DNA of 61,141 nt from Rubripirellula sp. (GTDB lineage: Bacteria > Planctomycetota > Planctomycetia > Pirellulales > Pirellulaceae), in NCBI GenBank assembly GCA_012270065.1, contig JAAXJB010000059.1, forward strand, positions 1-61,141, given 5' to 3'. Both the position numbers and the translations under genes were made by a program. Numbering within the stretch: position 1 is the first letter of the stretch; the number at the start of each line of letters is the position of its first letter. Below are positions 1-61,141 of the stretch, piece after piece. The notes beneath the pieces are model-generated. The model did not search any database. It saw nothing but the letters and a program-made list of their open reading frames with translations, and was not told the DNA's origin.

Positions 1-34
1 GGCTTGGAGTGTCGTGGCCTGTCTGGCCCATTAA

Positions 35-108
35 TAGCGGCAGAGGGACTCGAACCCCCGACACGCGGATTATGATTCCGCTGCTCTAACCAGCTGAGCT
101 ATGCCGCC
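35..108 (-). tRNA. tRNA-Met (anticodon CAT)
   Basis: A full cloverleaf reads on the minus strand. The acceptor stem is GGCGGCA against TGCCGCT, with one G-T wobble at the first pair, and the discriminator is A. The anticodon stem GCGGA/TCCGC holds the seven-base loop ATCATAA, giving anticodon CAT. The T arm carries GGTTCGAGTCC. CCA is not encoded. CAT also occurs in the lysidine-modified tRNA-Ile2, which I cannot exclude by eye, but the body looks like an elongator tRNA-Met. Confidence 0.93.
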
Positions 109-379
109 ATCTGTCTCTGAATCCGGGACCTGAAACTTATCGGAACAATCAGCTTCATGGATCATCAAATCCAGCTTGTTTTGACGCCCACAGAACGTAA
201 CAGAACCGCCCAATTTGTTCCAGCAGTCGCAAGACACAAAATCGGCACGGCAGGTTACTCAGAATTGGGCACATCAGGAACCCGGAATACCGCTTTTCCT
301 CGGCAATCTACTGTTCCACGCTGAATCGGCACCGCCGCTCATGACGAAAACACTTGCCCGAGAGGAAGCTCGGCCACGA

Positions 380-748
380 TCAGTCCGGAAGCTTGCACAA
401 TTCGATCCAGTGGCCATCAGGGTCCTGGACAAACGTCTGCAAAGCCCCGTCAGGACGGGTTTTTCGCTCCAGGCGGATCGCCTGACAGGCGTCCAGCTGG
501 CTTTCCCACTCGTCCAGACAATCGACCCGCAACGCAAAGTGCGTGCCCCGGTGATGCGAGTGCACAGGCTGGTGACGGTCGCCAATCAAGTGCAATTCCT
601 GTTCTTTCCCCAACCTGAACCAGGCGCCGGGGAAGTCAAAATCCGGACGATCCATCATCGGAAGTTTCATCACGTCGCGGTAAAAAATGACGCTCTTCTC
701 AACATCCAGAACGTGGATCGCGATGTGATTGAGTTCCAGAACTTCCAT
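380..748 (-). CDS. VOC family (glyoxalase/dioxygenase-like) protein
   Basis: A 122-residue single-module vicinal-oxygen-chelate protein. It opens with LNHIAIHVLDVEKSVIFYRD, the usual first beta strand with a metal-ligand His followed by the helix. It has a second strand pattern around THFALRVD and ends with DPDGHWIELCKLPD, where the Glu is the usual C-terminal metal ligand. The frame is open further upstream to 796, but the family normally starts a few residues before LNHI, so I chose the ATG at 748; no strong Shine-Dalgarno precedes it. VOC members include lactoylglutathione lyases, epimerases and resistance proteins, and the substrate cannot be told here. It stands alone upstream of tRNA-Met on the same strand. 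Confidence 0.8.
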   Translation of the reverse strand: MEVLELNHIAIHVLDVEKSVIFYRDVMKLPMMDRPDFDFPGAWFRLGKEQELHLIGDRHQPVHSHHRGTHFALRVDCLDEWESQLDACQAIRLERKTRPDGALQTFVQDPDGHWIELCKLPD

Positions 749-888
749 CAGTATGACCAGTTTGCAAGAAAGTAAAGCAAGGATGCACTTTGCCATTCTT
801 GCCGAATTCAGATTCGGTAACCAGTCATCGGCTGAGAGATGGAATGACTTGAGCCATCATCAACCGCATCGGTTGCCCGTCGAAGGTG

Positions 889-1308
889 TCAATTGTCTTC
901 CAGCACGACCTCGGCACAGGTTTCTTCGCATTCCCAAAGACGCACCTTTTAGGCCTTCGCTCCCGAACCTTCGAGGATCTTGGGGCAGACTTCATGCAGG
1001 AAATGGATCGCCATGTTCTCTGCTGTTGGATTGCTGTCCAATTCGTACAGCCGGTGTGGTTCGGATGACTTGATCGCTGAGATTCCATTGTCATCCTTTT
1101 CCCAGAGGATGAACGTATGATCCCAGTTTTTGTCTATCCAGCCGTTGACGCTCTGTTTGAGCTTTTTGAAGTCCAAAATCCGACCGATCTCATCCTGTTC
1201 CTGCCCTGTCACCTAAACTTCCAGCGAATAATTGTGACCGTGCAAATTCCTGCATTTCCCCTCATGACCCACCAGGCGGTGACCGGCACAGAAGGTAAAT
1301 CGACGCAT
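889..1308 (-). pseudogene. queD: queD-like 6-carboxytetrahydropterin synthase, broken by two in-frame stops
   Basis: Read from the ATG at 1308, one frame gives a nearly complete QueD (139 codons) interrupted twice: TAG at 1213-1215 (codon 32) and TAA at 949-951 (codon 120). Family landmarks lie on all three pieces: GHRLVGH and [15 protein letters not shown] (zinc His residues and catalytic Cys) before the first stop, WDHTFIL and NPTAENMA in the middle, and KVRLWECEETCAEV, matching the family C-terminal VRVWET motif, after the second stop. No frameshift is needed. QueD makes 6-carboxytetrahydropterin for queuosine and 7-deazaguanine synthesis. As read, only fragments could be made. It is either a recent pseudogene, an assembly error or, less likely, recoded. 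Confidence 0.82.
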
Positions 1309-1572
1309 GATACTCAGAGACACGATTGCTTAACCTTGGACTTCGGAGTGATCGATGGAAATGAAAAGGAACAAACAGGGAAACGTTGCGAACCAGTGCA
1401 TGGGCGAAAGAGGGTCAGCCATACAAAGCAGTTCAACGCCGCCCAGACGCTAAATTTTATGGCTGAGTCTAGCCAAGCCAACGGCACTACCGGCTGGAGG
1501 TAAGTCGGCAGCCCCCTTTCGTCGTGCAGAGCCCTGATCTTCTATGACGGTAAGAATCGGTAATTGCGTTGT

Positions 1573-2250
1573 TCATGGCTGTTTGATGGAAGTGATGGCT
1601 GCCTGATACGTTTCGATCGCTTTGAGAATCCGGGCTTGAAAATCCTGCTGATTTGTTGCCTTTTCCAATGTTTCATTGCAGCTTTGTAGCAGTTTCCTGG
1701 CCGCGTCATATTCGCCAACCACCAGATATTCTCCATTGGGAAGCAAGCCCAGATCAACTTTCACGAACCAGTGATTGTTCTTCCGGACAAGATTCAATTC
1801 CATGGCGCCAACGTTACCCTGATCGCTGGTTTTTGCGACAGCCGTATTTTTTCCCTCATTCAATTCAATCTCTGATTGTTTTGCTAACGTTTCGAACATA
1901 CGTGGCTGCGTTGCACCGATTGCCATCAGCGTAAGAAAACTCCTGACACCAAGAACTTTGCTTGCCCGGTCATTGAATTTGACTTGAGCTGCTTTTCCAA
2001 AATCGCTGAACTGCTTGCTGAGTAGCATCCGCTTGGCCACCACTGCTGCAGCAGCTTTCGATTTTTCGTCAGACTGCTAGGGGATGCAGGTTTGCAGCAC
2101 TTCCAGATCATTGGTTTTGACGCCCTTGTGGAGACGTTGCAGTAGTTCCTTGGGGCTCTTGGAACCCACCTCCTGAGCATTCGTTGTTGAAGTCATGAAC
2201 GTCAGCAAGGCAACTGCGAAAAATCGTTGTGAGTTCTTGAAAACCAACAT
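1573..2250 (-). pseudogene. Secreted protein of unknown function interrupted by an amber codon
   Basis: The ATG at 2250 follows a good Shine-Dalgarno (GAGGG) and starts a signal peptide (positively charged start, hydrophobic FFAVALLTFMTS, Ala-rich cleavage region TNAQ). After 57 codons the frame meets TAG at 2077-2079, then continues without frameshift as QSDEKSKAAAAVVAKRMLL for another 167 residues to 1573. The two halves read as one protein of about 225 residues, alpha-helical at the start with a beta-rich middle (HWFVKVDLGLLPNGEYLVVGEYDAARKLL). The stop is one C-to-T change from CAG, so a Gln codon is a simple ancestor. I do not recognise the family. The downstream part has its own GTG at 2043 but no signal peptide. 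Confidence 0.65.
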
Positions 2251-2600
2251 TGTTTTCCCTCTGGATAGGCTTGTTTCAGGTTGATTGAGAATCGAGCATG
2301 GTGAACTTGCTTGATAGAAGAAAGGCAATTTCAGGTCTCATTGGGATGATTTGGCAAATGAATGGTCGGATAAGACTGATCAACAGGATTGGGTCTACGA
2401 AATCCCGTGCCGGGACTTGGTGATTCGGGTTTTTGCCATGTTGTACGCTGGCGCATGATTTTCCCGAGCGGCCACTTTTTACAAGTTTCCAGAATCACGG
2501 CATATCTCCTGCTTGCGGGGTCAGTAGCGATAGGCGTAGTGCAACAAATGGAAGTTCATGGCAAACTGTCATTCTCCTTACTCTTACCGAGGAACTTTTG
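2251..2600. other. Divergent intergenic region
   Basis: About 350 bases lie between the start of the broken secreted-protein gene (minus) and the SMP-30-like gene (plus). Small open frames here look like noise. It should hold both promoters; I see no convincing -35/-10 pair. Confidence 0.5.
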
Positions 2601-3560
2601 ATGCCCGAAGTACGCCAAGCCCAAGCTCTCGCAATCCCCGATTCTGACGCTCTCCGTTTTCTTCCGGAGGGCCCTATTCCGCTTGACGATGGGTTTTGCT
2701 CATGGGTGGGAATACAGCATGGCGCTGATGCCACCACAGGGAGCCTCAATCTGCTTGATTTGTCATCGCATGAGAATCGATCTCATGAATTACCGGGAAG
2801 ACCCGGTTTTGCGTTTCCTTGTCAATCACAGGATCAGTTTGTGGTTGGGTGTGAGCGATCGCTCGGCTTTTTTAATGTCAAAACAGGAGCCTGGGATCCA
2901 TTTTGCGAGGGCATCGATGCGGATGTGACCAACACCATCATCAATGACGGAATCTGCCATGAGGACAACTTGATTTTTGGAACCAAGGATCTCGAGTTTG
3001 CAACCAGAAAGGCCGGACTTTATCTGTATCGGGGAGCTGACAAAAAGTTGATCCGGTTGCGGGATGACCAGATCTGTAGCAACGGCAAAGCGATCCAACA
3101 CACCGAAAACGGCGGTTTGCGATTGCTTGATATCGATACGCCAACCCGTCAACTGGTTTCCTATCCGCTGGATATCGGGGCGGGGAGCATTGGTACTGCT
3201 GAAGTGATTCTGGATTTCCATGGTGATCATGGGTTACCCGATGGTGCGATTCTGACACCAGACGGTTCAGGAGTCATCATCGCCATGTTCCGCCCTGAGG
3301 TCGCCGATTATGGCGAGACACGTCTTTACGATCTCGGAAGTGGCGAACTTCGATGCACGTGGCAGACGCCTGGAAGTCCGCAAAACACCTGCCCTGCATT
3401 GGTGCGAGTTGGTGGAGAATTGAAACTGTTGATCACCACCGCAGTCGAAAACATGACGGCTGAGGATCAGGAAAAATGCCCACAAGCCGGGCGTCTGTTC
3501 ATGGCAGACGTTGACCTCGACGACTTGGGTGGGCCGCTTTCAGATTGCTACTGGGCATAG
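2601..3560 (+). CDS. SMP-30/gluconolactonase/LRE-like beta-propeller protein
   Basis: A 319-residue protein without a signal peptide. Start ATG 2601 is fixed by the Shine-Dalgarno GAGGAAC about six bases upstream; the longer open frame to 2433 is not needed. The six-bladed SMP-30 pattern is visible: INDGICHEDNLIFGT (the metal-binding Asn-Asp and a blade strand), AGLYLYRG, ICSNGKAI (Asn ligand) and LPDGAILTPDGSGVIIAMF near the C-terminus. The family includes calcium- or zinc-dependent lactonases of sugar acids. The usual first-blade EGP is present in FLPEGPIPL. The substrate is unknown. It converges with the leucine-rich-repeat gene, whose end lies 44 bases away. Confidence 0.72.
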   Translation: MPEVRQAQALAIPDSDALRFLPEGPIPLDDGFCSWVGIQHGADATTGSLNLLDLSSHENRSHELPGRPGFAFPCQSQDQFVVGCERSLGFFNVKTGAWDPFCEGIDADVTNTIINDGICHEDNLIFGTKDLEFATRKAGLYLYRGADKKLIRLRDDQICSNGKAIQHTENGGLRLLDIDTPTRQLVSYPLDIGAGSIGTAEVILDFHGDHGLPDGAILTPDGSGVIIAMFRPEVADYGETRLYDLGSGELRCTWQTPGSPQNTCPALVRVGGELKLLITTAVENMTAEDQEKCPQAGRLFMADVDLDDLGGPLSDCYWA

Positions 3561-3604
3561 CATTGCGGAGGTGTACTGGTTGCTGTCACGGAATCGGTCA
3601 CGGT

Positions 3605-6319
3605 TCACCGAAAATTATTGATCTGAATTCGGTCTGATTCACGGTACGTGACCTGCTCATCCTCCGATTGTCGAAAAGCGGCAGCAGGAATGCGTTTGCG
3701 GACTGCGTAACGCCAGCCTTGTACTGAGCCGATTGTCAATTTCAGGACTCTCTGCTCAAGTTCCTGCTGGATCATTGGGTCGAGCGTATCAAATTGAGGG
3801 CCGAGATCGAGGAAAATCGCTGGGTTGCGTTCCATCAGCTGATTGATTTGCCGGGAAGAAAGCTGGCAGTTGTGCAAGGTAAGCATCTTGAGCGAAGAAG
3901 CGCCAACCAGCCAGTCCATCAGTTCATCATCAAGTTGCCAACCAGAGAGATTGAGAGACTCGATGTTGCCAGCTTCCAACAAGGGACGTAGCACGTTCTT
4001 CTCAATGGCAACGTCCGCCAATTGAAGTTCGCTGACTTGAGTCAAGTTGCCGATTTTTTCAGATGCCTGCTCTTCAAGGTCGACACGATTCAAAGACAGG
4101 CGTCGAAGAGAATTGATTCCGGATAGCCAGACCAGTGTTCCGGTTGAAATATGGTTGTCGTCAAGATTGACGTCCCACAGGGATTTCAGCGTTGTCCACG
4201 CGGCGATGACCGAAGGATCCAGCGTGTTGCCCGGGACCGAAAGTGTGGAGAGCGTCTTGAGTTCACCGATCTGTTTCAGTTTGGACGGTGAGACGGATGT
4301 GTAAGCGAGGGTCAGTTGGTCCAGGTTTCTGCAAACCAGCACTTCATCCACCAGATCATCTGTGACATTGCTGCCACCCACGGCAAACCAGTCCAGATCT
4401 CTCATGCCCTGTAGTTTTGCGTGTTTGGGCCATGGCGCGTTGACGGAGAGCCCGGTCATCGATTTTGCATTGGAAATCTCCAACTGTTCAGGGCATTGCT
4501 CCAAGTGAAGTTCTGTACGAAGCAGTGGGACGTCGACCAGACTGACCGTTTGGGGTTCTGTCAATTTGGTAATTCTCAATTTGCGCAACTGTTTGTGTTC
4601 GGAAATATCAACCGTTCCCAGTCGATTTCCATTGATCACCAGTTCATCGAGATTGGGAAACTCGTTGAGGATCCAGGCGAGCGATTCAGGTTCGACATCG
4701 CAGTCACGAATGATCAATGATTCCAGTTGTGACATTCCGGCCAGTTGTTTTACATGATCAAAATTGATGCCGGTTTCGATCAAGTTCAGGTGCCGGATTC
4801 CCCGGTTGTTTTTCAATGGCGAGAGATCAGCACTTTGAAGTTGTAGCCCCATCAGGTTGAGCGTGCTTGGGCCTGCTCGGTCTCCCAACTGGTCAATCCA
4901 CTGTTGTGCGTTTTTCAGTGGAGTGTGCGCAACATGTATTCCATTCATCACCGAGACTTCGTAATTGCCAAGTTCCAAAGTACGAAGGGAATTCATGGAC
5001 TCCAGCGACAAGTGATCGAGGTCACGCGCATAACAGCCAAATCGTTTCAGGCTGGGGGTATTGCTCGCTTTGAACCGGGTCAACCACATGTTGCCGGGTA
5101 GTCGTGCATCGGAGGAGAGAATGGTTTGAAGAAAACCTAGCCCTTCGTCAAAAGTCGAAAGCACCGGCAGATTCTCAAGCTCCAGATCGTGTTTCTGGTT
5201 GCGATCAAGGCTGACATTGGTCAACGCCGGAAGGTTTGCCAATCGTATTTTCAGTGTCTCATGATTGGAAATGGTGGTGGGCCGATAAACTCTCAGACTC
5301 TCCAGATTCGGCCAGTTATCGACTTCCAGAGAATCTTTCGAACCTCCGGTTGGACGTGACAGCGATACGACTTCAGCAGTTTGTGACCAGCTGGGTTTGC
5401 CAATCTCTGAGAGTTTCACTTTCGTGTTGGTCAGATTGATTTTCCTGAGAGCGAGCTGATCCAGCTTCAACAGTTCATCACGGTTCAAATTGGTCCGGGA
5501 TAAATCGAGCTGATTCAGGTTTTGCAAGCGGGCAATCGCTTCGACCAGTGGTGAATCCAGATCCTGTCGCGAGATTTGCAAACCCCGGAAATGTGGGTTC
5601 TCAATGAGCGGCAACAGGTGTTCGGCTTTGACGTTGCTGCTTCGACAAGTGAGCGTGACAAGGCTGTTCGTTCTGCATGCGAGTGCAGTTGCGTTTGCGT
5701 CGGCCGAAATGAGGTCGACGGAACGAATACGGAGCAGTGATTGCTGCAAGCCTGGTGGAATCCGTGTCGCAAGGATTTCGGGTATCCAGACAGCGAGGTA
5801 ACAATTGCCAGAGCGGCCAAGTTGATTGGCGAGCTTTTTGTGCTGCCAGGCACCGTAATACTCTGTCCCCAGAATTGCCGCCGGGAAAAGAACAACAGCC
5901 AAGGCTGTCCCGGCATCCAGCAGTTGCACTCTTTTTTCGTTCTTTCCATGGGCTATGTGACTTGCACGAAAACAGATGTAACCATAGACACATGCAATCA
6001 GAAATCCGATCAGAAAGATGTTGCCGGACAGTCGCAGTGGTGACCAGATTCTTTGCTCCCTTTTTCCCGCCGATTCATACTGAACGCTGTATTTGAAAGG
6101 CCATCCAGCCATGGTGGGCATGTCGTCGGCAGTTACCGATCGACTCATCTCTTCGGCGTCCGCGACCCCGCGCCAGACACCACTCCCTTCGACGTATTTG
6201 TACGGCAGATTGGCGACGATACCTGCGCTGAGGAAAACGATTGCAATCAGCGCAGCGACGAAGTGAATACGACCTTTACCGGGATCGGAGGTCTCGACCG
6301 GGGTTTTTCCGTCATTCAT
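3605..6319 (-). CDS. Membrane-anchored leucine-rich-repeat protein
   Basis: A 904-residue protein. After a short polar N-terminus there is one transmembrane helix (about residues 20-40, VAALIAIVFLSAGIVANL), then two more around residues 80-100 (IFLIGFLIACVYGYICF) and 115-140 (ALAVVLFPAAILGTEY). The remaining 750 residues carry many irregular leucine-rich repeats such as LNQLDLSRTNLNRDELL, LRHLNLIETGINFDHV-type units and LDELVINGNRLGTVDI. The repeats lack a constant length, as is usual in planctomycete LRR proteins. A role in protein-protein recognition at the envelope is likely, but no partner is visible. The gene stands alone on the minus strand. Confidence 0.72.
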   Translation of the reverse strand: MNDGKTPVETSDPGKGRIHFVAALIAIVFLSAGIVANLPYKYVEGSGVWRGVADAEEMSRSVTADDMPTMAGWPFKYSVQYESAGKREQRIWSPLRLSGNIFLIGFLIACVYGYICFRASHIAHGKNEKRVQLLDAGTALAVVLFPAAILGTEYYGAWQHKKLANQLGRSGNCYLAVWIPEILATRIPPGLQQSLLRIRSVDLISADANATALACRTNSLVTLTCRSSNVKAEHLLPLIENPHFRGLQISRQDLDSPLVEAIARLQNLNQLDLSRTNLNRDELLKLDQLALRKINLTNTKVKLSEIGKPSWSQTAEVVSLSRPTGGSKDSLEVDNWPNLESLRVYRPTTISNHETLKIRLANLPALTNVSLDRNQKHDLELENLPVLSTFDEGLGFLQTILSSDARLPGNMWLTRFKASNTPSLKRFGCYARDLDHLSLESMNSLRTLELGNYEVSVMNGIHVAHTPLKNAQQWIDQLGDRAGPSTLNLMGLQLQSADLSPLKNNRGIRHLNLIETGINFDHVKQLAGMSQLESLIIRDCDVEPESLAWILNEFPNLDELVINGNRLGTVDISEHKQLRKLRITKLTEPQTVSLVDVPLLRTELHLEQCPEQLEISNAKSMTGLSVNAPWPKHAKLQGMRDLDWFAVGGSNVTDDLVDEVLVCRNLDQLTLAYTSVSPSKLKQIGELKTLSTLSVPGNTLDPSVIAAWTTLKSLWDVNLDDNHISTGTLVWLSGINSLRRLSLNRVDLEEQASEKIGNLTQVSELQLADVAIEKNVLRPLLEAGNIESLNLSGWQLDDELMDWLVGASSLKMLTLHNCQLSSRQINQLMERNPAIFLDLGPQFDTLDPMIQQELEQRVLKLTIGSVQGWRYAVRKRIPAAAFRQSEDEQVTYRESDRIQINNFR

Positions 6320-6542
6320 GCTCGGGGACTCTTTCCGTGGTGAGTCAACGCTTGCCAGCGTTCAGGTCCAATGGCGCGACGGAGCCGGTAGCCGGACAAT
6401 TCACGCGCGTTCCATTGTAGTGCGACAGGAAGGGTGTGTTGGGGGGCCTCATGAGGCGTCAGATCAAGCAACAGCAGTACTTGGTGCCGAATTCGTCGGT
6501 TGGTGTTCTGGACGCGGAGCTTCCTGGTCACATTTCAGATTC

Positions 6543-6608
6543 AGGACCCCAGATCGGCCTTTTCAGGATCCCAGATCGGCCTTTTCAGGACCCCAGATCG
6601 GCCTTTTC
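6543..6608. repeat. Three 22-bp tandem repeats
   Basis: Three head-to-tail copies (6543-6564, 6565-6586, 6587-6608); copies 1 and 3 are identical and copy 2 differs by one base. Each contains CCCAGATCGGCCTTTTC. The copy at 6587-6608 encodes, on the minus strand, the last residues EKADLGS and first base of the stop of the neighbouring small gene, so the other two copies lie just after its stop codon. Replication slippage is the simplest origin. Confidence 0.95.
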
Positions 6609-6779
6609 GTTGCCATCGGAATCGTATCGGTTGAATGCGAAGTAAACGAATGTGACTGGCAAACAGGGTAATAGCAGCAGGAAGAAGCTTCCTACGAAAA
6701 AAGCGAAGACAGCGGTCATGACCAGAAACACGGTCCAAAGCCACCACGTGTCTCTCCAAAGTCCCTGCATTTGTTTCAT
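6585..6779 (-). CDS. Small two-helix membrane protein
   Basis: A 64-residue protein: a short Trp-rich amphipathic start (MKQMQGLWRDTWWLWT), two hydrophobic stretches (VFLVMTAVFAFFVGSFFLLLLP and LPVTFVYFAF), then a charged tail NRYDSDGNEKADLGS. Length, charge pattern and a natural stop suggest a real gene although no clear Shine-Dalgarno precedes the ATG at 6779; an internal ATG at 6770 is also possible. I recall similar short proteins ending in YFAFNRYD-like tails in related planctomycetes but cannot check. The C-terminal codons fall in the first copy of a 22-bp tandem repeat, so tail length and stop position may vary between strains. Confidence 0.6.
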   Translation of the reverse strand: MKQMQGLWRDTWWLWTVFLVMTAVFAFFVGSFFLLLLPCLPVTFVYFAFNRYDSDGNEKADLGS

Positions 6780-7083
6780 GAATTGATGTCGTTGGAGGTG
6801 TATTCTCTGGTTTCCGACCAGTTGGTTACCAGAGTCCCTGCAAGTTAACGAACAACAGTGTTTCGTATCAGGGTTCTTGTGGGTTTACCTGATGTCAGAT
6901 GTTCCAGTGCTGTTGTCTTCCCAGTCAAGCGGGGACTCCGTTCCATCGGACTCGATTTGATATGCAAGGCCGAGTTGGTAATGGAAATCGGACTTCCATG
7001 TTTTAACGTATCTCTGGGCGGTCGCGGACAATTGCTTCCCGCGCTATGATAGAAATTGTCAGTCAGCACCTTGAGGAAAAGTT
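6780..7083. other. Divergent intergenic region
   Basis: About 300 bases between the small membrane protein (minus) and the first purine nucleoside phosphorylase (plus). No credible coding frame. A -10-like box lies at its right end. Confidence 0.45.
7045..7050 (+). promoter_or_regulatory. Possible -10 box upstream of the PNP pair
   Basis: TATGAT matches the sigma-70 -10 consensus in five of six positions and would start transcription about 30 bases before the ATG at 7084. The region 17 bases upstream (TCGCGG) is a poor -35 box, so this is only a candidate. Confidence 0.25.
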
Positions 7084-7923
7084 ATGCTCGATCTTTACGA
7101 CAAGATTCAGGAAGCGTGTTCCAAAATCCGTCATGAATTCAGTGACAAGCCAAAGGTTGGTATCATTCTCGGTACCGGTCTCGGAGATATTGTCGAGGAA
7201 CTCGACGTCGAGGCCGCGATTGACTATCAGGACATTCCGCATTTTTTGACTTCGACGGCGACAAGCCATCGAGGGCGATTGGTATGCGGGCGTTTAGCCG
7301 GCGTACCCGTCGTGGCCATGGAGGGCCGCTTTCATCTTTACGAGGGTTATTCACTCAAAGATATCACGCTGCCCGTGCGAGTATTCAAGGAGCTTGGTGC
7401 AGAGTTGATGATCGTCAGCAATGCATGTGGTGGATTGAATCCCTACTTCGATGCCGGTGATCTCATGGTCATCGAAGATCAAATCAATCTGCTGGGTGAC
7501 AATCCGCTGATCGGCATCAATGATGACCGGTTGGGGCCCCGTTTTCCCGATATGTGTGAACCCTATGATCAGGCATGGATCGACCGTACTATCAAGATTG
7601 CTCGCGAGCGTGATATCAATATCCACAAAGGTGTCTTTGTCGCTGTTGCGGGGCCGAATCTGGAAACTCGTGCAGAGTACCGTTACCTGAGAATGATCGG
7701 TGCAGATGTCGTGGGAATGAGCACGGTGCCTGAAGCCATTGTCGCCGTCCATTGTGGTCTGAAAACGGTCGGTCTCAGTGTGGTCACTGACATGTGTCTG
7801 CCGGATGCGCTGAAGCCCGCCAATGTCGAGGAAATCATTGCCGTGGCGAATGAGGCGACTCCCAAACTGATTGCTGTGGTGGATGGGATCGTTCGGGAAT
7901 TCAATCACACCAGGATGGCTTGA
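7084..7923 (+). CDS. Purine nucleoside phosphorylase
   Basis: A 279-residue trimeric-type (PNP/MTAP family) phosphorylase that splits purine nucleosides with phosphate in the cytoplasm for purine salvage. Landmarks in order: VGIILGTGLGDIVEEL (phosphate-binding loop), TSTATSHRGRLVCG (the His and Arg of the phosphate site), VAMEGRFHLYEGY, VSNACGGLNPYFDAGDLMVIEDQINL, GPNLETRAEYR, then MSTVPEAIVAVHCGLKTVGLSVVTD with the conserved Met and Asn/Asp positions of the base pocket. The length is normal. AAAAGTT precedes the ATG; GAGG at 7074-7077 is a plausible Shine-Dalgarno. Six bases downstream begins a second PNP gene, so the two form an operon of tandem paralogues. Confidence 0.92.
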   Translation: MLDLYDKIQEACSKIRHEFSDKPKVGIILGTGLGDIVEELDVEAAIDYQDIPHFLTSTATSHRGRLVCGRLAGVPVVAMEGRFHLYEGYSLKDITLPVRVFKELGAELMIVSNACGGLNPYFDAGDLMVIEDQINLLGDNPLIGINDDRLGPRFPDMCEPYDQAWIDRTIKIARERDINIHKGVFVAVAGPNLETRAEYRYLRMIGADVVGMSTVPEAIVAVHCGLKTVGLSVVTDMCLPDALKPANVEEIIAVANEATPKLIAVVDGIVREFNHTRMA

Positions 7924-7929
7924 TCGCGA

Positions 7930-8910
7930 ATGGTCGAAACGCCACCGCCCACTGGTTGGGAAGATGATCATGAAGACCAACTGCTGCAACAGGCATGCAG
8001 TCATGTTGTTTCCCGGTGTAAGACGTTTCAGTTTGGAGATCGCCCTCTGGCAGCGGTCATTCTTGGCAGCGGCTTGGGGGGGCTCGCAAACCAGATTGTT
8101 GACCCTGTCGTGTTCTGTTACCGCGACATCCCTGGCTTTGGCACTTCGTCGGCGGGCGGGCACCGAGGTGAATTGATTCTGGGGAAGCTTGGAGATTCGC
8201 CGATCATTGCCATGGCAGGACGATTTCACCGCTACGAGGGTTGGACCAACCGGCAAGTGGCGTTTCCTGTCAGATTGATGGCTTGTCTGGGGGCTGATCG
8301 TTTGATCGTGAGCAATGCGGCTGGCGGTGTGAATCCAAAACTGGCAGTGGGAGACATCGTCGTCATCCGTGACCATCTGAATTTCATGGGCGCGGATTGT
8401 TCTGGACAAAGTTCCTATTCCCGCGATTCAGGGTCGCTTGTCAATCCGATTTTGAAGGAAGGTGCTCCACGAGATGGGATGGAGTCAGGTGCAGCGGGGA
8501 CGCGAATTGACGGCTCGGAATGTCCCGGTTTGCTTCGAGCTGGCGAGATTTATGACTCTGAGATGTCACGTGAAGCCGTGCGGATTGGTGTCCGCGGAGG
8601 ATTTAACGTTTATCCGGGGACTTACCTTGCGACACTGGGGCCTAACTACGAGACGCGGAGCGAGTATAGAATGATGAGGAAAATCGGTGCTGATGTGGCG
8701 GGCATGAGCACGGTTCCGGAGGTACTGGCGGCTTCTGCTGCCGGAATGCGGATTCTGGGACTTTCCATGGTGAGCAACGTTGCGAATCCCGATCAACCAA
8801 TCAAGGCAGATCATTCGGAGGTGCTGGAGGCAGGAGCGGCTGCGGCAGCCAAGCTGGAAAGCATTGTCCGAGGCGTGTTGAATCTGGTGCGACCGGGTCG
8901 TGAGTCATGA
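7930..8910 (+). CDS. Second purine nucleoside phosphorylase, with an insertion
   Basis: A 326-residue paralogue of the preceding gene. It keeps LAAVILGSGLGGLANQ, SAGGHRGELILG, MAGRFHRYEGW, VSNAAGGVNPKLAVGDIVVIRDHLNFMG, GPNYETRSEYRMM and MSTVPEVLAASAAGMRILGLSMVSNVAN. The last element has the Asn typical of purine-specific enzymes, while the first paralogue has Asp there (SVVTDM), which may mean different base preference. Between HLNFMG and the SREAVRIG region it carries a longer low-complexity stretch rich in Gly and Ser (roughly residues 155-205) than in the first copy, where the family has a substrate loop. No strong Shine-Dalgarno is seen, so translational coupling to the upstream gene is likely. 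Confidence 0.9.
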   Translation: MVETPPPTGWEDDHEDQLLQQACSHVVSRCKTFQFGDRPLAAVILGSGLGGLANQIVDPVVFCYRDIPGFGTSSAGGHRGELILGKLGDSPIIAMAGRFHRYEGWTNRQVAFPVRLMACLGADRLIVSNAAGGVNPKLAVGDIVVIRDHLNFMGADCSGQSSYSRDSGSLVNPILKEGAPRDGMESGAAGTRIDGSECPGLLRAGEIYDSEMSREAVRIGVRGGFNVYPGTYLATLGPNYETRSEYRMMRKIGADVAGMSTVPEVLAASAAGMRILGLSMVSNVANPDQPIKADHSEVLEAGAAAAAKLESIVRGVLNLVRPGRES

Positions 8911-9046
8911 TCGGTTTTGATGTCCGTTCTCCGGAATGATCTTTCATCACACTGTTCGAAACGCTTACGTTTTTTTCAGTTATCTCGTAAATTCGTCCCC
9001 ACGGCTGCTGGCCGATGGCCAGAGGTAAATTGTTCCAGAGCCTAAC

Positions 9047-9805
9047 ATGAGCACAAACCGAAATGTCAGACCGATTGTGAACGAGGGTCAGCCGCAGTTC
9101 CACGCTGGCGCATTGTCACTGGACTTGGGCCCTCAAGAAATCCATCGGGCAATTCATGCAATACCGGTTGGTGGCGACGACGAGCAGTTGACTGAGATTG
9201 CGATCTCAGGGTCGGCTGGTCAGGATGGTGTCTTGATGCGTCTGAACCATCCGATTCGCATCACCATGGAAGGCCCTCTGGGTGACTATGCTTTTGCGTA
9301 TAACGCCGAAAGTGATATTCGTATGACCGGCGATGTTGGCAGTGGTGTGGCGGAGGGAATGGTGAGCGGGGCGGTTCGTGTGAGAGGTAACGCAGGTGTT
9401 GGCGCCGGTACAGGCATGACAGGAGGAACGCTTGCCATTTATGGCGATGCAGGAAACCGCTGTGGGGCTGCCATGCGTGGTGGAGGTATTTTTGTACGCG
9501 GCAATGTTGGCGATGAGGTTGGGGTGGGGGCACTTGGCGGCATGATTGTGATCGGCGGCGATGCAGGTCACAATCTCGGTGATCCGACGAGCAGCGCAAC
9601 CGTCTTCATCCGCGGTGCCGCTGCAAGCCTTGCCGATGGCGTTACCGATGCTCCACTGCGTAAACGTGAACAGCTGCGACTTGGATTGTTGCTCATCAAT
9701 GCATCCATCAGGGGTGATGCAAAAGAGTTTCGCCGCGTTGTGCCGGTAGCAATGCTGGAGGCCGAAGCAAGCGAGCGTGGGGAATTGAATCCGAACTGGC
9801 GATAA
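9047..9805 (+). CDS. GXGXG-domain protein (glutamate synthase alpha C-terminal/MgsB/GlxC-like)
   Basis: A 252-residue protein built on the right-handed beta helix of the GltB C-terminal domain. The repeated turns are plain from about residue 95 to 195: MTGDVGSGVAEGMVSGAVRVRG, AGVGAGTGMTGGTLAIYG, AGNRCGAAMRGGGIFVRG, VGDEVGVGALGGMIVIGG and AGHNLGDPTSSATVFIRG. Stand-alone GXGXG proteins occur as the B subunit of N-methylglutamate synthase (MgsB), as GlxC and as FwdC/FhcC of formylmethanofuran enzymes. The next gene has a glutamate-synthase-like barrel, which favours the Mgs/Glx type. No glutamine amidotransferase subunit (MgsA/GlxB) is seen nearby. Confidence 0.75.
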   Translation: MSTNRNVRPIVNEGQPQFHAGALSLDLGPQEIHRAIHAIPVGGDDEQLTEIAISGSAGQDGVLMRLNHPIRITMEGPLGDYAFAYNAESDIRMTGDVGSGVAEGMVSGAVRVRGNAGVGAGTGMTGGTLAIYGDAGNRCGAAMRGGGIFVRGNVGDEVGVGALGGMIVIGGDAGHNLGDPTSSATVFIRGAAASLADGVTDAPLRKREQLRLGLLLINASIRGDAKEFRRVVPVAMLEAEASERGELNPNWR

Positions 9806-9864
9806 CCGCTTCGAGAACTTCCATCCAATCGTGGAGAGTGTTGGTCGCTATTGGAAAACAAGCA

Positions 9865-10998
9865 ATGAATGAACGTCTGGAAAAAATCTGCTTCTTGCCA
9901 CCCGTTTCGGATACGCCCTGGGTGGGTGCGCCATCAGATGATTGTTCCATCAGTCTGGAAAGGCTGGATGCAAAGAAGGTGTCGTTACCCCTTCCACTGT
10001 TCTGGTATGACCCGCCATGGGCTGAAATCGAAATGAATACAGCTGATTCGATTGCTGCCGCTGTGGCCCGCTTGGGAGTGACTGTCAGTGCACTGCGAAG
10101 AGATCTGGTTGTTGTGGATGAGGAATCCGAATTGCATTTGGCTGTTTCGGATGAAAACGCAGATGAAGGTGCAGAGGAAACGGACCGAGAAGCTTCTTAC
10201 CTGCCACGGATGTTGCCATATCGGCCGGAACGTTATGGGGTCAGTGACCGGGACTTCGATGGGGCAGCGGTTGTTGACGTGAGGCTTGCCATGCGGCGCG
10301 ATCCAGACGGCCGTTTCGCTTTCACTCCTGACGAAATCACACGCTGGGTGGCAACTCAGGATCAGACGTCGATTTCCGGTGGCAGTTGGGTTCCGGCTGC
10401 TTCATTCCCTCCTGATGTGGACGGAATGGAAAAACTTGGTGGAAAAATCCGGCAATTGCGAATGTTGGCTCCGGACGCCGTCGTATTGGTCTCGATCTCG
10501 CCCCATCGTCTGGTCGATGAGTTGCACGAGGTACTGAAGAGTCAGCCAGATGGCATCATTCTGAGACTGAACGAACTGGACCTCGATCCACTTGACCTTG
10601 CCCGGTTTGTCCAGAAGACGCGGGGAATGATGGATGATCTGGCGTATGGTCACTTGCCTTTATGGATTGTTCCGGGAGAAATTTCGGCTGATGACGCTGT
10701 TAAATTGATCCAGCTGGGTGCCAATGCCGTGGCGGTCGATTCCTGGTGTCGGGAACTTGTGGATGAAATCCGGGACGCTCAGCAGAATGCCAGCGCAGGT
10801 TCCGGATACTCTTCATATTCAAGTTCCAGTGTTCAAACCTGGATTGACTGGGTTGAATACGAACTCGGGAGCCACGTCGAACGATTTGATGGCCTGATGC
10901 ATTCTGTCAGTTATCAGTCGCCAGGTCAGAGATTGGCGACTCTTTCTGACAAGTGGGCAGAATCGTTATCTATCCCAAAATTGAATCTTCCGTTTTGA
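9865..10998 (+). CDS. Divergent glutamate-synthase-like (FMN barrel) protein
   Basis: A 377-residue protein. The start is uncertain: ATG 9865 is chosen, with GTG 9838 as alternative. The C-terminal half resembles the FMN-binding barrel of GltB/MgsC: KIRQLRMLAPDAVVLVSISP, PDGIILRLNELDLDPLDL, then LPLWIVPGEISADDAVKLIQLGANAVAVDSW, which corresponds to the strand-turn-helix that holds the FMN phosphate in the family. However, the Gly-rich GEGG motif and the cysteine cluster for the 3Fe-4S centre are not seen, and an acidic insertion (about residues 85-115) sits in the N-terminal half. It follows the GXGXG gene by about 60 bases. It may be a structural or altered-function partner of that subunit. 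Confidence 0.55.
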   Translation: MNERLEKICFLPPVSDTPWVGAPSDDCSISLERLDAKKVSLPLPLFWYDPPWAEIEMNTADSIAAAVARLGVTVSALRRDLVVVDEESELHLAVSDENADEGAEETDREASYLPRMLPYRPERYGVSDRDFDGAAVVDVRLAMRRDPDGRFAFTPDEITRWVATQDQTSISGGSWVPAASFPPDVDGMEKLGGKIRQLRMLAPDAVVLVSISPHRLVDELHEVLKSQPDGIILRLNELDLDPLDLARFVQKTRGMMDDLAYGHLPLWIVPGEISADDAVKLIQLGANAVAVDSWCRELVDEIRDAQQNASAGSGYSSYSSSSVQTWIDWVEYELGSHVERFDGLMHSVSYQSPGQRLATLSDKWAESLSIPKLNLPF

Positions 10999-11050
10999 CC
11001 GGGGGCCTGACCCGCGAATTTGATTCATCCGAATCTGTTCCGTCGAAAGC

Positions 11051-12322
11051 TTACCGGGCGACTTCGACCGAAACCTCGTAAGTGCCGCCATTGTCATCAA
11101 GTTTTCCGCAGGCATCATTGACTCGGAAGAGAAGCCAGCTGTATTCGGGCACGTTGATGAAGGGTTGCTCCATGATGCCTTGAACCTTGAGCGGTTGAAT
11201 CTGTTTTGCCTGTGGGTCGTTGGCATTCGGTAGCAGGCAGTAGAGTAGCTGACCCAGAGGGCGTCCACGATGGTATTGAAAGGTAATCCCAGGTGGTTGG
11301 CTGATCCATGGTTTGGGTTTCTGGGCGAGCGTGATTTCGCCCGTGGCTGAAAGACGGATATTGGCACCGGCTGGAATACGGATTCCGCACGACTGCCAGC
11401 CCTGATCCGGTCGCACTTCGACTTTCAGCTTGTTACCGTCCCATACCGGGTCTTGGGCTGAAAGTGCTACCCGTTCTCTCTGCCAGTCAAATCCGTAATC
11501 CAGTTCATGGCATGCGAGGCGCCATCGGGCGGCAAGTATGGGCCAATGGCGATCAAGTGATGTCTGCAATTGGCGGTTGAAACCTGGCCCGGTTTCCTTG
11601 CCTTGTCGTGCAGTCGCAATGAATGTTCCACGGTATTCCGGGTAGCTCGTCAAAATCATGCAAGCTGCCCAACTCCAACTGTAGGTGGCAACATCTCCTG
11701 ACAGGCTTGGCTGATAATCAAGGACGGCAGGCAAGCTGGGAACTTGTCCATCACTGGTGGCCTGGTTCATTCTTTTGAACCGGCCCCAGTACGGAGCCTG
11801 TTCACGGGTTTGTGGAATCCGATTGACCCTGATTCCATTTCCTGAACCCTCGTGGGTTGCCAGCAGTTCGGCCGAGCCTTCTTGAAACCATGTTGGGCCA
11901 GCACCATTGAACAGGTAATAAGCCAGTGAATGGACCCCTTCATGCAACAGCAGATGACGTGTGTAGTATTCACTTTTCTGGGCAAGAACCCAGATCTGAT
12001 TATCCAAAGCGTAGCCAAATGGAAAATCAGGAACGGTAGCCGGGATCAGCCCTCGTTGGTTAAACTTGACTTTGTCACGGATCACATGGGCTCGTACTTG
12101 AAAGTCACCAAGTGCACTCTCGTTGAGGTCCCAGAACCGAATCCATTGAGGCACTGCCGCATCAAACGATTCCACCAGTGACTCGGCTTCTTCTGTGGAA
12201 GCAATATCCGTGGTCAAGTGAATGTAGCGGCCTTGCTTCACCAGAAGTTCCTCGGCCTTCAATGGAAGGACGAGCAAGGTACTGATAATTCCCATCCCGA
12301 AGATTAGCTGTGATTGCATCAT
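11051..12322 (-). CDS. Secreted HEXXH metallopeptidase-like protein with a PA-IL-like C-terminal domain
   Basis: A 423-residue protein with a signal peptide (LIFGMGIISTLLVLPLKAEE). Residues 127-131 are HEGVH, followed by WFQEGSAELLATH with Glu148 as likely third zinc ligand, the arrangement of gluzincin peptidases (peptidase MA-like). Residues about 310-423 look like a calcium-dependent sugar-binding PA-IL (LecA)-type domain: WQSCGIRIPAGANIRLSATGEI, GRPLGQLLYCLL, then WLLFRVNDACGKLDDNGGTYEVSVEV, where the ND and DNGG are the usual calcium and sugar ligands. It therefore probably acts outside the cytoplasm on a glycosylated or carbohydrate-bound target. Its first codons overlap the 5' end of the divergent binding-protein gene. 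Confidence 0.68.
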   Translation of the reverse strand: MMQSQLIFGMGIISTLLVLPLKAEELLVKQGRYIHLTTDIASTEEAESLVESFDAAVPQWIRFWDLNESALGDFQVRAHVIRDKVKFNQRGLIPATVPDFPFGYALDNQIWVLAQKSEYYTRHLLLHEGVHSLAYYLFNGAGPTWFQEGSAELLATHEGSGNGIRVNRIPQTREQAPYWGRFKRMNQATSDGQVPSLPAVLDYQPSLSGDVATYSWSWAACMILTSYPEYRGTFIATARQGKETGPGFNRQLQTSLDRHWPILAARWRLACHELDYGFDWQRERVALSAQDPVWDGNKLKVEVRPDQGWQSCGIRIPAGANIRLSATGEITLAQKPKPWISQPPGITFQYHRGRPLGQLLYCLLPNANDPQAKQIQPLKVQGIMEQPFINVPEYSWLLFRVNDACGKLDDNGGTYEVSVEVAR

Positions 12323-13383
12323 CCCCCTATTCTACATTGATTTTCCGGATTGCTGTCACTGCAAAAATCGCCTGTTGGGTTTGGCTGGCGGCAGGTCTGC
12401 TGGTGGCAGGCGGGTGCGTTCCGCGAGCTGAGAGTGACGTGGTGGTCTATTCAGCTCTTGATGAGGAATTTGCATTTCCCATTCTGAATGCCTATGAACG
12501 ATCGACAGATCACCAGACTGGAGTCGTTCCAAAGTTCGATGTTGAATCGACCAAGACGGTCGGCTTGGTCAATCGGATCATCGCGGAAAAGGACGAGCCC
12601 GTTTGCGATCTGTTCTGGAATAACGAAATCATGCATACCGTACGTTTGCAGAAACTGGGGCTGCTGCAGGCGCATGACTGGGATTTGCCGCCAGATTATC
12701 CCCCGGACATGGTTGCCAAGGATGGAACGTGGTGTGGCTTTGCTGCTCGTGCGCGTGTCTTGCTTGTCAACACGGAACTGATTCCTGATCCAGCGGATTA
12801 TCCAAGGTCGGTAGCTGATCTCGTCGATCCCAAGTGGGAAAAAAAATGCGCCATGGCAAGACCTCTGTTTGGTACCACAGCGACGCACTTTGCAGTTCTT
12901 CGGGAGTTGCAGGGTCGTGAGGAAACACTCGCACAGCTGAAACAGATCGAGCAGAATGCAGTGATCCTGTCAGGGAACAAACAGGTCGCTCTGGCAGTCG
13001 CTGCGGGGCGGGTTGCATGGGGCCTGACAGATACAGACGATGCGATCATCGAAAAGGACAGCGGTGAACCCGTTGCAATCGTGTTTCCCGATCAATCACC
13101 GGATCAATTGGGGACGTTGAGAATTCCAAATACGATTGCTGTGCTCAGGAAAGCACCGCATGCTGTTGCTGCCGGTCAGCTTGCCGATTATCTGCTTACA
13201 CCGGAAACCGAGGATCGGCTGGCCATGGGGAATAGCAGTCAATTGCCGATTCATCGCGGTAGTAAATTTCCACCACGTGTTCTGCCAGACGAACCGGTTC
13301 GTTGGATGAGGGGCGATTTTGAGGCGGCTGCTGACGGCTGGGATGAGTGGTCCAAGGAAGTTCAGGCGATTTTCCGCAACTGA
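12310..13383 (+). CDS. Extracellular solute-binding lipoprotein, Fe(3+)-type ABC transporter family
   Basis: A protein of up to 357 residues with a lipobox (LLVAGGC) after a hydrophobic signal. The body follows the FutA/AfuA iron-binding fold: VVVYSALDEEFAFPILNAYER, FWNNEIMHTVRLQKLGLLQ, YPRSVADLVDPKWEKKCAMARP, TATHFAVLRELQG, NKQVALAVAAGRVAWGLTDTDDA and PNTIAVLRKAPHAVAAGQLADYLLTPE. GTG 12310 gives a 36-residue signal and overlaps the start of the minus-strand gene; TTG 12337 gives a more usual 27-residue signal and removes the overlap, and I cannot decide between them. No permease or ATPase gene is adjacent, so the transporter partner must lie elsewhere. Confidence 0.82.
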   Translation: MIASSPYSTLIFRIAVTAKIACWVWLAAGLLVAGGCVPRAESDVVVYSALDEEFAFPILNAYERSTDHQTGVVPKFDVESTKTVGLVNRIIAEKDEPVCDLFWNNEIMHTVRLQKLGLLQAHDWDLPPDYPPDMVAKDGTWCGFAARARVLLVNTELIPDPADYPRSVADLVDPKWEKKCAMARPLFGTTATHFAVLRELQGREETLAQLKQIEQNAVILSGNKQVALAVAAGRVAWGLTDTDDAIIEKDSGEPVAIVFPDQSPDQLGTLRIPNTIAVLRKAPHAVAAGQLADYLLTPETEDRLAMGNSSQLPIHRGSKFPPRVLPDEPVRWMRGDFEAAADGWDEWSKEVQAIFRN

Positions 13384-13482
13384 ACCTTGCCAACGTCGTG
13401 GCAAGCCCTGTATGTGATATCGTGGGCAGCTTCTGAAATCGTTTTCAGGCGGTGAAGCTGACTTTCGAGTGGCTGGGGGACG

Positions 13483-14076
13483 TCAGGCGACCTCCAGTGA
13501 CGTGGAGTGAACGGTTTCACCGCTGAGGCGATAGTTCTGAGCACGCGGACTGACAAGTTTCTGCAGGTGGGGGCGTCGAATCATCTGCATGCTGGTTTTC
13601 CCCATGGATGCATCCGATGGTGTTTCCATTGACTTGGCACTGGCCCCGAAGGCCCGAAGACGACGTACCAGAGCACCTGAAATTGGGCGTGGTGTGCTCT
13701 CAGCGCGAGCGGCGACTACCGACTTGTCTTCGCTCATTCGCAGTAAACGTCTCATGTCTTCGATCCGTATGGTGGCCTCTGTTTCCTGAATGAAAACAAG
13801 ATCGCCCAGGGATCGTTCCAGTCCAGTCTGCCCAGCAGCCTCAAGGCCCCGGGGGCGACTATGACGAACGACCCGCACCTGCGGATAACGGGCCTTCAAT
13901 TCGCTGAGGACTTCGGGCGTGGAGTCCTTGCTTCCATCGTCAACCACCAACAACTCACTTGTTACCCGCGTCAGGTCCGAAATTGCTTCGAGGATCTGGA
14001 TAACGCGTGACTCAATTTCATGCTCACCATTACGGACAGGCAGGACGACAGATATTCGAGGGGAAGGCGAGGACAT
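13483..14076 (-). CDS. Short GT2 family glycosyltransferase
   Basis: A 197-residue protein with the GT-A start of family 2: PRISVVLPVRNGEHEIESRV, then LLVVDDGSKDSTPEVLSEL (the nucleotide-binding Asp and Ser-Lys-Asp), VRVVRHSRPRGLEAAGQTGLERSLGDLVFIQETEA, where the last part stands in place of the usual DXD region. The DXD itself is changed to ETEA (QETEATIRIEDM). The C-terminal part is short and basic with no membrane helix, so the acceptor domain is reduced. It may be a degenerate or regulatory member. It is transcribed away from hisI. Confidence 0.68.
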   Translation of the reverse strand: MSSPSPRISVVLPVRNGEHEIESRVIQILEAISDLTRVTSELLVVDDGSKDSTPEVLSELKARYPQVRVVRHSRPRGLEAAGQTGLERSLGDLVFIQETEATIRIEDMRRLLRMSEDKSVVAARAESTPRPISGALVRRLRAFGASAKSMETPSDASMGKTSMQMIRRPHLQKLVSPRAQNYRLSGETVHSTSLEVA

Positions 14077-14410
14077 CTGTTGGATTCCGATGGAGGCTAC
14101 GTCCCTTGGCGGGGACGCCGGGCATTTTCCGGCTGACGATAGTTGGTGATTCGACCGGCACCGGCATGATGCTTGACATGCCGGCTGAAAGATCGAGATT
14201 TGCCCGTCGTTCCGCCGCTAACGAATGCACCTATAATCATGGGCGAGCCAATCCGAGCGACGTTGGTCTGAACCGGGACGTGTTCGGCCACCTTTCGCGT
14301 TGCCCGGTGAGGCTGGGGCGATCGTGACGGCTGAGTCCGTTTGCCATCGTTTATCTTTCCGGAAAAATTCATATTCGTCATTTTGTTTCCCAAGCATTAA
14401 GCAGACTCCC
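14077..14410. other. Divergent intergenic region
   Basis: About 330 bases between the GT2 gene and hisI. No credible gene; expected to hold both promoters, none of which I can define. Confidence 0.4.
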
Positions 14411-14815
14411 GTGAGCATAGTTCCTGATTTTCAGAGAGGTCTCGTATTCGATGGTACCAGTGGATTGCTGCCCGCCATCGCCCAGGACAGTACCACTGGA
14501 AGAGTCCTGATGATGGCATGGATGGATGAACAGGCGTGGAAAGAGACGCTCAGTACGGGTCATGCGGTTTATTTCAGTCGCAGTCGGGGGGAATTGTGGC
14601 GCAAGGGAGAAACGAGTGGGCACCGGCAGAAATTAAAAGAAATTCGGATCGATTGTGATGCCGATGCGATTCTGCTGAAGGTTGAGCAGATCGGCGCTGC
14701 CTGCCATGAGGGTTACGCCAGTTGTTTTTTTCGCAGCGTTGATGCCGATGGTGATGCTCGAACCACTGAACAGCGGTTGGTGGATCCAGAGCAGGTTTAC
14801 GGAAAAAAAACATGA
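14411..14815 (+). CDS. hisI: Phosphoribosyl-AMP cyclohydrolase HisI
   Basis: A 134-residue enzyme of histidine biosynthesis that opens the adenine ring of phosphoribosyl-AMP. The motif run is nearly canonical: [39 protein letters not shown] split over residues 35-75, then [14 protein letters not shown] (Mg/Zn-binding Asp-Cys-Asp-Asp) and [12 protein letters not shown] with the remaining zinc Cys residues. GTG 14411 is chosen because the family begins about here ([10 protein letters not shown]); the open frame to 14300 has no family likeness. It is a monofunctional HisI without the HisE domain. The stop overlaps the next ATG (ATGA), so the binding-protein gene is translationally coupled. Confidence 0.93.
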
Positions 14816-15744
14816 ATCCAGCTTCGGATGCGAAACGCATCATCTCGTTGCTTCCAGGAGCTACCGAATGGGTTTGTCAACTTGGGCTTGCTGATCGACT
14901 GGTCGGAATTTCGCATGAATGTGATTTTCCGGATCTGGTTACCGGGCTGCCACGTGTGACCCGGTCGAAAGTGGATGCTTCACTTTCCAGCCGCGAAATC
15001 GATGATCTCGTGACTTCTTTCAGTGACACGAGGACACCACTGTATGAACTGAATGAGACTCTTTTGCGCTCATTGAAACCTGATTTGATATTGACCCAGA
15101 ACCTTTGCAATGTGTGTGCCGTCAATGAGCGTGACGTCTTGCGATGTACTGAGAATCTGGAGCAGAAGTGCCTCATTCTCGACTTGCCTGCCCGGTCGAT
15201 GGAAGATGTCATGACGGATGCCCGCGAGATCTGGAAGGCAACCGGTACAACCAGAGTTGGTGCCAGCGCAATCGAGACGTTGGATCAGAGGGTAGCACGT
15301 GTACATGACACGGTTACAAGACGACTGTCGTGCGATCGGGTGAATCGACCTTCGGTGACGTTGTTGGAGTGGCTGGATCCTCTCTACTGTTCCGGGCATT
15401 GGACTCCCCAGTTGATCGAATGGGCCGGTGGCATTGATCCCATCGGGCAAACAGGGAAACCATCCCGTGTATTGACGTGGGAAGAACTCACGAAGGCGAA
15501 TCCCAATATCCTGCTGGTCGCGTGCTGTGGCATGGATGAGGAAAGAACCAGAAGTGAAATGGACGCGGTTTTGGCAGCATCGCCAAAACTGGATGATGTC
15601 TGGCACGGGTTGCAGGCGGTGCGCGGTCAGCACGTCCACTTCTTTGATGGTTCAGCCTTTTTCAACCGTCCTGGACCTCGCTTGATCGATACCTTGGAAA
15701 AGGTTGCAGAACTGGTTGCGGCGTGGGACGAGTCACAAGCTTGA
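14812..15744 (+). CDS. Cobalamin-binding BtuF-like protein without a signal peptide
   Basis: A 310-residue class III solute-binding-type protein. [32 protein letters not shown] matches the start of BtuF-like proteins (read in two parts), followed by [48 protein letters not shown], and [12 protein letters not shown]. No signal peptide or lipobox is present, so it is probably cytoplasmic, unlike the B12 transporter component. Such cytoplasmic BtuF homologues are common in planctomycetes, cyanobacteria and Chloroflexi; their role is not settled. The 4-base overlap with hisI shows one operon. Confidence 0.85.
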
Positions 15745-15933
15745 TGCAGTTGAAACTGGCAGATCCGCTGGTGAAGTCGCGAATCAGGCGGAATCGTCTG
15801 TTTTCTGCCATACCTCCCCTTGCTGATCGCGGCTGGTCACACCATCTTTTCAAGCGAGCTGCTAACATCCGTCCCTTGATCAAACGGCACTGTCAGGTTG
15901 TTTGATCGCGTACCGAGATTTCGGAGAATTATC

Positions 15934-16398
15934 ATGAGCGCTGAAGCAAAACTGCAGGAACTGGGGATCGAACTTCCAAACGCACCCAAACCCATGGGCG
16001 TTTATAAGCCGATTGTTGTGTCCAGCGGGATGGCTTACCTGTCCGGACACGGTCCCCTGCTGGCCAACGGCAAATTAATCACCGGCCGACTTGGCCTCGA
16101 TATGGATGTTGAAGCGGGATACGAAGCAGCTCGCGTCACGGGCATGGGCATGTTGGCAACTCTGCAGGAGAATCTCGGAAGCCTTGATAAGGTCAAACGC
16201 CTCGTGAAATTATTGGGCTTGGTGCGTTGCACTGACTCCTTTGCTGAACAACCTGCTGTCATCAATGGCTGCAGTGAATTGTTTCGAGATGTTTTTGGTG
16301 AGGATGCCGGGGTCGCGGCACGCAGCGCCTTGGGGACCAACGCACTGCCGGGAACGATCGCTGTTGAGATCGAGGCCATTTTTGAGGTCGATGCCTGA
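15934..16398 (+). CDS. RidA family (YjgF/YER057c/UK114) protein
   Basis: A 154-residue protein starting at ATG 15934 after Shine-Dalgarno CGGAGAA. The fold signature is clear: VVSSGMAYLSGHGPLLANGKLITGR, GYEAARVTGMGMLATLQENLGSLDKVKRLVKL, PAVINGCSELFRDVFGEDAGVAARSALGTNALPGTIAVEIEAIFEV. RidA enzymes deaminate reactive enamine/imine intermediates; the catalytic Arg normally sits just before the VEIEA strand, and here that place reads ALPGTIAVEIEA with Gly. It therefore belongs to a subfamily that may lack the deaminase activity. The substrate is unknown. Confidence 0.88.
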   Translation: MSAEAKLQELGIELPNAPKPMGVYKPIVVSSGMAYLSGHGPLLANGKLITGRLGLDMDVEAGYEAARVTGMGMLATLQENLGSLDKVKRLVKLLGLVRCTDSFAEQPAVINGCSELFRDVFGEDAGVAARSALGTNALPGTIAVEIEAIFEVDA

Positions 16399-16433
16399 GA
16401 CGGAGTGTCTCTGCTGATGTGTCAAAAAGACGG

Positions 16434-17048
16434 TTAACTTGTTTTCCGCCACAGCCGCACATCGTTTGGCCCGCAAAACAGCATCAATAATTCGCCCGTG
16501 GCTGCATAGCGATCAAAGACGAACTCATGAAAATCGTCTTCGCCCGGCCATGGGTAAGCGTATACCAACGCAAAGTCATCCAGTTCCAGCCCGAGCTTTT
16601 TGTAGCCATCAGATGGGTCATGGTGAAGACTCGGGAGCATCGGGTCATCTGCGAGCTGTGCCGCGCCGGGGGGTAGAAAGTTGCCCTCGACCAGTTCGAC
16701 GCTAACATTCCATGTTTGAATGGTCTTGCGTCCCATTGCTAGCAAATCAGGCTCCGCCTCGATTCCAAAGGCTGTCAGTCCGAGTTCGGCGGCGATGGCA
16801 CTGACGATGGAAAAGCCGCTGCCCCATTCAAGAAAACGCTGACCCACCAGCGGTTGGTGCTGCAGTGTCCATTTCAGACATTGGTAGACAAGAGGGTAGT
16901 CGGCGGCAACGAATTGTTCGATTTGTGGCCGATCCCAGCGGTCCTGAAATGCTTCGATCTCGTTTCGAGCGGACGAGATTTGAACTGCCAATTCGGCTGG
17001 AATGGGGGTGGTGTCGACTGATGAGGGAATTTGGATTCGAGTTAGCAC
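16434..17048 (-). CDS. SAM-dependent methyltransferase-like protein
   Basis: A 204-residue protein. Residues about 72-105 contain a class I methyltransferase nucleotide-binding motif: RFLEWGSGFSIVSAIAAELG followed by an acidic end of strand two, AFGIEAEPDLLAMGR. Later VELVEGNFLPP and FALVYAYPWPGEDDFHEFVFDRY fit strands three and four, the latter with the DXXY-PW arrangement close to the active site. The substrate cannot be named. The gene converges with ridA (35 bases between ends) and diverges from the small gene at 17106. Confidence 0.7.
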   Translation of the reverse strand: MLTRIQIPSSVDTTPIPAELAVQISSARNEIEAFQDRWDRPQIEQFVAADYPLVYQCLKWTLQHQPLVGQRFLEWGSGFSIVSAIAAELGLTAFGIEAEPDLLAMGRKTIQTWNVSVELVEGNFLPPGAAQLADDPMLPSLHHDPSDGYKKLGLELDDFALVYAYPWPGEDDFHEFVFDRYAATGELLMLFCGPNDVRLWRKTS

Positions 17049-17105
17049 GGCTTCCGTCGGGGGCGATGGACCAGACTTGTCAAAGGCATGTGAATCATCC
17101 TGAGG

Positions 17106-17339
17106 ATGAACAGTAAAACGATTTCATCACCGAGTGTCGAGGACGTCACAGTCGAGGATTGTGAAGCGGTGTTGATCTGTTTGAGCACGCGACGGTTCGT
17201 TGTTGCCCGCCCTGGTGAGCCTCGAGATTTATGGCCAGTCGATGGAGGCTGGGATAAATTGAGAGAATTGAAGCCAGGGGATGAAGTGGTTTACAAGGGG
17301 CAGGTCGCAACCGTGCGTGCGGTCGATGTTTATCGCTAG
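17106..17339 (+). CDS. Small conserved-looking protein of unknown function
   Basis: A 77-residue soluble protein: an acidic start (VEDVTVEDCEAVLICLSTRRFVVARPGEPRD read in parts) and a small beta-barrel-like end with LKPGDEVVYKGQVATVRAVDVYR, a KOW/SH3-like strand pattern. No signal peptide or membrane helix. The Shine-Dalgarno-like GAGG directly abuts the ATG at 17106, so the true start might be slightly downstream. I do not recognise a family. It is transcribed divergently from the methyltransferase gene. Confidence 0.5.
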   Translation: MNSKTISSPSVEDVTVEDCEAVLICLSTRRFVVARPGEPRDLWPVDGGWDKLRELKPGDEVVYKGQVATVRAVDVYR

Positions 17340-17946
17340 TCGGCGTGTGTTGCTAGTCAATCTGCAGGGGCAGCGTCATCGGTAGACGCACGATCTCTTC
17401 ACCGATCTTGTGCTCGCATTTTTACATTTCCCATGGCAGAGACAGGTGCGTGTGAAGTCTTCGATCTTTCCATTTCTGTCCCTGTTGTGCCAGCTCGGAT
17501 TTTGGCCGTGTGTACGGCGTCGATCGCTGGCTTTGAGCTTGGCTGATGAATCAGTCGTGGATTCAACAACATCCATTTCTGTATGGTTTCTAACAGTCGA
17601 GCACGTTTGAGCCGGTTTTGCGGCCGTCTCTTCCCGGGAAACAGCGACATCTTGACCTCTCTTTTGTTCTCTTTCGTTGAGCCTTTCGCATTCGCAATTA
17701 ATTTGGACTGGGGTGGCAGGTGTTGCCCTGAGCGAATCAGCTCTTGCACGACAGAGGAAGCGGATTCTCAAAAACGTCCAATGCTGTGGTGTCGCACAGA
17801 GTTCAACTGACTTGCAATCGAGTGGGTCATGCATACGTGGTTGGGCGAGCGACATCTCGCTAGATGGAACGGGTGCACTCGGTACCCAAAATTGCCGGAT
17901 CAATACTTCTCACATCAGTCATTTCAGGAAAGGAAACGTTGACAAC
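17340..17946. other. Long intergenic region
   Basis: About 600 bases without a recognisable gene. Minus-strand open frames (17376-17903, 17399-17749) have atypical composition and no family likeness. A Shine-Dalgarno (AGGAAAGGAAA, near 17926-17936) for the next gene lies at the right end. Confidence 0.45.
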
Positions 17947-18219
17947 ATGAAGAATCTACTTTTCATCGGAATTGCTTTGCTCGCTTGCATGACTATGCCT
18001 GAGGTACGGTCGGCTGAACCAGGTTGGTCACCGGTTGTCATCGCAACCGGAGATTACCGGGAGCAATTAGAGAAAACACCCATTGTGAATCGTCCTTATC
18101 GACCATTCCATTTTTACGGCAATACGGTGCGCCGCAGGCACTACCGTGGTACGGCAGTACCCATGCCGCGTGATCTTGTGACTGTCGGTCTGTTCCCTGT
18201 CATGATGAGAAACCAGTAA
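17947..18219 (+). CDS. Small secreted protein of a planctomycete-type family
   Basis: A 90-residue protein with a clean signal peptide (MKNLLFIGIALLACMTM, cleavage after RSA). The mature part has a striking motif set: WSPVVIATGDYREQLEKTP, then NRPYRPFHFYGNTVRRRHYRG and a hydrophobic end. I recall similar proteins sharing the PYRPFHFYGNTVRR core in Rhodopirellula-type genomes, often in several copies, but cannot confirm. The function is unknown; the basic aromatic mature peptide suggests binding to the envelope. A good Shine-Dalgarno precedes ATG 17947. Confidence 0.72.
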   Translation: MKNLLFIGIALLACMTMPEVRSAEPGWSPVVIATGDYREQLEKTPIVNRPYRPFHFYGNTVRRRHYRGTAVPMPRDLVTVGLFPVMMRNQ

Positions 18220-18919
18220 GAAGTCGCAGTCTGCTATCTGGTTGCAGATAACAAGGACGTAAATCTGATGTTCGGATGCTGACGTACTGCAACGCAGGCT
18301 CCATTGTTCCGGGACATGAACTAAAGACGTTTTCTCGTGTTTTCAGGCCCGGCGTGTTCTGGTTGAGTCACGGGCTGAGCGTCATCGATGCTTGGCGGAG
18401 TATCCGTCGATGTTTTACGATGTCCGTTCTTCTTGTTGCATCGATATCAGTTCCGATTTGCACTACCTCTTTCTTTTGGTTATCCGCCAGCGGTGCAGAT
18501 CGACGTGAATGCAGCGTACGTTCGGTTTTGCGTTGAATCCGGTGGGGCCAGTTCACGACTTTCAAAGTCGGATCATTCCTGCACACGGGGGTATGGAAAA
18601 GGGCACCGCAGTTTGTCATGGGATGCTAGAATGCTGGCTGGCCTTGGGACGGAGGTGAGCAGTGAAGCCACAGATGGGCAAACTGGCAAACTGGCAGACT
18701 TCAAGGACAATAGGCCTTCACTCAAACGGAAATGACTACTGGATTTCTGGGAGTGGATAGGTGTCAACGGATTGTTGAAACGTGGCTTTGTACATTCGAG
18801 TACCTTAATCTGCCGGCCACCGTTGCTTGGGATGATCCCAAGCTTTGGGTAATCAAATGCACCTCTTTTGCCTCCTGTGATCTTTGTGTGTGTGTCTGTC
18901 CGACACGAAAGTTGCAACG
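18220..18919. other. Long intergenic region upstream of the CRTAC1 gene
   Basis: About 700 bases without a supportable gene. Plus-strand frames around 18276-18735 are hydrophobic or Ser-rich and show no family likeness. A small hairpin (TATCTG/CAGATA around 18234-18250) follows the preceding gene but lacks a T tract. Confidence 0.4.
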
Positions 18920-21900
18920 ATGAATTTCAGTCCAGCAGTCACTCTTTGCTTTTCGCTCCGGTCTGTGATCGCGTGTGAGACGAATTTTTGCCGTTGTGTT
19001 GCTGTGTTTTTCCTCGCGTTGTTGCTTCTGGGTGGTTGTGACAGCCGATCAGAGTCAAAACGTGGGAATCCAGCAAGTCAGAGTCCAACTGGCATTGGAA
19101 CGAATCAGGCGGGCTCGCCCGAGGGCATGACAGACGGAAAGCTGGCCCAGTCTTTGTTGCAGCAGGGCGAAATCGAAAAGGCCTTGGAAGTCGCACAACG
19201 GGCTCTGCTCGAGTCCCCGACTGATCACGCCGCTTTGCGTACGATGGCATCGGTGCAGGCAGCGCGAGAGAATTTTTCAGATGCAGCTCGCATTGCCACC
19301 GAATTGGCGAAACTCGATGGTGAACGGGGTTTGGAAGACTGGCTGGCTGCTTTTGACTGGCATTTGCGTGCGAGTGAACTGATGGCAGCTGAGCAGGATT
19401 TGAGGGAAGCTCTGCGTCTGGCACCGGAGGATCCGCGGGTTCATCGCACGATGGCCCAATTGCTGAATGCTGAGGGACGACGCTTTGAATCCCGCCAGTA
19501 CATTTTGAATCTCATTCGCCTCAACGCGGCACAGCCACGTGAATTGTTGAGTCTTGTGGAGTTGGGGGGGCCGTTTCGGCTGGTGTCATTGGATGAGGTG
19601 GTGGCTGATCCTGCCGGGACCCTTCTGGAGTTGGGGCAGGCAAGATACCTGTTGGTCGCCGATTCAGATTTGAAAGCCGCTCTCGAGAAAGTGAACCTGC
19701 TTGCAGGCAAGCTTTCGCACCCGGCATTGGATGCATTTCGCGGCCGTTTGATCGCTGAGACGGATGATAGTGCTGCTTTTGAAAAATGGCTTGAAGAGGT
19801 GGTTCCAAGAACAGACGAACACCCGGAATACTGGTATGCCATCGGGCTCAAACTGGCTCGTATGAGGCGAGACAAGCAGGCCATTCGAGCCTTCGGAGAA
19901 GCTTTGACGCGAGATCCGACCGATCGGGCATCTCTGCGATACATGGCGGCGGCCTTGGAACGAATCGGTGAAGCCAAAGGTGCCGCTGCGGTGCGTGAGA
20001 ACCTTGCGGTGTTGGATCAGGTTTTTCGACGGGCATCGGTTGCAGATGCAAGTCAAGCCATGTGGATCGGCGAACAGTTACAGAAGATGGTCAGACCATG
20101 GGAGTCGCTGGGCTGGTATCAGTATGCCTTCCAGTTGCGAGGCTCGAACCCCGATGCCAGTGTACAGATGCAAGAGCGTCGTCAGCAGATTTCCACGTGG
20201 GAAGCCGGGGCGAGTGAAGAGGCCATCGCGAAAGCGCGGCTGGATCGAATGATAGGGCTCGATCTTTCGAAATATCCTGTCCCTTCTCTGAAGGGGACGG
20301 AGCTTGTTGGGCCATCATCAGGTCTGAAAAGTGTGATCGCTCATGAATTGTCATTTCGTGATATCGCTCCGCGGCTCGGGATCGATGTTGTGTTTACCAG
20401 CGAGTACTCCACCGAGGAGGTGGACTTTTTTCTTTATCAGGCCAATGGTGGTGGACTGGCAGCTTTTGATTACGACCTCGATGGCCGATGCGATCTTTAT
20501 CTGGTGCAGACTGGCGGAAATCCGGAGGAAAGCGGCAGTTCTCAACCCAACCAGTTTTTCCGGCAAATGCCCGGTGCAGAGTTTCAGGCAATCGAACAAA
20601 TTGCCAATGTTGCTGATCGTTGCTACGGGCAGGGAGTTTGTGCCGGGGACATCAATCAGGACGGATTTACAGATTTGATCATTGCCAACATCGGACGGAA
20701 TTCAGTCTATCTCAATCAGGGTGACGGCACTTTCCGTTTTGACAGCACTGCCATTTCAGGCGACGAGGGGCGTTGGACATCAAGTGTTGCCTTGGCAGAC
20801 ATGAACGGTGATGATCTGCCAGACCTGATCGAGGTGAATTACTTGAACGATCGTCTGATTTTTGAGCGGAAATGCCAGGGTAAACGTCTGGACTGCACAC
20901 CTCAACGTTTTCGTGCGGCGTCTGATCGCATCTTTGAAAATCGTGGCGATGGCACATTTGCCGTGGCCTCGGCAGCCAGCGGCGGCATGGACGCAAGTCC
21001 GAACTACGGATTTGGTTTGATTGTGACCCGATTCGGTCATGCGGGTGGGAACGAGGTTTTCGTGTCCAATGATGGTGACCACAACCAATTCTGGAAAAGT
21101 ATGCCAGTTGAGTCAGTGGAGGGGGCGCGTTGGACCCTGCAAGAGTCCGCTGGTGTATCCGGTTGCAGCATTGGGGTTTCAGGAATCAGTCAAGCCTGCA
21201 TGGGAATCGCGGCCAGCGACTTCGATCGCAATGGCCGCATTGATCTGGGAATCACAAATTTTCATAACGAACCGATGAATCTGTTTCTGCAAAACGAATC
21301 CGGCTTTTTCAATGATGAAGCATTGCGGTTTGGGTTGGCTCAGGATTCCAAGGACATGCTTGGTTTTGGTGCGCAAGCTGCTGACTATGACAATGATGGC
21401 TGGCCGGATCTCGCAGTTCTCAATGGGCATATCTACAACGCCACTTACGCGGGAATCCCTTTCACCATGCGGCCTCAACTGTTTCGTGGTGCAATGTCTG
21501 GTTTCAAAATCCAGAGTGCAGACACCTTGCCCGACTATTGGCAGCAATCGCGTTTGGGGCGTACGCTCATAACGCTGGATTGGAACCGGGATGGGAAAAT
21601 GGATCTGCTTGCCAATCATCTCGACCAGCCGTTGTCTCTTCTGGAAAACGAAAGTGAGTCCGGTAATTGGGTTCAATTCGAGTTGGTTGGGACGGTTTCA
21701 GAACGCGAGGCAATCGGCGCGAGGATCGAGATAGAAGCGGGAGAAGAAAGCTGGACAGCATGGCAGATCGCAGGCGATGGATACATGTGCACGAACGAAT
21801 CAATCATTCATCTTGGATTGGGGAATCAGAAGATGATTGACAAGTTGACCGTTCATTGGCCGTCATCAAAGGCTCAGGTTTTTACCGATGTGGCGATCAA

Positions 21901-21949
21901 TCAACGCAGCCTTTTGATCGAGGGACAAAGCCAGATTCTGGAACGGTAG
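18920..21949 (+). CDS. TPR and CRTAC1 (FG-GAP, ASPIC/UnbV) lipoprotein
   Basis: A 1009-residue lipoprotein: signal with lipobox LLLLGGC, then a helical TPR region (about residues 60-430; for example KLAQSLLQQGEIEKALEVAQRALLESP and DKQAIRAFGEALTRDP). From about residue 470 it is a beta-propeller with calcium-type FG-GAP/VCBS loops: AAFDYDLDGRCDLYLVQ, AGDINQDGFTDLIIAN, ALADMNGDDLPDLIEVN, AASDFDRNGRIDLGITN, QAADYDNDGWPDLAVLN and TLDWNRDGKMDLLANH. The end (about 920-1009) is an ASPIC/UnbV domain with IGARIEIEAG, GDGYMCTNESIIHLGLG and LTVHWPSS. ATG 18920 is chosen over the upstream frame because it begins the signal. It precedes two multiheme cytochrome genes. Confidence 0.9.
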   Translation: MNFSPAVTLCFSLRSVIACETNFCRCVAVFFLALLLLGGCDSRSESKRGNPASQSPTGIGTNQAGSPEGMTDGKLAQSLLQQGEIEKALEVAQRALLESPTDHAALRTMASVQAARENFSDAARIATELAKLDGERGLEDWLAAFDWHLRASELMAAEQDLREALRLAPEDPRVHRTMAQLLNAEGRRFESRQYILNLIRLNAAQPRELLSLVELGGPFRLVSLDEVVADPAGTLLELGQARYLLVADSDLKAALEKVNLLAGKLSHPALDAFRGRLIAETDDSAAFEKWLEEVVPRTDEHPEYWYAIGLKLARMRRDKQAIRAFGEALTRDPTDRASLRYMAAALERIGEAKGAAAVRENLAVLDQVFRRASVADASQAMWIGEQLQKMVRPWESLGWYQYAFQLRGSNPDASVQMQERRQQISTWEAGASEEAIAKARLDRMIGLDLSKYPVPSLKGTELVGPSSGLKSVIAHELSFRDIAPRLGIDVVFTSEYSTEEVDFFLYQANGGGLAAFDYDLDGRCDLYLVQTGGNPEESGSSQPNQFFRQMPGAEFQAIEQIANVADRCYGQGVCAGDINQDGFTDLIIANIGRNSVYLNQGDGTFRFDSTAISGDEGRWTSSVALADMNGDDLPDLIEVNYLNDRLIFERKCQGKRLDCTPQRFRAASDRIFENRGDGTFAVASAASGGMDASPNYGFGLIVTRFGHAGGNEVFVSNDGDHNQFWKSMPVESVEGARWTLQESAGVSGCSIGVSGISQACMGIAASDFDRNGRIDLGITNFHNEPMNLFLQNESGFFNDEALRFGLAQDSKDMLGFGAQAADYDNDGWPDLAVLNGHIYNATYAGIPFTMRPQLFRGAMSGFKIQSADTLPDYWQQSRLGRTLITLDWNRDGKMDLLANHLDQPLSLLENESESGNWVQFELVGTVSEREAIGARIEIEAGEESWTAWQIAGDGYMCTNESIIHLGLGNQKMIDKLTVHWPSSKAQVFTDVAINQRSLLIEGQSQILER

Positions 21950-21982
21950 CCCGGTCCTGCCTGCATTGGCCAGCTATCGGGG

Positions 21983-24085
21983 TCACTCGTCAAGAAGAAC
22001 GGTCGAGTTGTCGCACTCTTTCATGAGTCTCTCAACTCGTTCGTAATCGAGTTCGCCATTGCGGAAGAGCAGTTCTTTGCGTTTGTCTGCGTCACCTTCC
22101 TGATTCTCATACCAGTATTGAGCGATAGCGGCGATCGCACGCTGACGTGCTTCGAGAGGGCCGTACATGTTGAGTTTCAGGCCTGAAAGTCCTTCCATGC
22201 TGCGAAGCGATCTTCGGGCGATGAACCTGATTGCCAGATATGGGTCGTCGAGCAATTGCGCAAGAAACGGAATCTGCCACTCGGTTCCCGAAATTGCCTG
22301 AGCAACCGGCCAGCCCATGCTCCAGGCTACCAGGGCTCTTTGTGAGGCATCACCCTTGAGTATCCATAGCAAAGAAGCGGCGACTTCCTGTTCATCCTGA
22401 TCGAGTTCGGGTGGTGCAAATCCATACCATTCCTGAAGCTTGTTTGCAGTCCATTGCAATGTCTGGTCAAGATGACAGAGGTTGCATGCATTGGGACGAC
22501 CAGCATCTCGATCTTTCCCTACATCGGGACTGCTGATGGTATGACTGCGGATCGCTTTCAATAAACCGTATGTGGTATGCGGCATGTGGCAGTTGTAGCA
22601 ACTTGACCCTGAGGAACCCAGTCGATGATGAGTATGGCTCTCACCATAATCCTGTTCAGCATGACAATTCAGACAAGCCTGATCGGATAATGCTTCAGGC
22701 TTCAGTTGATCGTTGGCCCATTCTTTGACAGATCTTGTATCGCGGGATGATTGATGTAACTGGTGACAGGTCAGGCAAGTCATCTCACCTTTCTGGTAAC
22801 ACGCTGAATCGGTCAGGCCGTTGTATTCGCGGCCAGAAATTCGCACCATGCCGTCTTTGTAGAAGGTGGTGTTGAACCTGGCGGCCTTGGGATCATTGGG
22901 ATTGGTGATTTCACGGGCGGCGTCGTGATCGTGTCCCCGTGCTACCTTGTGCGTTTTGGTAAGGTCCTGTCCGGGGCGGAAACCATGGCCATGCTCGTTC
23001 ACGTGTGCGTAGCCTTTGTCTCCTTCTGTGATCTCGATAACGGAGTGACATTGCCCACAGACCATGGCGGATTTGACCTTGTCCATGGATTCCGGGTTGG
23101 CGATGGGATCGGGCCCCACGTCGGCATCCGGGTCAGGGGATTCTTCTGTCGAAACGCTGTCCAGTTCGCGATGGTAGCGGATATGGTCCTCACCCGGGCC
23201 ATGACAGGATTCACAGGAAATGCCGAACTCAGATACTTCTGTGTCCCATGTCTTGTCGTCGATGTATCGCGATCTTCGGTGGGTTGAGTGACACATGCTG
23301 CAGGTTTGACCCCACCGGCCGGTTTCATGACTGATGGGGATGTCGGGCTGCAGGAAGGATGCGTTTCGGGGAATCCATTCATTTGTTTCAGCGATCCAGA
23401 CAAATGGCAGAATCGCAGTGGTCCGTTTATCACCGGTAGCCCACCAATACACCTGCATGTGGTGTGATCCCGTTGTCATCACGATCGGCACGACCTTGCG
23501 CTTGCTGCGATCATCAGGAAACTTATCATCCGGCAAGTCTGCCCAGAATACATCTCCCTGCCGTTGAATCTCGTAGTCCTGTCCGGCGAATGACAGACGT
23601 ACGCTTTCGAGATTTCCCATCACAATGTCCGGCGTTGCAAGCTGCGTCATTGTGCTGTGGTACGAATTATCCCACGTCGAATGATTGTCTTTGTGGCACT
23701 CGATGCACGAATCGGAACCCGCGTAGCCATTTTCAGGGATCTCGACGGGACGGGATTCTTCAAAGCTCGCCAGGGAAAGAAATTTCTTCTTGGACTCTTC
23801 CACGGATTGGCGTTGCCCGCCCGGTTCAGGAAGCGAATTCAGCCCTCGGTTCATCAAGCCACGGTCAGGTTGTCCCGAACCAGATGGCGAACCAGCCTGG
23901 ACAGGATCGAGATTGGCAATGTCTTCGGGAGCCGGCTCGGGGGGCGATGGATAAAAAATGGCGGCACAGGCAACGATGGCCAGTGGCACAATGATGCTGA
24001 GTCCGCGATTCCGCGTGATTCGGTAAGCAAGAAATCCAAGAAAGCCTCCTGCGATGCAAGCCAGAACGAGGGCGGTTATGTACAT
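21983..24085 (-). CDS. Octaheme c-type cytochrome with HEAT-like C-terminus
   Basis: A 700-residue protein with two N-terminal membrane helices (ITALVLACIAGGFLGFLAY and IIVPLAIVACAAIFYP) and eight CXXCH haem sites: CIECH, CSMCH, CESCH, CGQCH, CLTCH, CLNCH, CYNCH and CNLCH. Spacing and flanks (ISCESCHGPGEDH, MTCLTCHQLH, SSCYNCHMPHT) resemble cytochrome c-554-like proteins. The last 130 residues form a helical repeat with FLAQLLDDPYLAIRFIARRSLRSM, HEAT-like. It is probably anchored in the membrane with haems in the periplasm. It ends 34 bases from the end of the CRTAC1 gene and starts divergently from the second cytochrome. Confidence 0.9.
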   Translation of the reverse strand: MYITALVLACIAGGFLGFLAYRITRNRGLSIIVPLAIVACAAIFYPSPPEPAPEDIANLDPVQAGSPSGSGQPDRGLMNRGLNSLPEPGGQRQSVEESKKKFLSLASFEESRPVEIPENGYAGSDSCIECHKDNHSTWDNSYHSTMTQLATPDIVMGNLESVRLSFAGQDYEIQRQGDVFWADLPDDKFPDDRSKRKVVPIVMTTGSHHMQVYWWATGDKRTTAILPFVWIAETNEWIPRNASFLQPDIPISHETGRWGQTCSMCHSTHRRSRYIDDKTWDTEVSEFGISCESCHGPGEDHIRYHRELDSVSTEESPDPDADVGPDPIANPESMDKVKSAMVCGQCHSVIEITEGDKGYAHVNEHGHGFRPGQDLTKTHKVARGHDHDAAREITNPNDPKAARFNTTFYKDGMVRISGREYNGLTDSACYQKGEMTCLTCHQLHQSSRDTRSVKEWANDQLKPEALSDQACLNCHAEQDYGESHTHHRLGSSGSSCYNCHMPHTTYGLLKAIRSHTISSPDVGKDRDAGRPNACNLCHLDQTLQWTANKLQEWYGFAPPELDQDEQEVAASLLWILKGDASQRALVAWSMGWPVAQAISGTEWQIPFLAQLLDDPYLAIRFIARRSLRSMEGLSGLKLNMYGPLEARQRAIAAIAQYWYENQEGDADKRKELLFRNGELDYERVERLMKECDNSTVLLDE

Positions 24086-24308
24086 CAGGCTCCCTTCGGC
24101 AATACTAGGCGACTTGGTCCGCGAATTTGTGCATCGTTATCCTCGTTATTCTAGCCGGGTCTACAAGAACCGTTTGTGATAGTGTTACGTAACCGCGCGG
24201 GGGACATGTTCACTGTTGCCCAAAAAACAGCCCCGCAGAGGCCAAATCAAGGTTAAGCTGGGGCATTGTTTGAGCCAAGTTTTGTCCATCCTCCGCAGAA
24301 TCTCCGCC
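24086..24308. promoter_or_regulatory. Shared divergent promoter region of the two cytochrome genes
   Basis: About 220 bases separate the divergent starts of the two multiheme cytochrome genes, so both promoters and any shared operator must lie here. I see no clean inverted repeat or consensus promoter. Confidence 0.35.
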
Positions 24309-25748
24309 ATGCAGCGTAAACTAGTCATCGCCTTGCCTGTGCTAGTCGTTGTCCTTATCGGTGCTTTTCAGATTTTTTCGGGCGAAAAGCGTCCGGATGA
24401 CGCAAATATGGCAAGCCTCCGCCAGCAAGCCGCCCGACGCAGAGCGGCTGCACTGGAGGCTGAGCAGCGGGCGAAAACGGATCTTGCACTTCTGGCGATG
24501 CAGGGACGCGGTCAAGAACTGCCCGAATATCTGGTCTCTGAGATTGACCGCGAAGGTAACTTCTGGTTTGTCGGGAAAGCCGACAGCGCCGCCGGGGTAC
24601 AGATTCCATTCGCACCGGGGAAGCTTCCCCTGCCTCCCGCCGACATTGAGCCACTCCATCCGAATCCCGGTTTTCTCGGGGCTGAGGCTTGCCGCGATTG
24701 TCATGCGGACAAGTACGAGAGCTTCATTCATACGGCCCACCATCGGACGACTCGATTGGCTTCACCCGATGAGGTCGCGGGGTCATTCGAGGATGGAAGC
24801 AATCGGATGAATACGAAATACCCCAATGTTTTCTTCACAATGGATCAAAGGGGAAATGATCTGTTCCAGTCCGTTCATTTCTTTGACTGGGGCTTTGAAG
24901 TGCCGTTTCACATCGTGATCGGTTCATCAAAAATGGCAGAATCGTATTTGTACTGGCATGGCGATCAATTGTTCCAGATGAACTGCACCCATCTGACAGA
25001 TCGGGATGAGTGGATCAACAGTCCAGGGTTCATTGATGGCGATGCGATTTACGCCCGTCCCATCAGATCAGGCTGCCTTGATTGCCATGTTACCTACGTC
25101 GACTATCGCAAGTCGGCAAATCACTACACGCCGAAATCCATGATTCTTGGCATTTCGTGTGAAAGGTGTCATGGTCCCGGCAAAGAACATGTGGATTATC
25201 ACGTGGCGAATCCGGAGGTAAAAGAGTCCAGGCACATGAAGGTCCCCAGCAAGCTGTCGCGTCAGGCTCAGATGGATGTTTGTGGGCAGTGTCACACGAC
25301 CAAGAAAGCTCCCATTGACGAACAGGCATTTCGATTCCGCCCGGGAGATAAACTGAGTGACCATTATGAAACCATCCCCGGCAAGGAGGAAGCGTTGAAC
25401 AGTGTTCATACCAGCAATCAGGTCGGTCGCCTGTCACTGAGCCAATGTTTCCAGAAATCCGAAATGGGATGTGTTGAATGTCATGATCCTCACCGGAATG
25501 AACGAGGCAATCTCAAGTTGTTTTCAAAGCGATGTTTGGAGTGCCACCAGCAGGAACATTGTGGAATGAACGAGCAGCTGGGGAACAGACTTTCTGATAA
25601 CTGCATTGATTGCCATATGCCTGTGCGGGCTTCTGAGACTTTGCAGGTGGAGACGGGTAACGGAAATATATTTCCGCCGCTGCGTGATCATTTTATTCGA
25701 GTGGATCAACAGGCCACCGATGAATGGTTGCAGCAGAGTTCCCGCTGA
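24309..25748 (+). CDS. Heptaheme c-type cytochrome
   Basis: A 479-residue protein starting at ATG 24309 with one membrane anchor (LVIALPVLVVVLIGAFQIF), followed by an Ala/Arg-rich helical linker (residues about 32-65). Seven CXXCH sites follow: CRDCH, CLDCH, CERCH, CGQCH, CVECH, CLECH and CIDCH. The context GISCERCHGPGKEHVDYH and GCVECHDPHRN mirrors the neighbouring octaheme protein (ISCESCHGPGEDHIRYH), so the two are related. The open frame to 24216 adds residues without a signal and is not preferred. It probably acts with the octaheme protein in periplasmic electron transfer; the electron donor and acceptor are not shown by the sequence. Confidence 0.9.
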   Translation: MQRKLVIALPVLVVVLIGAFQIFSGEKRPDDANMASLRQQAARRRAAALEAEQRAKTDLALLAMQGRGQELPEYLVSEIDREGNFWFVGKADSAAGVQIPFAPGKLPLPPADIEPLHPNPGFLGAEACRDCHADKYESFIHTAHHRTTRLASPDEVAGSFEDGSNRMNTKYPNVFFTMDQRGNDLFQSVHFFDWGFEVPFHIVIGSSKMAESYLYWHGDQLFQMNCTHLTDRDEWINSPGFIDGDAIYARPIRSGCLDCHVTYVDYRKSANHYTPKSMILGISCERCHGPGKEHVDYHVANPEVKESRHMKVPSKLSRQAQMDVCGQCHTTKKAPIDEQAFRFRPGDKLSDHYETIPGKEEALNSVHTSNQVGRLSLSQCFQKSEMGCVECHDPHRNERGNLKLFSKRCLECHQQEHCGMNEQLGNRLSDNCIDCHMPVRASETLQVETGNGNIFPPLRDHFIRVDQQATDEWLQQSSR

Positions 25749-26063
25749 GAAAATCAATGCTGGATGACCGGTGGCAAAAGGGCATTGATGTGGGCAGATT
25801 CTGGTAGCGGATTCATGGTCGGGCCGTGTCGCCGTCTGTGGCAATGCGAAGACCGTAGGGAGCGGTGTTGCGGCGCGACCATCCTCGCTTTGGGTTGCCG
25901 GGAGAAGATGCACCGATGGGCTGGTTTTGCGTGAGTGCGTTACCGGAAAGGTAAGAACTGGTCAGGCAGAAAGGGCGGCGGAAGACCCTGTCTGGAAAGA
26001 AAAAACCCCATCGGCAGTTCTGCCGATGGGGTTTTTGAAGATTAACAGAGTTTTAGAACAAGG
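25749..26063. other. Intergenic region between convergent genes
   Basis: About 315 bases between the ends of the heptaheme cytochrome (plus) and the DUF1559 gene (minus). Apart from a strong terminator at its right end I see no feature. Confidence 0.5.
25996..26036 (-). terminator. Rho-independent terminator of the DUF1559 gene
   Basis: A perfect 16-bp stem (26001-26016 against 26021-26036) with a 4-base loop, followed on the minus strand by a T-rich run. It begins about 28 bases after the DUF1559 stop. The arms are nearly symmetrical in A/T ends, so it may also stop plus-strand transcripts. Confidence 0.9.
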
Positions 26064-27344
26064 CTACTGGTTGAGCTGTTCTTCGATGGTTTCGCCGGCG
26101 GCTCGTGTGCCGAGGGCGCCCCACAGACCGTAGGGACTCTTCGCCCCTGGCGCGGTTAGCGGACCTCGCCAACCAGGCGAACCACCTGACCCGCGTTCCA
26201 CCGGTGGTGCTGTGGCGTCACCTGCTTCAACGCTGTCCGTCATGAACACAACGGCACCGTCAGCCATCAGCACGTGAGCACCGCCCTGGTGACGGCTACC
26301 CGCTGACATGATGGTCTCGTTGTAGTCACCACCATTACTCAAATGGCAGTTTGGACTGTTGGGTGGCAGGATCGTCTGCATACCCGTGTAATGGGTTCGG
26401 AAGTCAGCCCATCGGACACCACGCATCTGAGTACCACCGGTCGACACGTTCGCGCCGGCTCCCCAAAAGGCAGGACGCTCAGGGTCGATGTTGACATTGT
26501 TCTTGCACAAGCTCGGATTGGATGCAGCGCCATTGGAACCACCACCGATTCGAGCGAAGTCAGCTTTGACTTCACGCTGCTGGATCGAGGTACAGATCTC
26601 GCCAGCTGCGATTGTGTTTGCGAGACCATCAAGGATGTCACGGAACTTTGAGTCGTGACGTGGCCAGAAGCAACCACGCATGGAAGCCTGTGCCCGTGTG
26701 GCCATCCAGTTCAGGTCTCGGAGCCTGTTTCCGTTGTTGTTGGAATTGCTCTTGAAACCAAACTCGTTTCGACCACCGTCGCGGCTACGGTCAATCGCGT
26801 CCCCGATGCAGGCACCGTAGTTGGTACGGCCGAGTCCGGGAGGACTGTAACCGGGGTCACTTGGACAACGGTAGGTTGGGACCTGTGTCATCCACGGTTC
26901 GTATGAGGTTCTCCATGGAGCAGGACCCATTGCTGGCCACATCCCGTTGACAACGTTGCCGGGCATCGTCGTGCCAGGGGTAACGTCCATACTTGGATTC
27001 GAAATCTTTTCCCAAAGTGCTTGCTGTTCGCAGAAGGGGAGAATTGGAATCAGGAAGCTGAGGAAATTGCGTCCAGTGTTGTTGGTGTTCCACCCAGCGC
27101 TTTGAGCTGGATTACGTGTGTTACCCGTTCCGTGCTTAGGCAGTTGCTTGTACGTACTGTGGTAGTTGTGGATCGCCAATCCAATTTGCTTGAAGTTGTT
27201 ACTGCAAGACATACGTCGTGCCGCTTCGCGAGCAGCTTGAACTGCGGGAAGCAGCAAGCCGACGAGGACACCGATGATGGCGATCACGACCAAGAGTTCC
27301 ACGAGTGTGAAACCTTTCTGATCGCGAGTAGTTTTGGTCATCAT
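26064..27344 (-). CDS. DUF1559 prepilin-like secreted protein
   Basis: A 426-residue planctomycete-type protein. It starts with a type IV prepilin signal ([20 protein letters not shown], cleavage after Gly before Phe) and continues with [17 protein letters not shown], the standard opening of DUF1559. A long Gly/Asn-rich body follows. The C-terminal H-X9-DG motif is present in [14 protein letters not shown]. These proteins occur in tens of copies per planctomycete genome and are thought to form pseudopilus-like or surface structures. Two ATGs in tandem (27344, 27341) follow GGAG; the second has better spacing. A strong terminator follows. Confidence 0.95.
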
Positions 27345-27626
27345 AAACTCCGAAAATTACAAGAAATGAGAAAATACGGGGATACCCCGGCGCGAACCCG
27401 CCTCCTTAGACTATCAACAAGCGGCGGCTCATACAACTAAAATCACGGTACTCAGACCGAGTAAATCGAGTTGATTCATGCAACGAAAAGGCGACCCACG
27501 TGATCGTGATTTCGTCAATCTGTGGGCGATCACATGAACGCATTTGGTCGCGAATTGTACGGCTGACCAGCATCCGTTTCCATCGGGCGGGCGGTTGAAT
27601 GAAGCATGAAACCGGTTTCATGCGGA

Positions 27627-29423
27627 TTAATTACCGCTGAGACGTCGTAGACCCTCGATTGCATCCTCATCCAGAGGGTTTTTTTCCAAAGCACGGCGAT
27701 AGCATTCAATCGCCTCGGATCGAGCGTTAAGAGACTCGTAGAGGGAACCCAGCCACGTGTCGACCGGTTCGAGCCTCTCGTCAACTGTCAGGGCTTGCTG
27801 GTAACACCTGATTGCTTTTTCCAGCTCACCTGTCTGTTCGTAGGCGCGACCGAGGTTCGCGTATGCCTCCGCCAATCCCGGTTCCGCCTCAATCGAACTC
27901 AACAGGTATTCAATGGAGTCCCGGAGATCACCATTCATGCCTGCCGCAACCCCGGCATTCATGTATGAGCTCGCATTCAGCACGGATTCACGATGCACGG
28001 GATAATTGCAGATCGGCACAGCGAGCATCATCGCTGAGAGTGGGAGAATGAACTGCGACCACGTGCGTTTTCTTACCATGTCCACCAGAGCAGGAAGACC
28101 GCCCGCTGCAAAAATGATCAACAGGGGGGCCAGGGGTTGGCGATAGCGGCCGAGGATGAAGAATCCGACAATGGCCGCCGTCATCACTAGAGTGAGCAGA
28201 TAGAAAAGAGACAGACGACGAAAACGCTTTCTGGTCACGATGCACCCCCAGATCGCAAGTGGACAGAGAATTCCAAAGTGCCAGATCGGTGCAATGATTC
28301 GCAGCGTGGTTGAAAAATCCCGGTAGACACGCATGCTCTCGACGTCAGGAACTTCAAAGCGGTTGACCACCATGATCGACTTGAGCGTCAACAGGCCAAT
28401 CCAGCGTGTCGGGTCCTGTTGAATCTCGTCGAATGATTTTCGAAACCAGAAACGTGAAACCTCTCGGGAGGTCATTGCGCGACCGGTTTCACGTTCAGCC
28501 AATCGCTGCGCGTCGGCCCGCTCGTACTTGGGTGTTTCATGACCCGGGACAAGTGGCAGGTAAAGTCCGTTCGATTGCAGGTTGTTTCCGATGTAAAAGT
28601 TTGGGCCTGCTTGAAAAGTAGTGGGTGACCATTCTCCGCCCAGTGAGGCATTTCTTGCTGCCACTGGAACAAGCACCACTGCGAGACCGAGGATATAGCT
28701 ACCCACGGACCACAGTTTTCCCGATCGGCTGGTGGGGAGTCGCAGTGCCATCCAGGCAGGAATGACAGGGATCCAGAGCAAAGCATTTTCGCGTGTCAGG
28801 ACAAGCAGTCCAAGCGTTATGCCAGCCAGTGTGGCGTATCGCTTGGATGCATGGCGGTTGAGGTAAGCGCAAGCGGCCAGAAGCATGCACAGCAGAAAAG
28901 AAGCCAATGCCGTTTTTTGAATGATTCCGTCGTAATAGATTGCCGGTGGGTAGAGGGCATACATTGCTGCAGCAATGAGGCCTACTTTGCGGTTGAACGC
29001 ATGCCTTCCGGCCAACCCCAGAAAGCCCACGCTGACGGTGCCCAGGATGATCTGGAAAAATCGCAGGCCGAATGTGTCTGCAGAAAATACCTTGATCAGC
29101 ACGGCCAACATGTAGGGATACAGTGGGGCCTGGTAAAACGTCTGAGTTCCGTACCAATCGCCGGCAGCGATTTGTTCTGCCCAATCGACATAGCCCCGGG
29201 CATCGCCCATCAACTGAACCACTGTTGGCAATTCAAACGTTTGCAGAACATTCAAAAGCCGCAAAAAAAATGCTACCAGGCAAATGATGCCCAGTAGCAT
29301 TTTGAACGATTGATTAAGAGATTTTCTGGCAACGCCGGGTACCGCGAGCGGTTTCGCCTCAGGGCGATGCAGCTCGTTGCGATCACTTGTTGCTCGAGAA
29401 GGCCGCCGTTTTCGCTTGCCCAT
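27627..29423 (-). CDS. GT39/PMT-type membrane glycosyltransferase with C-terminal TPRs
   Basis: A 598-residue protein. A basic N-terminus (KRKRRPSR) precedes about 10 membrane helices starting with LLGIICLVAFFLRLLNVL. The first outer loop has the acidic motif GDARGYVDWAEQI, followed by QAPLYPYMLAVLIKVF, as in GT-C enzymes that use polyprenyl-phosphate sugars. The last 130 residues (after the helix ending about residue 460) are three TPR units: AYANLGRAYEQTGELEKAIRCYQQAL, DTWLGSLYESLNARSEAIECYRRAL and surrounding. Such fusions may dock acceptor proteins. It is the last gene of a minus-strand glycosyltransferase group. Confidence 0.8.
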   Translation of the reverse strand: MGKRKRRPSRATSDRNELHRPEAKPLAVPGVARKSLNQSFKMLLGIICLVAFFLRLLNVLQTFELPTVVQLMGDARGYVDWAEQIAAGDWYGTQTFYQAPLYPYMLAVLIKVFSADTFGLRFFQIILGTVSVGFLGLAGRHAFNRKVGLIAAAMYALYPPAIYYDGIIQKTALASFLLCMLLAACAYLNRHASKRYATLAGITLGLLVLTRENALLWIPVIPAWMALRLPTSRSGKLWSVGSYILGLAVVLVPVAARNASLGGEWSPTTFQAGPNFYIGNNLQSNGLYLPLVPGHETPKYERADAQRLAERETGRAMTSREVSRFWFRKSFDEIQQDPTRWIGLLTLKSIMVVNRFEVPDVESMRVYRDFSTTLRIIAPIWHFGILCPLAIWGCIVTRKRFRRLSLFYLLTLVMTAAIVGFFILGRYRQPLAPLLIIFAAGGLPALVDMVRKRTWSQFILPLSAMMLAVPICNYPVHRESVLNASSYMNAGVAAGMNGDLRDSIEYLLSSIEAEPGLAEAYANLGRAYEQTGELEKAIRCYQQALTVDERLEPVDTWLGSLYESLNARSEAIECYRRALEKNPLDEDAIEGLRRLSGN

Positions 29424-29472
29424 GGTGTTGCACGAATTGACAGCGTGAGATGCTGGCCTTGCTCGATGGTGA

Positions 29473-29646
29473 CTACTCGTCGCCTTCCTCTTCCTCTTCC
29501 GAATCCATTTGCTCCTCGTAAGCAGCGTCTTCTGCTTCGCTGGCTGCAGGATCGACTTCGATCAGAGTTGTTTCTGTGCTTGAACCGCAACCGGTCACAA
29601 AGAACAGTGAAAGCGCGAACATCATTCCAAAGAGTGTACGGGTCAT
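29473..29646 (-). CDS. Small acidic lipoprotein
   Basis: A 57-residue protein with a lipoprotein signal (MTRTLFGMMFALSLFFVTGC) and a mature part of about 38 residues that is mostly acidic: GSSTETTLIEVDPAASE, then a tail rich in Glu and Asp with a run EEEEEGDE. ATG 29646 follows the Shine-Dalgarno GGAAG; the upstream open frame to 29685 would spoil the signal. The function is unknown; a membrane-tethered polyanionic tail could bind cations or basic proteins. It lies within the glycosyltransferase group, 49 bases from the GT39/TPR gene start. Confidence 0.7.
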   Translation of the reverse strand: MTRTLFGMMFALSLFFVTGCGSSTETTLIEVDPAASEAEDAAYEEQMDSEEEEEGDE

Positions 29647-29826
29647 TTTTTCTTCCAACGAGATTTTGTTTGGGTTACTTTCCAAGCACGTATGTTGATC
29701 GAGTCAGCCGTCCGTGGCAAGCACTGGTCCCGTATTTTAGCGGCTCTTTTGCAAACTTGCCTGTCGTTTGGCGGTGACTGGATCAATTGCCATCGAAGAT
29801 TGAGTCGCGATGGGCGGGGAGTCCGT

Positions 29827-31158
29827 TCAGTATCCCATTAGCAGTTGGGAAAGATAGAGAAGAAGCCAGATCGGGGTCGATAGGCATGGTTGCAATACGA
29901 CATCAACGATGATTTCGAGGTTTGTTGACATCAGCGAAATCAAAGCGGCTAGAAAAAGAGGGGTACGCAGGTTGGATGGAGGGCTGATCGAATGCCCGTT
30001 ATCCAGCTCAGGCACGGTAACAGCCGTTTGTCCTGAACGTGAGGTTCGTGGCTTTTTACGTGATTTGTCTGCCATTCTGCTGGTTGTTTTGGCGGATGAT
30101 TTCGAGGCTGTACCGGAGGGTTTTTCTTGAGCAGGTATTGATACATTTGTCGCATCGAGCGTGTCGTTGTCCCGATGCAATGCTGCTAAGGCAGCAAAGA
30201 TAAGTGGAAATGCAAAACAACTGGCACGGGATATATCCAGCACGAGCAGACAGGAAGCGACGCAGCCAAGTGCACCTGTGAGCAGCAAAAAACTGACCAC
30301 CCGGGACTGTGATTTCCAGCTTGCCAGCAGGATCAGGATCCACGCACCCTCAAAGCAGCTCCAGCCAGCCAGTTGCCAGTATGTGGTGGTGATCAGAAGG
30401 TTATCTCCTACCATGCTGAAATCCGCCGATGACCAGGAAAACACCCTTGAGAGTATGCTTCGGGTAATGAAGTAGGCGAGGACTGCTCCGGCAATCATCC
30501 AACAATGATCCAGACGCTTCTTGCGCTCCATGTCACCACGCAGCATGATGGTCAGCCCAATCAGGCCCAGCGACATGATTGCGCGCTCGTCGGTAAAGCA
30601 TGCCAGAAACGCACAGGCCGTAAAGAGAATTGGGCGTTCAACCAGAATCAGTGTCAACGCGATTAAACCGATCGCGACCCCATCAAACGGCTTGGGTTCA
30701 AAGTTCATTGAAAAACAGGCATTGGTTGCATACAGGCCCGCCAGGATGAGTGACGTTGCAAGTCCCGCCGCCCGGTCACCGGTAATTCGGTAACCTGCAA
30801 TGATTCCGGCCAGCAGTAACAGGCAGCCGCCCAGTGAAGCTGGCAGGTACGGATGGAGACTCAACTTTTTGGCAAGAAAAACGCATGCGCTGCCGAAAAC
30901 ACGGGGCGTCAGTTTTGCACCATGGCTTCGCGAACCCGGATCGGCGGGAATCGTTAACTGCGAGGTATCGGCGAACGGATCATCAGCCTTGATCTCGTAC
31001 GCAGGAGGCAGAAATGGGGTCGCTTCATCCCATGTGAATCCATACAGACACATCGCGGGAATGCAACTCAACGTCAACGCAGCAATCAGCGATAGCATCC
31101 ATGCCTTGATGATCCAGAATCTGCCAGCGGTGAAATAACTCGGAAAATTCATGATCAT
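29827..31158 (-). CDS. Polytopic membrane protein, probable GT-C-type
   Basis: A 443-residue protein with about nine membrane helices. The first loop holds FTWDEATPFLPP, an acidic DE motif like that of GT-C glycosyltransferases, and FEPKPFDGVAIGLIALTLILVERP and CFTDERAIMSLGLIG follow. A low-complexity basic segment (about residues 345-395, Ser/Lys/Arg-rich) interrupts the helices before the last two. The pattern resembles the product of the preceding gene at 31250, with which it may share a fold. It is 91 bases downstream of that gene, so the two are probably one operon. The substrate is unknown. Confidence 0.6.
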   Translation of the reverse strand: MIMNFPSYFTAGRFWIIKAWMLSLIAALTLSCIPAMCLYGFTWDEATPFLPPAYEIKADDPFADTSQLTIPADPGSRSHGAKLTPRVFGSACVFLAKKLSLHPYLPASLGGCLLLLAGIIAGYRITGDRAAGLATSLILAGLYATNACFSMNFEPKPFDGVAIGLIALTLILVERPILFTACAFLACFTDERAIMSLGLIGLTIMLRGDMERKKRLDHCWMIAGAVLAYFITRSILSRVFSWSSADFSMVGDNLLITTTYWQLAGWSCFEGAWILILLASWKSQSRVVSFLLLTGALGCVASCLLVLDISRASCFAFPLIFAALAALHRDNDTLDATNVSIPAQEKPSGTASKSSAKTTSRMADKSRKKPRTSRSGQTAVTVPELDNGHSISPPSNLRTPLFLAALISLMSTNLEIIVDVVLQPCLSTPIWLLLYLSQLLMGY

Positions 31159-31249
31159 GATCGGTAATCAGGTACAAGGAGGATGAAAAGCGGCCGTTGC
31201 ATGACACTGATCCTGCTATCAACATGGACAAAATTCTGATGCATGTCAC

Positions 31250-32818
31250 TCAGGACACAACCGTTCTGTTGGCCCGGGTCACCATGGACCAACCAAGATT
31301 CGCAGCTTTTTCCAGCGTCATGCCCAGAATCAGCATGGTCGGGGTGATCAAGGGCAGCGCGTATCGATCCCAGGCAAAGGGCATCCACAAGACCAACAGC
31401 AAAAGTGCAATGATCCACCAAAGGACGGGGATGATTCCAAGGATCTGTTTTTTCATGCAGTTGTAGGCAATCCAGATCACAGCGACGCAGATTCCCGTGA
31501 ACGCCCAAGGGCTGAAGCAAACAAGGTTTGCCAAGGCCTGGAATCGGGCTGCAAGGCTGGTCAGGCGACCACCAAGGATGTCTTCCTGGATATCCGCTGT
31601 CAGTGCGTGTTCGTACGAAAGGGCATGTACCCCATCAACCGGGTCACCATACAAAGCAGGATTGCTGCCAATGAAGATGATCACTGCCAGTACCGCGGCA
31701 CCGCCTAAGGCATAAGTTCTTGATTTCCAGATTTCAAGATTGCCGGCGAGGGTGTCGACGGAATGGTGATGCGACTTGCTGTTTTGTTGCACTGAATTCC
31801 TTTTCGTAAAAATACTTCTCGTGGTTTCGAACACGCACCACATACCGCAAACGGCTCCCGTCATCGCCACGATCAGAGAGTTCATTTTGGATCCGCAGGC
31901 CAAGGCGAGCATGACCGCAGTGAAAAGAATACATGCAAATCGTTTCACGGATATCGTGTCTGGTAGTCTCAGTGAGCCTTCTGTGTTTTTTGTCTGGAGC
32001 GTCTTGCGTGACGTTGCGTTTTTTGCAACTGCCTGCGCTTGCCCCTTTTCGTTGTCGACTGGTACTTCGGGAGCTGGCAAGCGAAGGATTGACACCAGAC
32101 CCACAAGGAACCAGACCGAGCAGGCAATCGCGATGATGTCGATCATCGCCAGAGAATAGGCGTCAATGACAATGGGATGAATTGCGAACAGGATTCCAGC
32201 GATCACACCACCTGCTTTCCAGTTGCACTGCTGTCCCAACACCGCAATTCCAATGGATGCGAGGACACCGAACAGAAACGATGTGTTTCGGGCAACCGAA
32301 AGCTGTGCTTCGTTGAGCGGCAGATCGCGACCAGTACGCACCGCATCATGCCACTCCGGGGCGACTCGATTGGCGACTGCAAGACGCTTTGCAAATGCTT
32401 CGTCGCTACCCCATGCACCCGGCATGTTCGCGAACATCAAATAGAATGAACCCAGCAAGTCGGGAGTTGAAACAGAGTTCCCGGACCAGTGAAGAGCAGT
32501 TCCCAGAATGTATTTTCCAATGGCTGGATTCTCTCGCGCTGGCAACAGTTGCCAATCTGGACTGGAGGCGTTGCGATCAATCAGAGCAAGCTGGAAATAA
32601 TAAGTGGATCCGATCCAGTAGACTTCGTCTTCATGAAACTTTTTTGGAGCTGATAGCCAATACACCATGAAAACCACGAACGCGGGCAAAAGACATGCGA
32701 ATCGCCAGCGGATGCTGATTGCATTGCATGTTGCAGTTTCCACTGGTCGTTCGGCTGTGTCAGTGGCTTCAGGTTGCTCACGGCTCTGCTTGGTCTGTTC
32801 GCTCAATTGGTTTTGCAA
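31250..32818 (-). CDS. Membrane glycosyltransferase of the GT39/PMT type
   Basis: A 522-residue protein with about ten membrane helices. It begins with a charged cytoplasmic end and IRWRFACLLPAFVVFMVYWL, then FHEDEVYWIGSTYYF, the acidic motif in the first outer loop, and PAIGKYILGTALHW, both typical of the PMT-like GT39 enzymes that move a sugar from a polyprenyl-phosphate carrier. A linker of about 45 polar residues splits the helices in the middle. The start overlaps the GT2 gene upstream by 16 bases, so the polyprenyl-phosphate sugar synthase and this transferase are made together. Confidence 0.78.
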   Translation of the reverse strand: MQNQLSEQTKQSREQPEATDTAERPVETATCNAISIRWRFACLLPAFVVFMVYWLSAPKKFHEDEVYWIGSTYYFQLALIDRNASSPDWQLLPARENPAIGKYILGTALHWSGNSVSTPDLLGSFYLMFANMPGAWGSDEAFAKRLAVANRVAPEWHDAVRTGRDLPLNEAQLSVARNTSFLFGVLASIGIAVLGQQCNWKAGGVIAGILFAIHPIVIDAYSLAMIDIIAIACSVWFLVGLVSILRLPAPEVPVDNEKGQAQAVAKNATSRKTLQTKNTEGSLRLPDTISVKRFACILFTAVMLALACGSKMNSLIVAMTGAVCGMWCVFETTRSIFTKRNSVQQNSKSHHHSVDTLAGNLEIWKSRTYALGGAAVLAVIIFIGSNPALYGDPVDGVHALSYEHALTADIQEDILGGRLTSLAARFQALANLVCFSPWAFTGICVAVIWIAYNCMKKQILGIIPVLWWIIALLLLVLWMPFAWDRYALPLITPTMLILGMTLEKAANLGWSMVTRANRTVVS

Positions 32819-33615
32819 TCCTTTTCCGAAGAAGACTGTTCGCCGATCTGCGGCCTGGCGAGGTAATCTCCCCGACTGAAATATTTTTCCAGCCAGACAT
32901 AGGCAATGATGAAAAAATACCGGCTTCCCATCTCTCGCATTTTCAGCTTTGCCACACCAGTGCGACGGTTCTTCCAGGTGATCGGGATGATGGTCCAGCG
33001 ATAGCCACGCACGATTGCTTTGAGCGGCAACTCAACCGTCAGGTTGAAGTGGGGTGAAATCAAAGGTTGGCATCCTTTGACCGTGGATGCTCGATAGGCT
33101 TTGAAGGCGTTGGTTGTGTCATTGAGTTTGATGCGGAATAGCAAGCGGATCAGCCCGTTGACAAATCGATTCAACCTCAATTTGAGCCACGGGTAGTCGA
33201 TCACACCTCCGCCCTTGATAAAACGACTGCCAAACACACAGTCCCATCCCTCATTGAGAAGGTCCCAATAACGGACGACGTCGTTGGAATCATCAGATTC
33301 ATCAGCCATCATGATGACCAAAGCGTCTCCGTTAGCAGAATCGATACCGCACCGGACTGCTTGGCCAAAGCCACTTTCGGCACCATTTTTTACCGGCCGT
33401 ATGGCATCATTTGATTCTGCGATCCCAGTCAGAATGTCCCAGGTGGAGTCCGTGCTATGGTCATCTACCACCACAATCTCATGCGGGATGGAACGCAGTT
33501 TCAGCGTCAGGTGCAAATGTTCCACGGTCGAGGCAATGCAGCCTGCCTCATCCATCGCCGGGATGATGACACTCAGCAATGTCAGTGGTTTCGTGGATGC
33601 CTGAGTTGTATTCAT
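32803..33615 (-). CDS. GT2 polyprenyl-phosphate sugar synthase (dolichol-P-mannose synthase-like)
   Basis: A 270-residue enzyme: LLSVIIPAMDEAGCIASTVEHL, then EIVVVDDHSTDSTWDIL, GFGQAVRCGIDSANGDALVIMMADESDD (where DXD is replaced by ADESDD), VFGSRFIKGGGV and SPHFNLTVELPLKAIVRGY with TWKNRRTGVAKLKMREMGSRYF at the end, as in DPM1/ArnC-like enzymes. It likely loads a sugar onto a polyprenyl phosphate at the inner face of the membrane. No C-terminal membrane helices are present. It is the first gene of the glycosyltransferase operon. Confidence 0.88.
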   Translation of the reverse strand: MNTTQASTKPLTLLSVIIPAMDEAGCIASTVEHLHLTLKLRSIPHEIVVVDDHSTDSTWDILTGIAESNDAIRPVKNGAESGFGQAVRCGIDSANGDALVIMMADESDDSNDVVRYWDLLNEGWDCVFGSRFIKGGGVIDYPWLKLRLNRFVNGLIRLLFRIKLNDTTNAFKAYRASTVKGCQPLISPHFNLTVELPLKAIVRGYRWTIIPITWKNRRTGVAKLKMREMGSRYFFIIAYVWLEKYFSRGDYLARPQIGEQSSSEKDCKTN

Positions 33616-34065
33616 GAACGATTAAGAGCAAATTCTGAAGGCTCGACTTGCAGTCCACCCGTTCCTGTGTCAAGGCTTTTGCGATGTCTGGTTTTTGATG
33701 ATTCGGAAGCTGATCGATGACATGGGTTGGTGATGAGGGCGGAAGGCGAGTCTCCGGGCGTCCCCTGAGGTTTCCAGTGTAACCACTTCCGGATTCGAAT
33801 TGCTGCTGGGAAATGCATCGCGGTGGTGTACAGAAAAATCACGGCTGGCAACCGTCGCAAGCTTCAATCGATTGGACAGTGTATTTTGCCCTCTGGCATA
33901 AAACCGTCGCTTTCGCGAATATGAGTCTGCTGGAATGGCGCTGGCGCATGTTTGAGTTTGCACGCTGTTGCCTCACAAACTTCTGGTTTGGCCAGACTTC
34001 TGTTCTGATGTGCTGCTGGTTGTGAGTGGAACCGTTGGCTGTGAAACGTACTCTGAGGATTCAAA
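33616..34065. other. Divergent intergenic region
   Basis: About 450 bases between the GT2 gene and the RND exporter. Open frames here look like chance. Shine-Dalgarno GAGG lies about eight bases before the exporter ATG. Confidence 0.45.
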
Positions 34066-36468
34066 ATGAACCGGGAAGATATGCTGCGGCAGAGATATCT
34101 TCGAAGGTTTGTGGCGGGGATCGTCATTCTGATTCTGCTGGCAGTTCCCGCTGTATGGCATTCGCACGCTGCCATCGATTCCCTGTTCAATCGGCCATCG
34201 GAATGGATTCCCGATACCGTTGAGGAAAAAGTTGAATTTGATGCGTTTGTGAACAACTTTGCGGCAGCTGATCTGATCATGATTGCATGGGAAGGTTCTG
34301 ATCTGAACTCAGAATCGCTTGCTGCTGCTGCCGCGGCATTGATGCCGTTGACTGAGCCGGAACAGGGCAGAGCAGAACACCAGAAACGGAAAGGTGATGC
34401 ACAGGGTGTTGCGGTTTCAGATTCTGTTCGTGGGATCATCTCGGATTTGCAACAGAAAACCGGGGATGAGTTTCCATTGAAGTGGGTGCGAACAGGCACC
34501 GAGGTTCTTGATCGGTTGACGTCAGCACCTGTGAATCTGCCACGAGATGCGGCAGTGCAGCGTCTTCAGGGGGTTCTGGTTGGGCAGGATGGGACGCAGA
34601 CCTGCTTGGTCGCCTCGTTCTCGATGTCTGGTCTTGAGCAGAGACGTGTGCTGATTCCCGGTATTCGAAAAATTGTTGCTCTGGTCACGGGAAAGGAACC
34701 CACAGGCATTTCAGTGGTCGGTGGACCGATTGAAGGTGCGACAGTCGATCGGGCGAGTGTCCGATCCATGCGGGTTTTTACTCCACCTTCAGCCCTGATC
34801 GCCGCTGTTCTGTGCTTGATCTGTCTGCGATCAATTGCGTTGACGGGATCCATCGTCGCGACAGCAGTGCTCGGCGAAGGTCTGGTGCTGGCCGCGGTCT
34901 ATTACACCGGCGTGCAAATGAATGCCATCTTGATTGTCTTGCCACCATTGATCTTTGTGTTGACCGTGTCTGCAGGAATTCATCTGAGTAACTATTACCT
35001 GGATGCGGCTCTGGAGTTTCCTGAATTGTCACGAGCTGAGGTTGCCCATCTTGCGATGAAAGCTGGGGTGCCACCGTGCTTGCTCGCAGCAGGCACGACG
35101 GTGATCGGGCTGAGTTCCTTATTGCTTGTGCGTCTGGAACCGATCCGTATTTTTGGAGGTGTTGCCTCGTTGGGCGTGATTCTTACGCTGTTGCTGCTGT
35201 TCATGCTGCTGCCCGGTGCGATGGTGTTGAGCAGGCCCGCGCGGATAAAGCGGCTGGTGTTGAGTCCGGGAGTTGCTGGGCTTGCAGTCTGGTGCCGAAA
35301 CTGGATGCGTCGAAGGCTGATTCGTCCATGGCCAGTGATCCTCGTGTTCCTTTGCATGTCTGCCGTATTTTCATTTGGTTTGGCTCGTTTGGAGAGCACG
35401 GTAAGTGTGCCTCGCATGTTTCTGCCGGATAGCGACATACGAACTCAGTATGTCTGGTTCGAAGAAAACGTCGCACCGACCCTCACGGCTGAGGTGCTGC
35501 TGACTTTTCCTGAATTGACAGAGAATGAAGATCCCCTGAATCGGCTCGCTCTGGTTGCGAACTCCCATGCGCGATTGCTGAAACTGGAGCCTGTTGGCGG
35601 TGTCCTGTCGGCGATGACTTTCCTGCCTGCCATTTCAGGCAAACGTACCCTGGCGGCCACCGCACAACGCAGTCTGGTCCGTAAACTGCTCCGTGATCCG
35701 GCATCGTCACTTGGAAGGCTTGGTTTCATTGCCCGTGATGGCGAAAATGAAATATGGCGGATCAGCATCCGGATGCCCCAACAGACTGATGATGACTTTG
35801 CGGCATCACTGCAATCCATTCGCGCTGTGATGCACAAAGCGACCAAAGAGAACGATTTGTCAGTCGATGTTTCATTGACTGGTGCTGTTGTTATCGTTCA
35901 CAAGTCACAGCAGATTCTGCTTCGTGATCTTTTTCGAAGCTTCGTGGCCGCTTTTGCCGTGATCGCTTGCGTGATGGTTCTCATGTTACGCAGTGTTCCT
36001 GGTGGCCTGATCGCCATGGCCCCAAACCTGTTTCCCACCATCGCTTTGTTCGGCTGCATGGGTTTGTTGATGATTCCACTGGATATCGGTTCGGTCATGT
36101 CGGCGAGTGTTGCGTTGGGGATTGCGGTTGATGATACGGTGCATTTGCTCAGTCGCTTCGGTTCCCGTCGTGCAAGGGGGCTGGGGCAGATCCGTGCTGC
36201 GCATGGCGCACTTCGGCAGTGTGGTTGGGCAATGTTCCAAACCACCATGGTTTGCGGCTTTTCGTTGATGGCCTACTGGTTCAGTGACTTTGTGCCGACC
36301 AGCCGGTTTTCACTTTTCATGTTCACGTTGCTGGGCACTGCGCTGCTGGGGGTCGTGTTGCTGCTGCCAGCCTTGATGGCGAGTTCGCTGGGACACTGGC
36401 TGGCCCATGCAATCGGTGCAAATGCGTCAGCGACCATTTCCGCGGACAAGGCAGATGCACAACAGTAG
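34066..36468 (+). CDS. RND-superfamily (MMPL-like) membrane exporter
   Basis: An 800-residue protein with the RND duplication. Each half has one helix, a large outer domain and five further helices. The first half starts FVAGIVILILLAVPAVW and its helix block covers about residues 245-400 (IAAVLCLICLRSIALTGSIVAT, LIFVLTVSAGIHLSNYY). The second repeats with PWPVILVFLCMSAVFSFGLARLE and a block at about 620-790 that includes GIAVDDTVHLLSRFGSR, the conserved Asp-containing helix of MMPL/SSD exporters. It probably moves lipids or other hydrophobic substrates by proton-motive force. No periplasmic adaptor or channel is adjacent. Confidence 0.88.
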   Translation: MNREDMLRQRYLRRFVAGIVILILLAVPAVWHSHAAIDSLFNRPSEWIPDTVEEKVEFDAFVNNFAAADLIMIAWEGSDLNSESLAAAAAALMPLTEPEQGRAEHQKRKGDAQGVAVSDSVRGIISDLQQKTGDEFPLKWVRTGTEVLDRLTSAPVNLPRDAAVQRLQGVLVGQDGTQTCLVASFSMSGLEQRRVLIPGIRKIVALVTGKEPTGISVVGGPIEGATVDRASVRSMRVFTPPSALIAAVLCLICLRSIALTGSIVATAVLGEGLVLAAVYYTGVQMNAILIVLPPLIFVLTVSAGIHLSNYYLDAALEFPELSRAEVAHLAMKAGVPPCLLAAGTTVIGLSSLLLVRLEPIRIFGGVASLGVILTLLLLFMLLPGAMVLSRPARIKRLVLSPGVAGLAVWCRNWMRRRLIRPWPVILVFLCMSAVFSFGLARLESTVSVPRMFLPDSDIRTQYVWFEENVAPTLTAEVLLTFPELTENEDPLNRLALVANSHARLLKLEPVGGVLSAMTFLPAISGKRTLAATAQRSLVRKLLRDPASSLGRLGFIARDGENEIWRISIRMPQQTDDDFAASLQSIRAVMHKATKENDLSVDVSLTGAVVIVHKSQQILLRDLFRSFVAAFAVIACVMVLMLRSVPGGLIAMAPNLFPTIALFGCMGLLMIPLDIGSVMSASVALGIAVDDTVHLLSRFGSRRARGLGQIRAAHGALRQCGWAMFQTTMVCGFSLMAYWFSDFVPTSRFSLFMFTLLGTALLGVVLLLPALMASSLGHWLAHAIGANASATISADKADAQQ

Positions 36469-36571
36469 AACGTGCTGCCTTTCTGTGTCAGAAATCAAGC
36501 TGGGCCGCAAATCCAATGGGAAAGGTGATGGATGCATGCATCATTGACGCTGGTTGAGTCGCATCGACACG

Positions 36572-36940
36572 TCAGTTCCGCGGCATGCGGGTGACGAGGA
36601 AACTGCGATCACCACGGGTAACATAAATCGCATCTTCTTCCAGCCGTTCGCATAGTTTGACGAGGAAATCGATCAGGGAATCAAACTCGGATTCCACATG
36701 AAATGAAACCTCGAAACGTTCCATCACATCATGCACAGGGACGTTCTCATGATTGACCCAGAAACCCTTGACTGGCGTCGGGCTTTGCGTGTAGGCCTGA
36801 TAGCGGTGCATCAGATATTCGTGAATCGAGGAACGTGCAGACTGTCTGTTCTGGTTGAATCTCAGATCATCCAGTTTGTGGGACGGCACATAGAAGACCG
36901 TCATTTTTCCGAGTTGGTGAAGATGGAGTGAATCAGACAT
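36572..36940 (-). CDS. Conserved-looking soluble protein of unknown function
   Basis: A 122-residue protein starting at ATG 36940, which has GAGG about nine bases upstream; open frame further upstream is not needed. It has no signal or membrane helix. The second half resembles a ferredoxin-like alpha/beta domain (FEVSFHVESEFDSLIDFLVKLCERLEEDAIYVTRGDRSFLVT), while the first has a basic helix SARSSIHEYLMHRYQAY. I do not recognise a family. It is transcribed towards the RND gene end, alone. Confidence 0.6.
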   Translation of the reverse strand: MSDSLHLHQLGKMTVFYVPSHKLDDLRFNQNRQSARSSIHEYLMHRYQAYTQSPTPVKGFWVNHENVPVHDVMERFEVSFHVESEFDSLIDFLVKLCERLEEDAIYVTRGDRSFLVTRMPRN

Positions 36941-37114
36941 CGGATTCTGCCTCATCAATGATCGGGTGCTGCTGTCTGCAGAAATCTTTGCAAACAGGAG
37001 AGTTCACGGACACATTCGTAGACTGGAACCTGCGTGTTGGAATTCCAGTGTTGTTGGCGCTGGTTGTGGTGCAACCGGGGACCGCGTTGTGCATGAATAC
37101 TTCACGTGGACCAT

Positions 37115-37678
37115 TCAGGACGATTTGATCAAGCGGCTGATGGATTTGAACTCCGAACGATCGGCAGTGTCCAGCCACTCGAATAGTACGGACTCACTAC
37201 TGATGAGGGTCGCACCACTATCCCTCATCCGTTGAAGCCCCAGTTCGTGGTCGATGTGATTGCGCGATCCCACTGCCTGAACAACAACAAAAGGTTTCGC
37301 TCCCTCGGCCAGCAGATCCAGAACGGTTTGCAGGATGCAGATGTGGGTCTCAATACCACAGACCACAATCTGGTCACGTCCATCTGCGAGCCACTTTTCG
37401 AGGTTTTGCCGACAGACAGCCGCTGAAAATGAAACTTTCTCTTCGGGGTCAGCAAATGCCTGTTGAAGGTTCGAGACCAGCTTGCCAAGACCTCGTGGAT
37501 ACTGAACGGTTGCGGTAGCGGGAATCCCCATGATTTCTGCTGCGTCACTGATGCGGACAATTTCCGATTCAATGTCGCATGCGTTGGGAATCACCGGGGC
37601 AAGTTTCTCCTGCAGATCGACAACCAGCAGTGCGCTGCGTTTTTCGTCCAATCGAAGAGGAGAACGCGTGTGGGGCAT
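37115..37678 (-). CDS. Isochorismatase-family cysteine hydrolase
   Basis: A 187-residue protein: SALLVVDLQEKLAPVIPNA with the catalytic Asp, TVQYPRGLGKL with the region of the catalytic Lys, FSAAVCRQNLEKWL, and VVCGIETHICILQTVLDLLAEG with the nucleophilic Cys. The arrangement is closest to YcaC-like hydrolases. It acts in the cytoplasm; the substrate is unknown. It starts two bases after the stop of the FmdB-type gene, so the two are one operon. Confidence 0.88.
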   Translation of the reverse strand: MPHTRSPLRLDEKRSALLVVDLQEKLAPVIPNACDIESEIVRISDAAEIMGIPATATVQYPRGLGKLVSNLQQAFADPEEKVSFSAAVCRQNLEKWLADGRDQIVVCGIETHICILQTVLDLLAEGAKPFVVVQAVGSRNHIDHELGLQRMRDSGATLISSESVLFEWLDTADRSEFKSISRLIKSS

Positions 37679-37680
37679 GG

Positions 37681-37998
37681 CTACTTGTCGCCTGAGCTTT
37701 TTTTGCTCTGGCCGCCCTTGGAATCTGTCTTCTTTGAGCCGGATGTTTTTTTCTTGTCTGACCCGGAATCAGTTTTGGATTTGGAGTCCGCGGCCGCAGC
37801 TTTCTTGTAGCCTTCACTGCGGTAATCCGTCTGATAAAAACCACTGCCTTTGAAGACGATCGCAGCACCGGCGCCAAACAGCCGTTGCAGTTTGTTCTTG
37901 CCACATTCCGGGCACTTCTTTTTGATCGGGTCGTTGATACCCTGAAACAATTCGAATGTGTGGCCGCAGGCACTGCATTCGTAGTCGTAAGTCGGCAT
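37681..37998 (-). CDS. FmdB-family zinc-ribbon protein
   Basis: A 105-residue protein. The first 60 residues are a zinc ribbon, MPTYDYECSACGHTFELFQ with the second pair KKCPECGKNKLQRLFG, followed by the family's FKGSGFYQTDY. The last 40 residues are a low-complexity basic tail of Lys, Ser and Asp, common in this family. FmdB-type proteins are taken to be regulators but few have been studied. It lies just upstream of the isochorismatase-like gene in the same operon. Confidence 0.92.
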   Translation of the reverse strand: MPTYDYECSACGHTFELFQGINDPIKKKCPECGKNKLQRLFGAGAAIVFKGSGFYQTDYRSEGYKKAAAADSKSKTDSGSDKKKTSGSKKTDSKGGQSKKSSGDK

Positions 37999-38169
37999 GG
38001 CGTGTAGATCGCTCGATGTTCTTGGTGGTTCCAGATGAAAGGAATGAAGGTCGACATGCCCTTCGTTCCTCTACGAACCATAATCGATCTTGATCATTTT
38101 TTCCACTGGTTGACCTTGCCAGACATCGCCCATGTTCTGATGTTCAGATTGTTGGACTGCTCGACAAGG

Positions 38170-39081
38170 CTAGCCTTGTACCCGGTTTGGAGCCTGTGCC
38201 TGCTGCGGAGCAGTTGGCTGTTGCTGGTTGGGTGGAGCCGGTTGTTGACCAAGCCGTGAACGGATGATCTTCCAGTTTTTGGGTGGCGCATTGGGAATGA
38301 AGTTCCCGAGAAATTTCTGCTGGAAACTGGCAGCAACCGCGTTTCGTTTGATTTCCTTGAATTCGTAATGATCCCATTTGGGAGCATTCTGGGGATGGTA
38401 GTTGGGGGCATACATCAGTAAAGCATGTGGCTGATACGTGGCTTTTTCCAATGCGATTTGTACCAGCTTGTATTGGGCTCTGAGTTCCTGCAGCTTTGGC
38501 CACGCTTCAACGACAATGATGTTGGGATCATTCGAAGCGACTTGACGTACCCAGTAGCGTTCCTGGATTTGTTGGGCATTGAGATTGAAAACGAATGGCA
38601 AAGGTCCGTTGACAATGTTCTTTCCCCGCATGTTCTCGGGAAGCTCTTGTATTGTGCACTCCTGTTTGCTCCGATCAAACGCGATCAACTGCGTTCCGTT
38701 GCATATCCAGTATTCCCCGTATTGATTCGTTTGAGGTTTGAAAATCGGTTGTCCCTGGGGGTCGAGACCGCCAAAAAATACCAACTGGTCTGTTTTGAAT
38801 AAGCCTTTGTCGGGTGACGCATATTTGATGATGCCCGCGGCTTTGGATGCGGGAACGTTCGTTGGTGCTGCAAAATTATCGTAGCTCCAACGATTGAACT
38901 GGCATTCCAGCGTTTTCATGGATTGGCTCTGTTGTTCCCATCTTTTGAGCACCTGCTGCAGCTGTGCTTTGGCCTCAGGAGACAAGGCGGGGAAGGGTTG
39001 TTGGCCAAGCTGATTCTGTTGTGCTGATCCAGCAAGTGAACCAAGAATAACGAGCCATGAGGCAAGAGCGAGTCGCATCAT
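38170..39081 (-). CDS. TIGR03009-type secreted planctomycete protein
   Basis: A 303-residue protein with signal peptide (LALASWLVILGSLAGSA, then QQN). It continues with ALSPEAKAQLQQVLKRWEQQSQSMKTLECQFNRW in two parts, a LolA-like start, and the body AAGIIKYASPDKGLFKTDQLV, WICNGTQLIAFDRSKQECTIQELP and GPLPFVFNLNAQQIQERYWVR. The end is Pro/Gln/Ala-rich. The curved-sheet pattern resembles LolA/LolB lipoprotein carriers, so it may bind a lipid or lipoprotein in the periplasm. The family is typical of planctomycetes; its function is not known. Confidence 0.85.
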   Translation of the reverse strand: MMRLALASWLVILGSLAGSAQQNQLGQQPFPALSPEAKAQLQQVLKRWEQQSQSMKTLECQFNRWSYDNFAAPTNVPASKAAGIIKYASPDKGLFKTDQLVFFGGLDPQGQPIFKPQTNQYGEYWICNGTQLIAFDRSKQECTIQELPENMRGKNIVNGPLPFVFNLNAQQIQERYWVRQVASNDPNIIVVEAWPKLQELRAQYKLVQIALEKATYQPHALLMYAPNYHPQNAPKWDHYEFKEIKRNAVAASFQQKFLGNFIPNAPPKNWKIIRSRLGQQPAPPNQQQPTAPQQAQAPNRVQG

Positions 39082-39414
39082 CCGTGACGCCTACTTTTTG
39101 TGCGTGAAACTCATCGCTGCTAGCAAAGACTGGCAGCGCCTTCGCGGATGGTAGCAACGGGTTCCAAGTGGGCGAAAGAGGAATCAGGGTGGGAATATTC
39201 GCTTTTCCATCGAATTCCAGCAGCAATGGGGAGCAGGCTTGGCCCGTCGGCAATGAAGTTGGAGAGTTTTCCGGTTTTTAGGGTCATGCGGTCATTCACT
39301 GGCTGCCGATTTATTTCGATGACCATCGTTATCGTTGGCACGGGGCGGCGTGCGCGTTGAGCGGGAGGAACGCTCCCCAGGGAAAAAGCTGAATGTTGTT
39401 CAAGGAGTATGTTG
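39082..39414. other. Divergent intergenic region
   Basis: About 330 bases between the TIGR03009-type gene and the WD40 gene. No credible gene. Shine-Dalgarno AGGAG at 39403-39407 decides the start of the WD40 gene. Confidence 0.45.
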
Positions 39415-40491
39415 ATGTCGATCAGGTTTTCACGACGGCAATGTCTTCTTTCCACCAGTTTGCTCGCTATCTCTGTTGCACCATTTCGGTCCTTGGCCCA
39501 AGACCCGGAGACGGAGAAAATTGCATCCCGGCCGGTTATCGGCACTCCGGTGACCTGCCGCACGATCCCACTTGGCCAAACCGGTATTCGGCGGGTTGTG
39601 ACTGCAATTGCAGCCGATCCCAGAGGTGAGTTTCTTGCGGCTGCCGGAGACGATTACAAGATCCGAATTCTACGCACCTCGGATTTGAAGGTGGTGAGGA
39701 CATTGGTCGAGCATGGTGACCTTGTGCGAACCCTTGCTTTCGACCCAGCCGGTAAGCAGCTTGTTTCGGCAGGAAATGACGGGCGTCTGATCTTATGGGA
39801 TCGTGACGTGGGATTTCGTTTCATCAGGGAAGTCGCTGGCTCGCCAGCTCTGGCCGAAGTGACATTCGCTCCTGACGGTAGCGGGATCGCCGCTGTGGGT
39901 TTTGATCGCGAAGTTTTTTTGCTGCAGGATGACGAAGGTCAGAGCGTATCCTTGCAATGTGCGTGTCAGGATTTACGGGCGGTGAGGTATCGCGACGATT
40001 CGGCTGTGCTTGCAGTTGCCGGGCGATGCGGAACCTTGCATCTGTTTGACAGCACAACCCGGGAGTGTGAACGGCATCGCCTGCACCAAGCCCGCATACG
40101 CGACATTGTTTTTCTACCCTCGGGCAACACAGCAGTTTGCGTGGCGGAGGATGGATTTGTTTCGGTTTTTGACACAGACCGAAATCAGATGTTGCGACGG
40201 TTTCGCGCATCAACGGGCAAACTGTTTGCGGTGACAGTTCTGACACCAGATCTGGTTGCCGTTGCGGGTTCAGACAATCTGATTCGAATCATTGACTGGG
40301 ATAAGGGTCAGATAGTGCAGCGGCTGGCAGGTCATACCGGTAGTGTGATTGCTCTTGATGCTCAGAGTGGTCTGCTTTTTTCCGGCAGTTATGACGCAAC
40401 ACTACGGCGTTGGTCCATCGCCGATATTGTCGCGGGTCGGCAGAGGATTGCAGGTGCGGGTGCAACAGGGACAGGACCCAGAGTTGATTGA
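39415..40491 (+). CDS. Exported WD40-repeat protein with a Tat-like signal
   Basis: A 358-residue protein. Start ATG 39415 is set by AGGAG seven bases upstream; the ATG at 39409 is too close to it. The N-terminus SIRFSRRQCLLSTSLLAISVAPF has a twin-Arg followed by a hydrophobic stretch, as in Tat signals. About seven WD40-type blades follow: LAAAGDDYKIRILRTSDLKVVRTL, LVSAGNDGRLILWDRD, AVGFDREVFLL, LHLFDSTTRE, FVSVFDTDRNQ, VAVAGSDNLIRIIDWDKGQIV and LFSGSYDATLRRWSI. It likely folds before export and acts as a scaffold. The next gene encodes the giant SdrD-like protein, 66 bases away. Confidence 0.85.
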   Translation: MSIRFSRRQCLLSTSLLAISVAPFRSLAQDPETEKIASRPVIGTPVTCRTIPLGQTGIRRVVTAIAADPRGEFLAAAGDDYKIRILRTSDLKVVRTLVEHGDLVRTLAFDPAGKQLVSAGNDGRLILWDRDVGFRFIREVAGSPALAEVTFAPDGSGIAAVGFDREVFLLQDDEGQSVSLQCACQDLRAVRYRDDSAVLAVAGRCGTLHLFDSTTRECERHRLHQARIRDIVFLPSGNTAVCVAEDGFVSVFDTDRNQMLRRFRASTGKLFAVTVLTPDLVAVAGSDNLIRIIDWDKGQIVQRLAGHTGSVIALDAQSGLLFSGSYDATLRRWSIADIVAGRQRIAGAGATGTGPRVD

Positions 40492-40557
40492 TAGCCGTAG
40501 AAACCGGCATGGCGAAAACAGAATTGCCAAGACCATTAGGCACATGGAGGTGCCCGA

Positions 40558-43500
40558 GTGATTTGGAAGGCGAAACGAAACCGGAATCGTGGTCGGGCCC
40601 GGAGTACGGAGGTACTGAAACGGCGATCCCGCGGGCCTGAACATCTGGAGCCGCGTCGATTACTCGCTGCTGACCCTCTTCATGTCGGCATTGTCTATCT
40701 GGAAACGGATTATCTTGAAACCGACCAGGACGTTGGAAGCGATTCCAAAGGTGATCGCTTCATCCTTTCTTTCAATGGTGGAGTTGCAAACACCACCCTG
40801 ACGGAATTGCGTATCCGTACAGACAAAGATGGTGATGGTATTAGCGTCGGTGATCCCATTTATGACACCGTCGTCGGGGGGCGTGGCAAGAGTGGGGCTC
40901 ACGACTTCGAAATCGTCCGTGTTCTGACTCAGGATGGCCGGCAAGTCAATGCGACTGCCACCATTGAAGATGGTGGGCAGGAATTGGTTTTGCACCTGTC
41001 CGATTTTCGAGCCGGTGATCGTCTTGAATTCACGGTTGATGTCGATGAGGTTCTGAGAAATGCAGCTGATTTGGCTTTATTCAACGATCGTTTGGATGTC
41101 ATCACGTCCGGTCAGGAGTTTCAGGATTCGATTCTCGGTGTGACTTTTGAGGCACCACACTACGAAACCAGCCAAGCTGATGCGATCTTCGTCAACGATT
41201 ACGGTGATCCAGTTTCCGCGTATGGTTTGAATCTGCCACCCGATGAGGGTAACGATGTTGATAGTCGCCCCGACCGCTCTGCCGCAGCCATCCTGAGTCT
41301 GATTCAAACCCCCAAGCCGATCGAGATATCAGGGCACGTTTGGCTTGATAACAACATTGATGCAACGCGGGAGCCCGGTGAACCCGGACTGCAGGGGGTT
41401 GAGATCGCTCTTTTCCGTCAGTCGGAGGCAGGCGACTACATCGATACCGGTCACCGCGCGACTACCAATGCCGATGGGAAATACCATTTTCCGAAGTCGC
41501 TCGGGATTCCGCCGGGACATTACCGGCTGGTCGAATCGCAACCGCCTGAACTGATAAGCGTTGCTGCCCTGCCTGGTACCGTCAATGGAGATGTTGTCGG
41601 CGTGATTGGTTCGGTCGATGTGATTTCGGACATTGCCATGCCGCTTGGAGATTCGGTTGCCGAGAACTACGACTTTGCAGAGGCGGAACAGGCCTCGGTT
41701 TCCGGATTTGTCTATCTCGACTCTGACAACGATGGAATCCGGGACACGGGAGAAGAAGGCATACCCGATCTGCGTATCCAACTGGTTCCAGTCGACACGA
41801 TGGCGGCTCAGGCAGTCCTGATGACGACCACCTCGGCTGATGGTTCCTATTCGTTTTCCGGTTTATCGCCCGGAACCTATGATCTGCTCGAGCTTGATCA
41901 GCCTGAGCATCTGCTGGATGGAACTGATACGCCAGGAAAGATCGATGGAGTTCAGGTAGGTGATGCAGAGAACCCCGGAGACCGGATTACATCTGTATTT
42001 CTCCAAGGTGGTGATGCCGGTATCGAATACAACTTCGGGGAAATACCTGCTGGTTCCTTGACCGGCCAGGTCTATCTGGCGAGCGCTGGTCATGATTGTC
42101 ATGAACCTCAGGCCATTGTTGCATCGACCCCTCTTGCTGGAGTTGAAATCGCTCTTCAGGACAGTCGTGGTGCTTTGGTGGCACAAACCAGCACCAAGGC
42201 CGACGGCAGTTATGCGTTCCACGGAGTGCCGGTGGGCAACTACCGACTTGTCCAATTCACTCCTCCCGGAGTTCTGGATGGCCAAGCTCATGCGGGAACC
42301 ATCAATGGTGTGCCAGTCGGTGTGAGCCTTGGCGGCACTTTGATTCACGACATTACCATGGTCACGGGTGGCGTCGGAACAGACTACGATTTTTGCGAGG
42401 CCTTGCCAGCTTCGATCAGTGGCTATGTTTATCATGATGAATCCAACGACGGGATTCGTGATCTGCAAGAACAGCCAATCCCAGGCGTTGCTGTACACCT
42501 CTTCAATGAGCAGGGTAACACGGTTGCATCGGTCGATACTGACAGTCAGGGTCGGTACGAATTTGTTGGACTCAATCCGGGTGTGTACTCTGTCGTGGCT
42601 GAACAGCCTGTGGGGTATTCGGATGGAATTGACAGTATTGGCACGGTGCAGGGAAACCCAGTCGGCAACAATCCTGTCAATGACCAACTCGCTGGCGTTC
42701 ATGTCAAGCAAGGGCAGGTGGCTGTTGATTACAACTTTGGGGAGGTTCTTCCCGCATCGCTTGCGGGTCGCGTGCACGTTGATCTTGACGGGGATTGCCT
42801 TTACGACCCGAGTGAACCAGTGTTGTCAGGAGTAATGGTTCGGCTCTTTGATCACATGGGTGCTGAGGTCGATCAGGTGTTGACCGACCTGAATGGGCGG
42901 TATGCATTTGTTGATATTCCGCCCGGTGAGTACACCGTGATTGAGGAGCAACCGGACGGCTATTTTGATGGTGGTGCTTCCGTTGGTACACATGGTGGCA
43001 ACGTGCTGGATGCAAACCGTATTGGTGGAGTCGTTTTGACATCAGGGCAAAATGCCGCTTCCTATGATTTTTGTGAGTTGCCGGGTGCCGAACTCACGGG
43101 GCATGTTTTTGCTGACCTGAATGACAACTGTGAATTTGACGACAGCGAAATGGGAATTGTTGGAGTTGCCATTGAGTTGCAGGATGAGACCGGTTCGGTG
43201 ATCGCGAGCACAATGACAGACGCCAACGGTTACTATTCATTTTCTGGACTGGCCGCAGGTATTTATTCTGTCAGTGAAATTCAGCCCGAAGGCTGGTTGC
43301 AGGGGAATCAGCGGGCTGGCAGTGCCGGTGGGGATACCAGTCGCGATGATTTGATTTCCCATGTTCCGGTGGCGTGGGGTGACCGACTCACAGATTATGA
43401 CTTCTGCGAATTGATGCCTGCTTCTGTGCAGGGGATGGTTTGGGAAGACGTCAACACAGATCAGCGATATGAACCAGGTGAGGTTCCGATTCCTGGTGTG

Positions 43501-45390
43501 TTGATCGAATTGCTCGGGCCGTCGGACGATGTATTGGCAACAACCCAAACCGATTCACAGGGCACGTACCGGTTTGATAATTTGATGCCGGGAGTCTACT
43601 CGCTTCGCCAGATTCAACCGACAGGTTTTTTCCATGGTGGGCAACTTGCAGGGGATCACGGCGGCGATGCTTCGGTCGATGATCTGTTGGGAGGTTTGAC
43701 ATTGGCAGTTGGCTCCGAGGCCATCCAATATGACTTTCCGGAAGTTCCTCCTGCATCGCTTAGCGGTTTTGTGTTTCAGGATGGCGCAGCCATACGCCTT
43801 GGCTCGATCCTGCGACCGGAGTCACTGCGTGAATACAGCGACGGTGTCCTGACCAGCGATGATACCCGTCTGGAGGGTGTCACGATCGAATTGCGGGATG
43901 CCTTGGGGGTCCCGGTCGATTCGGATGATTTCCTGCCAGAGTCTCGTCGTGAGAATCCATTCGTTACATCGACCAATGCTGCCGGGTACTACGAGTTTGC
44001 TGGTCTGCGTCCCGGCATCTATCACGTGTATCAGCGACAGCCGGAAGGATTTGTGGATGGAATTGATACGGCAGGAAGTTCAGGGGGACTGGCCATCAAT
44101 TTAGCGGACCCGCGTTCGGAGCATCTTGATGATTTGATTGCGATGTTGTCAAACGACCGAAACGCTGACCCCGGAACAGACGCAATTCTGGAGATTGCGT
44201 TGAGCGGTGGCGAACAGGGTGAATGGAACAACTTCAGCGAAGTTCGTGTGAATCAGGTGGAGTTCCCACAGCAGCCGCGAGAGACTGTCGTGCGTGAACC
44301 ACAGGTTGTTGCTCCGATTGAAACCTTCGAATCAGCCATTCGTATTGCTACGTTCGCGGATCCTGTGACGGCTGCTGCTCCCGTTCGCATGTATGATGAT
44401 TGGGCAGTATCGTGGCACCTCAGTGTGATCAACGGTGGTTTTCCACGTGGTGAGAAAGTGGAAGATGGGATCTTTCGTGGCGTTGCTTCGCGAATGCGAA
44501 GCGAGGCCTGGGTGGCAGGTGTCCACGCGGCGGGACGCTGGACTGTGCATGGAATCGATGGCCTGCAGGATGCTGATTCCGTTCATCCATCCGAATTTGA
44601 TCTCGGTGAGGAACAGGCAATTGCACTGTCGGGAGATTTTGATGGGGATGGCTCTGACGAACCGGTCATCTATGTTGCCGGGCAGTGGTTCGTCGATCTC
44701 AATGGCAATGGTTTTTGGGATCCCGGTGATTTGTGGATTGAATTGGGGACCGCGCTTGACCGGCCTGTGGTTGGTGACTGGGATGGTGATGGCAAGGATG
44801 ATGTGGGGATTTTCGGTCGTCAGTGGCAGCGTGATCCACAGCGAATCAAACGGGATTTAGGGCTGAGCGATCCCGCGAATAAAAGACGGCGTCTGGCAAT
44901 GCGAACGGACACTGCGAATGCTGATCCCGTTGCTGATGAAACCGATCCACGCCGCTTCCTGCAACGCGGTGATAGTGGAGATTTAAGAGCTGATGTGGTG
45001 GATCACGTGTTCAAATATGGTGAGCAGGTTGATACACCCATGGTGGGTGATTGGAACGGCGATGGGATCGACCAGATTGCTGTTTTCCGCGAAGGGAAGT
45101 GGCTGTTGGACTCAGATGGGGATGGTCGTTGGACTGATCAGGATCAGCGGGCTGATTACGGTCAGCCGGGGGATCAACCCATTGTGGGAGATTTCAACGG
45201 TGATGAGATCGATGAAATCGGCGTCGTTCGCGGTGATGTCTGGATCATCGACACTGATGGTGATCAACGCATCACGGGTAACGATCAGCAGATTGTGATC
45301 CCGAGACCTTCGGAGGATAGTCAGCCCGTGGTGGGCGACTTTGATGGCGATGGTCTTGATGAACCCGGATATTACGACGAGGCGGCGTGA
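40558..45390 (+). CDS. Giant SdrD B-like repeat surface protein with LEPR motif
   Basis: A 1610-residue protein starting at GTG 40558 after GGAGG. A very basic N-terminus leads into EHLEPRRLLAADPL, the planctomycete LEPR-type motif seen at the start of many giant secreted proteins instead of a classic signal. Residues about 255-1225 hold eight SdrD B/Cna-B-like units of about 115 residues, each opening like SGFVYLDSDNDGIRDTGEEGIP and closing in YDFCE- or YNFGE-like strands. From about residue 1355 the end has FG-GAP/VCBS-type calcium loops (GDFDGDGSDEPVIY, GDWDGDGKDDVGIFG, GDWNGDGIDQIAVF, GDFNGDEIDEIGVV, GDFDGDGLDEPGYY). It is probably an extracellular stalk or adhesin. Confidence 0.9.
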   Translation: MIWKAKRNRNRGRARSTEVLKRRSRGPEHLEPRRLLAADPLHVGIVYLETDYLETDQDVGSDSKGDRFILSFNGGVANTTLTELRIRTDKDGDGISVGDPIYDTVVGGRGKSGAHDFEIVRVLTQDGRQVNATATIEDGGQELVLHLSDFRAGDRLEFTVDVDEVLRNAADLALFNDRLDVITSGQEFQDSILGVTFEAPHYETSQADAIFVNDYGDPVSAYGLNLPPDEGNDVDSRPDRSAAAILSLIQTPKPIEISGHVWLDNNIDATREPGEPGLQGVEIALFRQSEAGDYIDTGHRATTNADGKYHFPKSLGIPPGHYRLVESQPPELISVAALPGTVNGDVVGVIGSVDVISDIAMPLGDSVAENYDFAEAEQASVSGFVYLDSDNDGIRDTGEEGIPDLRIQLVPVDTMAAQAVLMTTTSADGSYSFSGLSPGTYDLLELDQPEHLLDGTDTPGKIDGVQVGDAENPGDRITSVFLQGGDAGIEYNFGEIPAGSLTGQVYLASAGHDCHEPQAIVASTPLAGVEIALQDSRGALVAQTSTKADGSYAFHGVPVGNYRLVQFTPPGVLDGQAHAGTINGVPVGVSLGGTLIHDITMVTGGVGTDYDFCEALPASISGYVYHDESNDGIRDLQEQPIPGVAVHLFNEQGNTVASVDTDSQGRYEFVGLNPGVYSVVAEQPVGYSDGIDSIGTVQGNPVGNNPVNDQLAGVHVKQGQVAVDYNFGEVLPASLAGRVHVDLDGDCLYDPSEPVLSGVMVRLFDHMGAEVDQVLTDLNGRYAFVDIPPGEYTVIEEQPDGYFDGGASVGTHGGNVLDANRIGGVVLTSGQNAASYDFCELPGAELTGHVFADLNDNCEFDDSEMGIVGVAIELQDETGSVIASTMTDANGYYSFSGLAAGIYSVSEIQPEGWLQGNQRAGSAGGDTSRDDLISHVPVAWGDRLTDYDFCELMPASVQGMVWEDVNTDQRYEPGEVPIPGVLIELLGPSDDVLATTQTDSQGTYRFDNLMPGVYSLRQIQPTGFFHGGQLAGDHGGDASVDDLLGGLTLAVGSEAIQYDFPEVPPASLSGFVFQDGAAIRLGSILRPESLREYSDGVLTSDDTRLEGVTIELRDALGVPVDSDDFLPESRRENPFVTSTNAAGYYEFAGLRPGIYHVYQRQPEGFVDGIDTAGSSGGLAINLADPRSEHLDDLIAMLSNDRNADPGTDAILEIALSGGEQGEWNNFSEVRVNQVEFPQQPRETVVREPQVVAPIETFESAIRIATFADPVTAAAPVRMYDDWAVSWHLSVINGGFPRGEKVEDGIFRGVASRMRSEAWVAGVHAAGRWTVHGIDGLQDADSVHPSEFDLGEEQAIALSGDFDGDGSDEPVIYVAGQWFVDLNGNGFWDPGDLWIELGTALDRPVVGDWDGDGKDDVGIFGRQWQRDPQRIKRDLGLSDPANKRRRLAMRTDTANADPVADETDPRRFLQRGDSGDLRADVVDHVFKYGEQVDTPMVGDWNGDGIDQIAVFREGKWLLDSDGDGRWTDQDQRADYGQPGDQPIVGDFNGDEIDEIGVVRGDVWIIDTDGDQRITGNDQQIVIPRPSEDSQPVVGDFDGDGLDEPGYYDEAA

Positions 45391-45490
45391 TGGACATTGT
45401 CCGGACATGATGTCCATTTGATGCGTCAAACGGCAAGAACCAGTGGTTGTTGTGCTGACCACCGGCCACAGTAACCGGAAGCTTGCTACA

Positions 45491-46825
45491 TCACTTGCCA
45501 GAGAATGCCCGTTTGAGTTCTTCGAGGCTTGTCAATCCGCGGGCGACCGTCAAAACCGCTTCTGACTGAATGCCGCGGTGTCCCTCAGCTTTTGCGATCT
45601 GGCTCAGCTGATTAACGTCCTGTGTTTTCATCAGTGCAGCCTGCAGTTGTTCGCCAGGGCACAGCAGTTCGAAGATGGCAATCCGGCCAATGTAGCCGCG
45701 TCCGTTGCACGCAGGACAAGGTGGGATTGGAGCAGGTCGACCATTTTCATCAACTTGTTGCTCAATCGGTGGTGGTACGAATGGCTGGTAGAGCATGGCG
45801 ACCCTTCCCGCAGGAATGCCGAGTTGCTTCAATAACTGAGGCTGTGGTTCAAAGCCCACTTTGCATTGATCGCAAAGGCGGCGAACCAGTTTTTGGCAGA
45901 GTACCGCGCTGATACGCTTCACCAGTGCCCCAGCGGAGTCTCGGTACTTTGGAAGCATCTGCACCAATGCTCCAATGGCACTGTCAGCCACCATGCGTGT
46001 GTACACCTGCTTTTGATTTTTCTCGACCTGTTCGATGGCGAGTTCCATGGAATCGGGCTGTGGCAACTCTGGAAAGAGGATGACATCCGGCTCCTTCAGG
46101 ATCGCCTTGCGGAGGAGTTCGGACTCGGTCAAACCGGTTTCCCCGCCAAAATAATTCGGGTTGATGTTAATGGTTTCAGGTTCGGGATTTTCCTCATCTT
46201 CGAAAGACTGAAAGTCACGGATGAAGCGATCAGCTGCGTCGATTGTGACTGCCCACGTGGTGGTCAGTCCCGTAGCCTTGGGAGCAGTGACAACGACAAC
46301 TGTGCCATCGGAATTGAGCTGTTCCTTCAGGCTTTCAATCATCTTGTCACGCATGCCGAGGTCACTCAGCTTTTTGAACGGAACTTCAACGGGTTCCAGC
46401 TTGATGAGTACGCGTTCACCGGAGGCTACACCCTGAGCCTGCACGGTAAGTACGTGTTTCACCTTGCCCGCCTTGATGGTGCATTTTCCTGTCTGAGCCG
46501 AGCGTCGATCGGCCGGGTTCAGCAGGCACAACTGTTTCAGGGCATAAAGCATTGCATCGCCTACTTCCCGGTCCATCGGAGGAAGCTGTTCCCATGCACC
46601 GTCAATCTGGTACCGCATCGCGCACGCACTTTGGGAATAGTCCATCAACAGATGGGTTGCTCGAGACATCAGGGCATGGCCCAATTGACCACCAGCAACC
46701 TCATATCCCGCGCCCTGACGAGTCGAAATCAGCAACGCTTGAGCTTCCGTTCGCTCATCGATGTGGGGCACGAATTCGACAGGAGCTGCTGTTTGCCACA
46801 GTTGTGGTTCTTCTTGTTCGGCCAT
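45491..46825 (-). CDS. GspE/PilB-like protein with lost ATPase motifs (pseudo-ATPase)
   Basis: A 444-residue homologue of type II secretion/type IV pilus assembly ATPases. The fold and order are kept: an N2-type domain (LMDYSQSACAMRYQIDGAWEQLP), the ATP loop region, and the zinc tetracysteine pair C318/C321 (LCDQCKVG) and C370/C373 (CPACNGRGYIGRIAIFELL). But Walker A, normally GPTGSGKTTT, reads APKATGLTTT (residues 181-190) with Leu187 for the essential Lys; the Walker B region reads EPDVILFPELPQ (245-256) with Pro252 for Gly and without the Arg of GEIRD; and the His box is gone (KNQKQVYTRMVADSA). It probably cannot hydrolyse ATP. It follows the intact PilT-like gene by 249 bases on the same strand. 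Confidence 0.85.
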   Translation of the reverse strand: MAEQEEPQLWQTAAPVEFVPHIDERTEAQALLISTRQGAGYEVAGGQLGHALMSRATHLLMDYSQSACAMRYQIDGAWEQLPPMDREVGDAMLYALKQLCLLNPADRRSAQTGKCTIKAGKVKHVLTVQAQGVASGERVLIKLEPVEVPFKKLSDLGMRDKMIESLKEQLNSDGTVVVVTAPKATGLTTTWAVTIDAADRFIRDFQSFEDEENPEPETININPNYFGGETGLTESELLRKAILKEPDVILFPELPQPDSMELAIEQVEKNQKQVYTRMVADSAIGALVQMLPKYRDSAGALVKRISAVLCQKLVRRLCDQCKVGFEPQPQLLKQLGIPAGRVAMLYQPFVPPPIEQQVDENGRPAPIPPCPACNGRGYIGRIAIFELLCPGEQLQAALMKTQDVNQLSQIAKAEGHRGIQSEAVLTVARGLTSLEELKRAFSGK

Positions 46826-47074
46826 CGTCTCGCGTATGCCTTTTTTCGAATGAGTCAGAAAACCGGTCGGTCCAAGAATTATGAGGCGACACGCCGGGAT
46901 TTACGAGTGGTGCTGCTGAGACATGGTCTGATTGGGTTCAGAAGCGTTCCAGATGCGGGAAAGTAGTGGTCGACAGAGAAATACTCAGATGGAGAGGGTT
47001 GCGGGGTGTGAGTCCGGTGGTATCGACCACTACGCAGCACGCAGCCCAAATTCTGAAATTCCAAATCCTCTGTT
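46826..47074. other. Intergenic region between the two motor ATPase genes
   Basis: About 250 bases between the PilT-like gene and the GspE-like gene, both on the minus strand. No credible gene. Its length suggests that the pseudo-ATPase may have its own promoter. Confidence 0.35.
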
Positions 47075-48280
47075 CTACAGAATACCCGGTGCTTTGACGT
47101 CGATCCCCTTGAGAGCCATTTTCAGTGCATCCTTGTTGGGTGCAACGGCGAAGGCCGTGGGGCGATCAATCAGCTCATCGTCGATCAATCCCTTCAGACT
47201 CATCGTGAAGTCCTGCATGCCGTCTTCTTCACCAATGCGGATTGCATCAGGTAGCTTGTGGTCATCGCCCTCAAGTACCAGTTTGCGGATCATTGGTGAG
47301 AAAGTCATGACTTCACACGTTGGTACCCGTGGCACATCGGGGCGAATTGTCTTCAGCAATTTCTGGGCCACGATTCCTTTCATGTTGAATGCTATCGCGG
47401 AGCGAATGGCACCGTGCATTTCCTCGGGAAACAGATCCAGAATACGGCCGATCGTGGTTGATGCACTGGAGGCGTGAATCGTTCCAAACACAAGGTGCCC
47501 GGTCTCCGCAGCATGAATGGCCGTCATGAAAGTTTCTTCGTCGCGAAGTTCGCCAACAAGGATGATGTCAGGGTCCTCACGCACCGCGTGCTTCATTCCA
47601 ATTTCGAAGTCCTTCACGTCCTGCCCAACCTCTCGCTGATTAATCAGGCACTTGTCTTCGGTGAAGATGAACTCGATGGGATCCTCGAGCGTCAGAATGT
47701 GTTTGCGATAGATGCTGTTGATGTAATTCAGCATTGAACCGATGGTGGTACTTTTGCCCGATCCTGTGACACCTGCCAGCAGAATCATTCCCTGATCAAA
47801 GTGGCAAAGCCCTTCGATTGAGTCGGGAAGAAACAGGCCACGGAAGTCAGGAATGAAGTTGCTGATCCGTCTGGCAACCAGTCCAATGTTACCCAGCGAC
47901 TTGAGCATGTTGACCCTGAAACGCCACCGCGTTCCATCGACGTCAATCGTGTGCGAGAAGTCGGCACCGCCTTCTTCCTCAAAAATCAGCAGGTTCCTTT
48001 CATCCATCATGGGCAGCAACAACCGCACCATCTCTTCGCTGTCGATCGGTGGACGATTCAATGCCTTCAGTTCGCCGCGGGTTCGCACCATTGGGGGTTG
48101 GCCGACTTTCATATGAAGGTCAGAGCCTTCCAGTTTGACCAGGGCACGGAAGATCTTATCGACCTCCAATTCCTCGTGGCTTTGCAGAAGGCTCTCGCGA
48201 AGGCGTGCAGCAACCGCATCGGCGGTGGTTCCCATTTTTGGGGCCGCGGGGGCGCGATTCCCAGATTTTGACGAAGACAT
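47075..48280 (-). CDS. PilT/PilU-like twitching motility ATPase
   Basis: A 401-residue hexameric secretion-type ATPase. ATG 48280 (MSSSKSGNRAP) is preferred; the frame is open to 48346. After a 45-residue linker the PilT PAS-like start appears as LEGSDLHMKVGQPPMVRTRGEL. Motifs are intact: Walker A GVTGSGKSTT with Lys176, HILTLEDPIEFIF (Asp box), EDPDIILVGELRDEET (Walker B with Arg), and ETGHLVFGTIHASSASTTIGRILDLFP (His box). It likely retracts a type IV pilus or powers a related pseudopilus. The second gene of the pair is a GspE homologue lacking these residues. Confidence 0.92.
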   Translation of the reverse strand: MSSSKSGNRAPAAPKMGTTADAVAARLRESLLQSHEELEVDKIFRALVKLEGSDLHMKVGQPPMVRTRGELKALNRPPIDSEEMVRLLLPMMDERNLLIFEEEGGADFSHTIDVDGTRWRFRVNMLKSLGNIGLVARRISNFIPDFRGLFLPDSIEGLCHFDQGMILLAGVTGSGKSTTIGSMLNYINSIYRKHILTLEDPIEFIFTEDKCLINQREVGQDVKDFEIGMKHAVREDPDIILVGELRDEETFMTAIHAAETGHLVFGTIHASSASTTIGRILDLFPEEMHGAIRSAIAFNMKGIVAQKLLKTIRPDVPRVPTCEVMTFSPMIRKLVLEGDDHKLPDAIRIGEEDGMQDFTMSLKGLIDDELIDRPTAFAVAPNKDALKMALKGIDVKAPGIL

Positions 48281-48816
48281 GGTTGAAAACTTGATGGTAG
48301 CGAATAGGGGTAGTTTGCGAGCCTCTCGCTGAGAGACCGCCCGCACTGCTGGCTCGATCCGAATGATTCTATGCAGAAGCCGGTGCTCGCCAACAGCAAA
48401 GTCCAGAATCGTCAGCGAGCCAGTTCAGTAGCAGATCTTTGATAGCAACAGTTTAACCTCCGATTATCGGAGCTGTTCGCTGATTCCGCACAACAGACCC
48501 ACCTTCTTGTCCCGCCAAGACCGATTTTACGCTTTGAAACTCGTTGAAAATCGACGTCCCACGAACCCTCCCTGAACTGGAATCATCACACGGAGATCGG
48601 TTCAGGTGTCTTGGGAATCAACCAAATCGAGAAAAACAAAGCTTCTCTGGACGTATTTCAGCGTTTTTTGCTATTCCGTCAGGTTACCGGGGAAGATGCT
48701 GAGCTTGTCCGCAGCATGCCCCAACTTCGTTCATTTATTTTCCTTGCCCGCGCTGCAGCCGATTTTTTTGCTCTGCGAGTTACCGGGCTTGGCAAGGTCT
48801 TTGGGATGACGTTTCG
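48281..48816. other. Divergent intergenic region
   Basis: About 530 bases between the PilT-like gene and a glycosyltransferase. A possible 69-residue frame lies at 48611-48820; otherwise I see nothing. Confidence 0.4.
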
Positions 48817-48820
48817 ATGA
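48611..48820 (+). CDS. Possible small coupled ORF
   Basis: A 69-residue open frame beginning with TTG, soluble and mixed in charge (FQRFLLFRQVTGEDAELVRS, then LRSFIFLARAAADFFALRVTG). Its stop overlaps the start of the glycosyltransferase by four bases (ATGA), as in coupled genes, but the start codon is weak, no Shine-Dalgarno stands before it and no family is recognised. It may be noise. Confidence 0.2.
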   Translation: MGINQIEKNKASLDVFQRFLLFRQVTGEDAELVRSMPQLRSFIFLARAAADFFALRVTGLGKVFGMTFR

Positions 48821-50178
48821 CGACTGGCAATGCCCCTCGATTGTGGTTGATTGACGATAATGTGGTTGGCACAGGAGGCCACTTTCTCGAATTGGCTTCG
48901 CTGCTGGCAGGTGGAGCTGAGAGTCTCGGCTATGCGCCGCGTCTGGCCGTCCATTCACAATTCAACGAAACGCATGCCGACCTGATGTGTGAGCCCGTAT
49001 TTAGTGTTCACCGAATGAGACGTTGGTCCTTGGGGGTAGATGGAAACTCACATTTGAAACGGAATTCCAGCGGTAGGCCCTGCGGCAGTTCGGGGCTCGG
49101 ACGCATTTGCGATCAGGTGCGTGACTCTTTTTCTCGACGCAAATTCCGGCCGGAGAATATGCTTCGTGCCTGGTCGGAAGAATTCTTGCAGGTTGTCCGT
49201 CAGAAAAACCTGCGACCCGAGGATCGCATTGTCGTCAACACAGGTGATGACTTTCAACTGTTGGCGCTGGCTCGCGGGCTGCGCGAACTGGGGTCAGACA
49301 TTCCTCTGACAATCCATGTGATCCTTCACTTTGCTTTGTACGAAGGAGAAAACGTTACTCACCGGGCAAAGCTGTATGGTGAGCAAGTCAATGCTGCCAC
49401 AAGCATGATTGGACGGCATCGGGTTCATTTGCATGCCACCACTGAGCCGCTTGCGCGGCAACTCAATGAAGTGGGTGTTCAGGCAACTGCGATCCCGTAC
49501 CCGGTTCGCCCAATCATAAGACAGGAGGCGAAGGGGAGTATTTACTCCATGAATGAACAGCCCCTTAACATTGTGCTGGCTGGGTTGCCGCGGGCGGAAA
49601 AAGGTCGCGGCCAAATGAAGACTTTGCTGTCAGAAATCTGGGGTTCCCATCTTCAAACTGGCAATTTCCGAATGGCGATGCAGGTACCCGTCAAACGCTG
49701 GCAACGCACGGTTCCCATGCATCTGCGGAGCGTTTTCAGAGCCGCGATGGCCAACGATGGACAGGATCCAAAGAATCGACTGGAAGTGCTCACAGGAAAC
49801 CTCGATGCAGAGGCTTACAATTCGTTTCTTGATTCTGCGGATGTCGGATTGTTTCTGTACAACCCACAGCGTTATGTAGCACGTTGCAGTGGCGTGCTTT
49901 TGGAACTGCTGATTCGCGGGGTACCGGTTGTTGTTCCGCAGGGTTGTTGGCTCTCGGATCAATTGGATTTGGCCGGCGGTAATGGCAGCATCGGTTACAG
50001 CTATTCTTCCACGAACCAGATTCCTGCCCTGCTCCACCAGATACGGCATGATTATGCGGAACTCAGTAATCGCGCAGCCCAACATGCCGAAAAGACCGTG
50101 CGGTTGCATAACGCGGCGAACACGTTGGTCACCATGGGCATTCCCGATCTCGCTGTCTCTGCCTTGCGAGCATCCTGA
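48817..50178 (+). CDS. Glycosyltransferase-like protein (GT-B type)
   Basis: A 453-residue protein. LWLIDDNVVGTGGHFLELASLLAGGAESLGY at the start (read in parts) resembles the N-terminal Rossmann half of GT4-like enzymes, with the GG before a helix. The second half has NIVLAGLPRAEKGRGQM (donor-site strand with Gly and Lys), LTGNLDAEAYNSFLDSADVGLFLYNPQRY and the GT4-like RCSGVLLELLIRGVPVVVPQGCWLSDQ, where an Glu would hold the nucleotide sugar. The acceptor is unknown. It stands apart from the glycosyltransferase group at 27-34 kb. It converges with rplK. Confidence 0.7.
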   Translation: MTTGNAPRLWLIDDNVVGTGGHFLELASLLAGGAESLGYAPRLAVHSQFNETHADLMCEPVFSVHRMRRWSLGVDGNSHLKRNSSGRPCGSSGLGRICDQVRDSFSRRKFRPENMLRAWSEEFLQVVRQKNLRPEDRIVVNTGDDFQLLALARGLRELGSDIPLTIHVILHFALYEGENVTHRAKLYGEQVNAATSMIGRHRVHLHATTEPLARQLNEVGVQATAIPYPVRPIIRQEAKGSIYSMNEQPLNIVLAGLPRAEKGRGQMKTLLSEIWGSHLQTGNFRMAMQVPVKRWQRTVPMHLRSVFRAAMANDGQDPKNRLEVLTGNLDAEAYNSFLDSADVGLFLYNPQRYVARCSGVLLELLIRGVPVVVPQGCWLSDQLDLAGGNGSIGYSYSSTNQIPALLHQIRHDYAELSNRAAQHAEKTVRLHNAANTLVTMGIPDLAVSALRAS

Positions 50179-50542
50179 GTTTGGCATCTGGCATCGAGCC
50201 AACATCGAGCGGGTAACGAGTCATTCAGGAAAGTGACCGACCCGGGAAATGCGCCACCTGCTCCGGTTTGCCGGGTGCATTTGACTTCGCTGTCCTGCTT
50301 CACACAGCTCTGCCAGGCCATTTTTCTGCGTCGCTGAATGACGTCGCTGAATGACTCTCACATGCGACCCCGCTTGAGACGCGGGGGGTTGCAAGACAGG
50401 ATGAGTCACGGCCATCCCCTTTCGTCTGCATCCCTGTCGTCTTCATCCCTTTCGTCTGCGCACACCAGAAGGCGAGACGCTGCATCGCTGTGGCTCGCCT
50501 ATCCGTGTTTGGGATAGAAAACGGGACTCGTTTGCCGGAGGT
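50179..50542. other. Intergenic region between convergent genes, with short repeats
   Basis: About 360 bases. They hold a 13-bp direct repeat (50329-50341 and 50342-50354), a degenerate 15-16-bp unit with CCCTTTCGTCTGC repeated at about 50413-50459, and a hairpin (GGCGAG at 50471-50476 against CTCGCC at 50494-50499) that follows rplK on the minus strand and may act as its terminator, though without a long T run. The usual rplA gene is absent here. Confidence 0.5.
50329..50354. repeat. Two 13-bp direct repeats
   Basis: CGTCGCTGAATGA occurs twice head-to-tail with no gap. It lies in the convergent intergenic region after rplK. Confidence 0.9.
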
Positions 50543-50968
50543 CTAGCCTTCGACTTCAATTCCCATGCTGCGAGCGGTGCCTTCGATCATCCTGACTGCC
50601 TGATCAACGCTGCGTGCGTTGAGATCCTGCATTTTCTTTTCGGCGATGTCCTTGCATTGGTCCCGGGTCACCTTTGCAACCTTGGTCTTGTTGGGAACAC
50701 CGCTTCCTTTGGCGATTCCGGCAGCTTGTTTGAGCAGGGACGCCGCGGGTGGACTTTTGGTGACGAAATCAAAGCTGCGGTCATTGTAGACGGTCACAAT
50801 CACAGGGATGGGAGTGCCTGCGTATTCTTTCGTCCGGTCGTTGAATGCCTGTACGAATTGACCGAGGTTGACGCCGAACTTACCCAGCGAAGTACCGACA
50901 GGAGGAGCTGGAGTTGCTTGCCCGCCTGGAACCTGGAATTTTGCCTGACCTGTTACTTGCTTTGCCAT
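50543..50968 (-). CDS. rplK: 50S ribosomal protein L11
   Basis: A 141-residue ribosomal protein of normal length that binds 23S rRNA at the GTPase-associated centre. Motifs: [28 protein letters not shown] (Pro-rich start of L11), [62 protein letters not shown] and the end [14 protein letters not shown]. It is the last gene of the tRNA-tuf-secE-nusG group. The gene that usually follows, rplA, is not present; convergent glycosyltransferase DNA begins after 364 bases. Confidence 0.98.
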
Positions 50969-51047
50969 TTTTCGAAATCGGTTAGTTGTGTGTCGGTGAT
51001 TGTTTCAATCGTTAATTCTTGTTGTCCGCTGCAATCAGTTCATTGCC

Positions 51048-51800
51048 TTAGAGCGGTTCGACCTGCCAATGATCCAGTTCCATTGGGACGCTTCGGCCGA
51101 AAATGTTGATGATGACCGTCACCCGGCCATTGGCTTCGTCGACGGCATCGACGTCGCCCTCCTGGTTTTCGAAGTTGCCTTCTTTGACTCGAACGCGATC
51201 GCCGACTTTGAAAGGAATGCCAATCTTGATTGGTGTTTCTTCCTCTTCTTCTTCGCTTGGTCGCGTGATGAACCGCTCGATATCCGATGGTTCCATTGGC
51301 ATGGGCTTACCGGCTGCTCCGGTGAAATCACTGATGCCATTGGTTTCCCGGACAAGAAACCATGTATCGTCGTTGATCAACATGTTGACCATGATGTAGC
51401 CGGGCAGCAGTTTTCGCTTTGAGACCCGTCGTTGTCCTGCTCGGGTGAAGGTCGCGACGTCCTCGGTCGGAACGACAATGTCACCGAAAAATTCGCCCAT
51501 GCCTTCCATTTTGACGCGTTTCCGGAGAGCGTCTGCGATAGAGTCTTCGCGATTGAACGCCACTTTCAGGATGTACCAGTCCATCTTGCCGCCCTCATCG
51601 ACAGGCTGGGCGGGCGTTTTTTCTTCCACTGGAGCAGGCGGCGGAGGCGCGGGGGCTGCGGGCGTGGATTCTGCTGCTTCCGGATTTGTTTCCAAATCGG
51701 TGGTCGAAGTTTCCGCTGCAGCCAGTTCGCTGGCGTCGGGAGTGTCCTGGGAATCGTCTGAGGTTTCGGCTTCGTTCACTTTTTCAACGCTGTTGGGCAA
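51048..51800 (-). CDS. nusG: Transcription antitermination factor NusG with acidic N-terminal extension
   Basis: A 250-residue NusG. The core starts at about residue 75 (MDWYILKVAFNREDSIADALRKRV), with KRKLLPGYIMVNMLINDDTWFLVRETNGISDFTG as NGN core and the KOW motif FKVGDRVRVKEGNFENQEGDVDAVD. It binds RNA polymerase and couples to ribosomes or Rho. The first 74 residues are an acidic, Ala/Pro-rich, disordered region (EAAESTPAAPAPPPPAPVEE) not found in short NusGs such as that of E. coli. An acidic linker RPSEEEEEETP also parts the NGN and KOW domains. The frame around a closer internal start (MDWYILK, 51578) is open to 51800, so the full extension is likely but not proven. Confidence 0.95.
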   Translation of the reverse strand: MPNSVEKVNEAETSDDSQDTPDASELAAAETSTTDLETNPEAAESTPAAPAPPPPAPVEEKTPAQPVDEGGKMDWYILKVAFNREDSIADALRKRVKMEGMGEFFGDIVVPTEDVATFTRAGQRRVSKRKLLPGYIMVNMLINDDTWFLVRETNGISDFTGAAGKPMPMEPSDIERFITRPSEEEEEETPIKIGIPFKVGDRVRVKEGNFENQEGDVDAVDEANGRVTVIINIFGRSVPMELDHWQVEPL

Positions 51801-51851
51801 TCGTGAAAGATGGGTGGAAGAAATACCATGTTAATAACTATGTCGGGCCAG

Positions 51852-52313
51852 TCAGGCCGTCACTCCGAGGATGGAGAATATTTTCTGCCAGAGGATGTCA
51901 AACAGGAAGAGGGAAATAGCGAGAAAGAAAATGGTGAAGATCACCACGATTGCGGCGCGAACCAGTTCATCCTTGCTTGGCCACGTCACTTTGTTCATTT
52001 CTGCTTCGACGGCGATCAGGAAATCCGCAAAGCTTGCAAGGTTGACAACTCGAAAGCCAAACCAGGCACCGAAGAGCAGGAGCAAGAAGGGAATTCCCTT
52101 TTCAACCCACTGCATTTCAGCGAAAGATCCACTGCCACGGAGTGTGCCATGCAATGACCAGCAACCCAAGCCGACAATCACCCAGATCGCCAACGCTGTG
52201 AGTTGCCGTACAATTCGCCCCTGCGTTGGCTTGTAGATTTTGGTTTTGGCAAGTTCGCCGAGCATGGTTCCGATCAATGAACCATTTTCGCTTGCCGCAA
52301 TGTCCTTTGACAC
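51852..52313 (-). CDS. secE: Preprotein translocase subunit SecE
   Basis: A 153-residue SecE with three membrane helices. The family signature is AEMNKVTWPSKDELVRAAIV, then the last helix VIFTIFFLAISLFLFDILWQKIF; two helices precede (ALAIWVIVGLGCWSL and GIPFLLLLFGAWFGFRVVNL). GTG 52313 is chosen because a strong Shine-Dalgarno AGGAG lies six bases before it; the open frame to 52499 runs through a 15-bp repeat array and is artefactual. SecE is part of SecYEG. The longer three-helix form with a soluble start is usual in some bacteria. Confidence 0.95.
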   Translation of the reverse strand: MSKDIAASENGSLIGTMLGELAKTKIYKPTQGRIVRQLTALAIWVIVGLGCWSLHGTLRGSGSFAEMQWVEKGIPFLLLLFGAWFGFRVVNLASFADFLIAVEAEMNKVTWPSKDELVRAAIVVIFTIFFLAISLFLFDILWQKIFSILGVTA

Positions 52314-52405
52314 CTGATGCTCCTGAATGTGTGTTGGATCGATCACCGGTCCCTGGTTTTCGATTTGCAATGATGCTGTTTTGCAGTAACGCTGGTTACG
52401 AACAC

Positions 52406-52465
52406 GCCATGTGTCTGTAAGCCATGTGTCTGTAAGCCGTATGTGTGTAAGCCGTGTGTCTGTCG
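52406..52465. repeat. Four degenerate 15-bp tandem repeats in the secE leader
   Basis: Four units (52406, 52421, 52436, 52451); the first two are identical (GCCATGTGTCTGTAA) and the last two differ at a few bases. The array lies between tRNA-Trp and the secE start, and creates the false N-terminal repeat in the long open frame. Confidence 0.9.
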
Positions 52466-52552
52466 TCAGTTGTGCGGCCTCCGTCAACCGGAAGAGCAAG
52501 CAGCTTGACGTTCTCTCTGTTCATTTCTGTGGAACTATTCTTCAGTACCAAG

Positions 52553-52625
52553 CAGGGGCGGAGGGACTTGAACCCGCAACCGCTGGTTTTGGAAACCAGT
52601 GCTCTGCCAATTGAGCTACACCCCT
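52553..52625 (-). tRNA. tRNA-Trp (anticodon CCA)
   Basis: Complete cloverleaf on the minus strand. Acceptor AGGGGTG pairs with CGCCCCT (one T-G wobble), discriminator G. Anticodon stem CTGGT/ACCAG with loop TTCCAAA gives CCA. T arm GGTTCAAGTCC. No encoded CCA end. It lies between tuf and secE, as in Thermus and several other phyla. Confidence 0.96.
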
Positions 52626-52767
52626 TCGCTCACGGGACCCTCAACGGGTGACCCGTGATCGTACAGGAAACGCCTTAAACAACCAATGACCAACGAAGTC
52701 AAAAGCCTCGCTGGTCATCAGAATTGTTGGCGATTTACCCATTTTCGCGTGAAAATCGGATCACGCT

Positions 52768-53964
52768 TTACTCAATGATCTTCGTGACCACACCGGAACC
52801 AACGGTTTTACCGCCTTCGCGAATGGCGAAGCGAACACCATCATCCATCGCGATCGGCTTGTGAAGTTCAACGTTCACTTTGACGTTGTCTCCAGGCATG
52901 CACATTTCTGCGCCGACCAGATCAGCGGTTCCTGTCACATCCGTGGTGCGGAAGTAGAACTGAGGGCGATATCCGCTGAAGAATGGCGTGTGACGGCCTC
53001 CTTCGTCTTTGCTCAGGCAGTAAACCTCAGCCTCGAATTTCGTGTGAGGAGTGATGCTGCCTGGTTTTGCCAGACACTGACCACGCTGGATGTCCTCACG
53101 CTTGACGCCGCGAAGCAGGCATCCGACGTTGTCACCCGAGCGTCCCTCGCCCATTTCCTTGCGGAACATTTCGACACCGGTGCAGGTCGTTTTGGTTGAT
53201 TCCGCGGTCAAGCCGACGATTTCAACCTCTTCACCGACCTTCACGATTCCACGCTCGATACGACCAGTGGCCACAGTACCACGACCCTCAATCGAGAAGA
53301 CGTCCTCAATTGCCATCAGGAATGGCTTGTCATCTTCACGAACCGGCTCAGGAATGTACTCGTCCAAAGCATCCATCAGATCACTGATGCACTTGCTTGC
53401 ATCTGGGTCTGCAGGATTGTTGTAGGCAGGCAGAGCCGAGCCACGGACAACAGGCACGTCGTCGCCAGGGAAGTCGTACTTGCTCAACAGTTCGCGAGCC
53501 TCAAGCTCGACCAGTTCAAGCAGTTCTTCGTCGTCGACGAGGTCACACTTGTTCAAGAACACAACGATGTAAGGCACACCCACCTGACGACCCAGCAGCA
53601 CGTGCTCTTTCGTCTGAGGCATGGGGCCGTCAGCAGCGGAGACGACCAGGATGGCGCCATCCATTTGGGCAGCACCGGTGATCATGTTCTTGATGAAGTC
53701 AGCGTGGCCGGGGCAGTCAATGTGGGCATAGTGACGGTTTTCCGTCTCGTACTCCACGTGAGCAACTGCAATGGTCACTGTTTTGGTATCGTCACGCACG
53801 GTACCGCCTTTGGCGATATCCGAGTAACCCTTCGCTTCGGCTAGGCCCTTGGCGGCTTGAACCGCAAGGATAGCACCGGTGGTGGTTGTTTTACCGTGGT
53901 CAATGTGGCCGATGGTCCCGACGTTTACGTGGGGCTTGGTCCGTTCAAAAGTTGCCTTAGCCAT
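52768..53964 (-). CDS. tuf: Elongation factor Tu
   Basis: A 398-residue GTPase that brings aminoacyl-tRNA to the ribosome. G motifs are visible: [13 protein letters not shown] (G1), [25 protein letters not shown] (G3) and [16 protein letters not shown] (G4). The C-terminal half has [24 protein letters not shown] and [22 protein letters not shown] 53964 ([16 protein letters not shown]) is the family start; the open frame to 53994 adds nothing. The gene follows four tRNA genes and precedes tRNA-Trp. Confidence 0.98.
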
Positions 53965-54326
53965 TTCTAATTCACCTGCATCCGACCGTGCCATGTACTG
54001 CCCAGAGATACGCTCCGGATCAGCCCAAATTGAAGACGCCCGCGTTCACACCCACGGTTTGCCCGTCGCCAATTCAGCAGCGTTGGTCTAGCTCGTTCAA
54101 ACAGTATTGAAACGAATGTCAAAATCACGTCCCCCACTGTGGGAAACGCTGTCTACACAAAAGTTTTTCTCTCAAGCCACCGCATCTGATTACAGTTGCT
54201 AGATTTGATGGCCATAGTTGTTGCGGAATCGCACGTTTCTTGCAATCACTGATTGGCAAAATCTGGGGAAATCCCAGCATTCCCATCCAATTTGAAAGCA
54301 AGGTCCTGAGCTTGCCGCCGCCAAAG
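53965..54326. other. Leader region between tRNA-Thr(GGT) and tuf
   Basis: About 360 bases without a gene between the last tRNA and tuf. A perfect -35-like TTGACA (minus strand, around 54116-54121) lies here but I see no good -10 at the usual distance. An own promoter or processing site for tuf is likely. Confidence 0.4.
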
Positions 54327-54398
<72 letters not shown>

Positions 54399-54407
54399 TG
54401 GTTGACA

Positions 54408-54478
54408 AGCGGGTGAAGGGAATCGAACCCTCGTATTCAGCTTGGAAGGCTGCTGCTCTACCATTGAGCTACACCCGC
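54408..54478 (-). tRNA. tRNA-Gly (anticodon TCC)
   Basis: Cloverleaf on the minus strand. Acceptor GCGGGTG/CACCCGC, discriminator T. Anticodon loop CTTCCAA gives TCC; the outermost anticodon-stem pair is a G-A mismatch, so the stem is four pairs. T arm GGTTCGATTCC. CCA is not encoded. Position matches glyT of the E. coli tufB operon. Confidence 0.95.
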
Positions 54479-54644
54479 GAGAAGAGGCTTTGAGAAGGTC
54501 GATGGTGACGAAAAAATCGCCAGCTGTCTATCCTCGTCATGCTTCTTCTGAATTCGTCATTTTTGAACCAATCATCGAAACACCGCGATCAGTGTTCGAT
54601 TTTTGCAGAGACAGTGGTCGGCAGTTCATGCGTCTTATCTGAAG

Positions 54645-54726
54645 TGGGGGCTACAGGATTTGAACCTGTGTAGGCGTAGCCAACGGATTTACAGTCCGCC
54701 CCCTTTAACCACTCGGGCAAACCCCC
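54645..54726 (-). tRNA. tRNA-Tyr (anticodon GTA)
   Basis: Class II tRNA of 82 bases with a long variable arm (TTGGCTACGCCTA region). Acceptor GGGGGTT pairs with AGCCCCC, discriminator A. Anticodon stem GCGGA/TCCGT holds loop CTGTAAA, giving GTA. CCA is not encoded. Position matches tyrU of the E. coli tufB operon. Confidence 0.95.
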
Positions 54727-54828
54727 AAATTATTTCGCTTCTGTCTCCCGGACACTGCCGTTTGCTCTGCTGTTTCGGCTTGTTTCCTTTCCTGATTCGG
54801 TCGGATTTTTGTATTTCTCTTGAAAAAG

Positions 54829-54901
54829 AGCCAGCGGAGGGATTCGAACCCGCGACCGGCTGATTACAAATCAGCTGCTCTGCCAACTGAGCTACGCTGG
54901 C
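54829..54901 (-). tRNA. tRNA-Thr (anticodon TGT)
   Basis: Cloverleaf on the minus strand. Acceptor GCCAGCG/CGCTGGC, discriminator T. Anticodon stem GCTGA/TCAGC holds loop TTTGTAA, giving TGT. T arm GGTTCGAATCC. CCA is not encoded. It is the first gene of the tRNA-tuf operon, as thrU in E. coli. Confidence 0.96.
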
Positions 54902-55366
54902 AAGTTGTTGTCAGTCAATGACTTACAACTTACGTTCATGTGGATTCACCAACCGTGTTGCAATCGCTTCTGAGACCAATCAAGGCCTCTCAGAACCCTC
55001 ATCAAGAGTTCAGCTGAACCGGAAGGTTCGCCACATGAGGCGGGGAGTGTACCAAATGTTCGGTTTGGGTCTAGATCAGCTGAGCGGATATTGTCCCCAA
55101 GTTTTGACAATGTTGGTTGATTCTGCCTTTGTAAGCCCGTGATGCGCCGGTTTTTGGCACTGGACTCGGGTGTGCTGGTCTCGGGTGAGCTGGTCGAGGG
55201 CACTGGCGATCCCGCAGTCAGCCCGCATGATGTGCCCGCAGCAAATCTGCTGCTCACCATGGGGGGCGAGTGATCCGCCGAGGCCGGGAAACAGCGTGAA
55301 GACGCCTGTAACGATGTTGCTGGCAAAGTCGGCCTGCATCGCATGTTGCTGCCCACCAATCGCAAA
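54902..55366. other. Intergenic region upstream of the tRNA-tuf operon
   Basis: About 465 bases between the kinase end and tRNA-Thr, both on the minus strand. The promoter of the tRNA-tuf operon must lie here; no clear -35/-10 pair is visible. A minus-strand open frame (55076-55339) is Cys/His-rich but matches nothing I know. Confidence 0.4.
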
Positions 55367-56332
55367 TCACTCAATTGCCCGCATCTCAGCGATCATTTCC
55401 CGCATGGACTGATAACGGTCTGATGGTCGTTTCTGCAGTGCTCTGGTAACGACTTCGTCAGCTTTCTGGGGGATTCCCCGATTCGGCGATCGGACACTCG
55501 GTGGATCAATCTGAAGATTCTTGATGTTGTTGAATGTCTCATCGATGGTCCGACCTCGAAATGGTTCTCGAATCGCGAGCACCTCGTACAGGCAAACACC
55601 CGCGCTGAAAATATCGCTGCGTTCGTCGAGAGAGCGATTTCCCTGGACCTGTTCGGGTGACATGTACAAGGGCGTCCCGGGACGCTGACCTCCCGCTGTC
55701 AGGGTTTGCAATTGCTGGTTTTCCTGTTCGGGTGACTTCAGTACGCTTCGCCCGAGCGGCTCGTTGTCGTCTGCGTGACCCCAGACTTTGGCGACGCCCC
55801 AATCGAGCAGGATGACCTCACCGAAATTTCCTACCCAAATGTTTTCCGGTTTCACATCACGATGGATCACTCCGCGAGCATGTGCATAAGCCAGTGCCTG
55901 ACAGGCGTCAGCGACAATTTCGATCCTGCGCAGCACTGGGAATGCCGCCGTTGTCGCTTCGTCACCGTTTGCGATTCGCTTCAGGATTTCAAATAGATTT
56001 TCTCCCGAAATCCGTTTCATGACAAAAAAGACACCTTGTTGGGCATCTTCCCCGATCTCGTAGACCGGGACGGTGTTGGGGTGTTGTAATTGTGCGGTCA
56101 CACGAGCTTCGCGAAGCAGTCGTCGTCGTTCACGGCGATCATGGCGAATTTCGGGTGGCAGTGTCTTGATTGCAACGGTGCGCCCGGCGACTGGGTCGAA
56201 GCAGGATCTCAGCGTTGCGCAGCCTCCCTGAGCCATGTCGCGGAAACCCGTGTAGCGTCCCAGGCCCGGAGCCAGGTTCTTGGGCAGGTCGGGGTCGGTT
56301 CCCGAAAGAATGATGTTCGGTTCGCTTTGCAT
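55367..56332 (-). CDS. Serine/threonine protein kinase (DWG subtype)
   Basis: A 321-residue Hanks-type kinase. Order of motifs: MAQGGCATLRSCFD (glycine-rich loop region), VAIKTLP (Lys), HARGVIHRDVKPENI with Asp159 (catalytic loop), LLDWGVAKVWG in place of DFG, PGTPLYMSPEQV (activation-segment APE as SPE) and SDIFSAGVCLYEV. ATG 56332 is chosen because the kinase domain starts 40 residues later; the open frame to 56575 runs through the glnA terminator and is not coding. It has no membrane helix or sensory domain. Its C-terminus ends right after the domain, and the gene stands between glnA and the tRNA genes. Confidence 0.92.
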   Translation of the reverse strand: MQSEPNIILSGTDPDLPKNLAPGLGRYTGFRDMAQGGCATLRSCFDPVAGRTVAIKTLPPEIRHDRRERRRLLREARVTAQLQHPNTVPVYEIGEDAQQGVFFVMKRISGENLFEILKRIANGDEATTAAFPVLRRIEIVADACQALAYAHARGVIHRDVKPENIWVGNFGEVILLDWGVAKVWGHADDNEPLGRSVLKSPEQENQQLQTLTAGGQRPGTPLYMSPEQVQGNRSLDERSDIFSAGVCLYEVLAIREPFRGRTIDETFNNIKNLQIDPPSVRSPNRGIPQKADEVVTRALQKRPSDRYQSMREMIAEMRAIE

Positions 56333-56410
56333 CACAACAGTATACCGCGAGGTGGTTGGCCCAACCTGATTGACAGTGTCCTGCTTCCGGGGCCAGCAGT
56401 AAATGAGCAC

Positions 56411-56443
56411 AAAAAAACCCGGCAATGCAATCGCATTGCCGGG
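56411..56443 (-). terminator. Rho-independent terminator of glnA
   Basis: A perfect 11-bp GC-rich stem (56418-56428 against 56433-56443) with a 4-base loop, followed on the minus strand by seven T. It lies 29 bases after the glutamine synthetase stop. Confidence 0.93.
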
Positions 56444-56472
56444 AATCTGGGTCACAGTCGACTGAGTTGAAC

Positions 56473-57498
56473 TCAGACGGCTGCAGAAATGTCTGCGTTC
56501 TTGACCGTGGTCACAATCGCGCTGGCGACCATGTATGGGTCTGCGTTGGATGCAGGACGACGATCTTCCAGCCAACCTTTCCAGCCCGCTTCTACGGTAT
56601 GGATTGGAATCCGGATCGATGCACCACGGTCCGAAACACCATAGCTGAACATGTCGATCGATTGAGTTTCGTGCAGGCCAGTCAAACGCTGATCGTTGTC
56701 TGCACCATAGACGTCGATGTGGTGCTTGATACGAGGTTCGAATGCCTGACAGACGGCATCGTAAACTTCTTTGCTGCCACAGGTACGCAGTGTGGTGTTG
56801 CTGAAGTTGGCGTGCATGCCGCTGCCATTCCAGTCACCTTTGACTGGTTTTGGCTGCCAGTTGATCGCCATGTCGTATCGCTCTGCAACTCGTTCGAGCA
56901 GGTAGCGTGCGATCCAGATCTGGTCGCCGGCCTCTTTGGCACCTTTGGCGAAAATCTGGAATTCCCATTGACCCATCATCACTTCGGCGTTGATGCCTTC
57001 GACATTGAGTCCGGCTTCGAGGCACATTTCCAAGTGCTCTTCAACGATTTCGCGACCCACTGCTTTTCCCTGTCCAACGCTGCAGTAATACGGCCCTTGT
57101 GGAGCGGGGTAACCTTCTGCGGGGAATCCGATTGGCTTGTTGAACTCTGGGTTCCAGATCGTGTATTCCTGCTCAAAACCGAACCAGAAATCATTGTCGT
57201 CGTCGGCAATGGTTGCTCGGCCGTTTGTTTTGTGGGGGTTGCCCTCACTATCAAGCACTTCGCACATCACGAGGAAGCCTGTTCCCAGACGACCTGGATC
57301 GGGAACGCAGTAGACTGGTTTGAGCAAGCAGTCGCTTGATCCGCCTGGAGCTTGTTCGGTGGATGAACCATCAAAGCACCACAGTGGAGCATCTTCGACC
57401 TTGCCACTGAAATCGTCAACGATTTTTGTCTTGCTGCGAAGGCTCTGCGTCGGCTGGTAGCCGTCGAGCCAGATATACTCCAACTTGCACTTGGTCAT
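56473..57498 (-). CDS. Glutamine synthetase, type II (GSII)
   Basis: A 341-residue enzyme that joins ammonia to glutamate with ATP. Its length and motifs fit the eukaryotic-like GSII class (GlnII), not the larger GSI: LEYIWLDGYQPTQSLRSKT, WCFDGSSTEQAPGGSSDCLLKPV, FWFGFEQEYTIWN (metal Glu), GINAEVMMGQWEFQIF, NWQPKPVKGDWNGSGMHANFS and HETQSIDMFSYGVSDRGASIRIP. GSII lacks the adenylylation Tyr loop of GSI, so control is probably at transcription. A strong terminator follows. The long leader holds an inverted repeat at 57541-57580. Confidence 0.95.
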   Translation of the reverse strand: MTKCKLEYIWLDGYQPTQSLRSKTKIVDDFSGKVEDAPLWCFDGSSTEQAPGGSSDCLLKPVYCVPDPGRLGTGFLVMCEVLDSEGNPHKTNGRATIADDDNDFWFGFEQEYTIWNPEFNKPIGFPAEGYPAPQGPYYCSVGQGKAVGREIVEEHLEMCLEAGLNVEGINAEVMMGQWEFQIFAKGAKEAGDQIWIARYLLERVAERYDMAINWQPKPVKGDWNGSGMHANFSNTTLRTCGSKEVYDAVCQAFEPRIKHHIDVYGADNDQRLTGLHETQSIDMFSYGVSDRGASIRIPIHTVEAGWKGWLEDRRPASNADPYMVASAIVTTVKNADISAAV

Positions 57499-58554
57499 AA
57501 AACTGATTCCCTCTAATGAATCTGATTCGGTTGAACTCTTGCGGTGATTGCTCGCCCTCAGGCCGCTTTGACATCACCGCACTTTGAATAATTTCCTACG
57601 CAAATCTACCTACCACACCCAGCACCAGCTGTCGCCGAACGGACGTGCAACCGGAAGAGACATGACGCCGATCCCTCACGCGTTGCCTTTCGGAAGCTCT
57701 AAAAATAACCAAATTCCCGCCCAGCGAAAGAGCTACCAAGCACTTGTGACAAAGCAACTCGATCAGGGTAGCCTTGACGAACGTGCGGAAGATCGGGGTT
57801 GTCATGATCACTCGCCACACTGTGCGGGGTTTGATTTTTGCCATTTGCATTTGACGCAAAACGATGAATCACCCCGGTGCGTGCGTTTTTTTCACGCAGC
57901 ATTGTTTCAAGGGGAGACTGCACGCCAGTGTACCGCCGGCTCAGAGGACCGCTTCATCTGTGCTATTTGCTTCTTTTGAGCATCTGTCGGCTCGCGGCAG
58001 AGGTGCTTCCGCGGTCAGCAACACGGCTTGGGGCTCAGAAAACTCTTTTCCATCCAGATTCATCGGCTCGTTTGTCCGGATCGATATCGCAGCCTCGAAC
58101 AACGAAAACAGCTCCGGTCACTTGTGTTGGTGGGACTCTTTCAGATTTTCTAAATCGCATTTGTTGCTGCCTGCCGAAATTGGATGCGAAAAAAGTCGAT
58201 GCGGCCGTGCTTTGATTCGCAGCGGGCACGAGAGATGAAAGTGGCCGAGATCAATATGCTCCGTCAGGCACAAGCCTTTGATGTTTTCCTGATTGAACTC
58301 TTCTCGACGCACCTTACGGTCTATCTGGTTGGTGTTGCCGCCTTGCCATGGCGAAAGTCGTCTATGATCCGGACTCCACTGGCGTTCTAATGCGGGCACA
58401 TGATCGTTGTCGGTCCGTTTGCAGAAATTTTGATGGGGACCTTCTCTCGAAGGCAAACGAGCAAAGCCGATCAACTGACTCATTACGCCGTGAATCCCTC
58501 AGAATCTCTGAGAATCCCTGATTATTAGCTGCAAACTTCTGGAGCGAGGTCGCG
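57499..58554. other. 1-kb region without a recognisable gene
   Basis: About 1050 bases between glnA and the next plus-strand gene. Several frames (57596-57859, 57864-58238, 58118-58483) are open but their composition is poor in typical coding signals and no family can be seen. It must hold the glnA promoter (minus) and that of the membrane-protein gene (plus). It may contain a decayed gene or a regulatory RNA. Confidence 0.4.
57541..57580. promoter_or_regulatory. Inverted repeat in the glnA leader
   Basis: GCGGTGAT (57541-57548) and ATCACCGC (57573-57580) are perfect arms 24 bases apart, about 43 bases upstream of the glnA start. It could be an operator or a hairpin in the leader transcript; the inner 24 bases are not symmetric. 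Confidence 0.3.
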
Positions 58555-59157
58555 ATGTCCATTAGTCCAAACGATTCCTTCGACAGTGATTTTTCCAACG
58601 ATGGTGGCATTCAAACCGCTCCGGCATCGAAGTCTTCATCGAAGAAAGGCTGTCTGATTGGAGCTCTGGTTGCGTTTCTGGTGCTGATGTTGGTTTGCTG
58701 TGGTGGCATATTGTTCCTCTTCTACTTTGGGCAAAACGCTTTGGGAGAGTTGGTCGTCGTTCAAGTGGAAAACGACCCCGCCATCGTCGAGCACATTGGC
58801 AGCATCGAATCATGCTCGCTCGATTTTGGGGCAACCGCGGCAGCAGCGGAAGCGGCTGAGCAGCCAGGTGATACGACGCCGATGGCGTTTCAGCTTGAGG
58901 GCTCAAAGGGAGAGGGGACTCTTCTGATGATGCCGGCTTCGAAATCAGGTGATCCGAATAACTTCAGTTCCGGAACATTGGTCCTGCCATCGGGGGAACG
59001 AATCCCGCTGCAACAGTTGGGGCAGGGGTCGCCCGACTTAGAAGAATTGGGTGTGGATGATGAATTTGATCTGGATGATTTGATTGACGTGGGTGACGCT
59101 GAGCCTGCACCCGCGGAAGGTTCACCCGATGACGGTGACGGAACATCGCCAAACTAG
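58555..59157 (+). CDS. Membrane protein with Coa1-like domain (copy A)
   Basis: A 200-residue protein: a polar 32-residue start (Ser/Asp-rich, then SSSKKGC), one membrane helix (LIGALVAFLVLMLVCCGGILFLFYF), then about 75 residues beginning VENDPAIVEHIGSIESCSLDFG and ending EGSKGEGTLLMMP and FSSGTLVLPSGERIPLQ. This matches the general Coa1 (cytochrome oxidase assembly protein 1) pattern: V-x-NP/DPAV-x-x-hLG, then GPKGKG-like turn, then a strand pair. An acidic tail with DDEFDLDDLID follows. The next membrane gene carries the same domain and tail behind a different membrane module. Confidence 0.7.
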   Translation: MSISPNDSFDSDFSNDGGIQTAPASKSSSKKGCLIGALVAFLVLMLVCCGGILFLFYFGQNALGELVVVQVENDPAIVEHIGSIESCSLDFGATAAAAEAAEQPGDTTPMAFQLEGSKGEGTLLMMPASKSGDPNNFSSGTLVLPSGERIPLQQLGQGSPDLEELGVDDEFDLDDLIDVGDAEPAPAEGSPDDGDGTSPN

Positions 59158-59449
59158 GGCCGGAATTGGATGCCCGTAGGCGAGGTCGAGTTGCCGGCTC
59201 AGTGCTTTGTTTCCGGTTGCCTCCGTTCAGTTTTCAGCGAAATCAGACGTGTAGCAGTTTTACTTTGAATTGGCTGTCATGCTCGTTGATCTTGTGTAGG
59301 TGTTGATCAGGGAAACCAAATTCCTGTGACTCGATATACAGGGCCACTCATGTCAGTTCACCCCGCTTCACGCTTGGTAGCATTAAAATGCTCAGATACT
59401 TTTTCATGCGAATACTGCTTGCAACCTTACGCTCAACGGGAACCGCGAC

Positions 59450-60163
59450 ATGAATCAAACCAATACAAATCAGGTAGGAGATCTGCCACAAGGGCTGGCT
59501 GTTGCTTCCATGGTTGCTGGGATTCTCTCTCTGCTTGGGTGCAGCATGTTCGCAGCGATTCCGGCAATTGTTTGTGGTCATATCGGTGTCAGGCAGGCTG
59601 ATCGAGGTGAGGCCTCCGGAAAAGGGATGGCAATGGCAGGGCTCATCATGGGCTACATCTCACTGGCGGTGACATTGATCATCGTCGCCATTTATGTGGT
59701 CTTTTTCATACTTCTTGCCACGGCTGGTGTAGCGGCTGTTTCCATGGCTAACGAGTTGTTGGGCGACAGTGTCATTTTCGCGGTGGAAAATGACCCGGCG
59801 ATTGTGGAGCACATTGGGGACATCGAGTCCTGTTCTCTCGTTCTTGGCGAGACCGCCAAAGCTGCTGAAGCAGCAGAGCAGCCAGGTGATTCAACGCCGC
59901 TGGTTTTTCAAATCGAGGGTTCAAAGGGAAAGGCAACTCTTTTGATGACACCCAGGCCAGGGTCATCGAACGCTTTCAGTTCTGGAACATTGGTTTTAGA
60001 CTCGGGGAAATCAATCCCGTTACAGCCTTTGGAGCAGAGTCCATTTGATATGGAGGGTCTGGACCTTGATGATGAATTTGATTTGGATGATTTGATTGAT
60101 GAGGGTGACACCAGTTCGCTTGACATAGAAGCGGGGCGTGGCGTTGCTATTGCCGGTCTGTGA
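59450..60163 (+). CDS. DUF4190-type membrane protein with Coa1-like domain (copy B)
   Basis: A 237-residue protein. Residues about 15-110 are a DUF4190-like module with helices LAVASMVAGILSLLGCSMFAAIPAIVCGHIGVRQ and MAMAGLIMGYISLAVTLIIVAIYVVFFILL, including the typical GHIGVRQADRGEASGKGMAMAG turn. Then VENDPAIVEHIGDIESCSLVLG, EGSKGKATLLMTP and FSSGTLVLDSGKSIPLQ repeat copy A almost residue by residue, followed by DDEFDLDDLIDEGD. Spacing between the two genes is 292 bases. The shared domain with different membrane parts shows domain shuffling. Shine-Dalgarno is weak. Confidence 0.7.
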   Translation: MNQTNTNQVGDLPQGLAVASMVAGILSLLGCSMFAAIPAIVCGHIGVRQADRGEASGKGMAMAGLIMGYISLAVTLIIVAIYVVFFILLATAGVAAVSMANELLGDSVIFAVENDPAIVEHIGDIESCSLVLGETAKAAEAAEQPGDSTPLVFQIEGSKGKATLLMTPRPGSSNAFSSGTLVLDSGKSIPLQPLEQSPFDMEGLDLDDEFDLDDLIDEGDTSSLDIEAGRGVAIAGL

Positions 60164-60470
60164 TCGGGGGAGTCAGGCTTTCCGGATGCGGGCGGGTATG
60201 ACAGCGAATCAAGCTCGCCCGCGTATTTCTGGTTGTCACACCTTTCCAAGGCTCCATTGCAGGCGCGGCCTTATCGTAGATACTGTGAAACAAGCAGCAC
60301 GAACCCTGCCGCCAGGGGAATCGGCATCTGCCGCGTGTTAAGACACTCAAGGGTTGTGACCGCTGCACATGCCGTCCCACGAATAGAACCTCTTATGGCA
60401 ATGCTCCAGAGCAGATTTTTTTTGGCTCACCGCGGGCAAGTCAAACATCAACGAAGGAAACTGATTAGCG
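60164..60470. other. Intergenic region before the cyclophilin gene
   Basis: About 300 bases without a gene. AGGAA near 60458-60462 serves as Shine-Dalgarno for the cyclophilin. Confidence 0.4.
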
Positions 60471-60911
60471 ATGAAACAGGCAATTTTTGAGACAAGTAAG
60501 GGAACGATTCGACTCGAACTCTTCGAAGACAAGACTCCCAAGACTGTCGATAACTTTGAGTCTTTGTGCGAAAAACAGTTTTATGATGGATTGACTTTTC
60601 ACCGTGTGATTCCTGACTTCATGATCCAGGGCGGATGTCCCGAGGGCACGGGAACCGGCGGACCAGGTTACAGATTCGAGGATGAATTCCATCCTGAGCT
60701 CAAGCATGACGGTCCCGGCGTTCTTTCCATGGCCAACGCTGGACCGAATACGAATGGATCGCAGTTTTTTATCACTCACGTCCCCTGCCCTCACCTCGAC
60801 GGTCGCCACAGTGTTTTTGGCAAGGTGCTGGAGGGACAGGATGTTGTCGACTCCATCGAGCAGGGTGACATCATGACCACGGTACGCGTCGTTGGTGATG
60901 AGGATGGTTGA
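60471..60911 (+). CDS. Peptidyl-prolyl cis-trans isomerase, cyclophilin type (PpiB-like)
   Basis: A 146-residue cytoplasmic cyclophilin without a signal peptide. The active-site run is [37 protein letters not shown] with the catalytic Arg in HRVI, then [39 protein letters not shown]. The length is slightly under E. coli PpiB. It catalyses proline isomerisation in folding proteins. Shine-Dalgarno AAGGAAA precedes the ATG. Confidence 0.93.
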
Positions 60912-61083
60912 GCTGGCAAAGTGACCAACGCCATCGTCATGAACTGAAATCGGGCATGGATGGGGAAAGCAGGCCAGGTTTTCGGCAAGACGCCGGTTTG
61001 TAGTGCACCGAAGCTCGCCCGCTCAACTGCGCAATCGGTGTTGAGCGAAGCTTTGTCATAGAATCTGTTGCCAGCGTGCCCCC

Positions 61084-61141
61084 GTGACCTGCGCACCCGT
61101 GACCTGTGTACGAGTGACCTGTGCGCGAGTGACCTGTGCGC
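61084..61141. repeat. 15-bp tandem repeat array running off the window
   Basis: Almost four units of 15 bp (starts 61084, 61099, 61114, 61129), each beginning GTGACCTG and ending in a variable part. The array continues beyond the window. It lies downstream of the cyclophilin. Confidence 0.9.

Follow-up and report, generated by a model that had tools for sequence, protein, structure and literature searches.

We propose, with a probability of about 0.6, that the gene psE encodes a conserved non-catalytic protein of the PilB/GspE family, a structural ring or adaptor that works with the PilT-like motor encoded beside it. At the level of sequence it is established that ATP chemistry is lost, that the fold is kept together with the zinc site and the inter-chain Arg, that the gene is under purifying selection and paired with PilT, and that many relatives have a fused membrane domain with a CvpA-like membrane gene downstream. 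The gene lies in a window of 61,141 nucleotides, the whole stretch of DNA that was analysed (Table 1). Residues 48–439 of psE matched the T2SSE profile (PF00437) with 123.2 bits against a cut-off of 24.9. The protein scored below the NCBIfam equivalog cut-offs for GspE (125.5 versus 630.25), PilB (110.5 versus 675.65) and TfpB (104.4 versus 850), and the intact PilB/GspE paralogues of the same genome likewise fell under these cut-offs, some of them narrowly. The AlphaFold model of psE had a pLDDT of 93.3 and a pTM of 0.87, and its top Foldseek matches were PilF, PilB and GspE (E-values down to 2.8e-32, target TM-score up to 0.87); model and search thus agree with the preliminary description that the fold is kept.

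Table 1. Features of psE and its partner gene, in window coordinates
Feature	Position	Strand	Evidence or state
psE, dead PilB/GspE paralogue, 444 aa, ATG start	45491..46825	-	ORF, PF00437, residue mapping, model, Foldseek
PilT-like ATPase, partner gene directly upstream of psE	47075..48346	-	TIGR01420, intact motifs
Walker A position, residues 180-190 TAPKATGLTTT	46256..46288	-	Lys -> Leu187
ASP-box region, residues 208-216	46178..46204	-	Mg-binding Glu E357 -> Asn213
Walker B position, residues 245-259 EPDVILFPELPQPDS	46049..46093	-	Gly G394 -> Pro252, Arg R397 -> Pro255
HIS-box position, residues 269-283	45977..46021	-	both His gone: H413 -> Lys272, H420 -> Val279
Arg315, PilB/GspE-clade inter-chain Arg R455	45881..45883	-	kept
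First zinc Cys pair, C318-x2-C321	45863..45874	-	kept
Second zinc Cys pair, C370-x2-C373	45707..45718	-	kept

Functional residues were placed on psE via the numbering of Geobacter metallireducens PilB, whose functional residues, including R455, were taken from the available part of PMC5424180; as a control of the numbering, the ten functional residues named for Geobacter PilB landed on the expected letters. Of the active PilB/GspE ATPase set (Walker A Lys, Walker B, ASP-box Glu, two Arg fingers and HIS box), nothing is left in psE save the Walker B Glu, with E253 kept at the catalytic position. Both trans-acting Arg fingers are gone (R271 to T127, R286 to K142), a loss on which the preliminary description was silent, and PilB T327 and T411 map to K183 and N270. 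That description had stated that the Walker A Lys is replaced by Leu and that the Walker B Gly/Arg and the HIS box are lost, and alignment and mapping show it to be right on each of these motifs; an offset reading of the motif was ruled out by three separate alignments. All four zinc cysteines that it had called intact (C318, C321, C370 and C373) are present, and psE therefore carries both the PilB-clade tetracysteine zinc site and the inter-chain Arg by which membership in PilB/GspE was judged. The protein resembles the PilB/GspE extension ATPases (T. thermophilus PilF, 5oiu; G. metallireducens PilB, 5tsg/5tsh; V. cholerae GspE) in fold, tetracysteine, inter-chain Arg and C-terminal region, but differs from them in that the Walker Lys, the Arg fingers, the ASP-box Glu and the HIS box are missing.

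The mapping was extended to dead rows, 71 of Pirellulales type and 11 of other kinds, with 27 intact rows for comparison; rows containing X were left out, as were three intact but divergent paralogues (L005, L006, L076). A column survey gave the same broad split, with ATP-chemistry residues lost and many structural residues kept. The inter-chain Arg (R455 equivalent) was kept in 71/71 Pirellulales-type rows and in all 11 other dead rows. Among the 71, the Walker B Glu position held Glu in 38 and Asp in 23, and Arg was retained at the finger positions in a minority (12/71 and 17/71). In the closest clade, the altered P-loop carries a new invariant motif of its own. These residues bear on the idea that psE is a ligand-gated switch, binding a nucleotide or another anion through the displaced basic residues K183 and K272. 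The H413 position was Lys or Arg in 63 of the 71 rows, G186 was invariant in 49 rows, and the altered loop is conserved in the closest clade, all of which would suit such a switch; we consider it improbable, however, given that the Walker Lys and the ASP-box Glu have been lost, as for the most part have the Arg fingers, that the K183 position was Lys in only 24/71 rows, and that the 11 other dead rows were more variable at the K183/K272-type places.

To follow these losses among relatives, planctomycete homologues were searched in 60 genomes, from genus to order, and matches were found in all 60. A Lys-less copy was present in 59 of them, comprising 61 copies with Leu (55), Met (3), Tyr (2) or Phe (1) at the site; in the 60th genome (G008) only 115 bases of a 4064-base contig follow the stop of the PilT gene, so that the place of psE is unassembled. 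Named relatives with psE loci include Rhodopirellula, Rubripirellula, Stieleria, Roseiconus and Neorhodopirellula; at the 45 named-relative loci, which overlap the 60-genome sample in part, the site was readable in 44 and held Leu in 39, Val in 5 and Lys in none. No internal stop was present in any psE match listed from the 60-genome search. The dN/dS of psE was 0.046–0.060 in four unsaturated pairs, compared with 0.019–0.039 for PilT in the same pairs, and was 0.039–0.069 where defined in pairs with the window psE, which are near or at saturation. Judged by these ratios, psE is under purifying selection. A decaying pseudogene or a lone mutant might be imagined from the missing catalytic residues, but dN/dS of ∼0.05, the same losses in 59/60 genomes, the lack of internal stops in the listed matches and the new invariant P-loop motif in the closest clade rule this out for practical purposes. 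Thus the changes are conserved and, as the preliminary description held, the frame is not a random wreck.

Directly upstream of psE, the partner gene scored 367.9 against TIGR01420 (PilT/PilU family; cut-off 319.1) and, as read from its sequence, has its Walker A, Walker B and HIS box all intact, so that the intact PilT-like motor reported next to psE was correctly recognized. Of the 60 genomes sampled, 57 could be judged for the pairing, and in 54 of these PilT was the immediate upstream neighbour, on the same strand (50 by the pairing rule, plus the window itself and G004, G016 and G019, the last three through identical contigs matched by length); G015 and G038 end at contig edges and were left out of the 57. 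G027 and G044 carry the PilT orthologue elsewhere in the genome, unpaired with psE, and a close PilT orthologue was not found in G057, though psE is kept there; therefore psE is not strictly tied to PilT. At the named-relative loci PilT was directly upstream in 40/45; four of the remaining loci start at a contig edge, and the fifth, the cut-short L202, has PilT 641 bases upstream. The stop-to-stop frames of PilT and psE are often overlapping or 4-bp-spaced. Over all loci, 161 PilT–PilB pairs were collected, a number that takes in dead and intact PilBs and duplicate fetches, and 154 of the PilTs had all three motifs; four of the remaining seven are cut frames of <230 residues. Moreover, the PilT tree follows lineages, and in G170, G306, G237 and G322 no PilT of the genome matches the window PilT better than the one adjoining the dead PilB.

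Beyond the order, the survey used a 294-genome sample, with homologue sampling in Planctomycetota only. The Walker Lys was absent in 70/70 phylum loci (Val in 20, Arg in 17, Leu in 15, Thr in 13, Gly in 2, and Met, Ala or Gln in the rest), a figure that describes chosen matches: of the loci (L205–L274), 30 were returned by the search and 40 were picked as dead-like from the same match list, skipping f21/f22, f45 and f82 matches already seen intact and leaving out 15 further dead-like matches. PilT was next door at 41/41 of the chosen loci outside family f21, 40 of them by the pairing rule and one (L262) with frames that overlap more than the rule allows. For the f21 dead copies, PilT was found in 0/29 fetched stretches, which reach at least ∼1.3 kb to each side. 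The f21 dead PilB is a second, stand-alone copy, seen among metabolic genes in L157, L152 and L154, and most listed f21 genomes have an intact cassette-type PilB besides it. In f21 and f22 together, intact cassette-type PilBs were found at 15 loci; PilT was near them in 5/15 short stretches (L126, L129, L130, L133, L138), and in G299 PilT lies ∼10 kb from the intact cassette-type PilB. Lineages f45 and f82 have an intact PilB adjoining PilT. In f23, f44, f52, f53 and f35 no match was found at E-values of the dead kind in the 294-genome sample, as judged by E-value. Among plasmid records, 568 had a match, all at <60% identity, and the best eight of the 568 were at 24–27%.

The exceptions to the pairing raise the alternative that psE serves mainly in signalling or scaffolding independent of PilT, and that the pairing is inherited gene order. 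G057, with psE and no close PilT, and the f21 dead copies apart from PilT agree with this alternative, and Myxococcus PilB is reported, in the accessible portion of PMC11656802, to signal independently of pilus assembly; still, the pairing persists in the majority of the order's sampled families and in further lineages of the phylum, with frames often overlapping or 4-bp-spaced, and we regard a mainly PilT-independent role as unlikely.

The origin of the dead forms was addressed with a 93-row tree from which the active-site columns were removed, and which left out 20 loci (18 mostly near-copies, plus L068 and L073 with broken or unread bases). All 67 dead rows fell on one side of a 100/98 branch, and a topology that joins the dead rows of Pirellulales to the intact rows of f21/f22 was not rejected on this set (p-AU 0.147). 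In a 39-row full-length tree the dead clade had support of 96/93 and the alternative a p-AU of 0.049. A single dead clade is thus favoured by the trees, with borderline tests, and an old duplication in which f21 kept both copies fits it; independent losses of catalysis are possible, and so is long-branch attraction, because the dead rows are long-branched.

Many relatives outside the window's clade have at least 100 further residues N-terminal to the PilB core and, unlike the PilB/GspE extension ATPases, an N-terminal membrane domain. At least one hydrophobic 19-residue segment was present in the extension of 82/87 dead and 22/23 intact long frames, and 96/98 short frames (duplicates included) had none in the whole protein. 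The N-termini of many long forms appear signal-peptide-like by eye. The AlphaFold model of one long form, L100 (pLDDT 88, pTM 0.70), has a helix at 2–23, followed by helices 53–80, 84–104 and 108–133 and then the PilB core, and its positions W66, D76, W87, Y126 and N131 are 90–100% conserved in 39 dead and intact forms. No Pfam match over cut-off was obtained for the membrane domain in the ten long or intact forms scanned. The fusions were found in dead and intact PilBs alike (L043–L100, L143–L158, L235–L274), and one genome of the order, G043, has intact membrane-type PilBs plus a dead PilB (L072, L074, L075). In GspE–GspL and PilB–PilM, a partner anchors a PilB-family motor to the inner membrane; in the long relatives, by comparison, the anchor is within the PilB polypeptide itself, and a CvpA-like gene adjoins.

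The order in many relatives is PilT, membrane PilB, then a CvpA-like membrane gene. This third gene scored 19–47 bits against PF02674 (CvpA / Colicin_V), with 8/13 representatives over the cut-off of 29.3 and five below, and its versions in other phylum lineages are longer. A CvpA-like gene came next downstream of 75/82 long dead forms and 15/23 intact long forms, and was absent after 75/79 short dead forms. Counted instead by matched stretch, it occurred with 69/78 TM-bearing forms and was absent with 79/83 others; such counts vary with the counting rule, and several of the exceptions are due to contig edges or to stop-to-stop frames with too early a start (e.g. L096, L200, L201). Genome-wide protein searches in the family left 11/11 short-form genomes without a match to the membrane domain or the cassette CvpA, and both were present in 2/2 long-form genomes, which supplied the queries. 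Likewise, a cassette-type CvpA was not found by protein search in the window's genome, which has two other PF02674 matches; the window's clade has neither membrane domain nor cassette CvpA gene, only the soluble dead core. With relatedness allowed for, few independent events were available and the sign test gave a median p of 0.125, which is at most suggestive of the membrane domain and CvpA going together across lineages. This test left out L050 and L055, where the CvpA-like gene is on the opposite strand, adjoining the dead PilB at 7174–7599 and 7057–7539, respectively. L044 (G033) has two tandem dead PilBs after one PilT (7621–8937 and 9046–10869), one long with membrane segments and one short, with the CvpA-like gene following the short one; the upstream copy was scored with CvpA on account of the gene that follows the array.

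In the window itself, the neighbourhood holds several further frames. A gene for a 1610-aa protein with eight SdrD B-like stretches (40558–45390, + strand) is convergent with psE, and a 366-aa frame antisense to psE (45866–46966, + strand) is probably a shadow frame. A TIGR03009 (plancto_dom_2) gene lies directly downstream of psE in G010 and G007 (L090 8502–9464; L091 8627–9808); that of the window (38170–39081, − strand) is ∼6.4 kb from psE, with two opposite-strand genes between. Of the cluster genes that would mark a type IV pilus or T2SS machine (platform, pilin, secretin), the search covered the platform gene GspF, which gave no match on the window stretch, its matches being on other contigs or at C53:102–104 kb. 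GspF/PilC-like genes of the window's own genome, at G000:C107:63105–64058 and C73:77252–77596, are on contigs with no T2SSE match and are possible orphan platforms.

The genome that contains the window has 12 T2SSE matches, and the search for another GspE with intact motifs did find PilB/GspE genes with intact Walker motifs elsewhere in it. The preliminary description had suggested a non-catalytic subunit or regulator, possibly in a mixed hexamer, or an adaptor with a possible link to DUF1559 pseudopilins. The non-catalytic nature of psE and its selective maintenance beside an intact PilT are borne out by the sequence comparisons, and the mixed hexamer is made less likely by the loss of Arg fingers. 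For a mixed hexamer with the active motor this follows because these Arg are lent to the neighbour's ATP site, and because PilT and PilU form separate homohexamers, as given in the available text of PMC6821130. A mixed hexamer with the intact PilB/GspE of the genome, in which psE would be a regulatory subunit poisoning or tuning some ATP sites, could draw on the retained R315 and fold and on those intact paralogues; yet both trans Arg fingers are lost in psE and in most dead rows, so that the neighbouring ATP site would break too, the gene neighbour is PilT and not PilB, and the separate PilT and PilU homohexamers again count against it, leaving this arrangement with little probability.

In the structural ring or adaptor that we prefer, psE subunits would assemble, probably as a hexamer of their own, and this hexamer may be held in the nucleotide-free (open-apo) interface, the one that R455 contacts in PilB; homohexamer formation is what we infer here from one conserved Arg. 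According to the accessible part of PMC6821130, PilT rings with a Walker A made dead in the laboratory still support PilU-driven retraction, and the combination of dead ring and live partner is therefore workable. The psE/PilT pair is like PilT–PilU in its two adjacent ATPase-family genes, a likeness that consists in the gene pairing, and in that system a ring without its own ATPase can work given an active partner. However, the second ring of PilT–PilU is PilT-like with an intact Walker Lys, whereas the dead member of the psE pair resembles PilB, and what it lacks was lost in nature and is fixed. The membrane domain and CvpA-like neighbour in relatives point to a membrane-anchored adaptor: the ancestral form would sit in the inner membrane with CvpA and would give the PilT ring a fixed docking partner, much as a Walker-dead PilT ring can serve PilU in Vibrio, and the window's clade would have shed the membrane part and CvpA and kept a soluble adaptor core for PilT. 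More tentatively, a PilT motor, a PilB-fold protein anchored in the inner membrane through N-terminal helices of its own and a CvpA-like membrane protein in place of the GspF/PilC platform might together constitute an undescribed planctomycete machine. Its PilB part would have become a nucleotide-free ring in two large lineages, one motor (PilT) powering a stator-like dead ring, and the soluble dead ring would be what is left in the window's clade after the membrane parts were shed; we hold this wider reading to be possible, though we would not yet bet on it.

No description of a conserved dead PilB or of a PilT–PilB–CvpA cassette was found in the literature matches listed, as judged by titles and abstract starts in a library short on subscription journals, and matches for CvpA together with PilT were Pectobacterium genome papers only; the cassette may be undescribed. 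In the textbook view, the motors of pili and secretion systems are cytosolic hexamers driven by ATP. A catalytically dead PilB that persists throughout the order and in further phylum lineages, and that has membrane-anchored and intact relatives, is a natural test of the non-ATP roles of the ring, such as docking, templating and clamping. The psE system also lets one ask if a filament, or some different process at the membrane, can be driven by a single motor whose partner is dead. Moreover, because they carry the T2SSE profile, psE-type genes are likely annotated as ordinary GspE/PilB, and planctomycete pilus systems may therefore be misread.
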